Position numbers and translations under genes: made by a program
Part shown: positions 1-64,000 of the stretch, one piece after another
Position numbering within the stretch: the stretch's first letter is position 1
Layout: the number at the start of each line of letters is the position of its first letter
The notes under the pieces: model-generated
The model's database searches: none
What the model was told of the DNA's origin: nothing
Seen by the model: the letters and a program-made list of their open reading frames with translations, nothing else
DNA from: Kordia sp.
GTDB lineage: Bacteria; Bacteroidota; Bacteroidia; Flavobacteriales; Flavobacteriaceae
DNA: 64,000 nt
Assembly: GCF_022447245.1 (NCBI RefSeq)
Contig: NZ_JAKVBC010000004.1
Location: 62,001 to 126,000 of the forward strand
Direction of reading: 5' to 3'

Positions 1-581
1 CTTCCCTCATGCTAGCAGAAGGATGCGGAGAAAAAGCGTATACCTTAATCGATTTAGGACATCACCTACCCAACACCAATATTGAACAAATTGTATCCAT
101 CTTGATGATGAAAGGTAAACTCGGGGGATTTCATTTTAACGATAGTAAATATAGTGATGATGATTTGACTTGTGGGGCCATCAAACCCTATCAGTTATTT
201 TTGATTTTTAATGAATTAGTCGATGGGATGGAAAATAATGAAGCTGCCAACCCTACTCTAGCATGGATGATTGATGCTAGTCACAACCTTAAAGACCCTT
301 TGGAAGATTTAATGCAAAGTCTTGAAGCTATTCGGGAAGCTTTCGCCAAAGCGCTATTAGTAGACCGAGCAGCCTTGAGTATTGCACAAATGGAAAATGA
401 TGTTGCTCAATGTCAAGAAATTATACAACAAGCTTATCGGACTGATGTCCGACCTTTATTGGTGGAAGCAAGGCGACTAAGCGGTGGTGCAATTGACCCA
501 ATTGAATTTTTCAGGCAACATGCAGTAAGGAAGCAATTGATAAGAGATCGTGGGGAAAATGTGGTAGCTACGGGCTTGTGA
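1..581 (+). CDS. rhaI: L-rhamnose isomerase-like sugar isomerase, C-terminal part
   Basis: The reading frame is open at the left edge from base 3, so the N-terminus lies outside the window and only about 192 residues are seen. The fragment matches the xylose-isomerase-fold L-rhamnose isomerases of the RhaI type, which interconvert L-rhamnose and L-rhamnulose with a divalent metal. The clearest signature is HFNDSKYSDDDL near the middle, where the His and Asp residues would bind metal, followed by an MIDASHNLKDP segment typical of the family. It is the first of four same-strand genes that fit a rhamnose pathway. The stop codon is TGA and two tandem hairpins start directly on it. Other ketose/aldose isomerases of the fold are possible, but the neighbours favour rhamnose. 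Confidence 0.82.
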   Translation, partial: SLMLAEGCGEKAYTLIDLGHHLPNTNIEQIVSILMMKGKLGGFHFNDSKYSDDDLTCGAIKPYQLFLIFNELVDGMENNEAANPTLAWMIDASHNLKDPLEDLMQSLEAIREAFAKALLVDRAALSIAQMENDVAQCQEIIQQAYRTDVRPLLVEARRLSGGAIDPIEFFRQHAVRKQLIRDRGENVVATGL

Positions 582-611
582 TAAAATCACAAGCCACATA
601 TAAAATATGTG
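574..611 (+). other. Two tandem perfect hairpins at the rhaI stop codon
   Basis: A 9-bp perfect stem (574-582 with 586-594) with an AAA loop overlaps the isomerase stop codon. A 7-bp perfect stem (595-601 with 605-611), also with an AAA loop, follows without a gap. No T-run follows, so this is not a canonical terminator. It may stabilise or attenuate the mRNA between isomerase and kinase. Confidence 0.5.
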
Positions 612-726
612 AGGAAAATAATTTGGTTTAGGGTTCGACGGGAGACATTTGAATATCCCGCTTCTCTACATTTAAATAGAAAAATGGTCAATTCACTCAA
701 AATGTAAAGAGCTTAAATGCAAAACA

Positions 727-2082
727 ATGTGTCATACAATAATCTTCGACATAGGAAAAACCAATAAAAAGTGCTTTGTTTTTGATGAAGAATATCGGGA
801 AGTATGGAGAGAATATTTCCGGTTTAAAGAAATTGAAGACGAAGGTGGTTTTCCTTGTGATGATGTATTAGCTATTGGAGAGTGGGTAAAAATGACCACT
901 AAAAAACTACTTAAGAACAAGAAATTTGATATAAAAGCCATTAACTTTTCCACTTACGGGGCGAGTTTTATGCATATTGATAAAAAAGGATCACCAGTAA
1001 CGCCTTTATATAATTATCTCAAACCTTACCCTAAAGAACTACTTAATTCCTTTTATGAAAAATACGGTTCAGAAGAGCAGATTGCTCGGGAAACTGCATC
1101 TCCGCTTTTAGGTATGCTCAATTCTGGCTTTCAATTATATTGGTTAAAATATACCCAGCCAAAAGTTTATCAAAAAATACATAGGTCTCTTCATTTTCCT
1201 CAGTATTTGAGTTATTTGTTTACAGGTATTCCCATTAGTGAATTCACCAGTATAGGCTGTCATACAAGATTATGGGATTATAGTAAACATGATTATCACC
1301 ATTGGATTTACGAGGAAGATTTTGATAAAAAACTCCCCCCTATTGTAGATACGGATACCAGTATTAATACCAAAATAAACAGAAAATTCATCAAAGTTGG
1401 TGTCGGGATTCACGATAGCTCAGCTGCGCTCCTACCATATATGCGTACAAGTAATAGCACCTTTGTATTAATTTCAACCGGCACCTGGAGTATCACTCTA
1501 AATCCATTTAGTCAAGATATTTTAAGCAAAAAAGAACTTCAAAATGATTGTTTAAATTTTTTACGAATTGATGGAAATACGGTCAGAGCCAGCCGCTTAT
1601 TTTTAGGTAATGAATATGAACTGCAGTTAGAAAAATTACGAAAGCATTTTAATGTTAAAAAAAATATACATAAAAGGATACAATTCAATGAAACTATATT
1701 TAATGAACTGAATAAAGAATTCAAAAAATACTTTGCTTTTGAGTCGTTAAAATCAAAAAGAGAACAACCCGATAAAACCAACTTAAAAGCTTTTCCTACA
1801 TTTGAGATAGCTTATCATCAATTGATGCAGGAAATTGTGAAATTACAAGTTGAATCTACAAAATTAGCCATTGGTAAAACTCCCATCAAAAAAATTTTTA
1901 TCGATGGCGGCTTTGCAGATAACGATTTATTTGTAAAATTAATTAGGCTACATTTTAAAAATTATAAAATTCGAACCACCCAATCTGCCATAGGATCTGC
2001 CTTAGGGTCTGCGATGGTGGTGTCTACCCGGAAAGTAAACATGAACTTTTTAAAAAAGCATTATACTCTGAAAAAACAGTAA
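727..2082 (+). CDS. FGGY-family carbohydrate kinase, probable L-rhamnulokinase
   Basis: 451 residues, the usual length for FGGY sugar kinases. The N-terminal phosphate-binding segment FDIGKTNKKCFVFD, the STGTWSI segment near residue 250 and the C-terminal IDGGFADNDLFVKL segment are family features, and HDSSAAL near residue 230 sits where the catalytic Asp is expected. The enzyme would phosphorylate a ketose with ATP in the cytoplasm. Placed between a rhamnose isomerase and a lactate dehydrogenase it is most likely a rhamnulokinase, with fuculokinase as the alternative. ATG 727 was chosen because the glycine-rich phosphate loop starts only ten residues later. The next gene begins three bases after its stop, which suggests translational coupling. 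Confidence 0.82.
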   Translation: MCHTIIFDIGKTNKKCFVFDEEYREVWREYFRFKEIEDEGGFPCDDVLAIGEWVKMTTKKLLKNKKFDIKAINFSTYGASFMHIDKKGSPVTPLYNYLKPYPKELLNSFYEKYGSEEQIARETASPLLGMLNSGFQLYWLKYTQPKVYQKIHRSLHFPQYLSYLFTGIPISEFTSIGCHTRLWDYSKHDYHHWIYEEDFDKKLPPIVDTDTSINTKINRKFIKVGVGIHDSSAALLPYMRTSNSTFVLISTGTWSITLNPFSQDILSKKELQNDCLNFLRIDGNTVRASRLFLGNEYELQLEKLRKHFNVKKNIHKRIQFNETIFNELNKEFKKYFAFESLKSKREQPDKTNLKAFPTFEIAYHQLMQEIVKLQVESTKLAIGKTPIKKIFIDGGFADNDLFVKLIRLHFKNYKIRTTQSAIGSALGSAMVVSTRKVNMNFLKKHYTLKKQ

Positions 2083-2084
2083 TT

Positions 2085-3233
2085 ATGGATCTATCCTATA
2101 ATCCGAATTATCCCTCTATTGATGATTTAAGGAATAAAGCAAAAAAGCGGATTCCCCGTTTTGCTTTTGAGTATTTAGATGGAGGATGTAATCAGGAAAT
2201 TAATTTAAAAAAGAATACTTCAGACATTCGAAAAATTGAATTAAAGCCTTGGTATTTAAAGAATTACAAAGGAGCATCCATGCAAACTGAACTATTTGGT
2301 CACTCTTATGATGCGCCCTTTGGTATAGCTCCAATCGGCTTACAGGATTTAATGTGGCCAAAAGCTTCAGAGATATTAGCCACTGCTGCCGTTAAGCATA
2401 ATATTCCATATATTTTGAGTACTGTTGGTACCGCAAGCATCGAAAAAATTAGCGAAATTACAGCAGGGAAAGCTTGGTTTCAATTATACCATCCAAGAGA
2501 AGATGAACTGAGAGATAAATTGATTCAAAGAGCTGCAGAAGCGGATTATCCAGTATTGGTTATTCTATCTGATACACCTACTTTCGGATATCGTCCTAAA
2601 GAAATAAAAAATGGATTAGCCATTCCACCTAAAATGACCATTTCTAATATACTACAAATAATAGGTAGTCCAACATGGGCGATCAAGACCTTGATTGCTG
2701 GCCAACCTGAATTTAAAACATTGAAACCCTATATTCCTAAAGGTATGAGTCTTCGTCACTTAGGTTTGTTTATGAATAAGACTTTTACTGGTCGAATGAA
2801 TGAAGAAAAAATCAAGCCAATTAGAGATATGTGGAAAGGCAAATTGGTATTAAAAGGCGTTGCAAGCGAAGAAGACACTCAAAAAGCTATCCGCTTGGGT
2901 TTGGATGGAGTCATAATTTCTAATCACGGTGGACGACAATTGGATGCTGGGCAAGCGACAATTAAGCCATTGACAGAAATTGCTGAAAAATATAGTGATC
3001 AAATTAAAGTCATGATGGATAGCGGTATTCGTTCAGGGCCAGATATTGCTAGGACACTGGCTTCGGGTGCTGCTTTTACCTTTTTGGGACGATCCTTTAT
3101 GTATGGTGTATCGGCATTAGGGCAAAAAGGTGGCAACCATACCATATCAATTTTAAAAACGCAATTTCAGCAGGTAATGGAGCAGTTAGGTTGTGAGAAT
3201 GTAACTGATTTACCCAAACATCTAATTAAATAA
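2085..3233 (+). CDS. lldD: FMN-dependent alpha-hydroxy-acid (L-lactate) dehydrogenase
   Basis: 382 residues covering a whole FMN-dependent alpha-hydroxy-acid dehydrogenase barrel. The N-terminus PRFAFEYLDGG is the family start. The catalytic motif SNHGGRQLD places the base at His281, and DSGIRSGPDIARTLASGA is the phosphate-binding end of the barrel. Members oxidise L-lactate, glycolate or mandelate and pass electrons to quinone or oxygen. In a rhamnose operon the role would be oxidation of L-lactate formed from L-lactaldehyde, the aldolase product (inference). It starts three bases after the kinase stop. Confidence 0.88.
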   Translation: MDLSYNPNYPSIDDLRNKAKKRIPRFAFEYLDGGCNQEINLKKNTSDIRKIELKPWYLKNYKGASMQTELFGHSYDAPFGIAPIGLQDLMWPKASEILATAAVKHNIPYILSTVGTASIEKISEITAGKAWFQLYHPREDELRDKLIQRAAEADYPVLVILSDTPTFGYRPKEIKNGLAIPPKMTISNILQIIGSPTWAIKTLIAGQPEFKTLKPYIPKGMSLRHLGLFMNKTFTGRMNEEKIKPIRDMWKGKLVLKGVASEEDTQKAIRLGLDGVIISNHGGRQLDAGQATIKPLTEIAEKYSDQIKVMMDSGIRSGPDIARTLASGAAFTFLGRSFMYGVSALGQKGGNHTISILKTQFQQVMEQLGCENVTDLPKHLIK

Positions 3234-3319
3234 ATTCGAATATAGGATTTTGAAGTAGTAAATGTTGCATAAGTGCCTGAGTCTTCCAAAATCTGAAATC
3301 ACAAATCTGAAATTGAATC

Positions 3320-4720
3320 ATGACAAACGAAAAACAAAGTATTCAATCAGAAGAATTTGAACGCCAAGCCGTTCCCAAATCACATTTAAAAAGCTGGAAA
3401 AGTTTTCTAGGAATGTATGCAGGAGAACATGCAGCTGGAACAGAGTTCATGATCGGACCACTATTTCTGACTGCAGGTGTAAGTGCATTTGACCTTATAG
3501 TAGGTCTCCTTTTAGGAAATTTGATGGCTGTATTGAGCTGGCGTTTTTTAACAGCAGAAATTGCTGTTAAAAATAGATGGACCTTATACTATCATTTAGA
3601 AAAAATCTGTGGTAAAAACTTAGTTACCTTTTATAATATTGCCAATGGTATTCTATTTTGTTTTTTGGCAGGTGCGATGATTACAGTCTCCGCAACTGCT
3701 GTTGGTATTCCATTTGACATGGAGATGCCAAAATTAAGCGACACCATGCCCAATGGGCCAACTTGGATGATCATCGTACTGGTCATTGGAACAATCATTT
3801 CCATTGTAGCAGCAAGAGGTTATGATTCAGTTTCAAAAGCAGCCAATTGGATGTCACCTTTTATCGTACTTGCTTTTTTAGCATGTGGTTTTGTGGCCCT
3901 TGGTCAATTGGAGGTGGAGAGCTTTGCTGATTTTTGGAACATCTGGGGAGAAGGTTCTGCTCCCTTCCCCGGGCAGATTAAATATACCTTTTGGCATGTG
4001 GTCTTTTGGTCCTGGTTTTGCAATGCAGCTATGCACATCGGGATGTCTGACCTTGTAGTGTTTCGTTATGCAAAGAATGCATCTTCAGGATGGACGACAG
4101 CAGCAGGAATGTATGTGGGGCATTATGCGGCATGGATCGCAGCATCTCTCTTATACGCTGTTTATATCCAGTCGCCAGAGGCACAGGGTTTTCTGAACAA
4201 TGGGGAAGCACCACCTGTAGCCCCTGGCCCTTTAGCGTATAATGCTATTGGAATATTTGGTATCATTGCGGTCATTATTGCCGGATGGACCACCGCCAAT
4301 CCAACGATTTATAGAGCTGGGCTTGCTTTTCAAGCTATTATGCCTAAAATCTCTACATTTTGGACAAGCATTCTCGCCGGAACAATTGCTACTATAGCAG
4401 GCTTGTTTCCAGCATTTGCAATGAAATTATTGGGCTTTGTAGCACTATATGGGTTTATTTTAGCCCCTGTTGGTGCGGTTATTGTGTTTGAACATTTCTT
4501 CGCTAAAAAAGTCGGAATCATAAAAAACTATGCTGAAGAAGCGGGAATATCCTTTAACCAGTCTGTGCTCTTTGCTTGGGGAATAAGTTTTGGTATTTTT
4601 TACTTTATTTCTATTTCGCAAGGTATCTTTCTTTCATTTTTGACTTTACCAGCCTGGCTAAGCTGTGGAGCTCTATTTCTAATATTGAGCAAATACTTTC
4701 AGAAAAGGAAAGAGGAATAA
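3320..4720 (+). CDS. NCS1-family permease, possible rhamnose/sugar transporter
   Basis: 466 residues with about twelve hydrophobic segments and short loops, a typical secondary carrier. The start SFLGMYAGEHAAGTEFMIGP and the GWTTANPTIYRAGL segment near residue 320 resemble the purine-cytosine permease (NCS1) family, which uses Na+ or H+ to import nucleobases, hydantoins and related compounds. It lies 86 bp behind lldD on the same strand and is the only transporter in the visible operon, so it may import the sugar instead of a base. That assignment is inference. The gap contains short AAATCTGAAAT-like repeats and no clear terminator. Confidence 0.75.
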   Translation: MTNEKQSIQSEEFERQAVPKSHLKSWKSFLGMYAGEHAAGTEFMIGPLFLTAGVSAFDLIVGLLLGNLMAVLSWRFLTAEIAVKNRWTLYYHLEKICGKNLVTFYNIANGILFCFLAGAMITVSATAVGIPFDMEMPKLSDTMPNGPTWMIIVLVIGTIISIVAARGYDSVSKAANWMSPFIVLAFLACGFVALGQLEVESFADFWNIWGEGSAPFPGQIKYTFWHVVFWSWFCNAAMHIGMSDLVVFRYAKNASSGWTTAAGMYVGHYAAWIAASLLYAVYIQSPEAQGFLNNGEAPPVAPGPLAYNAIGIFGIIAVIIAGWTTANPTIYRAGLAFQAIMPKISTFWTSILAGTIATIAGLFPAFAMKLLGFVALYGFILAPVGAVIVFEHFFAKKVGIIKNYAEEAGISFNQSVLFAWGISFGIFYFISISQGIFLSFLTLPAWLSCGALFLILSKYFQKRKEE

Positions 4721-4884
4721 AGTAATCAGATATGAGTTTATATTCATTGCCTATAATCTCAAATATCTAGATCTAGCTAAAGGGCATCATGTGATAGGAT
4801 AACTTTTGAGTGAAAAAATCTATTATTATCTGTATTAACAAAAAGAGCACAAACCTTTTTCAAGATTTGTGCTCTTCATAATAG

Positions 4885-4968
4885 TACCGAAGGCGGGAAT
4901 CGAACCCGCACTCCCTTGCGAGAACTGGATTTTGAATCCAGCGCGTCTACCAATTCCGCCACTCGAGC
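4885..4968 (-). tRNA. tRNA-Leu(CAA)
   Basis: An 84-nt class II tRNA on the minus strand. The anticodon arm is CTGGA-TTCAAAA-TCCAG, giving anticodon CAA. There is a long variable arm (TTCTCGCAAGGGAGT), a D-arm GGCGGAATTGGTAGACGC and a T-arm GCGGG-TTCGATT-CCCGC. CCA is not encoded. The acceptor stem as read pairs GCTCGAG with CTTCGGT, with several G-U pairs and one C-C opposition at 4-69, which is weaker than usual. The rhamnose operon lies on its 3' side. Confidence 0.93.
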
Positions 4969-4988
4969 AAATATTCCTCTCAAAAGGA

Positions 4989-5074
4989 GTGCAAATTTAG
5001 AAAATAATTTTAATTACTCCCTTAAAAAAAGAAATAAAAGCTTTTAGAGTTGTATAAAATTTCTAAATTTGCAC
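4989..5074. promoter_or_regulatory. Divergent promoter pair inside a 15-bp perfect inverted repeat
   Basis: The 15-mer at 4989-5003 is the exact reverse complement of 5060-5074. Each arm contains TAAATTTG, a perfect match to the Bacteroidota -7 box TAnnTTTG: 5064-5071 reading right towards prs, and 4992-4999 reading left towards tRNA-Leu. The arms thus place near-identical start signals back to back. No good -33 TTTG was found at the usual spacing on either side. Confidence 0.55.
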
Positions 5075-5123
5075 CTCATTTAACACAACACAACAATTAA
5101 CTAACTACTAAACAGAATATTAA

Positions 5124-6065
5124 ATGGCCTATACTGTCCCTGAACCAAAGATTTTTGCTTGTACGCAAAGTGACGAACTCGCAAGAAAGATTGCGAAAGA
5201 ATATGGATCAGAATTAGGGAAAGTTACGTTCTCAACATATAGTGATGGTGAATTTCAACCTTCGTTTGAAGAATCGGTTCGTGGCGCAAGAGTATTTATC
5301 ATAGGATCAACGTTTCCAAACTCTGATCATCTGATGCAAATGCTTTTAATGTTAGATGCTGCAAAAAGAGCATCTGCACGTCATATTACAGCGGTACTTC
5401 CTTACTTTGGTTGGGCAAGACAAGATCGTAAAGACAAACCAAGAGTTCCGATAGGTGCAAAACTAATTGCTAAAATGCTAGAAGTAGCTGGTGCAACACG
5501 CATCATTACAATGGACTTGCACGCAGATCAAATTCAAGGTTTCTTTGAAAAACCTGTAGATCATTTATTTGCTTCTACCGTGTTTTTACCATATTTACGA
5601 AAGTTGAATTTGGATAAGCTAACGATTGCTTCTCCAGATATGGGAGGATCAAAAAGAGCGTATGCGTATTCTAAGTTTTTAGAAAGCGATGTTGTTATCT
5701 GTTACAAGCAACGTAAAAAAGCCAATGTAATTTCACACATGGAATTAATTGGTGATGTAACAGGAAAAAATGTGGTTTTAGTAGATGATATGGTAGATAC
5801 TGCCGGAACATTAACAAAAGCTGCAGAAGTAATGATAGAAAGAGGAGCATTATCTGTACGTGCAATATGTACACATCCTATTTTATCAGGACAAGCGTAT
5901 GAACGAATAGAAAATTCAAAATTAGAAGAATTAATCGTAACAGATTCTATTCCTTTACGTAAAGAATCAAGCAAAATTAAAGTAGTAAGCTGTGCTAATT
6001 TATTTGCAGATGTGATGCAAAGAGTACAGACAAATACTTCGATTAGCTCAAAGTTTTTAATGTAA
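5124..6065 (+). CDS. prs: Ribose-phosphate pyrophosphokinase
   Basis: 313 residues, full length for class I PRPP synthetase. The enzyme makes 5-phosphoribosyl 1-diphosphate from ribose 5-phosphate and ATP for nucleotide, His and Trp synthesis. Visible signatures are PYFGWARQDRKDKPR near residue 95 (ATP loop), MDLHADQIQGFF near 132, and the PRPP-binding loop VLVDDMVDTAGT near 217-228. It is followed 25 bp later by rplY, the standard Bacteroidota pairing, and is probably driven by the TAAATTTG box 53 bp upstream. Confidence 0.97.
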   Translation: MAYTVPEPKIFACTQSDELARKIAKEYGSELGKVTFSTYSDGEFQPSFEESVRGARVFIIGSTFPNSDHLMQMLLMLDAAKRASARHITAVLPYFGWARQDRKDKPRVPIGAKLIAKMLEVAGATRIITMDLHADQIQGFFEKPVDHLFASTVFLPYLRKLNLDKLTIASPDMGGSKRAYAYSKFLESDVVICYKQRKKANVISHMELIGDVTGKNVVLVDDMVDTAGTLTKAAEVMIERGALSVRAICTHPILSGQAYERIENSKLEELIVTDSIPLRKESSKIKVVSCANLFADVMQRVQTNTSISSKFLM

Positions 6066-6090
6066 TTAATTATTAATATAAATTTTCAAA

Positions 6091-6684
6091 ATGAAATCAA
6101 TTACAATCAATGGATCTCAAAGAGAAAGCGTAGGTAAAGTAGCAACTAAAGCCTTACGTAATGCTGGAAAGGTTCCTTGCGTATTATACGGAGGAGACAA
6201 CCCATTACACTTTTCAGCAGAAGAATTATCATTTTCTAAATTAGTGTATACTCCAAATGCGCACACAGTTGTGATTGCATTAGAAGACGGTTCTACACAC
6301 AATGCTATCTTACAGGATATTCAATTTCACCCTGTAAGTGACAAAATTTTACATATTGACTTCTACCGTTTATTCGACGACAAAGAAGTTACTATGGACA
6401 TTCCAGTAGCAATCAAAGGAAATGCACCTGGAGTTTTGGCCGGTGGAGTTTTACGTTTAAACAAACGTAAGTTGAAAGTAAAAGCTTTACCAAAGCACTT
6501 ACCTGACTTTATCGATGCTGATATTTCTGAATTAGAAATTGGAAACAAATTATACGTTACAGCCGTAGCAAACGAAAACTATAAATTATTACACCCAGAC
6601 AACACAGTTGTTTGCCAAGTAAGAATTTCACGTGCTGCAATGAAAGCTGCTCAAGAAGCTGCAAAAGCAGAAAAGCAAGGTTAA
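6091..6684 (+). CDS. rplY: 50S ribosomal protein L25/general stress protein Ctc
   Basis: 197 residues, the long Ctc form: an L25 5S-rRNA-binding domain (about residues 1-90) followed by the TL5/CTC beta domain. Recognisable segments include [31 protein letters not shown]-like sequence near 75-90 and [19 protein letters not shown]. The C-terminus ends in a charged Ala/Lys tail. It binds 5S rRNA in the large subunit. It shares the operon with prs and is closed by a terminator-like hairpin at 6711. Confidence 0.95.
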
Positions 6685-6710
6685 AAATAATTGATCGTAC
6701 GATCTTTTTG

Positions 6711-6740
6711 AAAAGCATTCCATTATGGGATGCTTTTTTT
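6711..6740 (+). terminator. Rho-independent terminator after rplY
   Basis: AAAAGCATTCC (6711-6721) pairs with GGGATGCTTTT across a short ATTAT loop, with one G-T wobble, and is followed by a run of T. It separates prs-rplY from pth. Confidence 0.75.
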
Positions 6741-6764
6741 TATTTTTACACAAATTTTTACAGC

Positions 6765-7406
6765 ATGCTTCAATTTTTCAGAAAACTATTGAGCGCGTCT
6801 CATTCAAAAGCATCATTAATTATAGAAGAAACAGATCCTATGAAAAAATTTCTCATTGTAGGTTTAGGAAATATTGGAAGTGAATATGAAAACACTCGTC
6901 ATAATATCGGATTTAAAATACTAGATTATTTTGCTAAGAAAGAAGGACTAACGTTTAAAACCGATAAGTTAGGCGATATAACTACATACAGATTCAAAGG
7001 AAGAACATTTATCTTTTTGAAGCCTAGCACATATATGAATCTCAGTGGTAAAGCCGTTCGCTATTGGATGACAAAAGAAAAAATTCCTATAGAGAATGTA
7101 TTAATTATTACAGATGATTTAAACCTTGAATTTGGAACAATTCGTGTAAAAACGAAAGGAAGCGATGGCGGCCATAATGGATTAAAAAGTGTTCAAGCAT
7201 TATTAAACACTACAAAATATCCTCGATTCCGATTCGGAATTAGTGCTGAATTTAGCAAAGGAAGACAAGTAAACTATGTTTTAGGCGAATGGACTTCAGA
7301 AGAAAGTAATATACTACCTGAACGATTAGAAAAGAGCACAGAACTCATTAAATCCTTTGGAACCGCAGGAGTTTCTAACACAATGAATTCATTTAACGGC
7401 AAATAA
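6765..7406 (+). CDS. pth: Peptidyl-tRNA hydrolase
   Basis: Pth releases tRNA from peptidyl-tRNA that dropped off the ribosome. The family start FLIVGLGNIGSEYENTRHNIGF carries the substrate-binding Asn and the catalytic His. LKPSTYMNLSGKAV and DDLNLEFGTIRVKTKGSDGGHNGLKS follow in order. The core begins at ATG 6840 and would be 188 residues. ATG 6765 adds a 25-residue, Lys/Ser-rich extension; as I recall, such extensions occur in flavobacterial homologues, so I give the longer form with the shorter as a real alternative. The frame stays open further upstream into rplY, but that part overlaps the terminator and is unlikely to be translated. Confidence 0.93.
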   Translation: MLQFFRKLLSASHSKASLIIEETDPMKKFLIVGLGNIGSEYENTRHNIGFKILDYFAKKEGLTFKTDKLGDITTYRFKGRTFIFLKPSTYMNLSGKAVRYWMTKEKIPIENVLIITDDLNLEFGTIRVKTKGSDGGHNGLKSVQALLNTTKYPRFRFGISAEFSKGRQVNYVLGEWTSEESNILPERLEKSTELIKSFGTAGVSNTMNSFNGK

Positions 7407-7434
7407 AAAGAGAGGCTTTCGCCTCTCTTTTTAT
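7405..7434. terminator. Bidirectional terminator between pth and the metalloprotease
   Basis: A 12-bp perfect stem, AAAAAGAGAGGC (7405-7416) with GCCTCTCTTTTT (7421-7432), around a TTTC loop. A-tract and T-tract flank it, so it can stop both converging genes. Confidence 0.9.
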
Positions 7435-7457
7435 TCAGTTTAGTAGGTATATAAATA

Positions 7458-10400
7458 TTACTGAACAATTAGTTTTTTTACAGTTACACGCTCTCCATCA
7501 TTTACACGAACCATATACAATCCAGATTGTGCTGAACTAATATTTAATTCTTCCGTAAAGTTTGCCGAATTGTTGTATTTCTTTGAGAGAATAGCACGTC
7601 CGCGAATATCAAAAATATCAATCGAGATATCTTCCGAAGATGTAGATGTAAACTTCACAATAAACTTCCCTCGCGTTGGATTTGGCCAAATAGCAAAGTT
7701 TTCCAATTCATTTTCTGAAGTTGACAATGTATTTTGTACATCCACGCGATAATCCTCTACCTCAGCATCTGCTCCATTTTCACACGAAGTTGGGAATACA
7801 ATATTATTATTTGGTGTATATTTTGTTGATACTCGCATTGTTGTTGATCCTGTTAATGCTGTACTTGGAACCATAATCATCATTCCTGAATTAGCAGTCG
7901 GTCCATCAGAAACGCCAAATGCATCTCCTAAATCGTACTCTTCTCCTGCATCATCAAAACTACAATTCTGATTCCAGTCAATCCATACTTTCGTTTGCGT
8001 TCTATAGTTACCATCTGTATTTACGTTTATAGTAATTGGATACGATGATTCTTTAATTACAGTCGCAATATCTGTTGCAGTATAATCACTATATCCCGAA
8101 GGTTTTCCTGAACTTCTATTGATACTCTCAAAGTTTACCAAAGTAGTACTGGTTGCAAAACTAGTATTTGCTACAGAAGCACATACAGCACAAGATTGTG
8201 TCGTAAATGAATATGTACTAGAATATACTGTTGAAGCACAAGTATTAGAAATACTAACTCTCCAATAATATGTAGTTGATTGTGCTAAAGATGTAGGTGT
8301 ATAGTTTGCATTTGCTACTGTTGCTGATTCTACAATATTTGTAAATCCAGCATCTGTTGCAATCTCAAATAAATAACCATCTGTAAGGGTATTTACTGAC
8401 CATGTGAAATTCGAGCTCACAGGAACATTTGACGAGTTATCGGATGGAGACACTAAGGTAACTGGCGATAGTGTTCCAGATAATACACTTAATGTTAAAT
8501 CTGCCGATCGTGTCGTTGGTCCAGAAGTTCCTTGTGCTGAAAATAAATAGGTGCTAGGAGAAACTCCTGCTGTATTAGAGATCGTAAGCGTTACAGGTGT
8601 TCCATCTACAGAAGCACTTGTTGGGTTAAATGTTGCAACTGCTCCAACAGGAAGGTTTGCTGCTGAAAAAGTAGTAGTTCCATTAAAGCCACCAAAAGTG
8701 CTATATGTAAAGTTATACACTGCATTTGCTGGCTGACATGCTGTTTCATCATTATCTGTAAACACCAGTGCGAAATCTGGCTCTACTAGATTAAAATTAG
8801 CAGAATTCATTGCGAAAAAGATGTTTCCAGCTCCTTCAACAATAATTCTAGCTTGTGAAGTTGGTGCAGTTACAGGAACTGTAATTTGATGTGAACCATC
8901 ATTTAATACATTAGATGCTAATGTGTATGGAAAAGTAGCTCCACCATCAATAGATAATAAAATATTTACATTCATCGTACTAACTGGTGCTGTATTTGTG
9001 TTAGCAACGTCCCAAGTCACTGTTTGAGTAGTGCCCATTTCCCAGCTTAATGCCGAAGAAGTTTGTGAAGTTACTGTAAAAGGACCTGCAGCAGTTGTAA
9101 CTTGAATAGACATTAAGTCATAACTAGTTTGCCCACCCAGTCCTGTAGCTGTTGGCTCTCTATCACGAACTGTTAAAGCCCAATTCATTGTTCTGTTAAC
9201 AGTTGCTACAGTTTCCCAAGCAGAATTGATTGTTGGATTTGTTTGAGTTAAGTTTCCTGATACTACTCTACTTAATTTTGGAATGTATCTATTTGGAGAA
9301 CTTGTTGGCACTTGCGATCGGTTCATTGAACCATTAGTTATTGTAGGACCAAAAGTAGTATTCGTTACTTGTCCATTATCAGTTTGCTCCCAACAATAGG
9401 TCAATGCATCTCCACCATCAGGATCTGTGGCACTTCCTCGCAACACATAGGCTGTTCCTTGCGGAATTACATAATCACTTCCTGCATCTGCATTTGGCGG
9501 ATTGTTCGACAATGCTGTTGGATTATTAGCCTGCCAACATGTACGTGCTACTAAGTTATCCAAAACTTGTTTGATACTATGATAGTGAAAATATGGATCA
9601 CTATTTTGCTGAACATTATTTGCTCCTGTAATTCCTGCATAAGCCATTACTGTAGATCCACTTCCTGGCTCGGCATTTACTCCTGCTCCTTCAGTGCTAA
9701 AAGCCCAAGTGTGATTTGCTCCCATTTGGTGACCAATCTCGTGGGCTACATAATCTACATCAAACGTATCTCCCTCTGGAATTCCATCAGCAGGTGAAGT
9801 ATATGCACTTCCTTTCTCTGTGTCAGTCGATGAAGCTGGATTATCATCTACACAAACACAACCAATACAACCTGCATTTCCACCACCACCAGTTGCTCCA
9901 AATAAATGCCCAATATCATAGGCTGCATTTCCTATAGCACCTGTTAAGTAGTTTTGTAGTTCAGTGTTCCAAGCTCCTCCTGTTCCAATAGCCGCAGGAG
10001 AATAGGGGTCAGTATTGGCATTGATAAAAACTAAATTATCGTTGTTAGCAATAACTTCAAACGTTACTGCCATATCTACTTCAAAAATAGCATTTACTCT
10101 AGTCATAGAAGCATTAATCGCAGCCATTGCTCCTGCAACAGTTCCACCATGATATTGTGTATATTCTCCAGTTACAGAAATTGCAATTCGAAATTTACGT
10201 AAGGTTTGATCATCTGCATCTTTTGGTTGAATCCTCAAATCATCTCCTCTCATTTTCTCTTGCACTTCATCAACAGTTGTACAATGAAAGTCACTACCTG
10301 AACTGATACGAGCATCTCTTGTATACACTACATAATTAATTGCATCATTCCCTGCTGGCTGCATGAAAACCGTTGGTTTGTCAATATATGAAATCATTGT

Positions 10401-10805
10401 CTGCAATCCCTTTGGCGAAACACTCATACGCAGTTGTGTACCATAATTTTCTTGACTATACCCAATATATGATTTAATTTCTGGAAATTTCGCTGATAAT
10501 TCAGGTGCAAAAACAGGTGCTTCATATAACTTAAATGTTTCAAGTTTTCCTTCAATTCCAGGAACCTGCACTAAAGTATTGGAACCAAAAGTTTCTCCTC
10601 GTAAAGGCGCATCACTGATTTGTTGTCTAAAATTATCGAAATTCAGCTCAAAGAAGTCTACTTTTTGGTCTATTAGGTTTAATTTTGATAATGATTCAGC
10701 GTCGGTAACGGTTTGTAGCTTTTTCCAATCGTTGTTTTGAGCAAACCCAACGGAGGAAAACAAAAAAAGAAACGCAAGCAAACCGAAGCATAATTTTTGC
10801 TTCAT
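7458..10805 (-). CDS. Secreted reprolysin-like zinc metalloprotease with T9SS sorting domain
   Basis: 1115 residues. Residues 1-22 form a signal peptide ending at VGFAQ. The catalytic domain has the metzincin motif HEIGHQMGANH at 355-365 with a downstream Met (MAYAG), as in M12B reprolysin-like bacterial proteases. After it come Ig/fibronectin-like segments (about 560-870), then a Cys-containing GEVED-type domain (about 890-1030) and a C-terminal type A T9SS sorting domain (about 1045-1115, FAIWPNPTRGKF to KKLIVQ). It would be exported by Sec, moved through the outer membrane by T9SS, and trimmed or anchored at the surface. It probably digests extracellular protein. It is a single-gene unit converging on pth. 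Confidence 0.9.
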   Translation of the reverse strand: MKQKLCFGLLAFLFLFSSVGFAQNNDWKKLQTVTDAESLSKLNLIDQKVDFFELNFDNFRQQISDAPLRGETFGSNTLVQVPGIEGKLETFKLYEAPVFAPELSAKFPEIKSYIGYSQENYGTQLRMSVSPKGLQTMISYIDKPTVFMQPAGNDAINYVVYTRDARISSGSDFHCTTVDEVQEKMRGDDLRIQPKDADDQTLRKFRIAISVTGEYTQYHGGTVAGAMAAINASMTRVNAIFEVDMAVTFEVIANNDNLVFINANTDPYSPAAIGTGGAWNTELQNYLTGAIGNAAYDIGHLFGATGGGGNAGCIGCVCVDDNPASSTDTEKGSAYTSPADGIPEGDTFDVDYVAHEIGHQMGANHTWAFSTEGAGVNAEPGSGSTVMAYAGITGANNVQQNSDPYFHYHSIKQVLDNLVARTCWQANNPTALSNNPPNADAGSDYVIPQGTAYVLRGSATDPDGGDALTYCWEQTDNGQVTNTTFGPTITNGSMNRSQVPTSSPNRYIPKLSRVVSGNLTQTNPTINSAWETVATVNRTMNWALTVRDREPTATGLGGQTSYDLMSIQVTTAAGPFTVTSQTSSALSWEMGTTQTVTWDVANTNTAPVSTMNVNILLSIDGGATFPYTLASNVLNDGSHQITVPVTAPTSQARIIVEGAGNIFFAMNSANFNLVEPDFALVFTDNDETACQPANAVYNFTYSTFGGFNGTTTFSAANLPVGAVATFNPTSASVDGTPVTLTISNTAGVSPSTYLFSAQGTSGPTTRSADLTLSVLSGTLSPVTLVSPSDNSSNVPVSSNFTWSVNTLTDGYLFEIATDAGFTNIVESATVANANYTPTSLAQSTTYYWRVSISNTCASTVYSSTYSFTTQSCAVCASVANTSFATSTTLVNFESINRSSGKPSGYSDYTATDIATVIKESSYPITINVNTDGNYRTQTKVWIDWNQNCSFDDAGEEYDLGDAFGVSDGPTANSGMMIMVPSTALTGSTTMRVSTKYTPNNNIVFPTSCENGADAEVEDYRVDVQNTLSTSENELENFAIWPNPTRGKFIVKFTSTSSEDISIDIFDIRGRAILSKKYNNSANFTEELNISSAQSGLYMVRVNDGERVTVKKLIVQ

Positions 10806-11005
10806 AGCTAATTATTTAAGATTAGGGGTTAATTTTTAATATTCAAAAATCATGATTTTTATAGTTTTAACATAAAATTCATACGGTTTTTCGACGAAGT
10901 AAATGAATTTCAACGATGAAACTTGTGTTTTCATCTATGAATGTATCATATCAATAAAAAAACAAGATTCAAATAAGAATATTTATTTTTTGTAAAAGAA
11001 TTAAA

Positions 11006-11013
11006 TAGTTTTG
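11006..11013 (+). promoter_or_regulatory. -7 box upstream of ribF
   Basis: TAGTTTTG matches TAnnTTTG exactly and ends 16 bp before the GTG start of ribF. A TTTG at 10989-10992 is only 13 bp away, shorter than the usual spacer. Confidence 0.4.
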
Positions 11014-11029
11014 TAAAAAAGACTGCCTA

Positions 11030-11962
11030 GTGAACACTATTGATTTTTTTGAAGCGTACAGAGCTGAAAATCCATCCGCAATTACTATTGGAACCTTTGA
11101 CGGCGTTCATGTAGGTCATAAAAAGATTATTGAAAATCTGATTGCAAAATCTGAAGGACTCGACACCATGCTGTTGACCTTTTTCCCGCATCCTCGAATG
11201 GTGTTACAACAAGACAGCAGTATTAAGTTAATCAATACCATTGAAGAACGTATTCAATTATTAGAAGCAACTGGATTGGATACATTGATTATTTATCCAT
11301 TCAACAGAGAGTTTTCACGATTGAAAGCACGTGATTTTGTACGTGATTTTTTAATTGATCATTTAAACTTGAAAAAGATCATTATTGGGTACGACCATCG
11401 TTTTGGAAGAAATCGCACCGCCAATATTGATGATTTACGTGAGTTTGGGCAAGCATTCGATTTTTCCGTAGCCGAAATTGGAGCCAAAGAGATTGACGAT
11501 ATTACGATCAGTTCCACAAAAATAAGAAGAGCCTTAAATGAAGGAGATATTACAACGGCAAACACCTATCTTGGTTACGAATTTATGCTGACAGGAATCG
11601 TAGTTTCTGGGAAAGGTTTAGGAAACACCATTAATTTTCCAACGGCAAATATTCATATTGAAGAAGATTATAAACTCATTCCAAAACAAGGTGTATATTT
11701 TGTAAAAAGTATGATTGATGGCAAAACCGTTTTTGGAATGATGAATATTGGCACCAATCCTACGGTAAAAGGTATCAACGAAACCATTGAAGTACATTTC
11801 TTTGATTTTGATCGTGACATTTATGATAAGAAAATTCAAATTCAATTGCTCAAACGTTTACGTAACGAACAAAAATTTAATTCCATCGAAGCACTAAAAG
11901 CGCAATTACAAAAAGACAAACAAACATCCTTGGCATTAATTCAAAATCATCATGTTGAATAA
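11030..11962 (+). CDS. ribF: Bifunctional riboflavin kinase/FAD synthetase
   Basis: 310 residues. The N-terminal FAD synthetase domain carries GTFDGVHVGHKKI (HxGH nucleotidyltransferase motif, residues about 22-34) and ISSTKIRRAL near 163. The C-terminal riboflavin kinase domain starts near 185 with GKGLGNTINFPTANI. It converts riboflavin to FMN and FMN to FAD in the cytoplasm. The start is GTG 11030; no nearby ATG fits the family N-terminus. The gene overlaps the next by 11 bp. Confidence 0.96.
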   Translation: MNTIDFFEAYRAENPSAITIGTFDGVHVGHKKIIENLIAKSEGLDTMLLTFFPHPRMVLQQDSSIKLINTIEERIQLLEATGLDTLIIYPFNREFSRLKARDFVRDFLIDHLNLKKIIIGYDHRFGRNRTANIDDLREFGQAFDFSVAEIGAKEIDDITISSTKIRRALNEGDITTANTYLGYEFMLTGIVVSGKGLGNTINFPTANIHIEEDYKLIPKQGVYFVKSMIDGKTVFGMMNIGTNPTVKGINETIEVHFFDFDRDIYDKKIQIQLLKRLRNEQKFNSIEALKAQLQKDKQTSLALIQNHHVE

Positions 11963-13406
11963 ATTTCTTTTCAAACAAGTAGATAACACATCACTCATTG
12001 TATTTCGAGTGTTTTTTGGCTTACTAATATGTTTGGAAGGATTTGGTGCCATTTTAACAGGCTGGGTAAAACGCACATTTGTAGATCCTGAATTCACATT
12101 TACATTTATAGGGTTTGAAGGAATCCTAACACCAATACAACAAACCTTACGAAAACCATTATTAGATTTTAATTTGTTTGGAATTGAAGCACTAAATTTG
12201 GCCAACTATACCTATGGTTTTTACTTCTACTTTGCTTTGATGGGAATTTGTGGTTTCTTAGTCATGATTGGTTATAAATATCGCTGGAGTATTGGAACAT
12301 TTACCGTATTATGGACAACAGCATATTTGATGCAAAAAACCTCATATAACAATCATTATTACTTATTAGTGCTGTTGTGTGTGTTTATGTGGATTGTTCC
12401 CGCACATCATTACCTTTCGGTAGATGCGAAAAAAAATCCTGCACTCAAAAAGATACACATGCCCAATTGGGTACTTTGGATTTTCATTTTACAACTATTC
12501 ATTGTATATACCTATGCTTCAGTTGCCAAAATGTATCCCGATTGGATTTCAGGGGAAGTTACAACAAACCTAATGAAAGGGCGAAAAGAGTTGCCAATTG
12601 TTGGCGAGTTCTTACAGCAACGATGGATTCACTACACCTTAGCTTATGTAGGAATTGGGTTTGATTTACTTGTAGTCCCTGGATTATTATGGAAACCAAC
12701 ACGAAAGTTTTTCTTTATTTGTTCGATTATTTTCCACTTATTCAATTCGTTTGTATTGCATATCGGGATTTTCCCTTACATGTCATTGGCACTTTGTCTT
12801 TTCTTCTTTGAGCCTAAAACGATTCGCAATATTTTCTTGAAGAAGAAAAAAATCTACAAAGGAAAAGAGATTCAAAAAGGGAAAGAAATCCATCTCGAAG
12901 ATGAAATCATCTTACCTCGATACAGAAAAGTGATTGTTCCAATATTTGTGATCTACTTTATCTCTCAAATTTTATTGCCATTACGTCACTGGACTTTTGA
13001 AGATGATGTATTATGGACCGAAGAAGGACATCGATTGAGTTGGCGCATGATGTTACGTTCCAAAGCTGGATACATTCAATTAAAAGTAATTGACAAGGAA
13101 AGCAGAGATAGCATGTATATAAATCCAGTAACGTATATAAAACCTAAACAGGCTGCACGTGTTGCTGTAAAACCAGATATGTTGTGGCAATTTGTACAAT
13201 TTCTAAAGAAAGATTTTGCTAAAAAAGGAACTGATATTGAAGTATATGCTGAAGGTCGTGTCCGCGTAAATAATCATCCGTATCAAAAACTTTTTGATCC
13301 AACGGTAGATTTAGCTGCTGAAGAATGGTCGCACTTCTCACATCACGATTGGTTATTACCTTTTAAAAGCAAATACAAAACGAAGAAAACTACCTCAAAA
13401 AAGTGA
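11952..13406 (+). CDS. HTTM-domain membrane protein (vitamin K-dependent carboxylase-like)
   Basis: 484 residues with several hydrophobic helices in the first two thirds and a soluble C-terminal region. The arrangement and segments such as SLIVFRVFFGLLICLEG, YLMQKTSYNNHYYLL and PLRHWTFEDDVLWTEEGHRLSWRMM match bacterial HTTM proteins, relatives of vitamin K-dependent gamma-carboxylase. The biochemical role in Flavobacteria is not established. A Lys-rich linker (about 297-315) separates membrane and soluble parts. It overlaps ribF by 11 bp and is probably co-transcribed with it. Stop codon is TGA. Confidence 0.85.
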   Translation: MLNKFLFKQVDNTSLIVFRVFFGLLICLEGFGAILTGWVKRTFVDPEFTFTFIGFEGILTPIQQTLRKPLLDFNLFGIEALNLANYTYGFYFYFALMGICGFLVMIGYKYRWSIGTFTVLWTTAYLMQKTSYNNHYYLLVLLCVFMWIVPAHHYLSVDAKKNPALKKIHMPNWVLWIFILQLFIVYTYASVAKMYPDWISGEVTTNLMKGRKELPIVGEFLQQRWIHYTLAYVGIGFDLLVVPGLLWKPTRKFFFICSIIFHLFNSFVLHIGIFPYMSLALCLFFFEPKTIRNIFLKKKKIYKGKEIQKGKEIHLEDEIILPRYRKVIVPIFVIYFISQILLPLRHWTFEDDVLWTEEGHRLSWRMMLRSKAGYIQLKVIDKESRDSMYINPVTYIKPKQAARVAVKPDMLWQFVQFLKKDFAKKGTDIEVYAEGRVRVNNHPYQKLFDPTVDLAAEEWSHFSHHDWLLPFKSKYKTKKTTSKK

Positions 13407-13463
13407 TTTTTTAATTACTTAAACTCTTACAAAAAAATAACTCTCATTTTCTCTTAATTTGAT

Positions 13464-13471
13464 TATTTTTG
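13464..13471 (+). promoter_or_regulatory. -7 box upstream of serS
   Basis: TATTTTTG matches TAnnTTTG, 134 bp before the serS ATG. The resulting long leader contains a repeat-like stretch at 13557-13576. No convincing -33 element was seen. Confidence 0.4.
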
Positions 13472-13556
13472 TGGCTTCAATAATCCGTGCGTTAAGGATT
13501 GAGGCATTTGTTGAAGCTCCTCGTAGAGAGCGACTGCCGAAAGCCTGACCGAAGTA

Positions 13557-13576
13557 CACTGAACAAAGTCAAAGTG
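13557..13576 (+). repeat. 20-bp dispersed repeat, copy 1
   Basis: CACTGAACAAAGTCAAAGTG differs at four positions from the reverse complement of 59342-59361. It is the CACTGAGCGGAGTCGAAGTG-type sequence that I recall as recurring in Bacteroidota intergenic DNA. Confidence 0.5.
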
Positions 13577-13605
13577 AACGAAGGAAACGCCATAAACATA
13601 ACAAA

Positions 13606-14877
13606 ATGTTACAATTACAATTTATTAGAGAAAACAAAGCAGACATTATTGAAGCTTTGAAGAAGAGAAATTTTGATGCCACTGAAGTTGTAAATGAAGT
13701 TGTTTCGCTTGATGAAACACGCAGAAGTTTACAAGTTGAGTTAGACAATACCTTAGCTTCCTCTAATAAATTATCCAAAGAAATTGGACAGTTATTTAAG
13801 AGCGGAGAACGTCAAAAAGCTGAGATTTTACGTGAAAAAAGTTCACAATTAAAGTCGCAAGCAGAAGGATTGAAAGCTGATTTGAAGGAAAAAGAAACTT
13901 CGGTTGCTGAGCTTTTGTATACCATTCCGAATGTACCAAATACATTGGTTCCAGCTGGAAATAGCGAAGATGATAATGAAGAAGTATTTCGTGCTGGAGA
14001 CATTCCTGCATTGCATGACAACGCACAACCACACTGGGAATTGGCAAAAAAATATGACATCATAGATTTTGAACTTGGAAATAAAATTACTGGTGCAGGA
14101 TTTCCTGTATACAAAGGAAAAGGTGCGCGTTTGCAGCGTGCATTGATTCAGTATTTCTTAGATAAAAATACAGATGCAGGCTATACAGAATACCAAGTAC
14201 CACATTTGGTAAATGAAGCTTCTGGATATGGAACTGGTCAATTGCCAGATAAAGAAGGGCAAATGTATCATGTAACAGGTGATGATTTGTATTTGATTCC
14301 GACAGCAGAAGTTCCTGTAACGAATATGTTTCGTGGCGATTTGCTTAAAGCCGATGATCTCCCTATTTGTTGTACAGGTTACACGCCTTGTTTTAGACGT
14401 GAAGCTGGAAGTTACGGAGCACATGTACGTGGTTTAAATCGTTTACATCAGTTTGACAAAGTAGAAATTGTACGAATTGAGCGTCCAGAAGATTCGTATG
14501 CTGCATTGGACAGCATGGTAAATCATGTAAAAGAAATACTAGAAGAATTGAAACTTCCATATAGAATTTTACGCTTGTGCGGAGGCGATTTAGGATTCAC
14601 TGCTGCATTAACGTATGATTTTGAAGTATTTTCTACAGCGCAAGATCGTTGGTTAGAAATTAGTTCGGTTTCTAACTTTGAAACCTTTCAAGCAAATCGT
14701 TTAAAGCTGAGAATCAAAGATAAAGACGGTAAAAAACAGCTAGCACACACCTTAAATGGAAGTGCATTAGCGTTACCAAGAGTTTTAGCAGGAATTTTAG
14801 AAAATTACCAAACTGAAAATGGGATTGAAATTCCTAAAGTTCTGCGTAAATACACAGGTTTCGATATAATTTCTTAG
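13606..14877 (+). CDS. serS: Serine--tRNA ligase
   Basis: 423 residues, normal for class II SerRS. The N-terminal tRNA-binding coiled coil spans about residues 30-100. The catalytic domain shows GTGQLPDKEGQMY, LIPTAEVPVTNM, FRREAGSYGAHVRGLNRLHQF (motif 2) and NGSALALPRVLAGILENYQ (motif 3). It charges tRNA-Ser in the cytoplasm. It appears monocistronic, with a hairpin about 30 bp after the stop. Confidence 0.98.
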   Translation: MLQLQFIRENKADIIEALKKRNFDATEVVNEVVSLDETRRSLQVELDNTLASSNKLSKEIGQLFKSGERQKAEILREKSSQLKSQAEGLKADLKEKETSVAELLYTIPNVPNTLVPAGNSEDDNEEVFRAGDIPALHDNAQPHWELAKKYDIIDFELGNKITGAGFPVYKGKGARLQRALIQYFLDKNTDAGYTEYQVPHLVNEASGYGTGQLPDKEGQMYHVTGDDLYLIPTAEVPVTNMFRGDLLKADDLPICCTGYTPCFRREAGSYGAHVRGLNRLHQFDKVEIVRIERPEDSYAALDSMVNHVKEILEELKLPYRILRLCGGDLGFTAALTYDFEVFSTAQDRWLEISSVSNFETFQANRLKLRIKDKDGKKQLAHTLNGSALALPRVLAGILENYQTENGIEIPKVLRKYTGFDIIS

Positions 14878-14907
14878 TATAAAACATATAAAAATCAAAG
14901 AAAATTC

Positions 14908-14940
14908 AAACATTGGCAATGCATTTTGTCGATGTTTTTT
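14908..14940 (+). terminator. Probable terminator after serS
   Basis: AACATTGGCAA pairs with TTGTCGATGTT including two G-T wobbles, followed by TTTTTT. The T-run overlaps the -33 element of the next promoter. Confidence 0.5.
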
Positions 14941-14969
14941 GCTTTTTATCGACAATTTAATTAGGTTTG
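14938..14969 (+). promoter_or_regulatory. Full Bacteroidota promoter upstream of the candidate small RNA
   Basis: TTTG at 14938-14941, a 20-bp spacer, then TAGGTTTG at 14962-14969. Both boxes match the Bacteroidota primary-sigma consensus with normal spacing, which makes this the best promoter found in the window. Transcription would start near 14976. Confidence 0.6.
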
Positions 14970-14975
14970 TGTTCC

Positions 14976-15150
14976 CAATTTTAAAACCAAAAATATGTTA
15001 CGTAAGTCCATAGATTGATAGCTAGTACGTATCATATTCGAGCTTAACACAAAAGTGCTATAGACCCAAACCTAGTTTTTAAATAGTTGAATCTATGGAA
15101 ATTTATTTATAGCTGATAGAAATGCCTGAGTGATTGCTCAGGCATTTTGA
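14976..15150 (+). ncRNA. Candidate structured small RNA of about 175 nt
   Basis: The segment lies between a full -33/-7 promoter and a strong terminator and holds no ORF longer than a few codons (an ATG at 14996 is followed after seven codons by TGA). A perfect 10-bp long-range stem joins 15007-15016 (TCCATAGATT) with 15090-15099. Size and layout would suit a housekeeping RNA such as a 6S-like RNA or a Flavo-type motif, but I cannot assign a family. The start point is inferred from the -7 box. Confidence 0.45.
15120..15150 (+). terminator. Terminator of the candidate small RNA
   Basis: An 11-bp perfect stem, AAATGCCTGAG with CTCAGGCATTT, loop TGATTG, followed by TTGATTTT. No gene stop lies near it on the left, so it must end something other than a long CDS. 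Confidence 0.8.
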
Positions 15151-15218
15151 TTTTATCATTCTTTATAATATGAAACATTCATAGCATACAAAACTCAATC
15201 AAAGTTTTGATATTTTAG

Positions 15219-15622
<404 letters not shown>

Positions 15623-15760
15623 TTTTTAACACGCTCAAAAGTTACAAGTTTACGATAACGAACAAACCTAAAAGTACGCCAGCGCAGTCTAACATCTAAC
15701 AGCGCATCAGTACGATCTAACAATCTGACAACATTACCATTTATTTAACATACTTTATAT

Positions 15761-15768
15761 TATCTTTG
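15761..15768 (+). promoter_or_regulatory. -7 box that decides the TPR gene start
   Basis: TATCTTTG matches TAnnTTTG. It overlaps a possible TTG start at 15766, so the first usable start on the transcript is ATG 15784. Confidence 0.5.
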
Positions 15769-15783
15769 AATAAAAGCTTTTCT

Positions 15784-17577
15784 ATGCGTATCCTCTTATT
15801 TATCATTTTTAGTTTGGCAATGTGTACACAAACATTGGCACAAAGTGATGCATTAGCGCAACAATATTACGAGAAAGGAGAGTACAAAAAAGCTATTGTA
15901 GCTTTTGAAAAACTCTATAATAAATCGCCGCGAAAAATCAATTTTTTTATCGGAATGATCAATAGCTATCAGCAACTGGAAGATTTTGATACTGCCGAAA
16001 AACTATTGTTAGAAGAAATAGAAAAACCAAAATCGAAACGATTAAACCCTATTTTATTGGTTGAAGCTGGTTTTAATTTCGATTTAAAACGCGATTCCAT
16101 CAACGCCAATACATACTACGAAAAAGCGGTAGCATATACACAACAAAAAGTCTCTTCTTCGTATGGAATTGGTCGTGCGTTTGAGAAAAAGTCTTTGTTA
16201 GACTATGCCTTGCGTGTGTATCAAAATGCCATGGAGGAAAATCCTAACTATAACTTTTTAAACAATATTGCCAGAATTTATGGAGAAAAAGGAGATATCG
16301 AAAAGATGTTTTCTAGTTATCTTGATTTAATTAAAGACAGAGTAGAACAAAAAGGATATGCACAACGCATCATCAGTCAGTTTTTAAGAAACGATCCAAA
16401 CGATGAAAACAATACGCTCTTTCGCAAGCTATTATTAAAGCGCATTCAGAAAGAACCAAATTTGCTCTGGAATGAATTATTAAGTTGGCTATTTATTCAA
16501 CAAAAACAATACAAAAGAGCCTTTATTCAAGAGAAAGCTATCTATATGAATGGAGATTATTCGTTGCAACGTATTTTTGAATTGGCAAACTTAAGCATTG
16601 AAGACAACGATACAGAAACTGCCCGCGAGATTTTAAGCTATATCATAGAAAATTCAACGCAAGATTCCACTATTATTGGCGCTTCTCAAAATTTATTGCA
16701 GTTAGATATTGATACTGTTACTGATGGTAATTATGATGCTATTCAACAACGATATAAAGAATTGCTTACACAATACGGTCGTAACTTTAGAACAATTTTG
16801 CTACAACGTGACTATGCCAACTTTTTAGCGTTTCAAAATAATGATCCACAGACTGCTATTACATATTTAAAAGAAGCCTTAGACTTAAAATTGACTTTAC
16901 GTCAACAAGCAGTCGTAAAATTGGCTCTGGGAGATATTTTGGTATATAAAGAACAATTCAATCAAGCATTAATTTACTTTTCTCAAGTACAGAAAGCCCT
17001 GAAAAATGATGTTACTGGACAAGAAGCACGTTTTCGCGTAGCACGAACCAGTTACTACAAAGGTGATTTTGAATGGGCAGAAACGCAACTCAAAGTATTA
17101 AAATCATCTGTATCACAATTAATTGCAAACGATGCATTGCAGTTAAAATTGATCATTTCTGATAATTCTTTGGAAGATTCTACACAAACTGCCTTAAAAA
17201 AATATGCAAAGGCAGATTTATTATCATATCAAAAGAAAGAAACAGAAGCCATAGCAACCTTAGAAGATATTTTACAAAATCATAAGGGTGAAAAAATTGA
17301 AGATGAAGCCTTGTTAATGCAAGCTAAACTCTATGAGAAGCGAGGCGAATTTGACAAAGCACGTTTAAACTACAAAAAAATCATTGAGTTTTACAAAGAT
17401 GATATTTTGGTTGATGACGCTTACTTTGCAATGGCAAAACTCTATCTCAATCACTTTGACGATCCTGAAAAAGCCAAACAATTCTTTGAAGAAATCATTT
17501 TCAATCATCAAGACAGTATTCATTACGTAGAAGCTCAAAAATCATATCGTAGACTTCGCGGTGATGCTGTGAATTAA
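15784..17577 (+). CDS. Secreted tetratricopeptide-repeat protein
   Basis: 597 residues. The start was set at ATG 15784 because it opens a signal peptide (MRILLFIIFSLAMCTQTLAQ) and because a -7 box covers the alternative TTG upstream. The mature part is almost wholly helical TPR-type repeats from QQYYEKGEYKKAIVAFEKLY near residue 25 to KAKQFFEEIIFNHQDS near 580. Such proteins are periplasmic or outer-membrane scaffolds in Bacteroidota; the partner is unknown. A roughly 100-bp gap with its own -7 box follows before the next gene. Confidence 0.85.
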   Translation: MRILLFIIFSLAMCTQTLAQSDALAQQYYEKGEYKKAIVAFEKLYNKSPRKINFFIGMINSYQQLEDFDTAEKLLLEEIEKPKSKRLNPILLVEAGFNFDLKRDSINANTYYEKAVAYTQQKVSSSYGIGRAFEKKSLLDYALRVYQNAMEENPNYNFLNNIARIYGEKGDIEKMFSSYLDLIKDRVEQKGYAQRIISQFLRNDPNDENNTLFRKLLLKRIQKEPNLLWNELLSWLFIQQKQYKRAFIQEKAIYMNGDYSLQRIFELANLSIEDNDTETAREILSYIIENSTQDSTIIGASQNLLQLDIDTVTDGNYDAIQQRYKELLTQYGRNFRTILLQRDYANFLAFQNNDPQTAITYLKEALDLKLTLRQQAVVKLALGDILVYKEQFNQALIYFSQVQKALKNDVTGQEARFRVARTSYYKGDFEWAETQLKVLKSSVSQLIANDALQLKLIISDNSLEDSTQTALKKYAKADLLSYQKKETEAIATLEDILQNHKGEKIEDEALLMQAKLYEKRGEFDKARLNYKKIIEFYKDDILVDDAYFAMAKLYLNHFDDPEKAKQFFEEIIFNHQDSIHYVEAQKSYRRLRGDAVN

Positions 17578-17647
17578 ATCGTAGCTAAAATTGTTTTAAA
17601 TAACTTGAATTCAACAAATAATACACACTTTATTCCGCTTAAAACCG

Positions 17648-17655
17648 TAATTTTG
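17648..17655 (+). promoter_or_regulatory. -7 box for the DUF4286-rsmA-mgtE operon
   Basis: TAATTTTG, an exact TAnnTTTG match, ends 22 bp before the ATG of the DUF4286 gene. A clear -33 was not seen. Confidence 0.45.
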
Positions 17656-17677
17656 CACTATATTTCAAAACATAGCT

Positions 17678-17992
17678 ATGTACATTTATAGTGTAACTAT
17701 CAACATTGCAGACAGTGCGCACGAAGAATTTTTAAGCTGGATGAAAACACACATTCCAGACGTTTTGGCCACAGGAAAATTTACCGATGCCCGATTTTCT
17801 CAAGTATTAGTAGAAGAAGAAACTGGCGGAACTACCTATTCTGTTCAATACACTGCAAAATCTAGAGCAGATTTAGATGCATATTACGAAGAAGATGCAC
17901 CACGCTTACGAGAAGAAGGCATGAAAAAATTTGCAGATAAGATGTTGGGATTCCGTACGGAATTAAAGATTATAGAAGATTTTAAAGCCTAA
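17678..17992 (+). CDS. DUF4286 family protein
   Basis: 104 residues, a compact alpha/beta domain. MYIYSVTINIADSAHEEFLSWM and the closing LGFRTELKIIEDF are typical of DUF4286, a small cytoplasmic protein of unknown function widespread in Bacteroidota and often placed just before rsmA, as here. It starts a tight four-gene run with gaps of 5 and 3 bp. Confidence 0.85.
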   Translation: MYIYSVTINIADSAHEEFLSWMKTHIPDVLATGKFTDARFSQVLVEEETGGTTYSVQYTAKSRADLDAYYEEDAPRLREEGMKKFADKMLGFRTELKIIEDFKA

Positions 17993-17997
17993 CGAAG

Positions 17998-18441
17998 ATG
18001 AAAAAGAAAAAATATTATTCACAACTTGCTTACTTTGTCAAAGCAATTTTAATCATTGTAGTCATCGGTGTGTTTTTTTATATCGCTACAGAACTTTCCG
18101 ATAAAATCGCAGAAACTTTAAGTATCAAATTTCGCAAAAACCTTGTGGTTATTGAATATGTTGTCAATATCTTAGTCGGTATTATTTCCTTGTTACTTAT
18201 TCTAATCATTCTATTACGAGGAAAACCACAAATTACCCTTTCGGCGACGACCATACGTACCAATCGTTTCAAAAAGAAGTTTGACGAATTAAAATCGTAT
18301 CATCCAAGCAAAGGCGGAAGCGAACCGTATGTAATTTCAAAAGATGGAAAGCAATACGACTTAGAACTTTCATGGTTTTCCAAAAAAGATCAACAAGAAA
18401 TTGAAGCGTTTTTAATAGCTCAAATCAACACAATACAATAA
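17998..18441 (+). CDS. Two-helix membrane protein with PH-like domain
   Basis: 147 residues. Two transmembrane helices (about 15-35 and 52-72) are followed by a soluble domain of about 70 residues starting ITLSATTIRTNRF that resembles bacterial PH-like domains. I do not recognise a named family beyond that. It is between DUF4286 and rsmA with gaps of 5 and 3 bp, so it is co-expressed with ribosome maturation and Mg2+ transport genes. Confidence 0.7.
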   Translation: MKKKKYYSQLAYFVKAILIIVVIGVFFYIATELSDKIAETLSIKFRKNLVVIEYVVNILVGIISLLLILIILLRGKPQITLSATTIRTNRFKKKFDELKSYHPSKGGSEPYVISKDGKQYDLELSWFSKKDQQEIEAFLIAQINTIQ

Positions 18442-18444
18442 CAA

Positions 18445-19227
18445 ATGACGGATAAAGTAAGAGCAAAAAAACACTTAGGACAACATTTTTTAAAAGACGA
18501 AGAGGTTGCACAGCGCATTGCAGATACGTTGACACTCAACCGTTATGAAAATGTCTTAGAAATTGGTCCTGGAATGGGCGTTTTAACAAAATACTTACTT
18601 GAAAAACCAATCAAAACTTATGTATGTGAAATTGACACAGAGTCAGTTGCATATTTGCAAGCACACTATTTGCAGCTATCGGATCGTATTTTGGAAGAAG
18701 ATTTCTTAAAATACAATCTCAAAAAAACTTTTAAGGACGAACCTTTTGCTATTATTGGAAACTTCCCTTATAATATTTCTACGCAGATCGTATTTAAAAC
18801 ACTTGAAATGCGCGATCAAATTCCTGAATTTAGTGGTATGTTTCAAAAAGAAGTAGCACAACGTATTTGTGCGCCGCATGGAAACAAAACCTATGGAATT
18901 CTTTCAGTATTGACACAAGCGTTCTTTGATGCGGAATATTTATTTACCGTGCCACCAGGTGTTTTTAATCCGCCACCAAAGGTAGATTCTGGTGTGATGC
19001 GACTCATAAGAAAAGAAGATTACACACTTCCATGTGATGAAAAATTGTTCTTTAGAGTGGTAAAAATGGCGTTTCAACAACGTAGAAAAACACTTCGTAA
19101 CAGTTTAAAAACATTCAATCTGTCCGATAATTTAAAAGAAGATACTATCTTTGGACTGCGACCTGAACAACTAAGTGTTCAAGGATTCGTAGATTTAACC
19201 ATCAAGATAGCAAATGACTCCATTTAA
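18445..19227 (+). CDS. rsmA: 16S rRNA (adenine(1518)-N6/adenine(1519)-N6)-dimethyltransferase
   Basis: 260 residues, standard KsgA length. [18 protein letters not shown] is the family start, [10 protein letters not shown] the SAM-binding motif I, and NFPYNIS the catalytic motif IV. The C-terminal [15 protein letters not shown] segment is also diagnostic. It dimethylates two adenosines at the 3' end of 16S rRNA in late small-subunit assembly. It overlaps mgtE by 14 bp. Confidence 0.97.
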
Positions 19228-20566
19228 ACTCACTGATGAGCTCATAGCGCAAGTGCAAAGCCATGTTGAGCAACGTAAAGACTCAATACTTCTAACATTG
19301 TTAGAAGAGTTGCACTATGCCGATATTGCAGAGATTATTGATGAGTTACAACTTGAAGAAGCAACGTATATTATAAAACTGCTTGACAGTGAAAAAACAT
19401 CCGATATTCTTACGGAAGTTGATGATGATGTACGTGAAAAAATTCTAGAAAATCTTTCTGCCAAAGAAATTGCCGAAGAAATTGACGAACTCGATACGGA
19501 TGATGCAGCAGACATTATTAACGAACTTCCTGACGAACGAAGACAGGAAGTAATTTCGGAGCTAGAAGATAAAGAACACGCCAAAGAAATTGTAGAATTA
19601 CTTCGTTATGATGAAGATACTGCTGGTGGATTGATGGCAAAAGAGTTGGTGAGTGCCAATGAAAATTGGAATGTATTGACCTGCGTAAAAGAAATGCGCA
19701 AGCAAGCAGAAGAAGTAACACGTGTACATTCTATTTATGTAATTGATGATGATGGAATTTTAAAGGGAAGACTTTCACTTAAAGATTTATTGACTACTTC
19801 TACCAGAGCACATATCAAAGATGTGTACATCCCAAAAGTAGATTATGTAAATGTAAATGACAAAGCAGAAGATGTTGCTAAAGTAATGTCCAAATACGAT
19901 TTAGAAGCCATTCCAGTAGTCGATGAGATGAAACGACTTGTAGGACGTATTACGATTGATGATATTGTAGATGTTATCCGTGAAGAAGCCGAAAAAGATT
20001 ATCAATTAGCTGCTGGTATTACGCAAGACGTCGAAGCTGATGACAGTATTTGGGAACTCACACGTGCACGTTTGCCTTGGCTATTTTTAGGACTATTAGG
20101 AGGAATTGGTGCTGCAGCTATTATGGAAGGTTTTGATAAAATGCTGGAAAACTACTCTATTCTTTTCTTTTTTACACCGTTAATTGCGGCGATGGCAGGA
20201 AATGTGGGTGTACAATCGAGTGCAATTATCGTACAAGGCTTAGCTAATGACGACATCAAAGGCAGCATTAATAACCGATTGTGGAAAGAAATGCTTCTAG
20301 CCTTATTAAACGGACTCGCTTTAGCCATTATATTATTTGCAGTAGTTTGGATATGGAAAGAAAATCCTGTCGAAGCTTTAGCAATATCTGTTTCATTAGT
20401 TGCAGTCATTATTGTTGCGGGAATTATCGGTACGTTTATTCCGTTATTCTTGGACAAAAGAGGCATTGATCCAGCAATTGCCACAGGACCGTTTATTACC
20501 ACAAGCAATGATATCTTCGGGATTTTAATTTACTTCCTTATTGCTAAATTAATCATAGGGATATAA
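19214..20566 (+). CDS. mgtE: Magnesium transporter MgtE
   Basis: 450 residues. The order is an acidic, helical MgtE N-domain (about 1-130, many Glu/Asp-Ile repeats such as [20 protein letters not shown]), two CBS domains (about 135-255), and a membrane domain with five helices (about 285-450). Segments [22 protein letters not shown] and [17 protein letters not shown] are in the Mg2+ pore region. The N-domain and CBS pair sense cytosolic Mg2+ and close the channel in known MgtE. It overlaps rsmA by 14 bp, so translation is likely coupled. Confidence 0.96.
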
Positions 20567-20590
20567 AAAAGACGAACCGAAGTTCGCTCT
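20564..20590 (-). terminator. Terminator with TTCG tetraloop, minus strand
   Basis: On the minus strand CGAAC-TTCG-GTTCG is followed by a T-run. It lies 35 bp behind the RiPP precursor at 20625 and would end its transcript. Confidence 0.6.
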
Positions 20591-20624
20591 TGTCATTGAA
20601 AAAAAGCGAATCCTCCAATTCACT

Positions 20625-20840
20625 CTAAGTTCTTATCCAACTGTATATTACAAACATATAATAGTTATTATTGATAGAAATACCACAATTGTCATCTCTG
20701 TCTGTTCTAGAAAAACATAGTTCAGTTGGACAATCTTCTAAATTTCCACTTTGTCCTCCTTTAACTTCAGCTGCGTTACACATGCTAAGCTCAGAAACTT
20801 TTGTCTTGTTTAACTTTAATATTGTAACTTGTTTTGTCAT
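20625..20840 (-). CDS. Class I lanthipeptide-type RiPP precursor
   Basis: 71 residues. The leader MTKQVTILKLNKTKVSELSM to AAEVKGG has the Lys-rich LxLNKxxVSxL pattern and double glycine of flavobacterial class I lanthipeptide precursors. The core after GG starts QSGNLEDCPTELCFSRTDR and holds three Cys plus Ser/Thr for possible thioether rings. The C-terminus is Asn/Tyr-rich and unusually long. No modification or export gene is adjacent. A second, broken precursor lies 75 bp upstream on the same strand, and the terminator at 20564 follows. Confidence 0.72.
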   Translation of the reverse strand: MTKQVTILKLNKTKVSELSMCNAAEVKGGQSGNLEDCPTELCFSRTDRDDNCGISINNNYYMFVIYSWIRT

Positions 20841-20915
20841 GGATAATTTTTATAATTTTTGAAAAATGATTTGAAAAAGTGACCCGAAGTCCGCTTCATT
20901 ACACTGTAATATATC

Positions 20916-21094
20916 TTAACAAGGTGTTGCAACTGACTCGTTAGGGCATCACCAACCTGTTAAACAACCTACTTGATTAGTATGGCAAAATGTTCCAGCC
21001 CCTGTTTTTCCCCTTTAACAGCTGCTGCTTTTTCAATACTTAATTCGGATACTACTGATTTATTTAACTTTAAATTTTTACTGTGTTTTTTCAT
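20916..21094 (-). pseudogene. Frameshifted lanthipeptide-type precursor
   Basis: From ATG 21094 the leader MKKHSKNLKLNKSVVSELSI to AAAVKG is intact and very like its neighbour. Right at the expected GG site the frame breaks in a run of four G. Adding one G gives KGGKTGAGTFCHTNQVGCL and onwards TGW, then an in-frame TGA, then CPNESVATPC and TAA. The restored peptide would be 59 residues with four Cys. One lost G plus one nonsense codon indicates a dead precursor, unless sequencing error is involved. Confidence 0.65.
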
Positions 21095-21299
21095 AATATT
21101 ATATATTTTAAATCGTTAATGATGAAACAAATGAAATACTAAATTTGTGGAGAAAAAAGAGATGTAAACCGTGATTATTGAATTAGCGCATTGAAAATCA
21201 AAAACATATCTCAACAAAGCAAAAATTGCAAAACCTTAAATATCAAGCATATAAAACAACACTAAACCAATAATTATCGAATTCAAGGTTCAAAAAGGA

Positions 21300-21821
21300 A
21301 TGGAAAATCATACAATAAGAAAAGCGGTTCCCGCAGATGCAAAATTTATATCATTATTAGCAAAAATTAACTTTTCTGAATCCTTTGGTAATTTATTTGC
21401 TTCCGAAGAAGAACTCCGACTGTATATTGATAAAAAGTTTTCCATAGAAAAAATGACAGACTCCATTGAAAGGAGTGATAATGTTTTTTGGATTGCGTAT
21501 GTAAAGACGCTTCCTGTAGGCTATGCAAAATTAAAAAAGGATATTCCTGTTCCCAACTCAAACTATACTGAAGCCGCTGAACTTCAAAAAATATATATAC
21601 TAAAAGATTATCTTTCAGAAGGAAACGGTTTAAAATTGAAAATAGATTTTTTTGAAGAAATTCAAAAGCTTAGCATCAAACATGTTTGGTTAAAAGAACT
21701 CCATACAGATCAACGTGCGCTAAATTTTTACAAAGCAAACGACTTTCACAAACATCATACACAATCATTTACCATAGGACGAGAAGATTTTGTTTTCAAT
21801 ATTATGATGAAAACATTGTAA
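21300..21821 (+). CDS. GNAT family N-acetyltransferase
   Basis: 173 residues with the GNAT layout: IRKAVPADAKFISLLAKINF at the start, PVGYAKLKKD near residue 72, QKIYILKDYLSEGNGLKLKI (acetyl-CoA loop) near 97, and WLKELHTDQRALNFYKANDF near 140. It would transfer an acyl group from CoA to an amine. The substrate cannot be read from sequence. It is followed 19 bp later by a cupin gene. Confidence 0.88.
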   Translation: MENHTIRKAVPADAKFISLLAKINFSESFGNLFASEEELRLYIDKKFSIEKMTDSIERSDNVFWIAYVKTLPVGYAKLKKDIPVPNSNYTEAAELQKIYILKDYLSEGNGLKLKIDFFEEIQKLSIKHVWLKELHTDQRALNFYKANDFHKHHTQSFTIGREDFVFNIMMKTL

Positions 21822-21840
21822 AATCTCGTAATTTAGTTGC

Positions 21841-22206
21841 ATGAATGCAATTAATATCAAAGACAAATTTAAGCTCGTTGACACGCAATGGCATCCTCGT
21901 CAAATTGCTATTGTTGACGATATGCAAGTCATCCTTGCTAAAATTCAAGGTGAATTTGTATGGCACAAACACGATGATGAAGACGAACTTTTTCAAGTGA
22001 TTAAAGGAACTTTATACATGAAGTTCCGCGACAAAACCGTTACAGTAAACGAAGGCGAAATTATTGTAGTTCCTAAAGGTGTAGAACATTGCCCTGCCAC
22101 TAAAGATGATGAAGAAGTACATTTATTACTTTTTGAAAAACTCACCACAGCACATACGGGGAATGTACAACATGAAAAAACTCAAACTGAATATCCTAAA
22201 ATATAG
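21841..22206 (+). CDS. Cupin-domain protein
   Basis: 121 residues forming one small cupin barrel. VWHKHDDEDELFQVIKGTL (about 40-58) gives the two His and Glu of cupin motif 1, and VVPKGVEHCPAT (about 75-86) gives the motif 2 His, so metal binding is expected. The function is unassigned; many relatives are cytoplasmic sugar- or amino-acid-related enzymes. It is five bases from a broken dehydrogenase gene. Confidence 0.85.
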   Translation: MNAINIKDKFKLVDTQWHPRQIAIVDDMQVILAKIQGEFVWHKHDDEDELFQVIKGTLYMKFRDKTVTVNEGEIIVVPKGVEHCPATKDDEEVHLLLFEKLTTAHTGNVQHEKTQTEYPKI

Positions 22207-22211
22207 TACGC

Positions 22212-23150
22212 GTGAACATATTACACCTTGACGAAAATCATCCGTTACTAATTACACAATTTGCAGAACTTGGACATATTAATCATGAAGATTATACGTC
22301 TAATAAAGCTGAAATTGAAGCCAAAATTCATAACTACGATGGTTTTATAATTCGCAGTCGTTTCAAAATTGATGCGGAATTTCTAGCAAAAGCTACCAAT
22401 TTAAAATTTATTGGTCGTGTAGGTGCTGGATTGGAAAATATTGATTGTGAATTTGCCGCAGCACAAGGTATCAAACTGATTTCTGCACCTGAAGGCAATC
22501 GGAATGCTGTTGGAGAACACGCACTAGGAATGCTGCTATCATTGTTCAACAAACTCAACAAAGCAGATCGTGAAGTCCGTGACGGCAAATGGTTACGAGA
22601 AGCCAATCGCGGTGTAGAACTCGATGGACAAACTGTAGGAATTATTGGTTATGGAAATATGGGAAAAGCGTTTGCTAAAAAGTTGCGCGGTTTTGATATT
22701 GAGGTTCTTTTTCATGATTTAAAAGACGGTATCGGCGATGAAAACGCAACACAGGTTTCATTATCTGAATTGCAAAAACACGCTACGGTGTTAAGTTTAC
22801 ACACACCACAAACTCCACTGACCAAGAATATGATCAACAAAGAGTTTATAGAAGCATTTCTACATAATTTTTGGTTCATCAATACTGCACGCTGAAAAAG
22901 TGTCGTTACACAAGACTTGGTGGAAGCTTTACAATCAGGAAAAATATTAGGTGCTGGATTAGATGTATTGGAATATGAAAAAAGTTCGTTTGAAAATCTA
23001 TTCACTGACGATCAAATGCCTACAGCTTTTCAATACCTGATTCAAGCAGAAAATGTATTACTATCTCCTCATGTTGCTGGTTGGACTAAAGAAAGTAAAG
23101 AAAAATTAGCACAAACCATTATAGATAAATTCAAAGCGTATTTTCATTAA
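22212..23150 (+). pseudogene. NAD-dependent 2-hydroxyacid dehydrogenase, interrupted by one TGA
   Basis: The whole 312-codon frame is intact except for TGA at 22893-22895. Before it are the substrate-domain N-terminus, GRVGAGLENIDCEFAAAQGI and the Rossmann motif VGIIGYGNMGKAFAKKL; after it KSVVTQDLVEALQSGKILGAGLDVLE and SPHVAGWTKES. The stop sits where the family has Gly in NTARG, so GGA to TGA by one substitution explains it. The product resembles D-3-phosphoglycerate dehydrogenase-type proteins. The truncated 227-residue product lacks the catalytic His. Start is GTG 22212. Confidence 0.85.
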
Positions 23151-23158
23151 ATTTAGGT

Positions 23159-23746
23159 ATGAAAAAAAACCATTTTCATATTTGGAGCGCTTATCATTGC
23201 ATTGCTGCTTTTGTTTTAATTAAGTAAAAATTGGCTGGTTTTTGAAAAATTCATACTTTGAGTGGGGTACTGTCATTAAAATTGTTTTCTTACTTGTCCT
23301 CTATTTTGGTGAAGGATTATCATTTAAAATACAAGAAGTCATTGGTTATACAACCATGGTTAAATGTTTATTTCCTGTATACTTTGGTATCAAATGATAT
23401 GGGGATTACAAAAAATAATGACTCCGTAAACTTTAAATTAAGATTTAAAGTTGACATCATAATTACTTGATGTGACGCTATCGGTTTTACGATTGTTGAT
23501 TACCTGTTTGTAAATTATATTTACCCTGAATTCCTTAAAAAATATTTAGCATATCAAATGGACGAAATCAATGCTTCTAACATACCTGCTGAACAAAAAG
23601 TGAAAGACATTGCATATGCCAAAGAAATGATGAAAAATTATGTAACACCTGCTTTTGGTACTTTGTTGATGTTTTCTATGGTTTTTATTCTTGGTATCGT
23701 TATGTCAATACTAACAATGTTGACTTTACAACGAAAAAGTAGTTAG
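23159..23746 (+). pseudogene. DUF4199 membrane protein, degenerate copy
   Basis: The remnant begins as a membrane start (MKKTIFIFGALIIALLL if one A is removed from an eight-A run), with TAA after LLLF. It later reads NDSVNFKLRFKVDIIIT, TGA, then AIGFTIVDYLFVNYIYPEF, and ends with an intact stretch MDEINASNIPAEQKVKDIAY to LTLQRKSS. These are the parts of a DUF4199 protein, the family of the intact gene that follows at 23891. At least one frameshift and several stops are present. It is probably a decayed paralogue. Confidence 0.75.
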
Positions 23747-23890
23747 CATTCACGCTAAGATATCCATAGCATACAATAGTTCTTATATACTAAAATTGCT
23801 ACCTTAGTAAAAACGAGTTAGCATTTGTATCCATATACTATTTCATTGTTTATGCTCGTTTTAAAGTATCAAATTTTAAACTTCATAGAG

Positions 23891-24406
23891 ATGAAAAGCA
23901 CAGTGCTCAAATACGGTATTTACAGTTTTATCTTAGCAGCTATACTTTTTTCGTCAGCACTTTATTTTGGATATGCATTAGCGTTTAAAACACATGGAAT
24001 TATTGGATATCTTACGATTGTAGCTTCCTTAAGTTTTGTGTTTTTTGGAATTAAACATTACAAAAATCATGGCCTCGATGGAGAAATTGATTTCAAAACT
24101 GCATTTGTGGTTGGTTTCAGCATTGTTTGCTTTGCAGCAATTGCCTTTGGCTTGATTGATGCTATTTATATATCTACCATTAATCCTGAATTCTCAGAAA
24201 GCTATATTGCGCATGAGTTCCGTGTATTAGAAACTCAAAATTTACCAGAAGTAATTGTGCAAATTGATAAAGAAACGGTATTAAAACAAAGCGAAGTATT
24301 TAAAAATCCAATCATTATTTTCTTTGTTTCCCTGATGCTAGTGTTAGTAGTTGGAACTATTATTTCATTACTTTCTGCATTACTACTACACAAAAAACAA
24401 GAATAA
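23891..24406 (+). CDS. DUF4199 domain membrane protein
   Basis: 171 residues with four hydrophobic helices, two near the N-terminus, one at about 75-100 and one at the C-terminus. GIIGYLTIVASLSFVFFGIK and the final SLLSALLLHKKQE match DUF4199, inner-membrane proteins of unknown function common in Flavobacteriia. ATG 23891 was chosen over an upstream ATG at 23825 because the family begins right at MKSTVLKYGIYSF. Its neighbours on both sides are pseudogenes. Confidence 0.85.
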   Translation: MKSTVLKYGIYSFILAAILFSSALYFGYALAFKTHGIIGYLTIVASLSFVFFGIKHYKNHGLDGEIDFKTAFVVGFSIVCFAAIAFGLIDAIYISTINPEFSESYIAHEFRVLETQNLPEVIVQIDKETVLKQSEVFKNPIIIFFVSLMLVLVVGTIISLLSALLLHKKQE

Positions 24407-24430
24407 GAATAACAATTAAATAACGAACAA

Positions 24431-24817
24431 ATGAAAAATAGAGTAACAGGTTTAGGTGGATTTTTCTTTAAAACTGAAGATCCCAAAGGACTAAAAAATT
24501 GGTATGGCAAACATTTAGGTTTACCGGTAGACGATTATGACTGCACATTTTAGTGGAAATATGAAAAAGGAAACGATTGTTCTACACAATGGAGTACATT
24601 TCCTGATGATACTAAGTACATTCGGCCAAGTGAAAAACAATTTATGATGAATTTTCGAGTTAAATATTTAGTAGAACTTCTAGCAGTATTAAAAGAAGAA
24701 GGTGTCACGATTGTTGGAGAAATTGAAGAATATAGTTACGGAAAGTTTGGCTGGATTGTAGATCCTGAAGGCAACAAAATTCAACTTTGGGAACCAAATG
24801 ATGACGCATTTAAATAA
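24431..24817 (+). pseudogene. VOC-family protein with internal TAG
   Basis: A 129-codon frame from MKNRVTGLGGFFFKTEDPKG to WEPNDDAFK is typical of a small VOC protein (LKNWYGKHLGLPV, YGKFGWIVDPEGNKIQLWEP). TAG at 24551-24553 interrupts it at residue 41, directly before a conserved Trp. No ATG lies soon after the stop, so the rest is unlikely to be made. One substitution would restore it. It is 24 bp behind the intact DUF4199 gene. Confidence 0.82.
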
Positions 24818-24879
24818 TTTATTTTATCTTGAAGATGCTCAAAAACCTACCAATTTTTTGAACCAAAATCAATAGATGA

Positions 24880-25780
24880 ATGAAAAAACTTCCGCTCTTG
24901 CTATTTTTAATTTGTACGATTGGACAAGCATAAATTGAAGAAATCATCAAAAAAGACATTACAAAACTCACCAACATCATCAATACAAAAAATGCGCAGG
25001 CTTTTTATGATTTTTTTTGTGACGCAAAAGATTTGAAAAAAATATTTACGGCGAGTGATGAAACTGATTATAAAAAAATTGAGTTTCGTTATGGACAACA
25101 TTGCAAGCAAGTCCACAACAACTCTTTGCTGAATTTGATAAAAAAATGAAAAACTATGGAAAACGACCAACGATAAAACCATATTTGCTGATGTTTGAAC
25201 GAGAAACAATGAATGCTGAGAAAAAAACATTCATCAGCATCTTTTTTAAGGACTCCAAGGGCACTATGTACAGCATGGAGTTAAAAGCAAAGAAAATTGG
25301 CAATGAACTATTTTATGCATACAAAGAAGAGATTGAAAAGATGCAACAAAAAAAATCGGAAATTTCAATGAAAACATCAAACCGCTCATCACAAATAACA
25401 CAAGCAAGTTTTCTATAATTACCTTTAACAAAGCTACTTCAGCCGCAAAAGACAAGCCATATCTTTATGCTGCTGTAAATGAAAAACCTATTATTGAAAA
25501 TAGAGTAAAACTATCAGACTTTACTAAAAAAATACAAGCAGAAGTTCTAGAAATTGTTGATGCCTCTAAAGAAAATAAAGGTCGAAATAGATGTATGGTA
25601 CGCTTAATAGTTACAAAAGACAAACAACTAAAAAATATTAAAATTAGTGCTGCAACCAAAAGTTTAGAGAATAATGTTTTAACAGTACTTCAAAAGCAAA
25701 AAGTTACCCAACCTGGTAAAAAAGATGGAATTCCAGTAGACACACAAATTTCGCTTACACTGATGTTTACTATAAATTAA
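24880..25780 (+). pseudogene. Secreted protein with TonB-C-like C-terminus, broken
   Basis: ATG 24880 opens a signal-peptide-like start, MKKLPLLLFLICTIGQA, then TAA. The same frame continues IEEIIKKDITKLTNIINTKN and on to about 25100. A second frame carries MFERETMNAEKKTFISIFF and onwards to about 25350. A third runs to the end with CMVRLIVTKDKQLKNIKIS and KPGKKDGIPVD-type sequence (QPGKKDGIPVDTQISLTL) that resembles the C-terminal domain of TonB-like energy transducers. One nonsense codon and two frameshifts mean it cannot give a full product. It resembles no family that I can name as a whole. Confidence 0.68.
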
Positions 25781-25867
25781 AGTGTGCAATAGATATTTTT
25801 GACGATTAATTTGTAACAAATATGTGATCTTATAAACTAATTAAGTATCATCAAAAGTAGAACAATC

Positions 25868-26512
25868 ATGAGTGAAGACAACGATAATTTATCTAAAGAA
25901 CCAGAAGAAGTACATAAAGCAAAAATAGTCAGAGATACCAAAGCAGAAGAAGTCAGAGATGAAATCAAAGATTCTTTACACAATGCTAAGGAGAAAGCTA
26001 CTGAATATGCTGAAAAAGCAAAAGAAAAGGCTTCTAAATTTACAGAAGAAGCCAAAGAAGCATTAGGCGGAGCAACGGAAAAAGCTTCTGAATTTGCTGA
26101 GGAAGCAAAAGAAAAGTTTTCTGAATACGCTGAACAAGCACAGAAAAAAGCAGCCGACTTTGCAGAAGATGCCAAGGAAGCTTTCGGAGATGCCAAAGAA
26201 AAGGCTTCTGAATTTGCAGACGAAGCTAAAGAAAAGTTTTCTGAGTACGCTGAAAAAGCACAAGAAAAAGCAGCTGACTTTGCAGAAGATGCCAAAGAAA
26301 AATATGACGAATACAAAGAAGTCGCAAAAGATAAATTCGCTGAAATTAGCGAAGAAGCCAAAGAAGTTTTAGAAAACGTTTCTGAGAAAGTAAGCGAATT
26401 TGCAGAAGAAGCCAGCGAACGTTTGGGAGAATTCACAGAAGAGGCAAAAGAAACCTTAGAAGAAGCTTCCAAAAAAACAAAAAGTTTCTTTAAAGACTTG
26501 TTTGGAAAATAA
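25868..26512 (+). CDS. LEA-like/amphipathic-helix repeat protein
   Basis: 214 residues, very rich in Ala, Glu and Lys, with no signal peptide. From about residue 35 the sequence is built from 11-residue-like repeats (AEEAKEKFSEY type), as in group 3 late-embryogenesis-abundant and apolipoprotein-like proteins. A 40-residue block is repeated in tandem (nucleotides 26078-26197 and 26198-26317) with few changes. The short C-terminus KSFFKDLFGK is aromatic and may bind membrane. Such proteins are usually linked to desiccation, salt or cold stress. It has its own terminator. The opposite strand also has a long Ser-rich open frame, which I regard as a codon artefact. Confidence 0.78.
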   Translation: MSEDNDNLSKEPEEVHKAKIVRDTKAEEVRDEIKDSLHNAKEKATEYAEKAKEKASKFTEEAKEALGGATEKASEFAEEAKEKFSEYAEQAQKKAADFAEDAKEAFGDAKEKASEFADEAKEKFSEYAEKAQEKAADFAEDAKEKYDEYKEVAKDKFAEISEEAKEVLENVSEKVSEFAEEASERLGEFTEEAKETLEEASKKTKSFFKDLFGK

Positions 26513-26520
26513 ACATATCA

Positions 26521-26549
26521 AAAGCTAGAAATATTTCTAGCTTTTTTTA
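26521..26549 (+). terminator. Terminator after the LEA-like gene
   Basis: AAAGCTAGAAATATTTCTAGCTTTTTTT forms a 10-bp stem with a T-run, eight bases behind the stop codon. Confidence 0.85.
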
Positions 26550-26582
26550 TCTTTATTGTAATATCACGTTACAACCTACGTT

Positions 26583-26912
26583 ATGGGCATTACAAAAAAT
26601 CACATTTTCGACGAGTATCAAAATGAAACAGCTTTAATTACTAAAGTTTTAGGACATCCAGCGCGTATTGCTATTTTACAGCATATTAGCAAAAATGAAT
26701 ATTGCAATTGTAATGACTTGGTAAAAGCTACAGGACTCGCTCAACCCACAGTTTCTCAACACCTCTCCGAAATCAAGAGAATTCAATTGCTTAAACAAAA
26801 ACAACAAGGCAAAAATACCTTTTATGCAATCGATTTGGATTTACTGAATCAGTATCGTAGAAAAATCAATGATTTCTTTGTAAAAGTACAAGTTAATACC
26901 AAAAATAACTGA
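26583..26912 (+). CDS. ArsR-family winged-helix repressor
   Basis: 109 residues with the ArsR fold: helix LITKVLGHPARIAILQHIS, then CNCNDLVKATGLAQPTVSQHLSEIKR as recognition region, then the beta wing. Cys41 and Cys43 lie in a position like the ELCVCDL metal site of classical ArsR, so metalloid sensing is plausible. An arsenate-reductase-like gene follows 184 bp downstream. A gapped palindrome GTAATATCACGTTAC at 26558-26572, just before the start, could be its operator (weak). Confidence 0.85.
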   Translation: MGITKNHIFDEYQNETALITKVLGHPARIAILQHISKNEYCNCNDLVKATGLAQPTVSQHLSEIKRIQLLKQKQQGKNTFYAIDLDLLNQYRRKINDFFVKVQVNTKNN

Positions 26913-27096
26913 TTATTAAGTTTATAACAGTTTTAGTACACTTATGTTAAATACTGTGTTTTTTGCACAGAATACCCTTTCTTCTGCTTACATTTGCCGA
27001 CATTAAAGCGTTAATTTTTAAAATACTTTACGCCTAATAGCTAAAAAAGTTCTTTAAAATTAACGATGTAATCAACCCTCAACCTACTATAAAATT

Positions 27097-27516
27097 ATGA
27101 AAAATGTACTCGTACTTTGTACAGGGAACTCTTGCCGAAGTCAAATGGCAGATGGTTACCTAACACATTTTACAAAAGAAAAAGCCGTTATTTACAGTGC
27201 TGGAATTGAAATACATGGTGTCAACCCAAAAGCTGTTGCCATTATGAAACAAGATGGCATTGATATCTCCCAAAATACTTCAAATGATGTTTCAGAATAT
27301 ATGGATATAAATTTTGATTTTATAATTACAGTTTGCGATCATGCGCATGAAAACTGTCCATACATTCCTAGTCAAAATGCCAAACGCATCCACCAAAACT
27401 TTTCTGATCCTTCAAAAGTGACTGGTTCAGAAGAGCAAGTTTTTAATGCGTTCAAAAAAACGAGAATTCAAATTAAAGACTTTTGCGAAAATTTTGTAGC
27501 TACAGAATTGAATTAG
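27097..27516 (+). CDS. Arsenate reductase/low-molecular-weight phosphatase-like protein
   Basis: 139 residues. The N-terminal P-loop VLCTGNSCRSQMADG gives the CX5R signature (Cys8, Arg14) of thioredoxin-coupled arsenate reductases and LMW protein-tyrosine phosphatases. FIITVCDHAHENCP near residue 85 supplies further Cys residues as in ArsC. It would reduce arsenate to arsenite or dephosphorylate protein. The neighbouring ArsR gene favours arsenic, but no arsenite pump (ArsB/Acr3) is in the window. Confidence 0.85.
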   Translation: MKNVLVLCTGNSCRSQMADGYLTHFTKEKAVIYSAGIEIHGVNPKAVAIMKQDGIDISQNTSNDVSEYMDINFDFIITVCDHAHENCPYIPSQNAKRIHQNFSDPSKVTGSEEQVFNAFKKTRIQIKDFCENFVATELN

Positions 27517-27562
27517 GTCTTGAGTTTAGTAAGAATCGTTTTTTTATATAAAGTTTAAACTA

Positions 27563-27614
27563 TCACTTCGTGTGGTTTTCCAACGAAAAATTGTATTGAG
27601 AAGTACTTTCTAAC
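27563..27614 (+). repeat. Dispersed intergenic repeat, copy A
   Basis: The segment from TCACTTCGTGTGGTTTTC through AAAATTGTATTGAGAAGTAC aligns with 59434-59488 with small changes and a short insertion. Both lie in gene-free DNA. Confidence 0.55.
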
Positions 27615-27709
27615 AATGATATTGTCAAGAGAAAAGCGTCGTTTCGACTAAAAAGCTTCTTTTCCTGCGAAAATTAAAATATTTTTGATCGGAATTAGTT
27701 TAGTTGTAG

Positions 27710-30700
27710 ATGAAGTCACTCTTTCTATTTTTTTGTATCAGCTTGTTTTTCACTGCGCAATTACAGGGACAAACAGAAAATCGCCGTGTCAAAAAAGTGG
27801 CAGTGAAAGATTCTATTGTGCTAGATTCGGTGAGTATTAATCCATTTCAATTCAAAATCACGGATAAGAAAAATAAAAAGATTGATTCCACAGCCTACCG
27901 AATTGATTTTGCAAAAGCTATTCTGTATTTAGATTTGGCAAAAATCAATACCGATTCCATTCGCGTAAGCTATAACAAATACCCAGAATTTTTAACAAAA
28001 AAATATACAGGGTTTAATAAGAACATCATTGTCGAAAATCCGATTGATATTGATAAAATTGTCTCGCTTCGATCGAATAAAGAACCAAGAAATACACGCC
28101 TTTTTGATGGTTTGAATACGTCTGGAAGTATTTCGCGAGGTGTCACTGTGGGAAATAATCAAAATTCGGTATTGAACTCTGAGCTAGATTTACAGATTTC
28201 TGGAAAAATCTCTGAAAATGTTACGCTTCGTGCTTCCATTCAAGATGCCAATATTCCGATACAAGAAAGCGGTTATTCACAACGTTTGGATGAGTTTGAC
28301 CAAGTATTTATTGAACTCGAAAGCAAAAACTGGAAAATTCGTGCTGGAGACGTGAATCTAGAAAATACTACAACCGATTTTATGCGTTTTCAGAAAAAAG
28401 TGCAAGGTGTTGGTATTACAGCCACCTTGCCAGGAGAAAATAGTAAAACCACACTTTTTGCTTCTGGAGCTTTGGTTCGTGGTCGATATACACAAAGTAG
28501 ATTTCAAGGCCAAGAAGGAAATCAAGGTCCGTATAAATTGACAGGTCCAAACGAAGAATTATTTATTTTGATCATTTCTGGAAGTGAAACCGTATACGTT
28601 AACGGATTGCCTGTAGAACGTGGCGAAAACAACGATTATGTGATTGATTATAATGCAGGAGAAATTACGTTTACGTCTCGTTATCCAATTACCTCAGAAA
28701 TGCGTATTACGGTAGAATATCAGTTTACCGATAACAACTATACACGATTTGTAGCGTATGGTGGTGCACAATATGAACGTGATAAGTTTAAAGTAGCAGG
28801 ATATATTTATTCTGAAAATGATTCTAAGAATCAACCAATTCAGCAGAATTTATCTGAAGAACAAGTGCAAATTTTACGAGATGCAGGAGACAATCAGCAG
28901 TTAATGTCCGCGCCTTCTGCGGTAGAACAAGCCTTTTCGGAAAATAGGATTTTATACAAAAAAGAAACCATTGACGGTATGGAAGTCTTTGTATTTTCTA
29001 ACAATCCAGATGATACCTTGTTTGATGTTCGCTTTACACTTGTCGGTGATAATCAAGGAAATTATGTACTATCCAATACAGCTTCCAACGGTCGTATTTA
29101 TGAGTATATTTCGCCAATTGCTGGTGTGCAACAAGGAAATTATGAACCTATTATTCAGTTAGTTTCTCCAACCAAAACTCAGGTTGCAGTTATCAATGGA
29201 GCGTATACGCCGAGTGAAAAAACAGATCTACTGTTTGAAGTTGGCTTTAGCAATAATGATCAAAATTTATTTTCGTCTTTGGACGATGATAACAATCAAG
29301 GATTGGCGGCTAAAGTTCGTGTAAAACAACGACTGTTAGATAAAAAATGGAGAGTAGAAAGCTTTGTAGATTTCAATTATATTGATGAAAAGTTTCAAAC
29401 CATAGAGCGTTTGTACTCTATTGAATTTAATCGTGATTGGAACTTAGATAATACCATCGGTAATATAGGAAATCAGCAATTTTTAACTACTGGATTAGAC
29501 TTTTCTAATAAAGAAAATGGAACCGCACAGTATCGCTTTGAATATTTAGACTTTCAAAACAATGCTACAGGAAATCGTCATGTATTGCAATCCAATTTAA
29601 AGTTTGGAAAGCTACAAGTACAATCTAACGGAAGTTATTTAACGAATGAAACAAATACTACAACTTCCGATTTCTTACGCTTGTTTGCACGTTCTGCCTA
29701 TAGTTTTGATAAAAGTTGGATTGGTACACGTGTCGATTTGGAAAGTAACGAACAAAAAGAAATTGCTACGGAATCATTTACACCATTAAGCCAGCGATTT
29801 AAAGCTTACACAGGATTTATTGGCGTTGGAGATAGTTTAAAAATTCATGCTGAAGTTGGGTATACCTATCGTGTGAATGATAGTTTGCGTAATAACTTGC
29901 TGCAACGTGTAAATACTTCAAATACCTACTTTTTAAAATCACGATTGATTCAGAATGAAAATACACAATTGTCATTATTTGTCAATTACAGGACCTTAAA
30001 CCAAGTAGATGAAGACTTGGAAGACGAACAATCGTTGAATTCGCGTTTGGTATATCAACAGCGATTGTTCAATAAAATTGTCACCTTAAATACGGTGTAC
30101 GAAACCAATTCAGGAACCTTACCGCAACAGGAATTTACCTACGTACAAGTTGATCCAGGACAAGGTGTGTACACTTGGAACGATTATAACAATAATGGTA
30201 TTCAAGAACTGAATGAATTTGAATTGGCACAGTTTCCCGATGAAGCTATTTATGTTCGCGTTTTACTTCCCAATCAGATTTTCATTAAAACCCATCAAAA
30301 CAAATTTAGTCAAGTCGTTACCTTTAATCCTTCGCAATGGAATACAAGTAACGCTAAAGGCTTTAAGAAATTTATATCGTATTTTTACAATCAAGCATCA
30401 TTTTTAATTGATCGAAAGATTCGTCGTGAAAATGATAATTTCAATTTTAATCCGTTTGACGATGAAGAAGGCGACAATGTATTAGGCTTGAGTCAAACCT
30501 TGCGGAATGCACTCTTTTTCAATCGTGGAAAGCAGAAATACACAACTTCATATACGTATTTGAATGCAAAATCGAAAAACTTACTCTCTGTAGGTTCACA
30601 AGTAAATATCAATACTTCACATCAGTTGCAGTTTACACACAAAATTGGCAAGTTTTGGCTAACCGATTTGATTGGTAGTACTGGAAAAACAGAAAGCATA

Positions 30701-31132
30701 TCAGAAAACTTTTTAAACAAAAATTTTGAAATTAATCTATTCAAAGTAGAACCTACACTTTCGTATTTATTTAGTAGAAACAGTCGTTTTAGTGTCTTTT
30801 ACAAGTATGAAAATAAAGAAAACCTCGTTGGTGATTCGGAAACCTTAACTCAACAAAAAGTTGGTATTTCGTTCGCGTATAGTAATCAGCAAAAAATTGC
30901 CTTAAATGGTGAATTTAATTATTTTCAGAATAACTTTTCAGGAAATGCATTTTCACCAGTCGGATACCAAATGTTAGAAGGTTTGCAACCCGGAACTAAC
31001 TTTACATGGAACATTTTAATTCAGAAAAAATTGACCAAGTTTTTAGATTTAAACCTTTCTTATTTTGGGCGAAAGAGTGAAACTTCACAAACAATTCATA
31101 CTGGAAATGTTCAACTAAAGGCATTTTTTTAA
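27710..31132 (+). CDS. Large outer-membrane beta-barrel-like protein
   Basis: 1140 residues with a signal peptide ending near residue 20 (TAQLQGQ). The rest alternates short beta segments and Asn/Asp-rich turns and ends in an aromatic strand (VQLKAFF), as outer-membrane barrels do. GSISRGVTVGNNQNSVLNSEL, LRASIQDANIPIQ and WKIRAGDVNLENT-like segments recur in a family of large uncharacterised Bacteroidota surface proteins. It carries no TonB box or plug domain that I can see, so a TonB receptor is unlikely. It appears monocistronic. Function unknown. Confidence 0.72.
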   Translation: MKSLFLFFCISLFFTAQLQGQTENRRVKKVAVKDSIVLDSVSINPFQFKITDKKNKKIDSTAYRIDFAKAILYLDLAKINTDSIRVSYNKYPEFLTKKYTGFNKNIIVENPIDIDKIVSLRSNKEPRNTRLFDGLNTSGSISRGVTVGNNQNSVLNSELDLQISGKISENVTLRASIQDANIPIQESGYSQRLDEFDQVFIELESKNWKIRAGDVNLENTTTDFMRFQKKVQGVGITATLPGENSKTTLFASGALVRGRYTQSRFQGQEGNQGPYKLTGPNEELFILIISGSETVYVNGLPVERGENNDYVIDYNAGEITFTSRYPITSEMRITVEYQFTDNNYTRFVAYGGAQYERDKFKVAGYIYSENDSKNQPIQQNLSEEQVQILRDAGDNQQLMSAPSAVEQAFSENRILYKKETIDGMEVFVFSNNPDDTLFDVRFTLVGDNQGNYVLSNTASNGRIYEYISPIAGVQQGNYEPIIQLVSPTKTQVAVINGAYTPSEKTDLLFEVGFSNNDQNLFSSLDDDNNQGLAAKVRVKQRLLDKKWRVESFVDFNYIDEKFQTIERLYSIEFNRDWNLDNTIGNIGNQQFLTTGLDFSNKENGTAQYRFEYLDFQNNATGNRHVLQSNLKFGKLQVQSNGSYLTNETNTTTSDFLRLFARSAYSFDKSWIGTRVDLESNEQKEIATESFTPLSQRFKAYTGFIGVGDSLKIHAEVGYTYRVNDSLRNNLLQRVNTSNTYFLKSRLIQNENTQLSLFVNYRTLNQVDEDLEDEQSLNSRLVYQQRLFNKIVTLNTVYETNSGTLPQQEFTYVQVDPGQGVYTWNDYNNNGIQELNEFELAQFPDEAIYVRVLLPNQIFIKTHQNKFSQVVTFNPSQWNTSNAKGFKKFISYFYNQASFLIDRKIRRENDNFNFNPFDDEEGDNVLGLSQTLRNALFFNRGKQKYTTSYTYLNAKSKNLLSVGSQVNINTSHQLQFTHKIGKFWLTDLIGSTGKTESISENFLNKNFEINLFKVEPTLSYLFSRNSRFSVFYKYENKENLVGDSETLTQQKVGISFAYSNQQKIALNGEFNYFQNNFSGNAFSPVGYQMLEGLQPGTNFTWNILIQKKLTKFLDLNLSYFGRKSETSQTIHTGNVQLKAFF

Positions 31133-31299
31133 AATACACAAAACCATAATTAAAGCCTCTATTTATCATACTTGAAAGTTTTTTATTAAATTTATTTTAA
31201 TTTATTCTAAATAAAAACGCAACCTTTTTAAATTTTCACATCTATTAATGGTATAATTGTTGTTAGATAAAGCAACATACAACAACAAAACCGTTAATT

Positions 31300-31848
31300 A
31301 TGATAAACAACTTTACACAAAAATTACTCGTACTATTCCTTTTTACAGGATTTTTAGCAACTGCACAAGACATGAATTCAGATGACCAATTTGGTGTTGG
31401 TGATCGCAAGAGTGAAATCAAATTAGATGTATTTGATGCCGCTTTTTTCTCTGCGTTAGATATTAGTTATGAACGTGTAAATGATACTTCTATAGGTTAT
31501 GGAGTATCTGTATTTGCTAACTTTAGAGATCCTAAAGAAAATGCCGCGTATTATGAAAAATTTGCAGTAACACCATTTTTTAGATTTTACTTCTTTAATA
31601 AAGAAGATTTTGGTGCCAAAGGGTTATTTGCTGAAGTATTCTCAAAATTTGCTTCAGGTGAGAATCCTGATAATTTAAATGATGAATATTTTGATGCTGC
31701 CTTAGGGTTAGCCATTGGTAAAAAATGGGTCAACAGAAGAGGTTTTATGTTAGAAATTTCCTTCGGCGGAGGACGAAACATCGGATTGGATGACAATTCG
31801 CCTGAATTTACATTTAGAGGAGGAATTTCATTAGGTTATAGATTTTAA
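31300..31848 (+). CDS. Small outer-membrane beta-barrel protein
   Basis: 182 residues with a signal peptide (LLVLFLFTGFLATAQ) and about eight amphipathic strands ending in ISLGYRF, whose terminal Phe is typical of outer-membrane proteins. It resembles DUF3575-type small barrels. It stands alone between the 1140-residue barrel gene and glyS and shares a bidirectional terminator with glyS. Confidence 0.7.
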   Translation: MINNFTQKLLVLFLFTGFLATAQDMNSDDQFGVGDRKSEIKLDVFDAAFFSALDISYERVNDTSIGYGVSVFANFRDPKENAAYYEKFAVTPFFRFYFFNKEDFGAKGLFAEVFSKFASGENPDNLNDEYFDAALGLAIGKKWVNRRGFMLEISFGGGRNIGLDDNSPEFTFRGGISLGYRF

Positions 31849-31878
31849 AAAAGTGAATCGATAAAAACTTGTGAAAAA

Positions 31879-31916
31879 GAAAAGCGATCGTAATCATCTT
31901 ACAATCGCTTTTTTTA
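31879..31916. terminator. Bidirectional terminator between the small barrel gene and glyS
   Basis: AAAAGCGATCGTAA pairs imperfectly with TTACAATCGCTTTT around TCATC, with A and T tracts on the two sides. Confidence 0.75.
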
Positions 31917-31935
31917 TGTCAATTGGCATAAGGTT

Positions 31936-33480
31936 TTACATGCTCATTAACCATGTACGCATATCTACTTCTTTGTTGATAATACCACGTACGTCTTCAA
32001 TTTTTACACGTTGTTGTTCCATGGTATCTCTATGACGAATGGTCACCATATTATCTTCTTTTGTTTCATGATCAATCGTAATACAAAATGGAGTTCCAGC
32101 TGCATCTTGTCTACGATAGCGACGACCTATAGAGTCTTTTCCTTCTTCATAAACCATATTAAAATCCCATTTTAAATCATCCATGATTTCTCTGGCAATT
32201 TCTGGCAAACCATCTTTTTCTACTAATGGTAATACTGCGGCTTTAGTTGGTGCTAATACAGCTGGTAAACGTAATACTGTACGTGTAGTTCCATCTGGTA
32301 AATCTTCTTCAACTAATGAATTAGAGAATACTGCCAAAAACATACGATCCAAACCAATAGAAGTTTCTACCACATAAGGCACATAACTTTCTTTGGTTTC
32401 ATTATCATAGTATCTTAACTTTTTTCCAGAGTACTCTTCGTGCTGACTTAAATCGAAATCTGTACGCGAATGAATTCCTTCCAATTCTTTGAAACCAAAT
32501 GGGAAATTAAATTCAATATCTGCGGCAGCATCTGCATAGTGTGCTAATTTATCGTGATCATGGAAACGGTAATTTTCCTCACCCATTCCTAAAGACAAGT
32601 GCCATTTTAAACGGTTTTCTTTCCATTTCTCATACCATTCTTTTTGCGTTCCCGGCTTTACAAAGAATTGCATTTCCATTTGTTCAAATTCGCGTTGTCT
32701 AAATATAAATTGACGTGCTACGATTTCGTTGCGGAAAGCTTTTCCTGTTTGCGCAATTCCAAAAGGAATTTTCATACGACCTGTTTTCTGAACATTCAAG
32801 AAGTTCACAAAAATACCTTGTGCCGTTTCTGGACGTAGATATACTTTGGTTGAACTACCTGCAGAAGCACCTAATTGTGTACCAAACATTAAGTTAAATT
32901 GCTTTACTTCTGTCCAATTCTTAGAACCAGAAACAGGATCTGCAATTCCTAAATCTTCAATTAGTTGTTTGAATCCTTCTAAATCGTTTTCTTCCTGTAC
33001 ACGAGCCAATTCGTTACTTATTTCATCAACTTGTTTTTGACGACGTAACACATTTGGGTTTGTAGAACGAAATTCTTCTTCACTAAACGCATCTCCAAAA
33101 CGCTTTTTAGCTTTTGTGATGTCCTTATTTATTTTTTGAACTATTTTCTCTCTGTGATCTTCTACTAAAACATCAGCGCGGTAACGCTTCTTTGAATCTT
33201 TATTATCAATAAGAGGATCATTAAACGCATCAACGTGGCCAGAAGCTTTCCAAGTTGTTGGATGCATCAAAATTGCAGCATCAATCCCTACAATATTTTC
33301 ATGCATTTGTACCATTGCTTTCCACCAATAGTCGCGTATATTCTTCTTTAATTCTGCTCCATTTTGAGCATAATCGTATACAGCACTTAAACCGTCATAA
33401 ATTTCACTCGACTGAAATATATAACCGTATTCTTTTGCGTGCGATACTACTTTCTTAAATTGATCGTCTTGTTTTGCCAT
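31936..33480 (-). CDS. glyS: Glycine--tRNA ligase
   Basis: 514 residues of the single-chain (GlyQS, alpha2) class II type. Signatures include YLRPETAQGIFVNFLN (near 215), FRNEIVARQFIFRQREFEQMEMQFF (motif 2), VPYVVETSIGLDRMFLAVF (motif 3) and the anticodon domain from about residue 390. It charges tRNA-Gly. The start ATG is at 33480. A TATATTTG -7 box lies only five bases upstream, so the mRNA may be leaderless. Confidence 0.97.
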   Translation of the reverse strand: MAKQDDQFKKVVSHAKEYGYIFQSSEIYDGLSAVYDYAQNGAELKKNIRDYWWKAMVQMHENIVGIDAAILMHPTTWKASGHVDAFNDPLIDNKDSKKRYRADVLVEDHREKIVQKINKDITKAKKRFGDAFSEEEFRSTNPNVLRRQKQVDEISNELARVQEENDLEGFKQLIEDLGIADPVSGSKNWTEVKQFNLMFGTQLGASAGSSTKVYLRPETAQGIFVNFLNVQKTGRMKIPFGIAQTGKAFRNEIVARQFIFRQREFEQMEMQFFVKPGTQKEWYEKWKENRLKWHLSLGMGEENYRFHDHDKLAHYADAAADIEFNFPFGFKELEGIHSRTDFDLSQHEEYSGKKLRYYDNETKESYVPYVVETSIGLDRMFLAVFSNSLVEEDLPDGTTRTVLRLPAVLAPTKAAVLPLVEKDGLPEIAREIMDDLKWDFNMVYEEGKDSIGRRYRRQDAAGTPFCITIDHETKEDNMVTIRHRDTMEQQRVKIEDVRGIINKEVDMRTWLMSM

Positions 33481-33484
33481 GCCG

Positions 33485-33492
33485 CAAATATA
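33485..33492 (-). promoter_or_regulatory. -7 box immediately before glyS
   Basis: On the minus strand TATATTTG, an exact TAnnTTTG match, ends five bases before the glyS ATG, which implies a transcript with almost no leader. No -33 TTTG was found. Confidence 0.4.
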
Positions 33493-33516
33493 AAACGTTT
33501 GGATATCAGCTACAAG

Positions 33517-34071
33517 CTATTTTTGCGCGATATATACAAAAGCTGGCGGAATGTTGAAAGCTTCAAAGGATAACTTCACTTTATCGTTAAAAACTTCTTT
33601 GAGTTTTTTGTAATAGGTAGGACTGTATTGATATTGAACAAACATACTATCATCCTCCATAGCTTCGTAGGTATTTTTTAAAATACGATCGCTAATTTCT
33701 TGTGGAATATTTGTAAACGGTAAGCTAGAAACCACACAATCTACTTTGTCAAAACCATATTTTTTTAAAACAGGCTGAATTTCTTCGGCAGATACTTTTT
33801 CAATAATTAGTTGTGAATGCTTTATCTTTTCTAGTGATTGAAAAAACTTTTCATTGACTTCAAAGGTGATTACTTTTGTGTGAGGTTGTACTCTTTTTAA
33901 AATTTCTTTGGTAATAATTCCATTTCCAGGGCCAAACTCGACAATTACTTTTACAGTATCAAAATTTATACTTTTTACCATTCGTTTCGTAAGAAAACGA
34001 GAACTTGGAACAATAGTTCCTGAGGTTTTAATATCGCGTATGGCTTCTCTGAAAAATTTTAACCGATCCAA
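33517..34071 (-). CDS. Class I SAM-dependent methyltransferase, PmtA/RsmA-like
   Basis: 184 residues. IVEFGPGNGIITKEIL is the SAM-binding motif I and VVSSLPFTNIPQEISD is a motif IV variant close to that of phospholipid N-methyltransferases and rRNA adenine dimethylases. The SGTIVPSSRFLTKRMV start is typical of the PmtA-like group. The substrate is not known; phosphatidylethanolamine or a small molecule are options. It lies just upstream of glyS on the same strand, with a 36-bp gap. Confidence 0.8.
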   Translation of the reverse strand: MDRLKFFREAIRDIKTSGTIVPSSRFLTKRMVKSINFDTVKVIVEFGPGNGIITKEILKRVQPHTKVITFEVNEKFFQSLEKIKHSQLIIEKVSAEEIQPVLKKYGFDKVDCVVSSLPFTNIPQEISDRILKNTYEAMEDDSMFVQYQYSPTYYKKLKEVFNDKVKLSFEAFNIPPAFVYIAQK

Positions 34072-34199
34072 TCGAGGAAATTTTTATTACTTAATGTTCG
34101 TTTGATTTTTGAATATACCGCGAAGTAAAGAAATTATTCAGAAAGTATCACATTTTTTATGCGATTCTTTTCTTTTTAAGAAAGAACTAAGAAAATTGT

Positions 34200-34601
34200 T
34201 TAATAAACGGATTGCATGTGACCTGGAGACATACCATCATGAAGTTCATGTTGTAGATATTGATTACGCTTTCGCAATTCTAACATTTCCCTTCTGTATT
34301 TCGTAATAGAACTATAATCTAAAACTTTGTCCTCTAATTCTTCTAGCAACTTTTTAACTTTTTGCTTTTCGGCAAGTACTTCAGTAGTTTTTACTTGATG
34401 CTCTTTGGTTAAATGATCGTAATTTTTGATAATTTCTCTCAATTCCTCTTTAACAAGTAATTTTTCATTTTCCAAATACGCATCTTTTTCATTTTCATTA
34501 TCGTTCTGATTGTATACAGAAATGCAGACCATAGATAAAGTCATTGCAGCAAGTGCAATTAATAGTATTTTTTGAATTGTATCTTTTGTGGCTCCACTCA
34601 T
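34200..34601 (-). CDS. Small membrane-anchored coiled-coil protein
   Basis: 133 residues. A short cytoplasmic start and one transmembrane helix (ILLIALAAMTLSMVCISVY, about 12-30) lead into a charged coiled coil (about 38-118) and a His/Met-rich end. I do not recognise a family. It lies back to back with comF; the two coding regions do not overlap if comF starts at GTG 34623. Confidence 0.62.
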   Translation of the reverse strand: MSGATKDTIQKILLIALAAMTLSMVCISVYNQNDNENEKDAYLENEKLLVKEELREIIKNYDHLTKEHQVKTTEVLAEKQKVKKLLEELEDKVLDYSSITKYRREMLELRKRNQYLQHELHDGMSPGHMQSVY

Positions 34602-34622
34602 AAAAAAGTAGTACTTTTACGT

Positions 34623-35312
34623 GTGGCAAATATATTAAATAATATTCTTTCTTCCTTTTTTCCTGCAACTTGCTTGGGCTGTTCTGACAAGTTGATGCAT
34701 CAAGAACAGGATATTTGTACGAAATGTTTACACAACTTACCATTCACGGAGTTTCATAAACATACAGAAAACCCTGTAAAACAAACATTCTACGGAAGAG
34801 TTCATATTGAAAATGCAACCGCTTTACTCCATTACAAGAAAAATGGAATCGTACAACAGCTAATACATCATTTAAAATATAAAGACAGACAAGATGTTGG
34901 TAATTTTCTAGGAAACATGCTAGGTGAAAGACTTAAAAAAGAAGCTGCGTACACTAATATTGATTACATCATTCCTGTTCCATTACATAAAAAACGACTA
35001 CAAAAGCGTGGATACAATCAAGTAACTAATTTTGGACAAGAACTTGCCAAACATTTAGAAGCGGTATATGTAGATGACATTCTTATCAAAATAAACAACA
35101 TTAAAACACAAGCTTTTAAAAAACGTGCAGCACGTTGGTTAACTGCACAACATTCATTTGAAGTTACAGACACTACACTATTACAAGGAAAACATATTCT
35201 ATTAGTAGACGATATTATTACTACAGGCGCAACACTAGAAGCCTGTACTTTAGCACTTCAAAAAATACCAAATATTAAAATTAGTGTAGCAACTATGTCA
35301 ATAGCAAGTTAA
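34623..35312 (+). CDS. comF: ComF-family phosphoribosyltransferase-like protein
   Basis: 229 residues from GTG 34623, the start that fits family length and avoids overlap with the divergent gene; the frame opens further upstream to 34572. The N-terminus has ATCLGC and CTKCLHNLP pairs of Cys (zinc-like). A PRTase core follows with YIIPVPLHKKRLQKRGYNQ and the PRPP loop ILLVDDIITTGATLEAC. ComF members are needed for DNA uptake in some bacteria; the precise role in Bacteroidota is unclear. Confidence 0.88.
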   Translation: MANILNNILSSFFPATCLGCSDKLMHQEQDICTKCLHNLPFTEFHKHTENPVKQTFYGRVHIENATALLHYKKNGIVQQLIHHLKYKDRQDVGNFLGNMLGERLKKEAAYTNIDYIIPVPLHKKRLQKRGYNQVTNFGQELAKHLEAVYVDDILIKINNIKTQAFKKRAARWLTAQHSFEVTDTTLLQGKHILLVDDIITTGATLEACTLALQKIPNIKISVATMSIAS

Positions 35313-35372
35313 AACGTTCGTCAGTACCAAAAATAATTAGTTTATTTGTAGCGCATTATTTTATATCAGTTA

Positions 35373-36989
35373 ATGAAACAACGTTTTATATCTTTTTCTT
35401 TGGTGACTTTGATCCTTATGTCATTGTTCAATTGTGCCAAGCGTGGTTTTCCAACAGGTGGTGAACCTGATAAAACACCGCCAAAAATGGTAAAATCACA
35501 ACCTGAAGAATTCAGCACTAATTTTGACGAAAAGCGAATCCGTATTTATTTTGATGAATATATTAAAGTCAAAAATATTCAGAAGCAGTTGATTATTTCT
35601 CCACCCATAAAAGAAGGTGGTTATGTTATATATCCACAAGGAAGTTCAAGCAAGTATATTGATATTCAAATTCTTGATACGCTACAACCAAATACAACTT
35701 ATTCCTTCAATTTTGGGCAAAGTATTGTAGATAATAACGAGGAAAACCCGTATGATTATTTTAAGTATGTCTTTTCTACAGGTTCCTATATTGATTCTTT
35801 AGAAGTTACAGGAACTATCAAAGATGCATTGGATAGAAATCCTGAAAAATTTGTATCGGTAATGTTGTATGAAATTGATTCAACATACAACGATTCTACT
35901 ATTTATAAAAAGACACCAACATATATTACCAATACTTTAGATAGTTTAACAGAGTTTAAGCTTTCTAATTTACGTGCTGGAAAATACAAAATGCTTGCAT
36001 TGAAAGATAAAGCAAGCAACTATCTTTTTAATCCACTTACAGATAAAATTGGATATGTAGAACAAGAAGTTACAGTTCCTACAGATTCTTTTTACACAAT
36101 TACTTTATTCAAAGAAATTCCTGAATTTAAAGCAACACGACCTGCGCAAATTTCTAAAAATATGATTGCTTTTGGGCATGAAGGTCCTGTAGATAGTATG
36201 AAAGTAACTATCAACTCAGAAGTTCCTGAGAATTTTAGATTCAAAACGACACGTCATCCCGAAAAAGATACACTGCGTTATTGGTTTGAGAATTTAAAAC
36301 CAGAAACCGATTCCCTGTTATTTACAGTTTCTAAAGGTGCATACAGTAAAGATTTCACAGTAAAAATTAAAGATATGGAAAAAGATTCCATGAATTTATC
36401 TGTGAATTACCGAGGAAATATTCCACCAAACGGTGATTTTAAAGTCATATCAAATACACCAATTGTTGCTATTGATCAAAACACGATTTCCATTCAAAAT
36501 AAAGATTCTATTCCCGTGGCATTTACTACGAAATTGAATGAAAAGAATAATAGTTTGGATGTGTTTTTTGAGAAAAAGGAGAATCAGCGTTACAAAATTC
36601 AAATGTTGCCAAAAACAATTACTGACTTTTATGGTGAAATCAATGACACATTGAATTATACCTTGATTACTAAGGAAAATAAAGACTATGGAAATATTCA
36701 ACTTACCTATGGTGGTTCTGAATATCCTGTACTAATTCAAGTTGTCAATGAAAAGCTCGAACTGATTGCTGAACAATATGCTACAGAACCACAAGATTCT
36801 TATAATTTCCCTTACATTGATCCACAATTTGTGTATTTCCGCGTGATATATGATACCAATAAAAATGGAAAATGGGATACTGGAAATTATCTAAAAAATA
36901 AGCAACCAGAAATTGTAAAGTATTTCCCGAAAAAGGTAGAAATCCGAGCAAATTGGGATGTCATTGAAGATCTTAAAAACTTGAAGTAA
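35373..36989 (+). CDS. Lipoprotein with N-terminal SbsA-type Ig-like domain
   Basis: 538 residues. The signal ends in a lipobox, LMSLFNC, so the Cys is lipidated. PDKTPPKMVKSQPEEFSTNF starts a bacterial Ig-like domain of the Big_5 type (about 33-130). The remainder is beta-rich and ends with YDTNKNGKWDTGNY, a Ca2+-loop-like stretch often seen in these lipoproteins. As I recall, similar proteins are near-universal in Flavobacteriaceae, with unknown function. It converges on the AAA ATPase gene with only a 2-bp gap. Confidence 0.85.
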   Translation: MKQRFISFSLVTLILMSLFNCAKRGFPTGGEPDKTPPKMVKSQPEEFSTNFDEKRIRIYFDEYIKVKNIQKQLIISPPIKEGGYVIYPQGSSSKYIDIQILDTLQPNTTYSFNFGQSIVDNNEENPYDYFKYVFSTGSYIDSLEVTGTIKDALDRNPEKFVSVMLYEIDSTYNDSTIYKKTPTYITNTLDSLTEFKLSNLRAGKYKMLALKDKASNYLFNPLTDKIGYVEQEVTVPTDSFYTITLFKEIPEFKATRPAQISKNMIAFGHEGPVDSMKVTINSEVPENFRFKTTRHPEKDTLRYWFENLKPETDSLLFTVSKGAYSKDFTVKIKDMEKDSMNLSVNYRGNIPPNGDFKVISNTPIVAIDQNTISIQNKDSIPVAFTTKLNEKNNSLDVFFEKKENQRYKIQMLPKTITDFYGEINDTLNYTLITKENKDYGNIQLTYGGSEYPVLIQVVNEKLELIAEQYATEPQDSYNFPYIDPQFVYFRVIYDTNKNGKWDTGNYLKNKQPEIVKYFPKKVEIRANWDVIEDLKNLK

Positions 36990-36991
36990 GA

Positions 36992-38068
36992 CTAAAACCC
37001 AATTTTTCTTTTTTCTGTTTGTGTAAAATTCGTGTTTTGATAGTTAAAGATATCTGCTAATGTCAAGGCTTTGTCTGTTGGTTCATGTGCTAGTGTATTG
37101 AGCAATGCATTTGCTTTTTCCTTCTCTAATGGTTTAAATTCGTAATAGGCAATCATACGTCCTTTTCGCAGCAAAGCAGTATCAATCTTATTAATACTTG
37201 TATTGAACGTACAAATGATTTTTATGTTTAAATAATCACTGAACAATCCATCTGTTAATTGTAAAATGGTGGAAACTACCGAACTTTCATTTTGTTGTTC
37301 TCTAGTAGTCAATACCTTTTCTGCATCTTCAATAATGAGGATTGAGTTTTGATTTTTGAGTAAGAATGAAATAAAATCTGGATGCAGTAATTCATTTACA
37401 AATTCATTCTGAATAAAGATAAAATTCTTTTTATGATGCTTCGTGATTAGACTTTTAATGTATGAAGTCTTTCCTGCTCCCGGTGTGCCATGCAATAAAA
37501 TAAGTCCCGCTTTTTCAAGCGCTAAAGCTCCTTCTATCGTATCATGCACTGGACTAAAATCATCATTGTACATAGATTGAATGTCACATATAAAATCTTC
37601 CGTTCGCACATCTTCTGTAAAAAAGCCGCGATTACCTCTTGACAATACTTTAAATACAGGTGTTCTATCCAATCCAAATTTCCTTCTTAAGGTATGATTC
37701 ATGTCAATAATCCATTGTTCAAGTGCTAAATCTAAGTTATCATAGTAAAATTCAATATCGAGTTCATTATGTTCTAATGAGATCCAAATGAGCAGCTTTT
37801 TTGTAGCACTTTTTAAAAAGTATTGAAAAGGGAAATCTTTTGAAAAATCCGCATTTTTAGCATCTTCAGTATTCCAATTTTTAAAAACAACTTCTAAGTT
37901 TTGAGACTGAAAATCTATCGCTTCTATAACAGCTTCTATGTTTTCTTTCGTTTCATCAAGCGGTGTTTTTAAACTTAGAATAGAAGCAATTTTATCAAAA
38001 CAAAAAATATAATACGAGCTTTTGTCAAAATCGCCATAGGAGTCAAACGAATCAATTAATTCAGCCAT
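36992..38068 (-). CDS. AAA-family ATPase
   Basis: 358 residues. An N-terminal domain of about 180 residues that I do not recognise precedes the ATPase core. Walker A is LLHGTPGAGKTSYIK (about 192-206), Walker B is SILIIEDAEKV (about 243-253), and the sensor segment FNTSINKIDTALLRKGRM fits AAA proteins of the BCS1/CDC48-like type. The final helical lid is short. A partner cannot be named. It converges with the Ig-like lipoprotein gene and lies upstream of no clear operon partner. Confidence 0.85.
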   Translation of the reverse strand: MAELIDSFDSYGDFDKSSYYIFCFDKIASILSLKTPLDETKENIEAVIEAIDFQSQNLEVVFKNWNTEDAKNADFSKDFPFQYFLKSATKKLLIWISLEHNELDIEFYYDNLDLALEQWIIDMNHTLRRKFGLDRTPVFKVLSRGNRGFFTEDVRTEDFICDIQSMYNDDFSPVHDTIEGALALEKAGLILLHGTPGAGKTSYIKSLITKHHKKNFIFIQNEFVNELLHPDFISFLLKNQNSILIIEDAEKVLTTREQQNESSVVSTILQLTDGLFSDYLNIKIICTFNTSINKIDTALLRKGRMIAYYEFKPLEKEKANALLNTLAHEPTDKALTLADIFNYQNTNFTQTEKRKIGF

Positions 38069-38123
38069 GAGTTTCTTTTTAGATTATATTTTTAATGATT
38101 TGTTTGTATAAGCGATACTATAA

Positions 38124-38906
38124 TTAATTCAAGGTAAACACGTCTTTATCGTCTAAGAATTTCAACTTGCTTCGATATGTTGCAATGTGTTCTTTGGCTA
38201 ATGTCACAATTTCGGTTTCTTCTTTGCCAGAAGTAATATTGGTAAGTTGCGCTCCCAATACATCATACGCTGCTGAATGTCCGCAATATTCCAGCGTATT
38301 TGCATCAAGTCCTACTCTATTTACTCCAATACAATAACTCATATTTTCAATGGCGCGTGCTTTTAATAACGCATCCCAAGCACTGACACGTGGTTTTGGC
38401 CAGTTAGCAACATACAACAATACATCATAGTCATCTACATTTCGTGCCCATACAGGAAAACGCAAATCGTAACATATCAGTGAGCAAATTTTCCAACCTT
38501 TATACTTGATGATCGTTTTTTCAGTTCCAGCTTGGTATACTTCATGTTCGCCAGCAAGCGTAAACGTATGCTTTTTATCATAAGTTTCAATATCTCCAGA
38601 AGGCAATACAAATACCAAACGATTGTAATGATTTCCATTTTCAGAAATAACTAAACTTCCTGTTATGGCTGCATTTTTAGCTTTTGCTAATTCTTTCAAC
38701 CAAGCAATAGTTTCCCCATCCATAGTTTCGGCTACATTTTCAGGATTCATGGTAAATCCAGAAGTAAACATTTCTGGCAATACAATAATATCTACTGTGT
38801 CAGTTATTGCGTTGATTTTTTCTGTTAATTGCGCTCGGTTTTGCGCAGGATGTTCCCAGATGAGATTGGTTTGGACAAGTGCAACTTTGAGTTCTCGGCT
38901 TTCCAT
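38124..38906 (-). CDS. Carbon-nitrogen hydrolase (omega-amidase/nitrilase family)
   Basis: 260 residues, the length of YafV/Nit2-type omega-amidases. The catalytic triad is visible: Glu in IIVLPEMFTSGF, Lys in YDKKHTFTLAGEH, Cys in CSLICYDLRFPVW. It probably hydrolyses alpha-keto acid amides formed by glutamine or methionine transaminases. The methionine-type aminotransferase of this window lies 7 kb away, so the link is only suggestive. Cytoplasmic. Confidence 0.9.
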   Translation of the reverse strand: MESRELKVALVQTNLIWEHPAQNRAQLTEKINAITDTVDIIVLPEMFTSGFTMNPENVAETMDGETIAWLKELAKAKNAAITGSLVISENGNHYNRLVFVLPSGDIETYDKKHTFTLAGEHEVYQAGTEKTIIKYKGWKICSLICYDLRFPVWARNVDDYDVLLYVANWPKPRVSAWDALLKARAIENMSYCIGVNRVGLDANTLEYCGHSAAYDVLGAQLTNITSGKEETEIVTLAKEHIATYRSKLKFLDDKDVFTLN

Positions 38907-38988
38907 GAGTCTGTAAGTATTTTTGGTAAATTAAACACGTTCCATCAATCATAATTATGTTGAAAAAACGGTATTGTAAAGTTACCAC

Positions 38989-39693
38989 TTATTTTCCATG
39001 AATGTCCAATACTTCAAAAAGTTTTGCTTTAAAGGTTCTGCCAATCGGAATGCGTTTGTCGTGAATATACACTTCATTTCCTGAGATTTTATCGACATGA
39101 TCTTTATTAATGACAAAGGATTTATGAATTTGAATGAATTGATGTTCAGGTAGTTTTTCTTTCCAAGTACGCAAGGTTCCAATAAACGATAGTTTTTGTT
39201 GATTGCTTACCAAAGTCAAATAATTGCGTTCCGATTCGACATAAAATATTTCTTGAAATTGAATTTTATGAAACGTTTTATCTACATTTAAGAATAAAGT
39301 TTCTGAACTTGATTTTTCGACTTCTTTTTCAATAATTTTTGTTTGAGTACGCTGTGTTTTTTGAATGGCTTTTAGGAAACGTTCTAACGAAAAAGGCTTC
39401 ACCAAATAATCGATAATGGTTTCAAATTCAAAACTTTCCACTGCATAATCAGGATACGCCGTTGTCATAATGATGGTAGGTGGATTTTTAAGTGTTCGCA
39501 GAAAACTCAATCCAGAAATATCAGGCAAATTAATATCTAAGAAAATCAAGTCAATTTCTTCAGTATTGATTGTATCATAAGCATTTAAGGCTGCATTAAA
39601 TGTTCCTATTAACTCCAAATACGATACTTTGGCAATGTAATTTTTGAGAATACGTTGCGCAGGAATTTCATCTTCTATTATAATACAGTTCAT
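38989..39693 (-). CDS. LytTR-type response regulator
   Basis: 234 residues. A receiver domain (about 1-120) begins IIIEDEIPAQRILKNYI and has the phospho-acceptor Asp in DLIFLDINLPD, with the signalling Lys in YLVKPF. The C-terminal LytTR DNA-binding domain (about 135-232) contains IFYVESERNYLTL and FIQIHKSFVINKDHV. It follows the LytS-like kinase gene by 88 bp on the same strand, forming a two-component pair whose targets are not visible. Confidence 0.93.
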   Translation of the reverse strand: MNCIIIEDEIPAQRILKNYIAKVSYLELIGTFNAALNAYDTINTEEIDLIFLDINLPDISGLSFLRTLKNPPTIIMTTAYPDYAVESFEFETIIDYLVKPFSLERFLKAIQKTQRTQTKIIEKEVEKSSSETLFLNVDKTFHKIQFQEIFYVESERNYLTLVSNQQKLSFIGTLRTWKEKLPEHQFIQIHKSFVINKDHVDKISGNEVYIHDKRIPIGRTFKAKLFEVLDIHGK

Positions 39694-39781
39694 CAGTTTG
39701 TTGGGTTTGTTTTTTATCTTTCAGATGGAATTTCCAAAATAACTATTTATAGCACGTGATTAAAATTTATTAATGGATGTT

Positions 39782-40750
39782 TCATGTTAATTGTAGTTTT
39801 AAGGTAGCAACGTATAACTTCCCTTCTTTAAAAGTCAGCTCGTATTTGTCTTTATAAATTATGTCTAAACGTTTCTTTAAATTTCGCAATCCTATTTGTG
39901 CGGTTTCACTTTTCTTAGTTTCATCACATTCATTTGTGCAAATACAGGTCAGTGCACCATTAGAAACTTCAATAGTGACAGCAATAGTAGTATTCATTAC
40001 ACTGTGTTTGAATGCATTTTCAATAATGGTAATAAGCAATAACGGTGCAATTGTATAATTATCTTCTAATATATTTTTTCGGTACTCAATCGTTTTAATC
40101 CCTTCTGTACGAATTTCTTGAAATGTAATATAATTGTCAATAAACGTAAGTTCTTTTTCTAATGGAACAAAAGTCACATTGCTTTCATACAGCACATGTT
40201 TCAGGTTGTTGGACAACATCAAAATCAACTCAGGGACTTGTGCTGGTTTTTCAATAGAATACGAATATATCGTGTTTAAATTATTGAATAATACGTGTGG
40301 ATTTATCTGCGATTTCAGGAATTTCAATTCCATTTCCGCATGTTTTTGCTTAATACTTTCTACTTCATCTTTCTTTTCCAAATACCGGAATAACATCCAA
40401 ATAAAGGAGAAAAAGATAATTGGCACAATGGTTTGCCATACATAATCCGACAAACATTTTACAATAGTACAACCACATTCAGCAAAAACATAACAATACA
40501 GTTGTGTCGCAAAAAAACTAATCGCAGTAATGAGTAAAATGTACATGGTATACCATTTTTTCTTTTCAAAAAAAGGCAACAACACAAAGTCGTTTATGTA
40601 TACAATGATGACTAAAATGGACAAATATTGCAGAAACGGATTTTCTGCCCAATAATAATTTGAAAAGTAAAATAAGGAGACAAAAATGAACAATGCCCAA
40701 AACAGCATGTGTATCAGAATTTTAGAAATGGTATGATTAAAAAAGTTCAT
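39782..40750 (-). CDS. LytS-like sensor histidine kinase
   Basis: 322 residues. Four transmembrane helices occupy about 1-130, with a Cys-containing loop CYVFAECGCTIVKC between two of them. The His box is FLKSQINPHVLFNNLNTIYSY (near 150-170) and the ATPase N-box is LLLITIIENAFKHSV near 235. This is the His_kinase/HATPase arrangement that pairs with LytTR regulators. No extracellular sensory domain is present, so it probably senses within the membrane. Confidence 0.9.
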   Translation of the reverse strand: MNFFNHTISKILIHMLFWALFIFVSLFYFSNYYWAENPFLQYLSILVIIVYINDFVLLPFFEKKKWYTMYILLITAISFFATQLYCYVFAECGCTIVKCLSDYVWQTIVPIIFFSFIWMLFRYLEKKDEVESIKQKHAEMELKFLKSQINPHVLFNNLNTIYSYSIEKPAQVPELILMLSNNLKHVLYESNVTFVPLEKELTFIDNYITFQEIRTEGIKTIEYRKNILEDNYTIAPLLLITIIENAFKHSVMNTTIAVTIEVSNGALTCICTNECDETKKSETAQIGLRNLKKRLDIIYKDKYELTFKEGKLYVATLKLQLT

Positions 40751-40974
40751 TGTGTCGCTTATTATAAACTGTCAAAATACTAAGAAAGCCAAAATTCGTC
40801 AAATATATGTGGACAAAATACGGGCTTTGTTGTATTAACTTCCGATTATTGTTAAAAAAAGATAGATTTTTAAAGATTGCTTTTTATCAATACATTCATG
40901 CATTATGTACATTTTGTTGGTTTTCTCATTTGGTTTGTTAGAGTTTTGAGTCAGAAATCAAAATCAACCAGAAA

Positions 40975-41862
40975 ATGAACAAACTCTTTACTTTTTTATT
41001 GATGCTTTTTATGTGTCAATTTACACTGGCACAATCAGTGAATCAATTGACCAAAGATGTACGTGGTCGTGATATGTTATTGGGTGAAATTACCAAAGAA
41101 GGTTTTACTTCCAATTCTTTTAACTCGTGGTTTTCTAAGAATTATGAAGCGTATGAACCTGATGCAACGACCATTAAAAAACTTAAAAGAAAGCTTAAAA
41201 AATATAATATTACCATTTTTATGGGAACTTGGTGTGGCGATAGTAAACGCGAAGTTCCAAAGTTTATGAAACTCTTAGAAGCCGCCAATTTTCCAGAAGA
41301 AAAGCTACGTATAATTGGAGTGAATAATGCGCGAGCAAGTTACAAACAAAGTCCTAATGGAGAGGAAAAAGGCTTGAACATTCATCGTGTTCCTACGTTT
41401 ATTGTATACAACAAACGTGGAAAAGAAGTAGGACGTATCGTAGAACATCCCGTGGAAAGTTTAGAGATGGATTTACTTCGAATTTGCAGAAAAAAATCAT
41501 ACGAGCACAACTATCAAATTGTAACGGAATTGCACAACTTATTTGAGAAAAAAGGAAGTGATTACATTGAGGAAAATCAAGAAAAAGTTGTTTCAAAATT
41601 ACAACCGTATTCTAAAAGTTTAAAAGAATTAAACACATATGGTTATGTGTTGCTTCGTGCAAAAGATTATAAAAAAGCAATTACGGTATTTACGATCAAC
41701 ACAAAACTATTTCCAAACGATAAAAACAGTTATGATAGTCTGGCAGAAGCCTATTTTACCATAAAAGACTATGAAACAGCTACAAAATATTACACCAAAG
41801 TATTGGCAATGGACGCAAACGATAAAAATGCAAAAACCATGCTTGCAAAAATGCCAAAATAA
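40975..41862 (+). CDS. Secreted thioredoxin-fold protein with C-terminal TPRs
   Basis: 295 residues. A signal peptide (FTFLLMLFMCQFTLAQ) is followed by a thioredoxin-like domain with FMGTWCGDSKREVPKF, whose single Cys-Gly-Asp-Ser pattern replaces CxxC, so classical disulfide chemistry is not assured. HRVPTFIVYNKRGKEVGRI supplies the cis-Pro loop. After about residue 195 come TPR-like helices ending AMDANDKNAKTMLAKMPK. It is divergent from the two-component pair and may be regulated with it. Confidence 0.85.
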   Translation: MNKLFTFLLMLFMCQFTLAQSVNQLTKDVRGRDMLLGEITKEGFTSNSFNSWFSKNYEAYEPDATTIKKLKRKLKKYNITIFMGTWCGDSKREVPKFMKLLEAANFPEEKLRIIGVNNARASYKQSPNGEEKGLNIHRVPTFIVYNKRGKEVGRIVEHPVESLEMDLLRICRKKSYEHNYQIVTELHNLFEKKGSDYIEENQEKVVSKLQPYSKSLKELNTYGYVLLRAKDYKKAITVFTINTKLFPNDKNSYDSLAEAYFTIKDYETATKYYTKVLAMDANDKNAKTMLAKMPK

Positions 41863-42109
41863 GTATTAAAACGTAAAGTTTGTTTTGAAGGGCAGTGCGT
41901 CTCCACGTGAGATTATGCATTGCTTTTCTGTTTTTATCAAAAAATGGAGAGAAGGTTCTATTCTTGTTTGAATTGTCACTACTTTTAACATGAAAGTATT
42001 TTTCTTTAAAAACTACATATATGATCACCATCTATAGTTTTAGAATGCTTTTTTTCATTTTAGAAAAAGTAATCATCACCGCAAGAAAATTCAAATAAAT
42101 AGTTCACTT
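41863..42109 (+). other. Gene-poor stretch
   Basis: I see no coding region or RNA signal here beyond short AT-rich tracts. It leads into a decayed RiPP-like segment at 42110. Confidence 0.4.
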
Positions 42110-42227
42110 TCGAGAAGCTCTTGTTTATGAAAAGGAGATCGTTTCTTCAATTACTCCAAAAAACACAAACAAAGTTAGAGGAGGAAATATGTATCATGAT
42201 TCAAATTGTACTATGGATACATGTTAA
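42110..42227 (+). pseudogene. Decayed double-glycine RiPP precursor (tentative)
   Basis: One frame reads EIVSSITPKNTNKVRGG, then a short core NMYHDSNCTMDTC and TAA, which matches the layout of the other precursors in this locus: helix, GG, Cys-ended core. The start is lost. In the adjacent frame KLLFMKR leads to the same point, and one extra base there would join KLLFMKK to EIVSS. It lies upstream of the regulator of the RiPP cluster. I infer a dead precursor. Confidence 0.35.
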
Positions 42228-42472
42228 ACATTCTTAAAAACTCGAATTTATAGTGACGAAGCATGTTGGCCTTGTCAATAGAGATACTCATGCAATTAAA
42301 AATTATGAAGAAACTTGTAAGTAAGCAAACTATTAGTAGTTACTTTACGCATGTTTCATAAAGCTTCTCTAATTAGAGGTTTTTTATATAGAAAACTCCC
42401 AAAAGAAGACGACTATATTTAATTATTAGTATTTTTAGCTTCTTTATATGTATGCTAACAAAAAGAGTTTTT

Positions 42473-44161
42473 ATGATGCGCAAAGTGATTACATTTTGGA
42501 GTTGTATTGTTTTCGTATTGACATCTCTTTCTGGATTTTCACAAGAAATGCCTGAAGATGCTACGTCGGAAGAAATTTTTGATTTTATTGTTCAACACAA
42601 ATATTCCTATCCTGAACTTGCAAAAAAATATGCTCAAATTTTAGTTGCAAAAAGTAAAAAAGAGCAAGACAGTATTCATCTTTTTAATGCCTATGCACAA
42701 TGTTGTAAAATTGCCAATATTGAGGGAAATTATGAACTTGCTATTCAACATTGTGATTCTGCTATTGCAACCGCAACCGCATTAAAAAATCAACTTTTTT
42801 TAGCAGAAGTCTATCTAACAAAAGGAAATGCCGTTGTATACCTTGGAGATAATAAAAAAGCATTAGAAAATTACCTAAATACTTTAAATATAGCGAAGGA
42901 CATCAATGCTATTGAATATGAAATTGTTGCTAAGTCTAATATAGCAAAGATCAAAAGACGCATGGGTTTTTATGAAGAAGCACTCTCAATTTACAAAAAA
43001 AACACCTTATTGGCCGAACAGTATAACTTTGAAAACAAAACGATTCTCATTAATTCTTACATGGGTGTAGGTGGCACATATTTACGTTTAAATCAACCAG
43101 ATTCTACGCTTAAATACTCTAAAATAGGTTTACAAAAAAGTCTTGCAATTAACGATGATGAAGGTGTGAGTTATTTTTACATTGATATTGGTATTGCATA
43201 TTTTCTAAAAAAGGATTTTAATGTTGCTATTGACTACTTAAAAAAAGCAGAAAAAATTACGAAAGGATTGAATAATCAAAATAGACTTGCTGAAATTTAC
43301 AACTATATTGGACAATCCTATTTTAAATTAAAAAAGTATGACGAAGTAATTTCTTTTTTAAAAAATGCAGAAGCTATTGTTAATAAAAAAAATAAAGAAA
43401 TCCTTTATAATCCTCAAGAACTAGAAGATATATACTTAACACTTTCAAAAGTCTATGAACTTACTAACAATCTAGATTCATATGTTGAATATACTTCCAA
43501 ATATCTTGAATTGAAAGTTTCTAATGAAGGCGAAAATATAGAAGTTATTAAAGATTTGTATGAGACTACACGAGAAGAGAATACATTACTTTCTTCTATG
43601 ACCTCTAAATTAAGAAACAGTCTTATGTACGTTATACTATTTAGTCTTTTTTTAGTAGCATTATGTGGATATTTTGTGTGGAAATTTTTAGAAGTAAAAA
43701 AACAAAACAAAAAAACATTTGAGCAATTAGTTGCGACGATAGAATCCAAAAATTCAGAAAAAATAAAATCTGAATTTAAAATTGAAGACAAAAAAGTAGA
43801 AGCCATCCTGGAACGATTAGAAAAATTAGAAGAGTCATTATTTTTCTTAAATAGCAATTGCACATTACAAAGTTTAGCCAAAAAAGTAAAGACCAATACC
43901 AATTATTTATCAAAAATCATCAATACATACAAACAGAAAAAATTTTATGAGTACTTGAATGATTTACGTATAAAATATGTGTTAAAACGCTTGAAAGAAG
44001 ATCCTAAATTTCGTAAATACTCTATAAAGCATATAGCAGAAGAAATTGGCTATAAAAGCACCAATTCATTTACAAAATACTTTAAAGCCTCTACAAAGCT
44101 ATATCCTTCATATTATATTAAAAATCTTGAGAATACTTCTAAAAATAACACCTCAAATTAA
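42473..44161 (+). CDS. TPR-transmembrane-AraC regulator
   Basis: 562 residues from ATG 42473, which opens a signal/anchor (VITFWSCIVFVLTSLSGFSQ). About ten TPR-like helical pairs follow to residue 365 and would be periplasmic. A transmembrane helix SLMYVILFSLFLVALCGYFVWKF lies near 385-407, then a coiled coil and an AraC-type DNA-binding domain (about 455-560) with NSNCTLQSLAKKVKTNTNYLSKII and YSIKHIAEEIGYKSTNSFTKYF. It thus links a periplasmic sensor to transcription in one chain. It stands 91 bp before three RiPP precursors and is the best candidate for their control (inference). A frame upstream allows start at 42452. Confidence 0.85.
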   Translation: MMRKVITFWSCIVFVLTSLSGFSQEMPEDATSEEIFDFIVQHKYSYPELAKKYAQILVAKSKKEQDSIHLFNAYAQCCKIANIEGNYELAIQHCDSAIATATALKNQLFLAEVYLTKGNAVVYLGDNKKALENYLNTLNIAKDINAIEYEIVAKSNIAKIKRRMGFYEEALSIYKKNTLLAEQYNFENKTILINSYMGVGGTYLRLNQPDSTLKYSKIGLQKSLAINDDEGVSYFYIDIGIAYFLKKDFNVAIDYLKKAEKITKGLNNQNRLAEIYNYIGQSYFKLKKYDEVISFLKNAEAIVNKKNKEILYNPQELEDIYLTLSKVYELTNNLDSYVEYTSKYLELKVSNEGENIEVIKDLYETTREENTLLSSMTSKLRNSLMYVILFSLFLVALCGYFVWKFLEVKKQNKKTFEQLVATIESKNSEKIKSEFKIEDKKVEAILERLEKLEESLFFLNSNCTLQSLAKKVKTNTNYLSKIINTYKQKKFYEYLNDLRIKYVLKRLKEDPKFRKYSIKHIAEEIGYKSTNSFTKYFKASTKLYPSYYIKNLENTSKNNTSN

Positions 44162-44252
44162 GTAATTTGAGTCTTTTAAGAATTCCATTTTTAACATTTT
44201 AGGGTATAAATAGGTTATCTTTCATCTTACAATTTAACTTAAAAACTTATTT

Positions 44253-44417
44253 ATGAAAGTAAAACATTTACAAAAAATGAAATTAAAAAAAGAAACTATC
44301 TCTCATATCAATGAAACAACAGCTATGTTACTGAAAGGCGGCACACGTGGTTCAGAAACTTCTGCAATTGACGATTCTGCTTTAATTTCGCATTGTGGTG
44401 ATATACAATGTTATTAA
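44253..44417 (+). CDS. Class I lanthipeptide-type RiPP precursor
   Basis: 54 residues from ATG 44253, too short for a standard ORF cutoff. The leader MKVKHLQKMKLKKETISHIN to AMLLKGG has the Lys-rich, LxLxKxTIS pattern and double glycine of the family. The core TRGSETSAIDDSALISHCGD ends IQCY and has two Cys with several Ser/Thr. It is the first of three tandem precursors and has its own terminator at 44440. Confidence 0.68.
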   Translation: MKVKHLQKMKLKKETISHINETTAMLLKGGTRGSETSAIDDSALISHCGDIQCY

Positions 44418-44439
44418 TTATGCATCCATAATTTAATTG

Positions 44440-44468
44440 AAAATCGGAAGCGATACTTCCGATTTTTT
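44440..44468 (+). terminator. Terminator after the first precursor
   Basis: AAAATCGGAAG and CTTCCGATTTT form an 11-bp perfect stem with loop CGATA and T-run, 23 bp behind the stop codon. Confidence 0.85.
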
Positions 44469-44613
44469 ATGTCTAATTTTTAGATTTTTCAAACTGATAT
44501 CTTACCTCAACTCCTTAAAATTTTAGTTTTTTTGCGCTACACTTTCTTTTTTTCATAAGATACGAATCATATTTTGAGATCATAAAAATTAATTAACTTC
44601 AAAAATTTTTTTT

Positions 44614-44772
44614 ATGAAAACCCACAAAGTAAAATCATTGAAATTGGTAAAAGCTTCTATAGCAAATTTAGACGCTAGCAAACAAGAAAGAATTGTCGGT
44701 GGTGGCACACGTGCTTGGACAGGTTGCCTTACGTTTAACTCTATGTGTCCAACTTCTTGCCACGCACACTAA
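44614..44772 (+). CDS. Class I lanthipeptide-type RiPP precursor, TSCHAH type
   Basis: 52 residues from ATG 44614. The leader starts MKTHKVKSLKLVKASIANLD and ends RIVGGG, matching the KSLxLxKxSIAxL pattern of flavobacterial lanthipeptide leaders. The core begins TRAWTGCLTFNSMCP and ends TSCHAH, with three Cys and several Thr/Ser. The next gene, 34 bp on, is a clear paralogue with the same tail. No maturase is adjacent. Confidence 0.75.
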   Translation: MKTHKVKSLKLVKASIANLDASKQERIVGGGTRAWTGCLTFNSMCPTSCHAH

Positions 44773-44806
44773 TCTCAACTAATTATTAACCACAAAATCA
44801 ATACCC

Positions 44807-44962
44807 ATGAAAACAAAAAAGACAAAATCATTACAATTAATTAAAGCTTCAATCGCTAGTTTAGAAACAAAAAAATCACTAAAAGTTGTAGGTGGAGTTA
44901 CGCGTATTGGAGATTGCAATAGTAGAACTTCCTTATGTATTACTTCTTGTCACGCGCACTAA
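44807..44962 (+). CDS. Class I lanthipeptide-type RiPP precursor, TSCHAH type
   Basis: 51 residues from ATG 44807. The leader MKTKKTKSLQLIKASIASLE to KVVGG is strongly similar to the preceding gene. The core VTRIGDCNSRTSLCI ends TSCHAH, sharing C-terminus and Cys spacing while the inner residues differ. Such a pair suggests duplication and drift of a core under one maturation system. Likely co-transcribed with 44614. Confidence 0.75.
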   Translation: MKTKKTKSLQLIKASIASLETKKSLKVVGGVTRIGDCNSRTSLCITSCHAH

Positions 44963-45033
44963 CATATGCATGTAGACTAAAACTTTAATCCTACTGAAAA
45001 AGAATTCAAAAAGTTTATTATTTAACGTATAGA

Positions 45034-45231
45034 GAGTTAAAAGGCAGTGGTTTTTCGGGTAGCATAATTTGTGATTCACGAGAACCTGAATTTTGTAATT
45101 TGACTTTTAACAGATGGCACTGTAATATTAGTTCTCCTAGTATTACTGTGCCTAAATGTAAATACTTTTTATCAGTAAAAAAGCTTCTCATTTTGAGAAG
45201 CTTTTACGTTATCCATAATTACTTGAGATAA
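45034..45231 (+). other. Cys-rich open frame without start, possible RiPP remnant
   Basis: A start-less frame reads ELKGSGFSGSIICDSREPEF and onward with four Cys up to PKCKYF, then runs through the hairpin at 45177 to TAA. KGSG could be a changed double-glycine site. There is no leader upstream in any frame. I list it because it is directly downstream of the precursor pair, but it may be chance. Confidence 0.2.
45177..45207 (+). terminator. Terminator of the precursor pair
   Basis: AAAAGCTTCTCA and TGAGAAGCTTTT pair perfectly around TTT, with A and T tracts. It is 215 bp behind the last precursor stop. Confidence 0.75.
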
Positions 45232-45326
45232 TTTACATGAGAATGAGTAGCATCATAAAATTTGTGTTATTCATTTGTTAATTATTATTGTTATTCAATT
45301 GCTTTTTCAATATGTATATCAAAGTA

Positions 45327-46472
45327 TTAAATTTTATTAATAATCGCAGCTGCCTTTTCGAGCGTTTCATCCGTTTTAGCGAAACAAAAACGCAATAATT
45401 TATGATCTTCTTTATTGGTATTGAATACTGAGAGCGGAATGGATGCTATTTTGTGTTCTCTTGTGAGCCTTTTAGCAAATTCCGTATCTTGTTCGTCTGT
45501 GATGGCATCATACGACAATACCTGAAAGTATGTTCCTTGTGAAGGTATCCATGTAAAACGTGAATCTTTAATTTCATTGAGAAAGAAATCTCTTTTTTCT
45601 TGAAAAAATGCAGGAAGCTGAATATAGTGCTCAGGTTTTTTTAAGTATTTTCCAATCCCAATTTGCATCGGATGATTTACAGAAAATACGTTGAACTGAT
45701 GCACTTTTTTGTATTCATCCATCAATTCTTTTGGAGCTACACAATAGCCCATTTTCCAGCCTGTATTGTGAAATGTTTTTCCAAAAGAAGCTGTAATAAA
45801 TGTGCGTTCGGCTAGTTTGGGAAATAAGGCTGCGCTTTGATGTTGTTCACCATCAAAAATAATGTGTTCGTAAACTTCATCACTCAACAGAATGATGTTT
45901 GTATTTTCTAAAATCGATGCTAATTCCAACATATCTTCTTTTGAAAATACTGTGCCACTTGGATTATGTGGCGTATTGATAATCATCATTTTTGTTTTTG
46001 AAGAAATGTTGCTTCTCACTTCATTCCAATTCACTGAAAATTCTTTTCCTTTCAACTGAATCGACACTACTTTTCCTCCATGTGCTTCCACAGCAGGCGC
46101 ATAACAATCATACGCAGGCGTAAATATGATGACTTCATCATTAGGACGTACAAAGGCACTTACAATGGTAAAAATAGCTTGTGTTGCTCCTGCTGTCACC
46201 ACAACTTCTGTATCTGGATTATAGTTTCTATGATACATATATTCCATCTTTTCGGCGATAGCTTCTCGTAAAATACTAGCACCTGACATTGGTGCATATT
46301 GATTGTAGTTTTCGCGCAAAGCTTGCTGTATCATTTCAATCAATACAGGATCGGAAGGGAAATTTGGAAATCCTTGTGCTAAATTGAGCGCATTTTCTTT
46401 GGCTGATAATTGGCTCATTACCGTAAATATAGTCGTTCCTACATTGGGAAGTTTGGATGTATGCTGGATCAT
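45327..46472 (-). CDS. PLP-dependent (methionine-type) aminotransferase
   Basis: 381 residues of fold type I, subgroup Ib. NLAQGFPNFPSDP near residue 30, AGATQAIFTIVSAF near 95, NTPHNPSGTVFSKED near 168, and the PLP-Lys segment ITASFGKTFHNTGWKMGY near 225-240 are visible. The closest well-known relatives are YbdL methionine and kynurenine-oxoglutarate aminotransferases. It is convergent to the RiPP genes and is probably unrelated to them. A G/T repeat sits directly upstream of its start. Confidence 0.9.
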   Translation of the reverse strand: MIQHTSKLPNVGTTIFTVMSQLSAKENALNLAQGFPNFPSDPVLIEMIQQALRENYNQYAPMSGASILREAIAEKMEYMYHRNYNPDTEVVVTAGATQAIFTIVSAFVRPNDEVIIFTPAYDCYAPAVEAHGGKVVSIQLKGKEFSVNWNEVRSNISSKTKMMIINTPHNPSGTVFSKEDMLELASILENTNIILLSDEVYEHIIFDGEQHQSAALFPKLAERTFITASFGKTFHNTGWKMGYCVAPKELMDEYKKVHQFNVFSVNHPMQIGIGKYLKKPEHYIQLPAFFQEKRDFFLNEIKDSRFTWIPSQGTYFQVLSYDAITDEQDTEFAKRLTREHKIASIPLSVFNTNKEDHKLLRFCFAKTDETLEKAAAIINKI

Positions 46473-46504
46473 TTTTTGGGTTTTGGGTTTTGAGTTTTGG
46501 GTTG
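46473..46504. repeat. TTTTGGG-type simple repeat at the aminotransferase start
   Basis: Directly before the ATG (minus strand) the plus strand reads four units of TTTTGGG/TTTTGAG. The mRNA leader of the aminotransferase would be CCCAAAA-rich. Confidence 0.7.
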
Positions 46505-46886
46505 TCTTTAATACTTTTTAAATCAAAAAATAAGCTGGTAAACTCATAAACTTTTCAACTTCTTAGTTGTTGATTCGTTAATCTACCAATTTATTTAATG
46601 GTTATTAAAAATACCTTTTTGTTCCCTTTTTGTAACGAATTCATAAATATTTTTTTGTGACACATAATTTTCTGTGAACTCTAATTATTATACAATTCAT
46701 AATTTAAAATTCAACATTTAGAATTTATTATTAAAAGTCGTCAATTTGAATGGTTCTGCGAAATGAAACTTAGAAAAATATGCATCTTGAAACACTTTCT
46801 TAAACATTAGATTACTACGGTAAACCCGTAACTTACTCTATAAGATATTACGTAGTATTACACTGATAACCATAAACTTATAAATT
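46505..46886 (+). other. Gene-free stretch before the precursor at 46887
   Basis: AT-rich DNA of 382 bp. I see no ORF with a family match and no clear TAnnTTTG box. It presumably holds the promoter of the precursor that follows. Confidence 0.35.
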
Positions 46887-47090
46887 ATGAAAAAAAGAAA
46901 ACTTACCGCTTTACAGTTAAACAAAAAGTCTATTTCTACATTTGCAAACAATGCAATTACTGGTGGTGATGATAGTAGATCAACTGGTTTTACACGATTA
47001 GATGCCTGTAATACTAAAGATGTTATTAGATGCTTGACGGGTGATGCCTGTCCAACTGTATTTGGATGTCCATCTTTTGTAAACTGTTAA
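46887..47090 (+). CDS. Double-glycine RiPP precursor
   Basis: 67 residues. The leader MKKRKLTALQLNKKSISTFA to AITGG follows the LxLNKKSIS pattern of the family. The core starts DDSRSTGFTRLDACNTKDV and holds five Cys, ending CPSFVNC. It is the most Cys-rich and longest core in the window. It lies upstream of its own terminator and outside any operon. Confidence 0.7.
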   Translation: MKKRKLTALQLNKKSISTFANNAITGGDDSRSTGFTRLDACNTKDVIRCLTGDACPTVFGCPSFVNC

Positions 47091-47098
47091 ATTATTTT

Positions 47099-47126
47099 AA
47101 GCGAACTGAAGTTCGCTTTCTTTTTT
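47099..47126 (+). terminator. Terminator after the precursor
   Basis: AAGCGAAC and GTTCGCTT pair around TGAA, followed by TCTTTTTTT, nine bases behind the stop. Confidence 0.85.
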
Positions 47127-47150
47127 TGAATTAAAGATTGTACGCATGCA

Positions 47151-47735
47151 TCAATTCAAATGCTTTTTTTCTAGCATTTCCATGAATAATTCTTTGAGAA
47201 TATCATTTTCTACATTATTGATGTAAACAGCCTGAAAATCATTTCGGAAGTCGCGAATTTTTTGAAGATTAATTCCTTTGTATCGAATATTACTACTTAC
47301 CTCATGCCATATTTCTAACAATCGACCAATAAGTCTTCTGTTGGTTTCAAACTGCGCGTTGAGTTGCCCTAGCATACTTTTGGTATAGCTGGTAAACAAA
47401 GGCATTCGTGCAAGTTTTTGCATAGCTGTATCCATGAACAATTGGATTTCTTGTTCATTTTGGAAATCGTAGAAACGGTATTTATCTTCAGTTTTACATT
47501 TTTTACACGCTACAATTGCAAAGGTATCCTTGATTATTTGCGTGCAATCATACATAGATTCATAATAGATTTCCAATCCCAAATTGGTATTAATGACCAA
47601 TACTTCACTTTTCACAAGTTCTGTCAGGAAATTTTTTAAAATGATGACTTGCTGATGCGAAATGATCAGTTGTTTCTTGTGATGTTTTTCGTTTATGTGG
47701 AGATATTTTAAAGACATAGCAATAACAATCTCCAA
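47151..47735 (-). CDS. Uncharacterised protein
   Basis: 194 residues, no signal peptide or membrane helix. MSLKYLHINEKHHKKQ from the second Met (47717) may be the real start. It is mainly helical and charged, with CKKCK near residue 78 as the only conspicuous motif. I recognise no family. It is a single gene convergent with the RiPP precursor at 46887. Confidence 0.5.
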   Translation of the reverse strand: MEIVIAMSLKYLHINEKHHKKQLIISHQQVIILKNFLTELVKSEVLVINTNLGLEIYYESMYDCTQIIKDTFAIVACKKCKTEDKYRFYDFQNEQEIQLFMDTAMQKLARMPLFTSYTKSMLGQLNAQFETNRRLIGRLLEIWHEVSSNIRYKGINLQKIRDFRNDFQAVYINNVENDILKELFMEMLEKKHLN

Positions 47736-47967
47736 TTTAACGAATTGAACAACACGAAATTGTTAAAGTTTATTATTTCGTATGATTTACATATTGAAAA
47801 GTAGTAGAAATAGCGATTGTGTCGTTTTGAAGAAATTTGAAATAAAACTCTTTATTTTACGTTTTTAATTCCACAACTTCTAATTAAATCTGTAATGCAT
47901 AAGATGGTATCAGAAGTGAGCGTCGAAATATTTAAATCTCAATTATCAAGCAAAACTATCCTAGTTT

Positions 47968-48672
47968 ATGAGGCACAGATTTCCTATCTCAATTATGTTA
48001 CTTTTTACTGTATTTATGAGTTGTGATTCACATCAAAAATTATCTAAAGAAAATCGTGTATTGAAAGATTCACCTGCCGTATTTCAAGAATTCTCTGAGA
48101 TAAAATCAGAAGCAATTGTGGAGCTTAAAAAAATGAATGTCGTATATCGTGGAATTGACAATGCACTAAAAATTGCAGTGCCTAATGCTCTAAATATTTC
48201 AGTAATGGCTCCGGGTTTAATAAATAAAGGAAATGGTAATTTTGTATTGCGTCCTCAAAAAGGCAAAGAAGTTATTCTTCAGATTGTAGCACAAATGCGA
48301 AGTGGAAAAACAATAAAATTCGAAAAAGTATTTCGGATTGAAGATATTGGAGATCCAATCGGTGTTATTAAAAATAAAAGCTTTGCGTACACTACTATAA
48401 AACTAACTAAAAAAGAGTTCATTAAAAGTGTTTTTAGCTTTGACATTTACAACTTTCTTCACTTTAGAAATTTAAAAGTTTCTGAATTTGACATACTTTT
48501 CCCTAATAACAAAATAATAAAAGTATCAGGTAATACTTTGAATAACGAAGCAATCAAACAAATAGAAGAACTCGAAATTGGAAATAAAATTCATATTCAC
48601 AATATCAAGGGTTATGGATACAGTGGAAGTTTAAAAAAAATAAGGTCTATTTATATTGAAATTGTCCCTTAA
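47968..48672 (+). CDS. Lipoprotein with GldM-C-terminal-like domains
   Basis: 234 residues. The signal ends in a lipobox, VFMSC, giving a lipidated Cys. NVVYRGIDNALKIAVPNA then ISVMAPGLINKGNGNF, LRPQKGKEVILQIVAQ and VFRIEDIGDPIGVIKNK follow the order of the C-terminal beta domains of GldM, the periplasmic rod of the T9SS motor. Full GldM is about 500 residues with an N-terminal membrane helix; here only the distal domains are present, on a lipid anchor. No other gld gene is adjacent. It may compete with or cap GldM, or serve another envelope role. Confidence 0.65.
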   Translation: MRHRFPISIMLLFTVFMSCDSHQKLSKENRVLKDSPAVFQEFSEIKSEAIVELKKMNVVYRGIDNALKIAVPNALNISVMAPGLINKGNGNFVLRPQKGKEVILQIVAQMRSGKTIKFEKVFRIEDIGDPIGVIKNKSFAYTTIKLTKKEFIKSVFSFDIYNFLHFRNLKVSEFDILFPNNKIIKVSGNTLNNEAIKQIEELEIGNKIHIHNIKGYGYSGSLKKIRSIYIEIVP

Positions 48673-48678
48673 AAATTA

Positions 48679-49596
48679 TTACTTCTGTATAAAGTTTTGT
48701 TTTTCCAATCCAGCCTCAACCGCTTTTTCAAGTACTGATGGTTCACTTCCCGGTCCAATAGTTAATAGTTTTGCTCCAGTTATTGGCATTCCTTTAAAAG
48801 GTCTTATCGTAACTTCACCATCTGGAGTGCGCTCGAAATAAACATAGTTTTCTTCATTTTGAATTTGTGTACAACCTTTTACACGTAGAATACTTTCTGG
48901 AATTGCATTACAAATATCATAAATACAATCCTTGTTTGGCAAGTTTGGTAAATCTACAGAGCAAGACGACCAATGCGCTTTGAGATGATCTAGCTTTTGT
49001 GGATTATTTTTTGAAGGCGAAAGTTTCGGTAATAGCGAAACGTCAATTGCGTCCGCGTGTATGATTTCTGCGAATGGATTGAATGTTTTCAATTCATTAA
49101 CTACAGTATCTAGTCTTTCTTTAGAAACATTTTCCGTATGTGTTAATACGAGTAAAGAAGATACTTGAATTTGATTGGCTTCTAATTCGTTATGTTCGCC
49201 TCTTTTTTGCCAGTTTTTTACATCTACCACTGAAATTTGAATTGGCGGCAAAAATCGTTCGTTAATTCCCACACCCAAAAAGCTCATCAAAGAACAAGCA
49301 TCAGAGGTTCCATTGGCCTCAATCAAAGTAACACCATTGGATCGTTCAGGAATTCTGTTTACAAACTCTCTCAACTCATGAATTCCACTGCAACAAATAC
49401 AACTTCCACTTAATGATCGTACCCACTTAGGGTTCATTTCTTCCATAAACTGCTGTACATCAAGATCAGCATTTTCATAATCATTTAAAATAATAAAAGG
49501 ATTCCAATCTTTTTCAAGATAGTTGTGCATTAATTGTTTTAACAAGGTAGTTTTTCCTGCTCCTAAAAACCCTACAACAGTGATGATAGCTTCCAT
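48679..49596 (-). CDS. CobW/COG0523-family GTPase
   Basis: 305 residues from ATG 49596, which places the P-loop GFLGAGKTTLLKQL near residues 8-21 as usual; an upstream ATG at 49641 is less likely. The GSCICCSG segment is the metal-binding CxCC motif of COG0523 metallochaperones. A C-terminal CobW domain follows (FERTPDGEVTIRPF). These G3E GTPases insert or deliver Zn, Co or Ni. No metal target or Zur site was seen nearby. It converges on the GldM-C-like lipoprotein gene. Confidence 0.88.
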   Translation of the reverse strand: MEAIITVVGFLGAGKTTLLKQLMHNYLEKDWNPFIILNDYENADLDVQQFMEEMNPKWVRSLSGSCICCSGIHELREFVNRIPERSNGVTLIEANGTSDACSLMSFLGVGINERFLPPIQISVVDVKNWQKRGEHNELEANQIQVSSLLVLTHTENVSKERLDTVVNELKTFNPFAEIIHADAIDVSLLPKLSPSKNNPQKLDHLKAHWSSCSVDLPNLPNKDCIYDICNAIPESILRVKGCTQIQNEENYVYFERTPDGEVTIRPFKGMPITGAKLLTIGPGSEPSVLEKAVEAGLEKQNFIQK

Positions 49597-49662
49597 TTTT
49601 AACTTTTTTTCTTGCCTTAAAAATACATCATTTTTTGTCATTGAAACCCATAATACATAAGA

Positions 49663-51441
49663 TTATTCTACAATTTTCATTTTCTTTAACAAAAATGAAG
49701 CGTTCATGTTAGAACAAATCCCTTTTTTGAGCAAATACCCAAAGAAAAGTTCGTCGTTGATAATTTCAGCATCAAAGAAATAGTTTTTTACTTGATCAAT
49801 TTCTTTTTCCAATTCACAGAGACTTAAATCGTGTGTAGCTATAATTCCTGCTGCGTTTTGAGAAGCGAGTTTTTGTACAATTTTTTTAGATCCCATTGCT
49901 TTATCATGACTGTTGGTTCCTTTTAGAATTTCATCCAAAATAATAAAGTAGGTGTCATTTTCAATTTTGTCTACAATCATTTTTAAGCGTTGCAATTCTG
50001 AAAAGAAGTACGAAGCGCCTTCTGCTAGTGAATCAGTCGTACGCATGCTTGTAATAAGCTTTATAGGCGAATACACTGCTTGTTTCGCACAAATTGGCAA
50101 TCCTACATTAGACATGACAATGCCTAAAGAAACGGTTCGCAAAAACGTACTTTTTCCAGCCATATTTGCACCTGTAACAATATAAAACTCTGAGTTTCCT
50201 ATTAAAAAATCGTTATCAACTCTGTTGGCTGCTCGCAACAATGGATGTCCTAATTGTCTTGCTTTGATGACTTCTTTGGCAGAAGTTTCAATTGTTGGAT
50301 ATGTAAATTGTGGATGGTTAAACGCAAAATTCCCTAAACTGTTGTAGGCATCAAAAAAAGTAACGACCTCAAACCATTGGGCTACTTTTTGACTGTGTTT
50401 TTGAATCCAAATTTCTATTTGATACGATTTCGAAATATCCCATAATAAAAACCCGTTTAAAAAGATTCCAACTAAAATATTATTTCGATTGTCTAAAGCA
50501 TCGATGCGTTTTGAAAATCCTTTAACCAAGGTAGAAGCCTTTTGCACATTACTGTGAATATTTCGTTGTTTTTCTTTTAGTAATTCTGACGAATATGTTT
50601 CTTCTTCAATTCGTTGTAATAAGTGTCCGTATTGCTGAAAAGTATCTTTGGCTTTGTTGGTATTGATGGAAAGTTGATTGATACTTTTTAAGAATTTAAC
50701 TGTAATTCCCAATCCTACAAAAAGCCATATTAGCGCTGTTAAAAATGGTAATATTCCCAAAGAAACCAAGGTAATAATGGCAATAGAGATTCCAGAAAAA
50801 ATCATGGGTAAAATTCGCATCGGTTTAGGAATAAAGCTTTTGTATTCCTGCAACCAACTCGTAATGCTTTTGGAGGTTGTTTCCACTTTTATCAATAAAG
50901 CAATAGCAGAAAAATGTTGTCGCCAATTTGCCTTTTGAGCCAATTCTTGTATGGCTTCTTGTCGTTTGGCAATCGTTGAAATATCATTACTCGCTAGCAA
51001 AGCTGCTAATTCGTTTTTTCCTTCTTTTGTAGTTGATCTATTTATATATTGAAAAAAAGAAGCATTCCCAAAGAGATCAATATCATAACTAAACTCATGA
51101 GACGCATCTAAAAATTCTTCGCCTGTAGGCAATTTAGAAAGATCGCCATTTAACACATCCAGTTCTAGTTGATTACATTGAATCAAGGCTTTTAGTTTAT
51201 TGCTTTTATACACCAAATCTGAATGACGAAAGACTAAAAATAGAAAAATTGCCATTCCGACTGCTGAAGTCATTACCACATACGCCCATTGTCCGAACAA
51301 GAGATAAATTGAGAATGCAATACTTAAAAAAACGACCAATCGTAAAAAACTTGATTGATTGAGTTTTCGACGTTGTATTTTTAATTCGGCTTCAAATTTG
51401 GCTTTTTGTTCTGTGTAAAAGGCTTTAGGGTCTTGCATCAT
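49663..51441 (-). CDS. Membrane-linked MutS-domain-V ATPase
   Basis: 592 residues. The C-terminal ATPase (about 400-592) is that of MutS: ITGANMAGKSTFLRTVSLGI near 420, a Walker B FIILDEILKGTNSHDKA, and the switch IATHDLSLCELE. The N-terminal half has hydrophobic helices (about 30-70 and 210-250) and no mismatch-binding domain, so repair is unlikely. As I recall, this type is common in Bacteroidota and of unknown function. Spacing of 66 bp to the CobW gene, same strand, allows co-transcription. Confidence 0.85.
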   Translation of the reverse strand: MMQDPKAFYTEQKAKFEAELKIQRRKLNQSSFLRLVVFLSIAFSIYLLFGQWAYVVMTSAVGMAIFLFLVFRHSDLVYKSNKLKALIQCNQLELDVLNGDLSKLPTGEEFLDASHEFSYDIDLFGNASFFQYINRSTTKEGKNELAALLASNDISTIAKRQEAIQELAQKANWRQHFSAIALLIKVETTSKSITSWLQEYKSFIPKPMRILPMIFSGISIAIITLVSLGILPFLTALIWLFVGLGITVKFLKSINQLSINTNKAKDTFQQYGHLLQRIEEETYSSELLKEKQRNIHSNVQKASTLVKGFSKRIDALDNRNNILVGIFLNGFLLWDISKSYQIEIWIQKHSQKVAQWFEVVTFFDAYNSLGNFAFNHPQFTYPTIETSAKEVIKARQLGHPLLRAANRVDNDFLIGNSEFYIVTGANMAGKSTFLRTVSLGIVMSNVGLPICAKQAVYSPIKLITSMRTTDSLAEGASYFFSELQRLKMIVDKIENDTYFIILDEILKGTNSHDKAMGSKKIVQKLASQNAAGIIATHDLSLCELEKEIDQVKNYFFDAEIINDELFFGYLLKKGICSNMNASFLLKKMKIVE

Positions 51442-51744
51442 GATTCACTAAGAAATATCGTAACAAGAAACAAAAAAAAATACAAAACAAATAGCTTTGC
51501 GTTCGTTAGTATTTCATCCTAAGAAAAGTTTAACAATTATACGTACTCGATACTACTTTTTGATAAACCTCAACACTCTTTTTCTAGTTGGATAAAATAC
51601 ATTCCTTTGCTTAATTGCTGTACATTTATACTTTTAGTTTTATCTACAATTCCAATTAATAAGGTTTTACCAGACTGGAATGTTTACATTTGATTGGACA
51701 TAGAGTTAAGAGATTAAATTATTAATTAACTCAACTTTGAAAAG

Positions 51745-52059
51745 ATGTCAACAAAACGAAAGACTCACACAGAGTCATTTAAGCGCAAAGCTCTAGCATT
51801 AAGCCATCAAAAGGGTAATGTAGAAGAAACTTTCCGAGAATTAGGATTATCAACATCAGTGTTGCAACGTTGGTGAAAAGCGTATAATGAATATGGTCAA
51901 AACAGTTTTCCAGGACGCGCAAATCCAAAACAAACAGATGATCAAAAAGAAATAGCCAAACTAAAGAAACAATTACCAGAGTGTCCCTTAGAGAATGAAA
52001 TATTAAAAAAAGCGGTAAGCATCTTTTCCAAGAGCGACAGGACAACTATAGATTTATAA
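51745..52059 (+). pseudogene. IS3 transposase OrfA, one internal TGA
   Basis: From ATG 51745 the frame reads a helix-turn-helix OrfA (SFKRKALALSHQKGNVEETF, LSTSVLQRW), TGA at about residue 44, then KAYNEYGQNSFPG, a Leu/Lys coiled coil and LKKAVSIFSKSDR, as in IS3-family OrfA. The TGA replaces one codon after Trp. OrfB follows in another frame. Confidence 0.8.
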
Positions 52060-52595
52060 AGCACCATAAATTGAAGTATCCAGTTGAGAAGATGTGTAAA
52101 GTATTATAAGTAAGTAGGAGTAGTTATTATAGTTGGTTGAGCAAAGGTCCATCAAAACGATGGTTAAACAATCATTCTATTATGTATTTCATCAAACATA
52201 TTTTTGAATATAGTTATCAAAGCTATGGAGCAGAAAGAATGAAAGCTGAATTAGAAAAATATGATCATTATGTATCTAAACGCAAAATAGCAAGATTAAT
52301 GCGAGAACTTAATCTAATTGTAAAGCGTAAACATAGTTTAAAATTACAACAGATAGCAATCATACCTATCCTGTAGCAGCTAATCTATTAGATCAGGATT
52401 TTAAAGTCCATAGAAAAAATTAAGTATGGGTATATGATATTACCTATTTACACACTAGCAAAGGTTGGCTGTATTTAACTGTAATTATTGATTTTTCATT
52501 CAGATAGAGGCTCGCAATATGCAAGTAATCTATTCGCTTCTGTTCTTAAAAGTTATAAAGGGTTTGTCAAACAATCTATGAGTAGAAAAGCAGCA
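52020..52595 (+). pseudogene. IS3 transposase OrfB, frameshifted and internally deleted
   Basis: RFIKHHKLKYPVEKMCKVL opens the HTH_21 part, then a stop, then SRSSYYSWLSKGPSKRW and YGAERMKAELEKYDHYVSKR up to NLIVKRKHS. The frame shifts to TYPVAANLLDQDF, meets TAA, and goes on VWVYDITYLHTSKGWLYLT, the first catalytic Asp region. It then jumps to HSDRGSQYASNLF, so the second half of the catalytic core is missing. Confidence 0.78.
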
Positions 52596-52717
52596 TAAAT
52601 CCCTTAACTTTTTGTCTAATTTTTTGTTGTTATTCCATACAATTCGATATTACTAACAAGCATACAGGTAGAAAGAATTTTAATCGTAACATAGTGCGTT
52701 TTTTTAATGAAAATAAA

Positions 52718-52753
52718 TAAAAAATCCCAAGCAGGTCATACTTGGGATTTTTT
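52718..52753 (-). terminator. Terminator of the sdhCAB operon
   Basis: AAAATCCCAAG and CTTGGGATTTT pair perfectly around a 9-base loop. On the minus strand the hairpin is followed by a T-run, 23 bp behind sdhB. Confidence 0.85.
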
Positions 52754-52775
52754 TAGATATATGGATTGTTAAATT

Positions 52776-53522
52776 TTATCCTTTAAAAGAAGCTTTTAAA
52801 TACTCACGATTCATACGTGCAATATTTTCAAGTGAAATTCCTTTCGGGCATTCTACTTCACAAGCTCCAGTATTGGTACAGTTTCCAAAACCTTCTTCGT
52901 CCATTTGCTTTACCATGTTTAATACACGATCTGTTGCTTCAACTTGTCCTTGCGGTAATAATGCAAACTGCGATACTTTTGCAGAAACAAATAACATAGC
53001 ACTTGAGTTTTTACAACTTGCTACACAAGCTCCACAACCAATACATGTTGCAGCATCAAAAGCAGTATCTGCATCATGCTTGTTAATAGGAATTGCATTA
53101 GCATCAATGGTATTTCCTGAAGTATTCACAGAAACAAATCCTCCTGCATGTTGTACACGATCAAAAGCACTTCTATCTACCACTAAATCTTTGATTACAG
53201 GAAACGCCTTAGCTCTAAATGGTTCAATATAAATAGTATCTCCATCTTTAAACTTTCGCATATGTAACTGACAGGTTGTTACGCCACGATCTGGTCCGTG
53301 CGCTTCTCCATTAATATATAAAGAACACATTCCACAGATTCCTTCACGACAATCATGGTCAAACGCAACTGGCTCATCTCCTTTTGTAATGAGTTCACTA
53401 TTCAGAACGTCCAGCATTTCAAGGAAAGACATATCTGGAGAAACATCGGTGATTTGGTAATCAACCATTTTTCCTTTATCATTTGCGCCTTTTTGACGCC
53501 ATATTTTTAATGTTAAATTCAT
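52776..53522 (-). CDS. sdhB: Succinate dehydrogenase/fumarate reductase iron-sulfur subunit
   Basis: 248 residues. The 2Fe-2S cysteines lie in [12 protein letters not shown] and the later VTTCQLHM, the 4Fe-4S site in [11 protein letters not shown], and the third cluster in [14 protein letters not shown]. It carries electrons from the flavoprotein to the membrane quinone site. The order sdhC-sdhA-sdhB on one strand with gaps of 15 and 76 bp forms the complex II operon. This is the Bacteroidota/epsilon-type complex with a single cytochrome subunit. Confidence 0.96.
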
Positions 53523-53598
53523 ACAATTTAGATTTTAGTATTGAGTATTGAGTATTGAGCAGTTAGCTTCCTAACATCTCATGTCTCAACACTACTAT

Positions 53599-55596
53599 CT
53601 ATTTATAACTTCTTTCTTTTACTTCTATGTTTTCGTATATCAAGTCTTCTTTGTGTAGCACAGCGTTTTTAGGTTCTCCTTTATACTCCCATGCAGAAAC
53701 ATACTGGAATTCTTTTCGACGCATTGCTTCACCTTCTTCTGTTTGATATTCATCTCTGAAATGTCCACCCGCAGATTCTTCACGTTGTAATGCATCTTTA
53801 GCAAATAACTCTCCTAATTCTAAAAAGTCTGCAACACGACCTGCTTTTGCCAATTCTTCATTGAATTCATTTGCCTCACCTGGCACACGAACATCTTTAT
53901 AGAACTCTGCTCTTAATTCAGAGATTTCTTTAATGGCAGATTTTAAATCTTTTTCGTTACGTGCCATTCCACATTTGTTCCACATAATTTTTCCTAATTT
54001 TTTGTGGAAATAGTCAACAGGCTTTGTCCCGTTGTTATTTACTAATTGATTGATAGCATCTTTTACCTTATTTTCTGCTTCATCAAATTCTTTTGTTTCT
54101 GTAGAGATTGGACCCGTACGAATGTCATTAGCTAAGTAATCGCCAATTGTGTAAGGCAATACAAAATAACCGTCTGCTAAACCTTGCATTAATGCAGAAG
54201 CTCCTAAACGGTTAGCTCCGTGATCAGAGAAGTTAGCTTCTCCAATAGCATACAATCCTGGTACTGTCGTTTGTAAGTTGTAATCAACCCATATCCCTCC
54301 CATAGTGTAATGCACCGCTGGGTAAATCATCATTGGTGTTTCGTATGGATTTTCATCAACGATTTTCTCATACATTTGGAATAAGTTTCCATACTTATTC
54401 TTTACAACTTCCTGACCTAATTTTTTAACTAAGGCTGCATCATCTTCATTTAATCCTTTTACGTGTGCTTGCTCTTTTCCGTAACGTTGAATTGCAGAGG
54501 CGAAATCTAAGTATACAGCTTCTCCTGTAGCGTTTACTCCAAATCCTGCATCACAACGTTCTTTAGCGGCACGTGAAGCAACATCTCGCGGTACTAAGTT
54601 ACCAAAGGCTGGATAACGACGCTCTAAGTAATAATCTCTTTCTTCTTCTTTAAGATCGGTTGGCTTCAACGTTTTGTTTCGAATTGCCTCTACATCTTTT
54701 TTGTGTTTTGGCACCCAAATACGACCATCATTACGTAATGATTCAGACATTAACGTCAATTTTGATTGATGATCTCCAGAAACTGGAATACATGTTGGGT
54801 GAATTTGCGTATAACATGGATTTGCAAAGTAGGCTCCACGCTTATGCGCTTTCCAAGCAGCCGTTACATTACTTCCCATAGCGTTTGTAGAAAGGAAGAA
54901 TACGTTTCCATATCCACCAGTTCCTAGTACAACCGCATGCGCTGAATGTCTTTCTATTTCACCAGTAACTAAGTTACGTGCTATAATTCCTCTTGCTTTT
55001 CCATCAACCACAACTACGTCTAACATTTCATGACGGTTGTACATTTTAATTTTTCCACGACCGATTTGACGGTTCATCGAGGAATAAGCTCCTAATAATA
55101 ATTGCTGACCTGTTTGTCCTTTAGCGTAGAAAGTACGTGATACTAATACACCACCAAACGAACGGTTGTCTAATAATCCACCATAGTCACGAGCAAAAGG
55201 AACTCCTTGTGCCACACATTGATCGATGATGTTTGCAGATACTTCTGCCAAACGATATACATTTGCTTCACGCGAGCGGTAATCTCCTCCTTTTACCGTA
55301 TCATAGAATAATCGGTAGGTTGAATCTCCATCTCCTTGATAGTTTTTCGCTGCGTTGATTCCTCCTTGTGCTGCAATAGAGTGTGCACGACGTGGAGAAT
55401 CTTGAAAGCAAAATGCTTTTACGTTGTATCCTAATTCAGCTAATGTAGCTGCTGCAGATCCGCCTGCGAGTCCTGTTCCCACAACAATGACATCAATAAG
55501 ACGTTTGTTGGCTGGATTTACAAGATTGATTGTGTTTTTATGTTTTGTCCACTTATCTGCTAGTGGTCCTTGAGGTATTTTTGAATCTAAAGCCAT
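53599..55596 (-). CDS. sdhA: Succinate dehydrogenase/fumarate reductase flavoprotein subunit
   Basis: 665 residues, the longer form seen in Bacteroidota. [20 protein letters not shown] is the FAD-binding start, [14 protein letters not shown] includes the FAD-linked His, and [16 protein letters not shown] plus [12 protein letters not shown] are active-site segments. It oxidises succinate to fumarate at the cytoplasmic face. It lies 15 bp behind sdhC. Confidence 0.97.
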
Positions 55597-55611
55597 AGTT
55601 TTGATAAGTTT

Positions 55612-56304
55612 TTAGTGAGTTCCTGTAAAGTGATGAAATAAAGCAATGAATATAAACCCTGCTGGAATTCCAATAGAATATACTTTACTCACTCCTTTCA
55701 ATGCTATTGTGTATTTGTTATTAGCTCCAACTGACTGGAATGCTGAACCAAATCCATGTAATAAGTGTAATGCTAAAAAGGTAAATCCAACGCAGTACAA
55801 TGCTACACGCCAAATTGGTTCAAACTTGTGTACTAATTCTTCATGATATCTAAATCCACTTTCTAGGTTTGTTGGATCAATAAGTCCTGACATGTCGCCT
55901 GCAACAAATTTTGTATTGATCTCAGGAATCCAAAAATCAATAAAGTGAATTACTAAGAAAACTAATATAAATCCTCCACTCCAAATCATGTTTCTACTCA
56001 TCCAAGAAGAATTTGCGTTTCCGTTATTTTTTGCATAACTCACATTTCTTGCACTTTTATTTTTTATTTCTAAGACAAATCCCATTACGAAGTGAAAAAT
56101 AACTCCCAAAATCAAAACTGCTTGCAATATATACTGTACTGCCCAAAACGTACCCATGAAATGAGAGGCCTTATTAAAAGTATCTGGACTAAGTACAGAA
56201 AGAATATTGATTGCAAAGTGTTGTAGGATGAAAACCATTAGGAAGAGTGCCGAAAGTGCCATGGCAAACTTTCTTCCAATCGAAGAATTTAAAATTCCGC
56301 TCAT
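55612..56304 (-). CDS. sdhC: Succinate dehydrogenase cytochrome b subunit
   Basis: 230 residues with five predicted membrane helices. SIGRKFAMALSALFLMVFILQH and HIVLAIHFIDFW-like segments (FLVIHFIDFWIPE) supply His ligands for heme b and the FxxHxxxG loop (LALHLLHGFGSAF) is typical of the b558-type single subunit. It anchors SdhAB and passes electrons to menaquinone. First gene of the operon. Confidence 0.94.
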   Translation of the reverse strand: MSGILNSSIGRKFAMALSALFLMVFILQHFAINILSVLSPDTFNKASHFMGTFWAVQYILQAVLILGVIFHFVMGFVLEIKNKSARNVSYAKNNGNANSSWMSRNMIWSGGFILVFLVIHFIDFWIPEINTKFVAGDMSGLIDPTNLESGFRYHEELVHKFEPIWRVALYCVGFTFLALHLLHGFGSAFQSVGANNKYTIALKGVSKVYSIGIPAGFIFIALFHHFTGTH

Positions 56305-56403
56305 TATAATTGTGATTAATTATTTGTTCCACAAATATACGGCTCGCTCGGAATCTCTACAAGTTTTAAGACTTGTTTTGAAGTCTATTTAGAATGGATT
56401 TAA

Positions 56404-57284
56404 TTAAAAGTTGAATCGAGGATTGACAATAGAATTATAAATTGACCCAAATGAATAACTAAATTCAATGGTAGCCCAATAATTGTAGTCCAACTGCAAT
56501 TGCTGTTGTTGGAGTAATAATTCTTCTAGCGACACATTACCAGCAGGAAGATTGATTTGATTTCTTTTAATTCTATAATTTCCTCCAACATTAAAACTAA
56601 AACCTTTAAATACTCTAATATTAGCTCCTGAATAAAATCCCAAAGAATTCAGTGTTGTATCGTGTAAGTACTGATTAAAAGACACATCGCCATTGATGTT
56701 TCCCCATTCTTGACGAACACTTCCTCCTGATAAAATAGTGTGTTCAAATAAGAGTTCTTGCTCTTTTCCGAATACAGATCGCTCTATGTAATCATTAAAA
56801 ACTAATCCGTTTCGATACGATAAAATGAGTTGTTTTTTTTGCAGATTGTTCATATTTAAAAAAGTTATATTCTGTTGCAAGTCTAAACCTCCAAAACAAC
56901 TTATAATTGCTGTAGGTTGATGTTACAATATCTCCAAAAAAGCCATAAGACCAACGGCAATTTATTCTAAAAACATCACTTACATTTAAAGACTTATTGT
57001 TATTAATAGCTATAATTTTATCGCCATCAAAAGTAAAGGTTGATCTGTTTTCGCTGAAGCTAGCTCTTATTGAAAATTTATTTTTTTCAGTCACTCTTTT
57101 AGCTGATATATTAAAATTTAAATTGCTTGATTTATTCTTTTCTGCTCCATTAAAATAACCTGCAGCTCCAAGCCTGAACACCCAAAAATTCCAAGTATCT
57201 TTTTCCGTAACAGTTGCCGTTTCATTTTCTGGATTAGAAAAAAAACTAATGCCTAGTGTTTTACCTCTTTTAATCCCATAGTAA
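56404..57284 (-). pseudogene. Frameshifted outer-membrane barrel-type protein
   Basis: Two overlapping minus-strand frames form one protein. The upstream frame runs FRLGAAGYFNGAEKNKSSNL through RLATEYNFFKYEQSAKK, the downstream frame carries on QLILSYRNGLVFNDYIERSV to IYNSIVNPRFNF. The switch is at a run of eight T (plus strand) near 56830-56840. Upstream the frame extends to about 57284 (GIKRGKTLGISFFSNPENET, WNFWVFRLG) but no start is found, so the 5' end is lost as well. Strand pattern and terminal Phe suggest an outer-membrane protein. Confidence 0.65.
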
Positions 57285-57447
57285 ATAAATAACAGTTTTT
57301 ATGCTTTTATACTTCATTCAAGTATGTTTGGCATTTTTTGACGATAAACATAGCATTAGCATCATTTTATATTTTTTTAGCATTGCAAATTCTTAAAGTA
57401 AGAAAGTTTACTTATTTTTAAAAAAATCTTACTTGATTCCACTTTCA

Positions 57448-58341
57448 ATGAATATCTATATTCTATCTATTAGTTCCCGAATTTATTCTACGAATAGATT
57501 GTATCATGAAGCTGCCAAGAAAGGACACAATGTTAGAATCGTCGATCATACAAAATGTGCTGTATTACTTGGTGAGGAAGCAAAACCCCAAATTTATTTT
57601 GGTTCCGAAAATATTACAAATGGCGCACATGCCATTATTCCACGTATAGGAACTTCCGTAACACGACATGGTTCTGCGATAGTAAAACAGTTTGAAATGA
57701 ATGGCGTGTTTACGACAGCAAAGTCGCTAGGTATTATCCGTTCGCGAAATAAACTTCGTACTATGCAAATTTTAGCAAGAAAGCGCATTCCTATTCCGAA
57801 AACTTTGTTTGCGAAAGATACTTCTAATATTAAGGAACATATTGAATTGCTTGGTGGCGCTCCAATTATTATTAAGCTTCAAGAAGGAACTCAAGGACTC
57901 GGTGTGATGATTGCAGATAGTAAGAAATCGGCAAAATCCATTATTGAATCTTTGTATAATATGAATGTAAATATTATTATGCAAGAGTTTATTGAGGAAG
58001 CCAACGGGCAAGATATTCGCGTTTATATTGTGGGAAATAAGATTGTGGCTGCTATGATGCGTAGTAGTGGCGATGAAGATTTTAGAAGTAATGTACATCG
58101 CGGAGGAACAACAGAATCCGTAACCTTGACACAGTTCGAAAAGAAGATTGCTATTCATACAGCAAAAGTGTTAGGTTTGCCTGTTTGCGGTGTGGATATT
58201 ATTCGTTCAAAACGTGGCCCTTTGGTGATTGAAGCCAATTCTTCCGCAGGTTTGGAAGGGATTGAAGCACATACAAGAGTGAATGTGGCTGGTGAGATTA
58301 TTAAATATGTAGAAAAGAATGCTCGAAAATTCAGAAAATAA
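57448..58341 (+). CDS. rimK: RimK-family ATP-grasp glutamate ligase
   Basis: 297 residues from ATG 57448; a TTG 15 bp upstream is an unlikely alternative. MNIYILSISSRIYSTNRLYHEA is the RimK start. The ATP-grasp domain shows PIIIKLQEGTQGLGVMIADS near residue 145 and VCGVDIIRSKRGPLVIEANSSAGLEGIE near 250. RimK adds glutamate to the C-terminus of ribosomal protein S6 in E. coli; relatives modify other proteins or small molecules. The gene overlaps the following hydrolase by 23 bp, which points to joint function. Confidence 0.93.
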   Translation: MNIYILSISSRIYSTNRLYHEAAKKGHNVRIVDHTKCAVLLGEEAKPQIYFGSENITNGAHAIIPRIGTSVTRHGSAIVKQFEMNGVFTTAKSLGIIRSRNKLRTMQILARKRIPIPKTLFAKDTSNIKEHIELLGGAPIIIKLQEGTQGLGVMIADSKKSAKSIIESLYNMNVNIIMQEFIEEANGQDIRVYIVGNKIVAAMMRSSGDEDFRSNVHRGGTTESVTLTQFEKKIAIHTAKVLGLPVCGVDIIRSKRGPLVIEANSSAGLEGIEAHTRVNVAGEIIKYVEKNARKFRK

Positions 58342-59284
58342 GACACTTACTATTCACGGAGAAACTGTGGCGCCCGGAGAAGCAAAATGGATTAAGATTC
58401 CTATTGATCGTTTGCCTACTGGAACCTTGATTGATATTCCTGTGTATGTATTTAACGCAAAAGAAGCTGGGTCAACATTATTGGTACAAGGTGGTTTGCA
58501 TGGAGATGAGATTAATGGTGTGGAAATTATCCGCAGAATGCTGTTTGAAGAACTTTTTAAAGTGAAACGTGGCGCTGTGATCGTATTACCATTGTTGAAT
58601 ATTTTTGGGTTTATTCACTTTTCACGACAAGTGCCCGATGGAAAAGATGTGAATCGTAGTTTTCCAGGTGTTAAAAATGGTTCTTTAGCTTCACGAATTG
58701 CTTATAAAGTGACGAATGAAGTGTTGCCACAAGTAGATTTTGGAATTGATTTACATACAGGTGGTGCACAACGTCATAATCATCCACAGATTCGTTATAC
58801 CGGAGATTTGCCTGAGAGCAAAACGTTGGCAGAAGTGTTTAATGCGCCTTTTTATTTTGCGACTACTTTGATTGAACGATCGTTTCGAAAGACAGCTTAT
58901 GACCGAAAGATTCCAATTATTGTGTATGAAGGTGGCGAAAGTATGCGTTTTGATGAATATTCGATTAAGGAAGGGATTCAAGGTGTGTTGAATGTGATGA
59001 AATACGCCAAAATGATTGATAAAATTGACCCAATGTTGATTGAACGTGAGGAAAGCGAATTCATTACGAAACGCAAATGGTTACGCGCGCCAACAGCTGG
59101 AATGTTTGTACCGCAAGTATTGAATGGGGGTTCTATTGAAAAAGGAGAAGTTTTAGGTTTTGTGACTGATACGTTTGCTAATTATTGTGAAGAAGTGAAA
59201 GCTCCATATAATGGTTTTGTGTTTTGTATTAATAACCAAGCTGTTGTGAATCAAGGTGATGCTTTGTTTCATGTTGGTTTTTAG
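58319..59284 (+). CDS. Succinylglutamate desuccinylase/aspartoacylase-family zinc hydrolase
   Basis: 321 residues. GGLHGDEINGVEIIRR gives the HxxE zinc ligands and GIDLHTGGAQRHNHPQIRY the third His, followed by IPIIVYEGGESMRFDEY with the catalytic Glu. A C-terminal beta domain (RAPTAGMFVPQVLNGG, then EEVKAPYNGFVFC) is lipoyl-like. Family members remove acyl groups from amino acids or from peptide ends. Overlap with rimK suggests a ligase/hydrolase pair acting on the same glutamylated or acylated target. Confidence 0.9.
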   Translation: MLENSENKTLTIHGETVAPGEAKWIKIPIDRLPTGTLIDIPVYVFNAKEAGSTLLVQGGLHGDEINGVEIIRRMLFEELFKVKRGAVIVLPLLNIFGFIHFSRQVPDGKDVNRSFPGVKNGSLASRIAYKVTNEVLPQVDFGIDLHTGGAQRHNHPQIRYTGDLPESKTLAEVFNAPFYFATTLIERSFRKTAYDRKIPIIVYEGGESMRFDEYSIKEGIQGVLNVMKYAKMIDKIDPMLIEREESEFITKRKWLRAPTAGMFVPQVLNGGSIEKGEVLGFVTDTFANYCEEVKAPYNGFVFCINNQAVVNQGDALFHVGF

Positions 59285-59341
59285 ATACGCTTTGCTGTTA
59301 GACCACTTCCTTGTTAGATCGCTTCGCTTACAGAACGGCCT

Positions 59342-59361
59342 CACTTCGACTCCGCTCAGTG
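59342..59361 (-). repeat. 20-bp dispersed repeat, copy 2
   Basis: CACTTCGACTCCGCTCAGTG; its reverse complement matches 13557-13576 at 16 of 20 positions. Confidence 0.5.
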
Positions 59362-59433
59362 TGAGCGCTTTTAGACTTTTCTTAATGTTGTTAGGTGCTT
59401 TTTAAATCTTTTAATTGTCGAAATCTCTAAATG

Positions 59434-59488
59434 TCACTTCGAGTGATTTTTCGAAATAAATATAGAAAATTGTATCGAGAAGTACTTT
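59434..59488 (+). repeat. Dispersed intergenic repeat, copy B
   Basis: TCACTTCGAGTGATTTTTCG through AAAATTGTATCGAGAAGTAC aligns with 27563-27614. Confidence 0.55.
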
Positions 59489-59721
59489 GAAGTTAGACTT
59501 GTTAGAAACACTAGCGCTTTAGATCGATAGATTTTTAAAAGCTCTTTGCTTTTGGATTGTTCGTATTTTGGTATCGCTTCGCTCTTGGCATTTTAGTAGT
59601 TACTCTTCTTGTCATTCCCCACTTAATGTGGAATCTCACTCTTTCTTTAATCTGCTTACTCTTGCGCTAAAGTTTTACCATGAATTCACGAATGTTTTTT
59701 AAATTTCTAATTATTAGATAC

Positions 59722-59821
59722 GTCATTGCGAGGAGAGAGCAACGTTGCAATCTGGTAGTTTCAAAGACAAATTTTTATATGAAAAGTATGAGATTACTTC
59801 GTCATGCTTCCTCGTAATGAC
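59722..59821. repeat. 100-bp palindromic (MITE/REP-like) element
   Basis: GTCATTGCGAGGA at the left end and TCCTCGTAATGAC at the right end are inverted copies with one mismatch. The match continues inward with changes (GCAATCT against AGATTAC). From memory, GTCATTGCGAGGA-type ends mark an abundant intergenic palindrome in Bacteroidota. There is no ORF inside. Confidence 0.65.
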
Positions 59822-60118
59822 TTATCAAAAATCTCAATACTTTTATATTGAGCGTTGTCGAAATGCTATATTAAATTCTCATATCTTTTCGCTACCAATC
59901 TAAAAATTCATTTTTTTCTTTTTCGGGATTTTTTTTTGGAGTTCTTTTAGTCTATTTAAGGCTTTATCATAAATTTAAATAGTTCTGATTCAAAAAGAAA
60001 AGAGAAGTTACAACTTCAAGGTTATTTTCTGTATTTTGTGAGATCCTGATTTTCATCAGTATTAATCCAACTTACAATTTTGACTTCGCCATTTCTGGCC
60101 TCTCAAAATCGAGTTTCA

Positions 60119-61136
60119 TTAAAACAAGTCTAAGTTTGGCCAAAATTTGATGGTTCCTATTCCGTCTTCAACTTCTTTTTTTAAGACACTTCGGTGTGAG
60201 GTATCGCATTCTTTGCATTTTTTTGAATAATTTGTAAGAATTACATAACTGATGTCATTGTACATTTCTTTCACAATGTCCCTATACCAACCATACTTCC
60301 TCCATGTAACCAAGTAATACCAATTACAGAACAACTTTTTGCATAGTTAGAGTTGACTTATGAACCTGTTGTCATGGTGTTATTTGTTCTACTTTTTAAA
60401 ATGTCTTTTTTAGAACTTTGTCCATCTACACGAACCATGAATCTAAGTAAGTCTACCGAAGAAGCTATACAACCACCATGACTGTCCATTCTGCGCATTT
60501 GTAAGTCGTACGGTTTTCTATTGGAATAGTATACCACTTCTTTGTAACGACGGTTTTTCTTTTTGTTGGCACCAATAAACATTTGCGAGATTCTACATTG
60601 CTTTAAGATATTGTTACGAACATAGTTTTCGTAACTTTTTCCCGTTTTCTTTTCAATGATTCTTCTTAAAAGATTCTATCCAAAATTTGAATATTGGTAA
60701 TAGGCTCCTGATGTATATCGGATTACGTCTTCGTAAAACCCAATTGATATATTGCCTCCTATTTAGTATTTTCTTCTGAAACATCGGATCGCTCCATTTA
60801 TCTTTTCTCTCGGGACTTAAGTTGTTTTCCCAAGCTAAGTTTTGCATACATAGTCCTTTTGTTCTTTGTTTTTCTATAAAGCTGCAAACTTTACTTTTCC
60901 ATTTACATAATATCCATCAACATACGCGAGTCGATAACTTGCTTTGTAATATTTGTCAACTTCCTTTTGATATTGAGTTGAAGAAAGCCCATGACGTGCG
61001 GCATATCTTTGAGTATTTTTGCTGCATAGGGTTGCGCTTCTTTTTCGGCATTTTTGCCTTTTTCTGTTCCAGCATAAGAGAACGAAAGTAGTAGTATCAT
61101 TCCCCATAATGCCAATTTAGTTTTTGTATATGTCAT
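60119..61136 (-). pseudogene. Serine hydrolase (class C beta-lactamase-like), heavily decayed
   Basis: Reading the minus strand from ATG 61136, a signal peptide (LALWGMILLLSFSYAG) is followed after a frame change by HGLSSTQYQKEVDKYYKASY and VDGYYVNGKVKFAAL, a BTRD1-like repeat as in polyglycine hydrolases. Then come QYSNFGYNLL (written in part across frames; the YSN motif of the beta-lactamase fold), YENYVRNNIL, MFIGANKKKNRRYKEVVYYS, and DSHGGCIASSVDLLRFMV. A WLHGGSMVG segment near 60290 may be the final HxG motif. At least five frames are needed, so the gene is dead. It belonged to secreted beta-lactamase-related serine hydrolases. Confidence 0.7.
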
Positions 61137-61208
61137 TTTTATTTTTCAAATTAATGACGATACAAACCTAGTACTGGCAAGGGTTTCAAGTGTCCCGTAT
61201 TGTTGAAA

Positions 61209-62888
61209 CTAAATGAATTGGGACTCGTATGGGTGTTTTTCCCGAAATGCCGTAGGTGACATTCCTGTGTGTTTTTTGAAAGAATTATAAAAAGCTGATT
61301 TTGAATTGAACCCAGCTTCTAACCCAATAGATAATACAGGATATTCTACAAAAGCAGGATGCGATAGTTTGGACTTTATTTCTTTGATACGATAACTATT
61401 GACAAAATCTGAAAAGTTATGCCCACTTAACGCATTGATTACTTGTGAAAGATAGTTTGCGCTAATATTAATCTCCTTGGAAAGTGTAGCAAGTTTTATT
61501 TCAGGATCTCGATAGCGCTTTTCTTCTTCCATGAGCGCACAAATTTCCTTATAGTATGCATTATCGTCCGTAATGCTGATTCCTTTTTTATGCTGAAGCT
61601 GTATGAGTTTCTTTTCTGTGAGTTTGGCAATGAGTTGAAATAAATACAAGTGGTTTTCTGTAAAGAAATTACGCTCCGAATGTTCGGCATCCAAAACACC
61701 TTTGAGTGTTCCTTCTATATAGATAGGAACTGCTAATTCGGATAAGCGTGCTTTGTCATCAATAATATAGCGTTTGTCTTTACTTGTATCTTTTATGAGT
61801 TCATAGTTTCCAGTTTTAGCCACACTTCCTACAATTCCTTTTCCAACAGGAATATCTTTGGGTTGATGAATTTCAAAAGCATCTTGTTTTTTGTTTCCAA
61901 AAGCAGCTTCTTGTATTAAAACTTTTCGTTTTTCGTCTAAAAGATACAAGACACAATCTTCTAATTTTAGTTTGGAGACACAGTTTTCTAGAATGTCCCA
62001 AAGTACTTCCTTCGTTTTATTTTTGTCAAATAAAGATGTGGCGAAATAACTCAGAATAGCAATTACTTGCGATTGATTTTGTCGTAATACTTGTAACACT
62101 TTTGGTTCAAACAATGTATCTAAGCCAGAAAGATGGAACACTTTTCCTTCTTCATTTCTTTCTTGTCGAATTTTGTCTAGGTGCATCGTACTTTTCACAT
62201 AGAACAAGTAGTAACACGCCAAATACGCAATCCATAATGGATAGTAATTATGATTTCCACTAACATTACTGTTAGTTTTGATATACAAAAGTGTCAATAA
62301 CCAAAAAACACTCAGTAAAATGAGCGTAACATAGATGTTTTTTAACCATTTTGTTTTACGAATTACAGCGTGATAAGACAGTTCGCCCAAGCTCTTTTCA
62401 TAGTTTTTGATGATGTTGTAATTCCAAATTCCTACTATAAAAGTGAAAAGTAAGGCTAGATTTTCATTCCATTCCATGTGAATGTTTCCAATGGTTTCTC
62501 GAGAAAATATCGAATAATCTACAAATACATTGATCTTTATAACTGTGTAAATTAAAAAGAATGCCACAAACGGAATGAGCAAGTAGTATTTGTATTTTTT
62601 AAAGAGTTGTTCTTTTTGCAAATACGAACAGGTAAACGCTGTAAAAATAACAGGCGCTAAAAATTCTAATGGAAAAAAGAACAGCATGACAGCTTTATAT
62701 TGTTTTGCAATTCCAATATCAAACGAAATGTATTGCAGAATCGCAATGGCCGTAATCATCAAAAACCAAAAGAAGTACCGCGAAGTTTTGTCCTGCGTTT
62801 TTTTTATGAATATATGATACGTCACCAACACTAAAAGTCCAATAGCGCCAATAAATATGGTTGTATTATATAAATTCCAATCTAACAT
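61209..62888 (-). CDS. Membrane GAF-AraC transcriptional regulator
   Basis: 559 residues from ATG 62888, where a membrane start MLDWNLYNTTIFIGAIGLL fits; an ATG 33 bp upstream is possible. Seven hydrophobic helices (about 1-235) are followed by a GAF-like domain (about 265-430, with CVLYLLDEKRKVLIQEAAF and VGKGIVGSVAKTG) and an AraC-type DNA-binding domain (about 450-555) with SANYLSQVINALSGHNFSDF and GFNSKSAFYNSFKKHTGMSP. It joins membrane, small-molecule sensing and DNA binding in one protein. No target is evident; the adjacent serine hydrolase pseudogene might have been one. Confidence 0.88.
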   Translation of the reverse strand: MLDWNLYNTTIFIGAIGLLVLVTYHIFIKKTQDKTSRYFFWFLMITAIAILQYISFDIGIAKQYKAVMLFFFPLEFLAPVIFTAFTCSYLQKEQLFKKYKYYLLIPFVAFFLIYTVIKINVFVDYSIFSRETIGNIHMEWNENLALLFTFIVGIWNYNIIKNYEKSLGELSYHAVIRKTKWLKNIYVTLILLSVFWLLTLLYIKTNSNVSGNHNYYPLWIAYLACYYLFYVKSTMHLDKIRQERNEEGKVFHLSGLDTLFEPKVLQVLRQNQSQVIAILSYFATSLFDKNKTKEVLWDILENCVSKLKLEDCVLYLLDEKRKVLIQEAAFGNKKQDAFEIHQPKDIPVGKGIVGSVAKTGNYELIKDTSKDKRYIIDDKARLSELAVPIYIEGTLKGVLDAEHSERNFFTENHLYLFQLIAKLTEKKLIQLQHKKGISITDDNAYYKEICALMEEEKRYRDPEIKLATLSKEINISANYLSQVINALSGHNFSDFVNSYRIKEIKSKLSHPAFVEYPVLSIGLEAGFNSKSAFYNSFKKHTGMSPTAFREKHPYESQFI

Positions 62889-63040
62889 CTTTAAGTAGGT
62901 TTGGTTACTTAAAGATACCAAGAAAATCCAATGATACCCTTGATTTTCTTTTGGTTGGTTGTAAATTTTGTATGAGTTGAAGGTTTCTTTTAGTTCCGTA
63001 CTATTTTTTGTTCTAAAGTACGTTGTCGCGGCTTGTGTTT

Positions 63041-64000
63041 TTATGGTTTCGTTTCTAGTATATAAAAATAGCTTTTGAGAGCATAAGAATAGTTACTAGG
63101 ATCAGATCCTAAGGTTTTAAATTCTTTTTTTAATACTTCTATTAAATCCTCTTTGATGTCCCTTCTTTCAATTTTAGCACAATTGAGTTTTACCCAATGA
63201 ATTTTTGAGGAATTTGGAAAGTCTTTTAAAGCTTTTGTTAAATCAGGATTGTCATAGGTATTTTTATCTGCCAGTCCTATGAAATAGCTAATGGCAAATT
63301 TTTCACTTTTGTATTCGTTCCATCCTTTTTTGTCCGTTTCTGGAGAAACATGTCCCAAGACTACCGCTTCCAAATATGCATAAATATTCAGCAATTCAAT
63401 GTCTATGTATGTATCTGCCAATTGTACGATTTCGTTTCCTCGCTCTTCAAAGAATGTCTTTTCATCTAAAAATTTATTAAGAAATGAAATTCGTAATAAG
63501 TCAGAAGCAATGTTGCCATTTACAGGTATTTCGTTGTTGTCAAGAACTAATTTAGCTTCTAAAAATGCTGCTTTTGTAGCTTCTGGATCAAAATCTTCAG
63601 AGAGTTTTTTAATTTTTTTATAAGCTGCTAGTTGCAGATATTCTTTACTGGTTTCACCAAAAACATCTTTAATTGTAGCAATGTCTTTTTCTAGAAAGTA
63701 TTCTTGCACATTATTATTCCACCAATCTAATTCCCAATTCATATCTAAAAAGATCAGTTCATAAGCACTTCTAGCATCTTTTGTTTTTATCTTTTTTAAG
63801 AGTTCTGAACGTTTTCTTACTTGCTCTGCATCTCCATGAATGATATAGATTGCTTTGTCAATTCCAGTATGATTTTTGGGATGATTTGCTGCGTTCCAAT
63901 GCTCTATGGCTTTTTGATAATTGTCTAATTGCAAATAGCATTCACTTAGCCAGACATGTAATCGGTAATCTTGAGGAACTGCTTTTTTGTATACTTTATA
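63041..64000 (-). CDS. TPR-type protein, N-terminus outside the window
   Basis: About 319 codons are visible; the frame is open at the right edge, so the gene is partial. Near the edge YRLHVWLSECYLQLDNYQKA is a TPR-like helix pair, and the rest is helical with charged surface and no membrane helix. A TTG inside is not needed as start. It ends ILETKP. I recognise no domain beyond TPR, and the function is unknown. Same strand as the GAF-AraC regulator, 153 bp upstream of it. Confidence 0.6.
   Translation of the reverse strand, partial: YKVYKKAVPQDYRLHVWLSECYLQLDNYQKAIEHWNAANHPKNHTGIDKAIYIIHGDAEQVRKRSELLKKIKTKDARSAYELIFLDMNWELDWWNNNVQEYFLEKDIATIKDVFGETSKEYLQLAAYKKIKKLSEDFDPEATKAAFLEAKLVLDNNEIPVNGNIASDLLRISFLNKFLDEKTFFEERGNEIVQLADTYIDIELLNIYAYLEAVVLGHVSPETDKKGWNEYKSEKFAISYFIGLADKNTYDNPDLTKALKDFPNSSKIHWVKLNCAKIERRDIKEDLIEVLKKEFKTLGSDPSNYSYALKSYFYILETKP

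Follow-up and report, generated by a model that had tools for sequence, protein, structure and literature searches.

Scattered class I lanthipeptide-type precursors in Kordia and a single split LanB/LanC set that would process them in trans

The window analysed here, a stretch of 64,000 nt from Kordia sp. of the Flavobacteriaceae (assembly GCF_022447245.1, contig NZ_JAKVBC010000004.1, positions 62,001-126,000), harbors six small ORFs, four on the forward and two on the reverse strand, found at all the positions given by the original prediction. The first forward ORF (44253..44417) encodes 54 residues, with a leader that extends to GG30 and two cysteines in the core. It is followed by two precursors of 52 residues (44614..44772) and 51 residues (44807..44962), tandem relatives of each other, the cores of which both end in SCHAH, and by a 67-residue precursor (46887..47090) with five cysteines in its core. 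On the reverse strand, the ORF at 20625..20840 encodes 71 residues, with a leader to GG29, three cysteines in the core and a fourth in the leader. The two reverse-strand genes had been listed as further members; both are present, and the 41-residue ORF at 20969..21094 is degenerate, retaining the leader and a 12-residue core devoid of cysteine. All six ORFs, five intact and one degenerate, possess a leader of the class I lanthipeptide type (MKK…LxLxKxxIS…GG).

The leader pattern predicted to be common to these genes was recovered by two models. NF038153, the NCBIfam class I lanthipeptide leader model (lant_leader_L1a), matched the six ORFs at 13.8-21.8 bits, below its cut-off of 22, and the 44614 ORF reached 22.1 bits when its in-frame neighbours were included. 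At the genome level, this model found 72 places, 20 of them at or above the cut-off and one of them (C3:117385) left out of the fetched stretches, compared to no matches across all 14 control genomes. The second model, A1, is a 27-position profile made from 88 leaders of the same Kordia genome, including the six window leaders. Among the window ATG ORFs of 36-180 residues, precisely these six scored at least 12 bits with A1 (27-41 bits), and none did so in 20 Markov-simulated windows. At E≤1, A1 gave 0, 1, 0, 3, 3 and 3 matches in six control genomes of other genera; eight other-genus genomes picked for having a LanB relative gave 3-16 matches. Pfam search of the six precursors returned no useful family, the sole match being at chance level (E 0.21).

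The 44253 ORF starts 95 nt past the last codon of a gene encoding a TPR-AraC membrane regulator of 569 residues (42452..44161, forward strand), which is the first gene of a regulator-precursor cassette. Pfam, hydropathy and AlphaFold analyses revealed an N-terminal hydrophobic segment, a TPR superhelix (residues ~39-360), a transmembrane helix (~390-410) and an HTH_18 domain (475-557), and the AlphaFold model has a pLDDT of 86 and a pTM of 0.59. Structural similarity search gave eukaryotic TPR proteins such as LGN as the best matches, with Rap chains appearing from rank 33. The Kordia protein shares the TPR superhelix with the Rap-type peptide receptors, and here too its gene adjoins that of a small leader peptide; however, it has a transmembrane helix and an AraC-type HTH, and is at most a putative peptide receptor. 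In the genome, 20 of 22 copies of this regulator, that at 42452-44161 included, are located directly upstream of a precursor gene; four weak matches (C4:79249, C1:10683, C1:67076 and C57:12127) fall outside both the 22 and the 12 of the cassette test. The position of the window regulator is conserved in all 11 Kordia genomes.

As originally predicted, no maturation genes were found in the 64 kb: genome searches placed no LanB_N, LanB_C, LanC or C39 match inside the window, and no YcaO or radical-SAM family came up when the 48 window ORFs of at least 110 residues examined were compared with Pfam (E≤0.001 for the regulator, E≤1e-6 for the other 47). None of these 48 ORFs contains a CxxxCxxC motif. 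The search of the rest of the genome, proposed along with the prediction, found a split class I set on contig C1. The LanB glutamylation protein (LanB_N, PF04738, E 3.1e-151) and the LanB elimination protein (LanB_C, PF14028, E 3.3e-72) are each encoded once in the genome, by genes that adjoin each other and a LanC gene. NisB (4wd9) matched LanB_N, and a lantibiotic dehydratase (5ehk) matched both LanB_N and LanB_C. The adjoining LanC (PF05147, E 4.3e-44) has the sequences SHG, WCYG and CHG at 196, 263 and 314, respectively, which we take to be the zinc-site motifs, C-gap-CH being given in PMC10352776 as well. Approximately 3-7 kb beyond these genes lie an HlyD gene, which was partly read, and a C39-ABC gene (C1:236653-238860). 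Two further LanC matches were considered: one is part of a class V-like locus (APH, HopA1, LanC) that has precursor-like ORFs of its own, so that its pairing with the precursors described here is not supported, and the other is interrupted by a stop. The genome has six C39 matches, that of the C1 locus and five more, and with these five and the second LanC, cyclisation or export could be divided among them.

At least 150 distinct leader-bearing ORFs were catalogued in the fetched stretches of the genome, a lower bound, as scoring covered 150 of 290 loose first-look candidates, every one of which reached E≤1 among those scored. In a residue-shuffled control, one of 4033 ORFs matched the leader profile. 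Full-length precursors were defined as having at least 40 residues and a GG or GA; 19 of the 150 were dropped (10 ORFs shorter than 40 residues and 9 without GG/GA). Several leader matches contain stops. The remaining 131 are distributed over 37 contigs and occupy 79 places separated by 5 kb or more. They represent the ORFs with GG or GA past the leader among the 140 of at least 40 residues, and 126 of them have GG. Cysteine accounts for 609 of 5509 core residues in these precursors, compared to 2 of 3552 leader residues, and every core has Cys plus Ser/Thr. Eight of the 131 cores contain a single cysteine, and one cassette ORF has none. At the DNA level, the leader is more similar than the core in all 19 reciprocal-best paralog pairs, which were chosen on overall similarity and are thus biased to leader matches, random pairs tilting likewise (66% vs 48%).

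Upstream of 130 precursor genes, an A is found at -12 in 93% and at -3 in 84%, as counted for the precursor genes alone. Besides this translation signal, no upstream motif was found among 8-mers present in at least 12 of the 130 regions, none of which exceeded ~4-fold enrichment over 73 background genes. In the fetched flanks, which covered a median of 45% of 2.5 kb per side (median of the shorter side, 0.9 kb), the TPR-AraC regulator is the only neighbour family that adjoins dispersed precursors at three or more sites; the precursors themselves and one three-member group of mixed ORFs were set aside. Neither the scale of the family nor the regulator-precursor cassette was part of the original prediction.

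The same organisation recurs in the genus. With 150 candidates scored in each, ten other Kordia genomes yield at least 112-150 leader matches apiece; each has one LanB, and the order LanC, LanB_N, LanB_C, regulator, precursor(s), HlyD and C39 is the same in eight of eight Kordia loci. The window locus is retained with recognisable cores in all 11 Kordia genomes. A counterpart of the 44253 ORF is present in each of the ten others, with cores ending in Cxx(I/V/Y)xC(Y/F), and one to four precursors ending in SC(H/V/W)xH occupy the place of 44614/44807 in 11 of 11, while a similar core was found at the place of 46887 in four of the ten. In other flavobacterial genera, all 11 LanB loci have leader ORFs by the A1 profile within the fetched 16-22 kb, in agreement with the class I leader type assigned at the outset. 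In Aquimarina and Psychroserpens, the matching leaders reside in ordinary clusters next to LanB relatives, which ties the leader to the enzyme. An 8-kb Aminicenantes locus with LanB showed no leader ORF.

We consider it likely that the window ORFs are class I lanthipeptide precursors, belonging to a family of more than 100 scattered precursors served in trans by one split LanB/LanC/C39 set; the suggestion of scattered precursors with enzymes in trans is thus supported, with one split class I set against at least 150 leader ORFs. Judged from gene content, processing by a single distant maturation and export set is the most likely arrangement. The LxLxKxxIS…GG leaders are probably recognised by the only LanB of the genome, in which separate proteins would perform glutamylation and elimination in the dehydration of the cores. 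The adjoining LanC would then close the thioether rings, and the nearby C39 ABC exporter together with HlyD would cleave at GG and export the product, such that well over a hundred precursors across the chromosome might use the one apparatus.

The frequent GG or GA past the leader, together with six C39 matches in the genome, would also fit dispersed ORFs that are unmodified double-glycine peptides (microcins or pheromones) cut and secreted by C39, leaving only the LanB-adjacent copies as lanthionine substrates. However, the LxLxKxxIS leader, which goes beyond a GG site, is common to the dispersed ORFs and those next to LanB, and the Cys plus Ser/Thr of every full-length core, as well as the leader ORFs by LanB in other genera, make this improbable. 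Slightly less probable again is the action of other RiPP enzymes, such as radical-SAM proteins, on some or all dispersed precursors. TIGR04149, a leader model of rSAM-modified RiPPs, resembles these leaders, scoring 19.2 bits in the best window ORF and 9.7 in another, and PMC11118758, in the part available, credits Kordia with both rSAM-modified and lanthipeptide RiPPs on the basis of enzymes within ten genes. Nevertheless, both scores are under the cut-off of 25, the partly covered flanks revealed no recurring enzyme family, and the window has neither the CxxxCxxC motif in its larger ORFs nor a radical-SAM Pfam match. That the family consists mostly of functionless decaying duplicates, as the ten short ORFs and the stops might suggest, is very unlikely given the 131 full-length ORFs, the sharp upstream signature and the recognisable cores of the window locus throughout the genus.

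Within the preferred reading of one class I set acting in trans, a TPR-AraC regulator next to a precursor probably controls that precursor locally. A bolder proposal, which we regard as doubtful, casts the regulators as membrane receptors that sense the mature lanthipeptides whose genes lie immediately downstream. They would form ~20 parallel peptide-signalling circuits that switch on the wider precursor library, all relying on a single class I maturase and a single exporter. Specific co-variation of sensor and core was not supported in 33 cassettes: the correlation is 0.65 for sensor and core and 0.80 for HTH and core, whereas the partial sensor-core correlation given the HTH is 0.005. Once the common history of the cassette is allowed for, TPR region and core thus show no joint variation, which argues against the receptor proposal.

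Among known systems, the pinensins of Bacteroidota also have a split LanB but form an ordinary cluster, from which Kordia differs by its dispersed family. The accessible text of PMC7268733 describes Bacteroidota class I lanthipeptides with LxLxKx5L leaders, a GG end and a C39 protease, features that Kordia shares; that search was confined to precursors no more than seven genes from a LanC, whereas most Kordia precursors are far from LanC. Kordia has been published as RiPP-rich, and PMC11118758, in its available part, refers to supplements on Kordia and reports 176 predicted RiPP precursors in a Bacteroidota genome, with no dispersed organisation described in that text. No dispersed class I precursors were found in the titles and abstract openings searched, which is weak evidence that none has been described, as subscription journals and supplements are mostly outside that scope.

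The closest parallel is with the prochlorosins and synechococsins of marine picocyanobacteria, in which a single promiscuous synthetase (ProcM/SyncM) serves numerous dispersed precursors; the part of PMC10783134 available gives as many as 83 for a single strain. Those systems combine a class II LanM with Nif11-family precursors, whereas Kordia has a split class I LanB plus LanC, Bacteroidota-type GG leaders, more precursors and regulator-precursor cassettes. The Kordia precursors fit the L1a/L1b leader models, and the dehydratase detected belongs to class I (PF04738/PF14028), which places them outside the prochlorosin family; by gene content, the organisation appears prochlorosin-like, with a single predicted synthetase and many distant precursors. 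The best reading is of a one-enzyme system with many scattered substrates, built on class I enzymes. If so, Kordia would provide a class I counterpart to the prochlorosins and exceed, in precursors per genome, the largest picocyanobacterial case found in the published text available. Searches for precursors within a few genes of a maturase would overlook such dispersed members, a subset of which the regulator family marks. The Kordia genomes would thus hold natural substrate libraries for one split LanB, and other genera with still-clustered leaders are available for comparison.

The six short ORFs of the window, four on the forward strand (44253-44417, 44614-44772, 44807-44962 and 46887-47090) and two on the reverse strand (20625-20840 and 20969-21094), lie where the original prediction had placed them, and all match NF038153, the NCBIfam class I lanthipeptide leader model, below the model cut-off. 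The ORF at 20969-21094, previously listed as an ordinary precursor, is instead a degenerate copy with a core of 12 residues. Genome searches put no match to LanB, LanC or C39 in the 64 kb, as had been claimed, and no YcaO or radical-SAM family was found among the Pfam matches of 48 window ORFs. A RimK-like ATP-grasp gene and the AstE/AspA-type gene that comes after it (57433-59281) appear to be housekeeping.

The window corresponds to C34:62001-126000 in the source genome (5.24 Mb, 99.75% complete). In this genome, NF038153 matches at least 72 places at E<=0.1 and exceeds its cut-off at 20 of them (best 150 of 193 candidates), compared to no match in the 14 control genomes searched. A second profile, built from 88 leaders of this genome, yielded at least 150 matches at E<=1 (all of the best 150 of 290 candidates), and 0, 1, 0, 3, 3 and 3 in six non-Kordia genomes. 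In the fetched stretches, 150 distinct ORFs score at least 12 bits with this profile, a score reached by 1 of 4033 ORFs upon residue shuffling. Among them, 140 are at least 40 aa long, 131 of which carry GG (126 ORFs) or GA after the leader; these full-length precursors have a median leader of 27 and core of 39 residues, and 123 possess at least two core Cys. They are distributed over 37 contigs, 79 places spaced by at least 5 kb, and both strands (67 forward, 64 reverse). On contig C16 (61.0-64.4 kb; stretches L179, L020 and L023), twelve catalogued precursors, 11 of them full-length with GG/GA, form a one-strand tandem array of ~3.4 kb. Leader DNA is more similar than core DNA in all 19 reciprocal-best paralog pairs, with median identities of 79% and 58%, respectively (66% and 48% for random pairs). 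Some cores are built from short repeats, such as CPxDxxA and NGCPP/NCPT runs (stretches L008:1192-1482 and L050:984-1762), hinting at multiplication via slippage or recombination.

The genome encodes a single PF04738 protein (LanB_N, glutamylation) and a single PF14028 protein (LanB_C, elimination), both on contig C1 and adjoining a LanC. These genes are followed by a TPR-AraC regulator, precursors, a partially read HlyD gene and a C39-ABC exporter, in an order kept in 8/8 Kordia loci. The LanB shares 97% identity with an uncultured Kordia LanB and 94% with that of K. algicida OT-1, placing the source in the genus Kordia. The LanC keeps the SHG, WCYG and CHG motifs and matches solved LanC-like proteins; LanB_N aligns with 9g04, NisB (4wd9) and 5ehk across most of its length, and LanB_C matches 9g04 and 5ehk over ~120 residues. 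One to seven leader ORFs were detected by the 88-leader profile near LanB in the fetched stretches of 11/11 loci of other flavobacterial genera, and none in 8 kb of an Aminicenantes LanB locus. The original observation is confirmed and extended, and its interpretation as scattered class I lanthipeptide-type precursors served in trans is supported, the host genome having a class I enzyme set.

A second LanC lies on contig C14 (about 14.3-20.7 kb; L204:8283-14702) with a HopA1-domain protein, an APH-like kinase, an S8 protease, and 282-aa and 140-aa ORFs that may be its precursors. We take this locus to be class V-like; a 160-aa AraC homolog adjoins it. The third LanC match is interrupted by a stop and followed by a nucleotidyltransferase-domain gene (L205:4325-6259, contig C5); LanC with nucleotidyltransferase is mentioned for Kordia (PMC11118758).

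Ten other Kordia genomes, each with one LanB, hold at least 149, 142, 143, 125, 150, 150, 112, 150, 127 and 147 leader matches at E<=1e-3 among the best 150 candidates per genome. Three of them are single contigs, so the scatter is no assembly effect. In K. algicida, LanB sits at 3.42 Mb, and the listed matches extend from about 0.17 Mb to about 4.69 Mb. Among 11 named-organism genomes picked for having a LanB relative, matches at E<=1e-3 number 127 in K. algicida, 112 in K. zhangzhouensis, 142 in K. periserrulae, 16 in Leptobacterium, 15 in Lacinutrix, 11, 7 and 5 in Aquimarina, 6 and 3 in Psychroserpens, and 3 in an uncultured Flavobacteriaceae. The matches listed for Leptobacterium and Lacinutrix fall on more than one contig, indicating that modest scatter is not exclusive to Kordia. 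Within a 60-genome set, LanB_N occurs in 6/49 non-Kordia genomes, and the NF038153 leader in 4 of the same 49 (E<=0.01; 1 to 5 matches).

At the window locus, 11/11 Kordia genomes have the regulator followed by the first precursor, then one to four precursors with the ending SC(H/V/W)xH, then the aminotransferase. Regulator identity is 63-77%, and the 46887-type precursor is present in five of the 11 genomes. The regulator (42452-44161, forward strand; predicted structure pLDDT 86, pTM 0.59) carries a hydrophobic segment at its N-terminus, followed by TPRs, a transmembrane helix and an HTH of AraC type. The source genome holds 22 homologs (21 matching at E<=3e-24 and a broken copy), 20 of which have a same-strand leader-like ORF 80-200 nt downstream. 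Of these ORFs, 17 score at least 12 bits; the other three are a truncated ORF, one with a score of 9.8 and one identified by visual inspection. The two homologs lacking such an ORF are C13:2392 and the copy in the class V-like locus, and it is absent from all 12 of the weaker homologs that were examined. By a loose pattern, 36/39 regulators of Kordia and Aquimarina loci, two from the source genome, have a leader ORF within 420 nt. In contrast to the cassette regulators, an AraC-type HTH protein with GAF domains (61212-62921) has no catalogued precursor downstream. Structural matches are TPR superhelices, with LGN at the top and Rap pheromone receptors from rank 33, and bear on the fold alone. 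Regulator distances correlate with peptide distances; since the sensor part contributes nothing beyond the HTH part, we treat the regulator as a receptor for its downstream peptide only as a hypothesis.

Bacteroidetes LxLxKx5L leaders with GG and C39 were previously described within seven genes from a LanC (PMC7268733). Up to 176 RiPP precursors in one Bacteroidota genome were reported in a study that names Kordia RiPP-rich and sought enzymes up to ten genes away, with the terms "in trans" and "scattered" absent from its main text (PMC11118758). A Kordia-specific proteusin-like cluster has been inferred (PMC10734526), nine clusters, with lanthipeptide among the types, are listed for K. antarctica (PMC7477175), and Synechococcus MIT9509 has 83 prochlorosin precursors (PMC10783134). 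The portions of the literature searched yielded no published account of a dispersed class I precursor library or a TPR-AraC cassette.

In the fetched flanks of dispersed Kordia precursors (median coverage 45% of 2.5 kb per side), the families recurring at least three times are precursors, TPR-AraC regulators and one three-member mixed-ORF group, and no other. Altogether, the sequence evidence supports the window precursors and the genome-wide family as class I lanthipeptide-type, putative substrates of one enzyme set. The most parsimonious explanation is that an ancestral cluster's substrates were multiplied and dispersed in Kordia, which retained one enzyme set.
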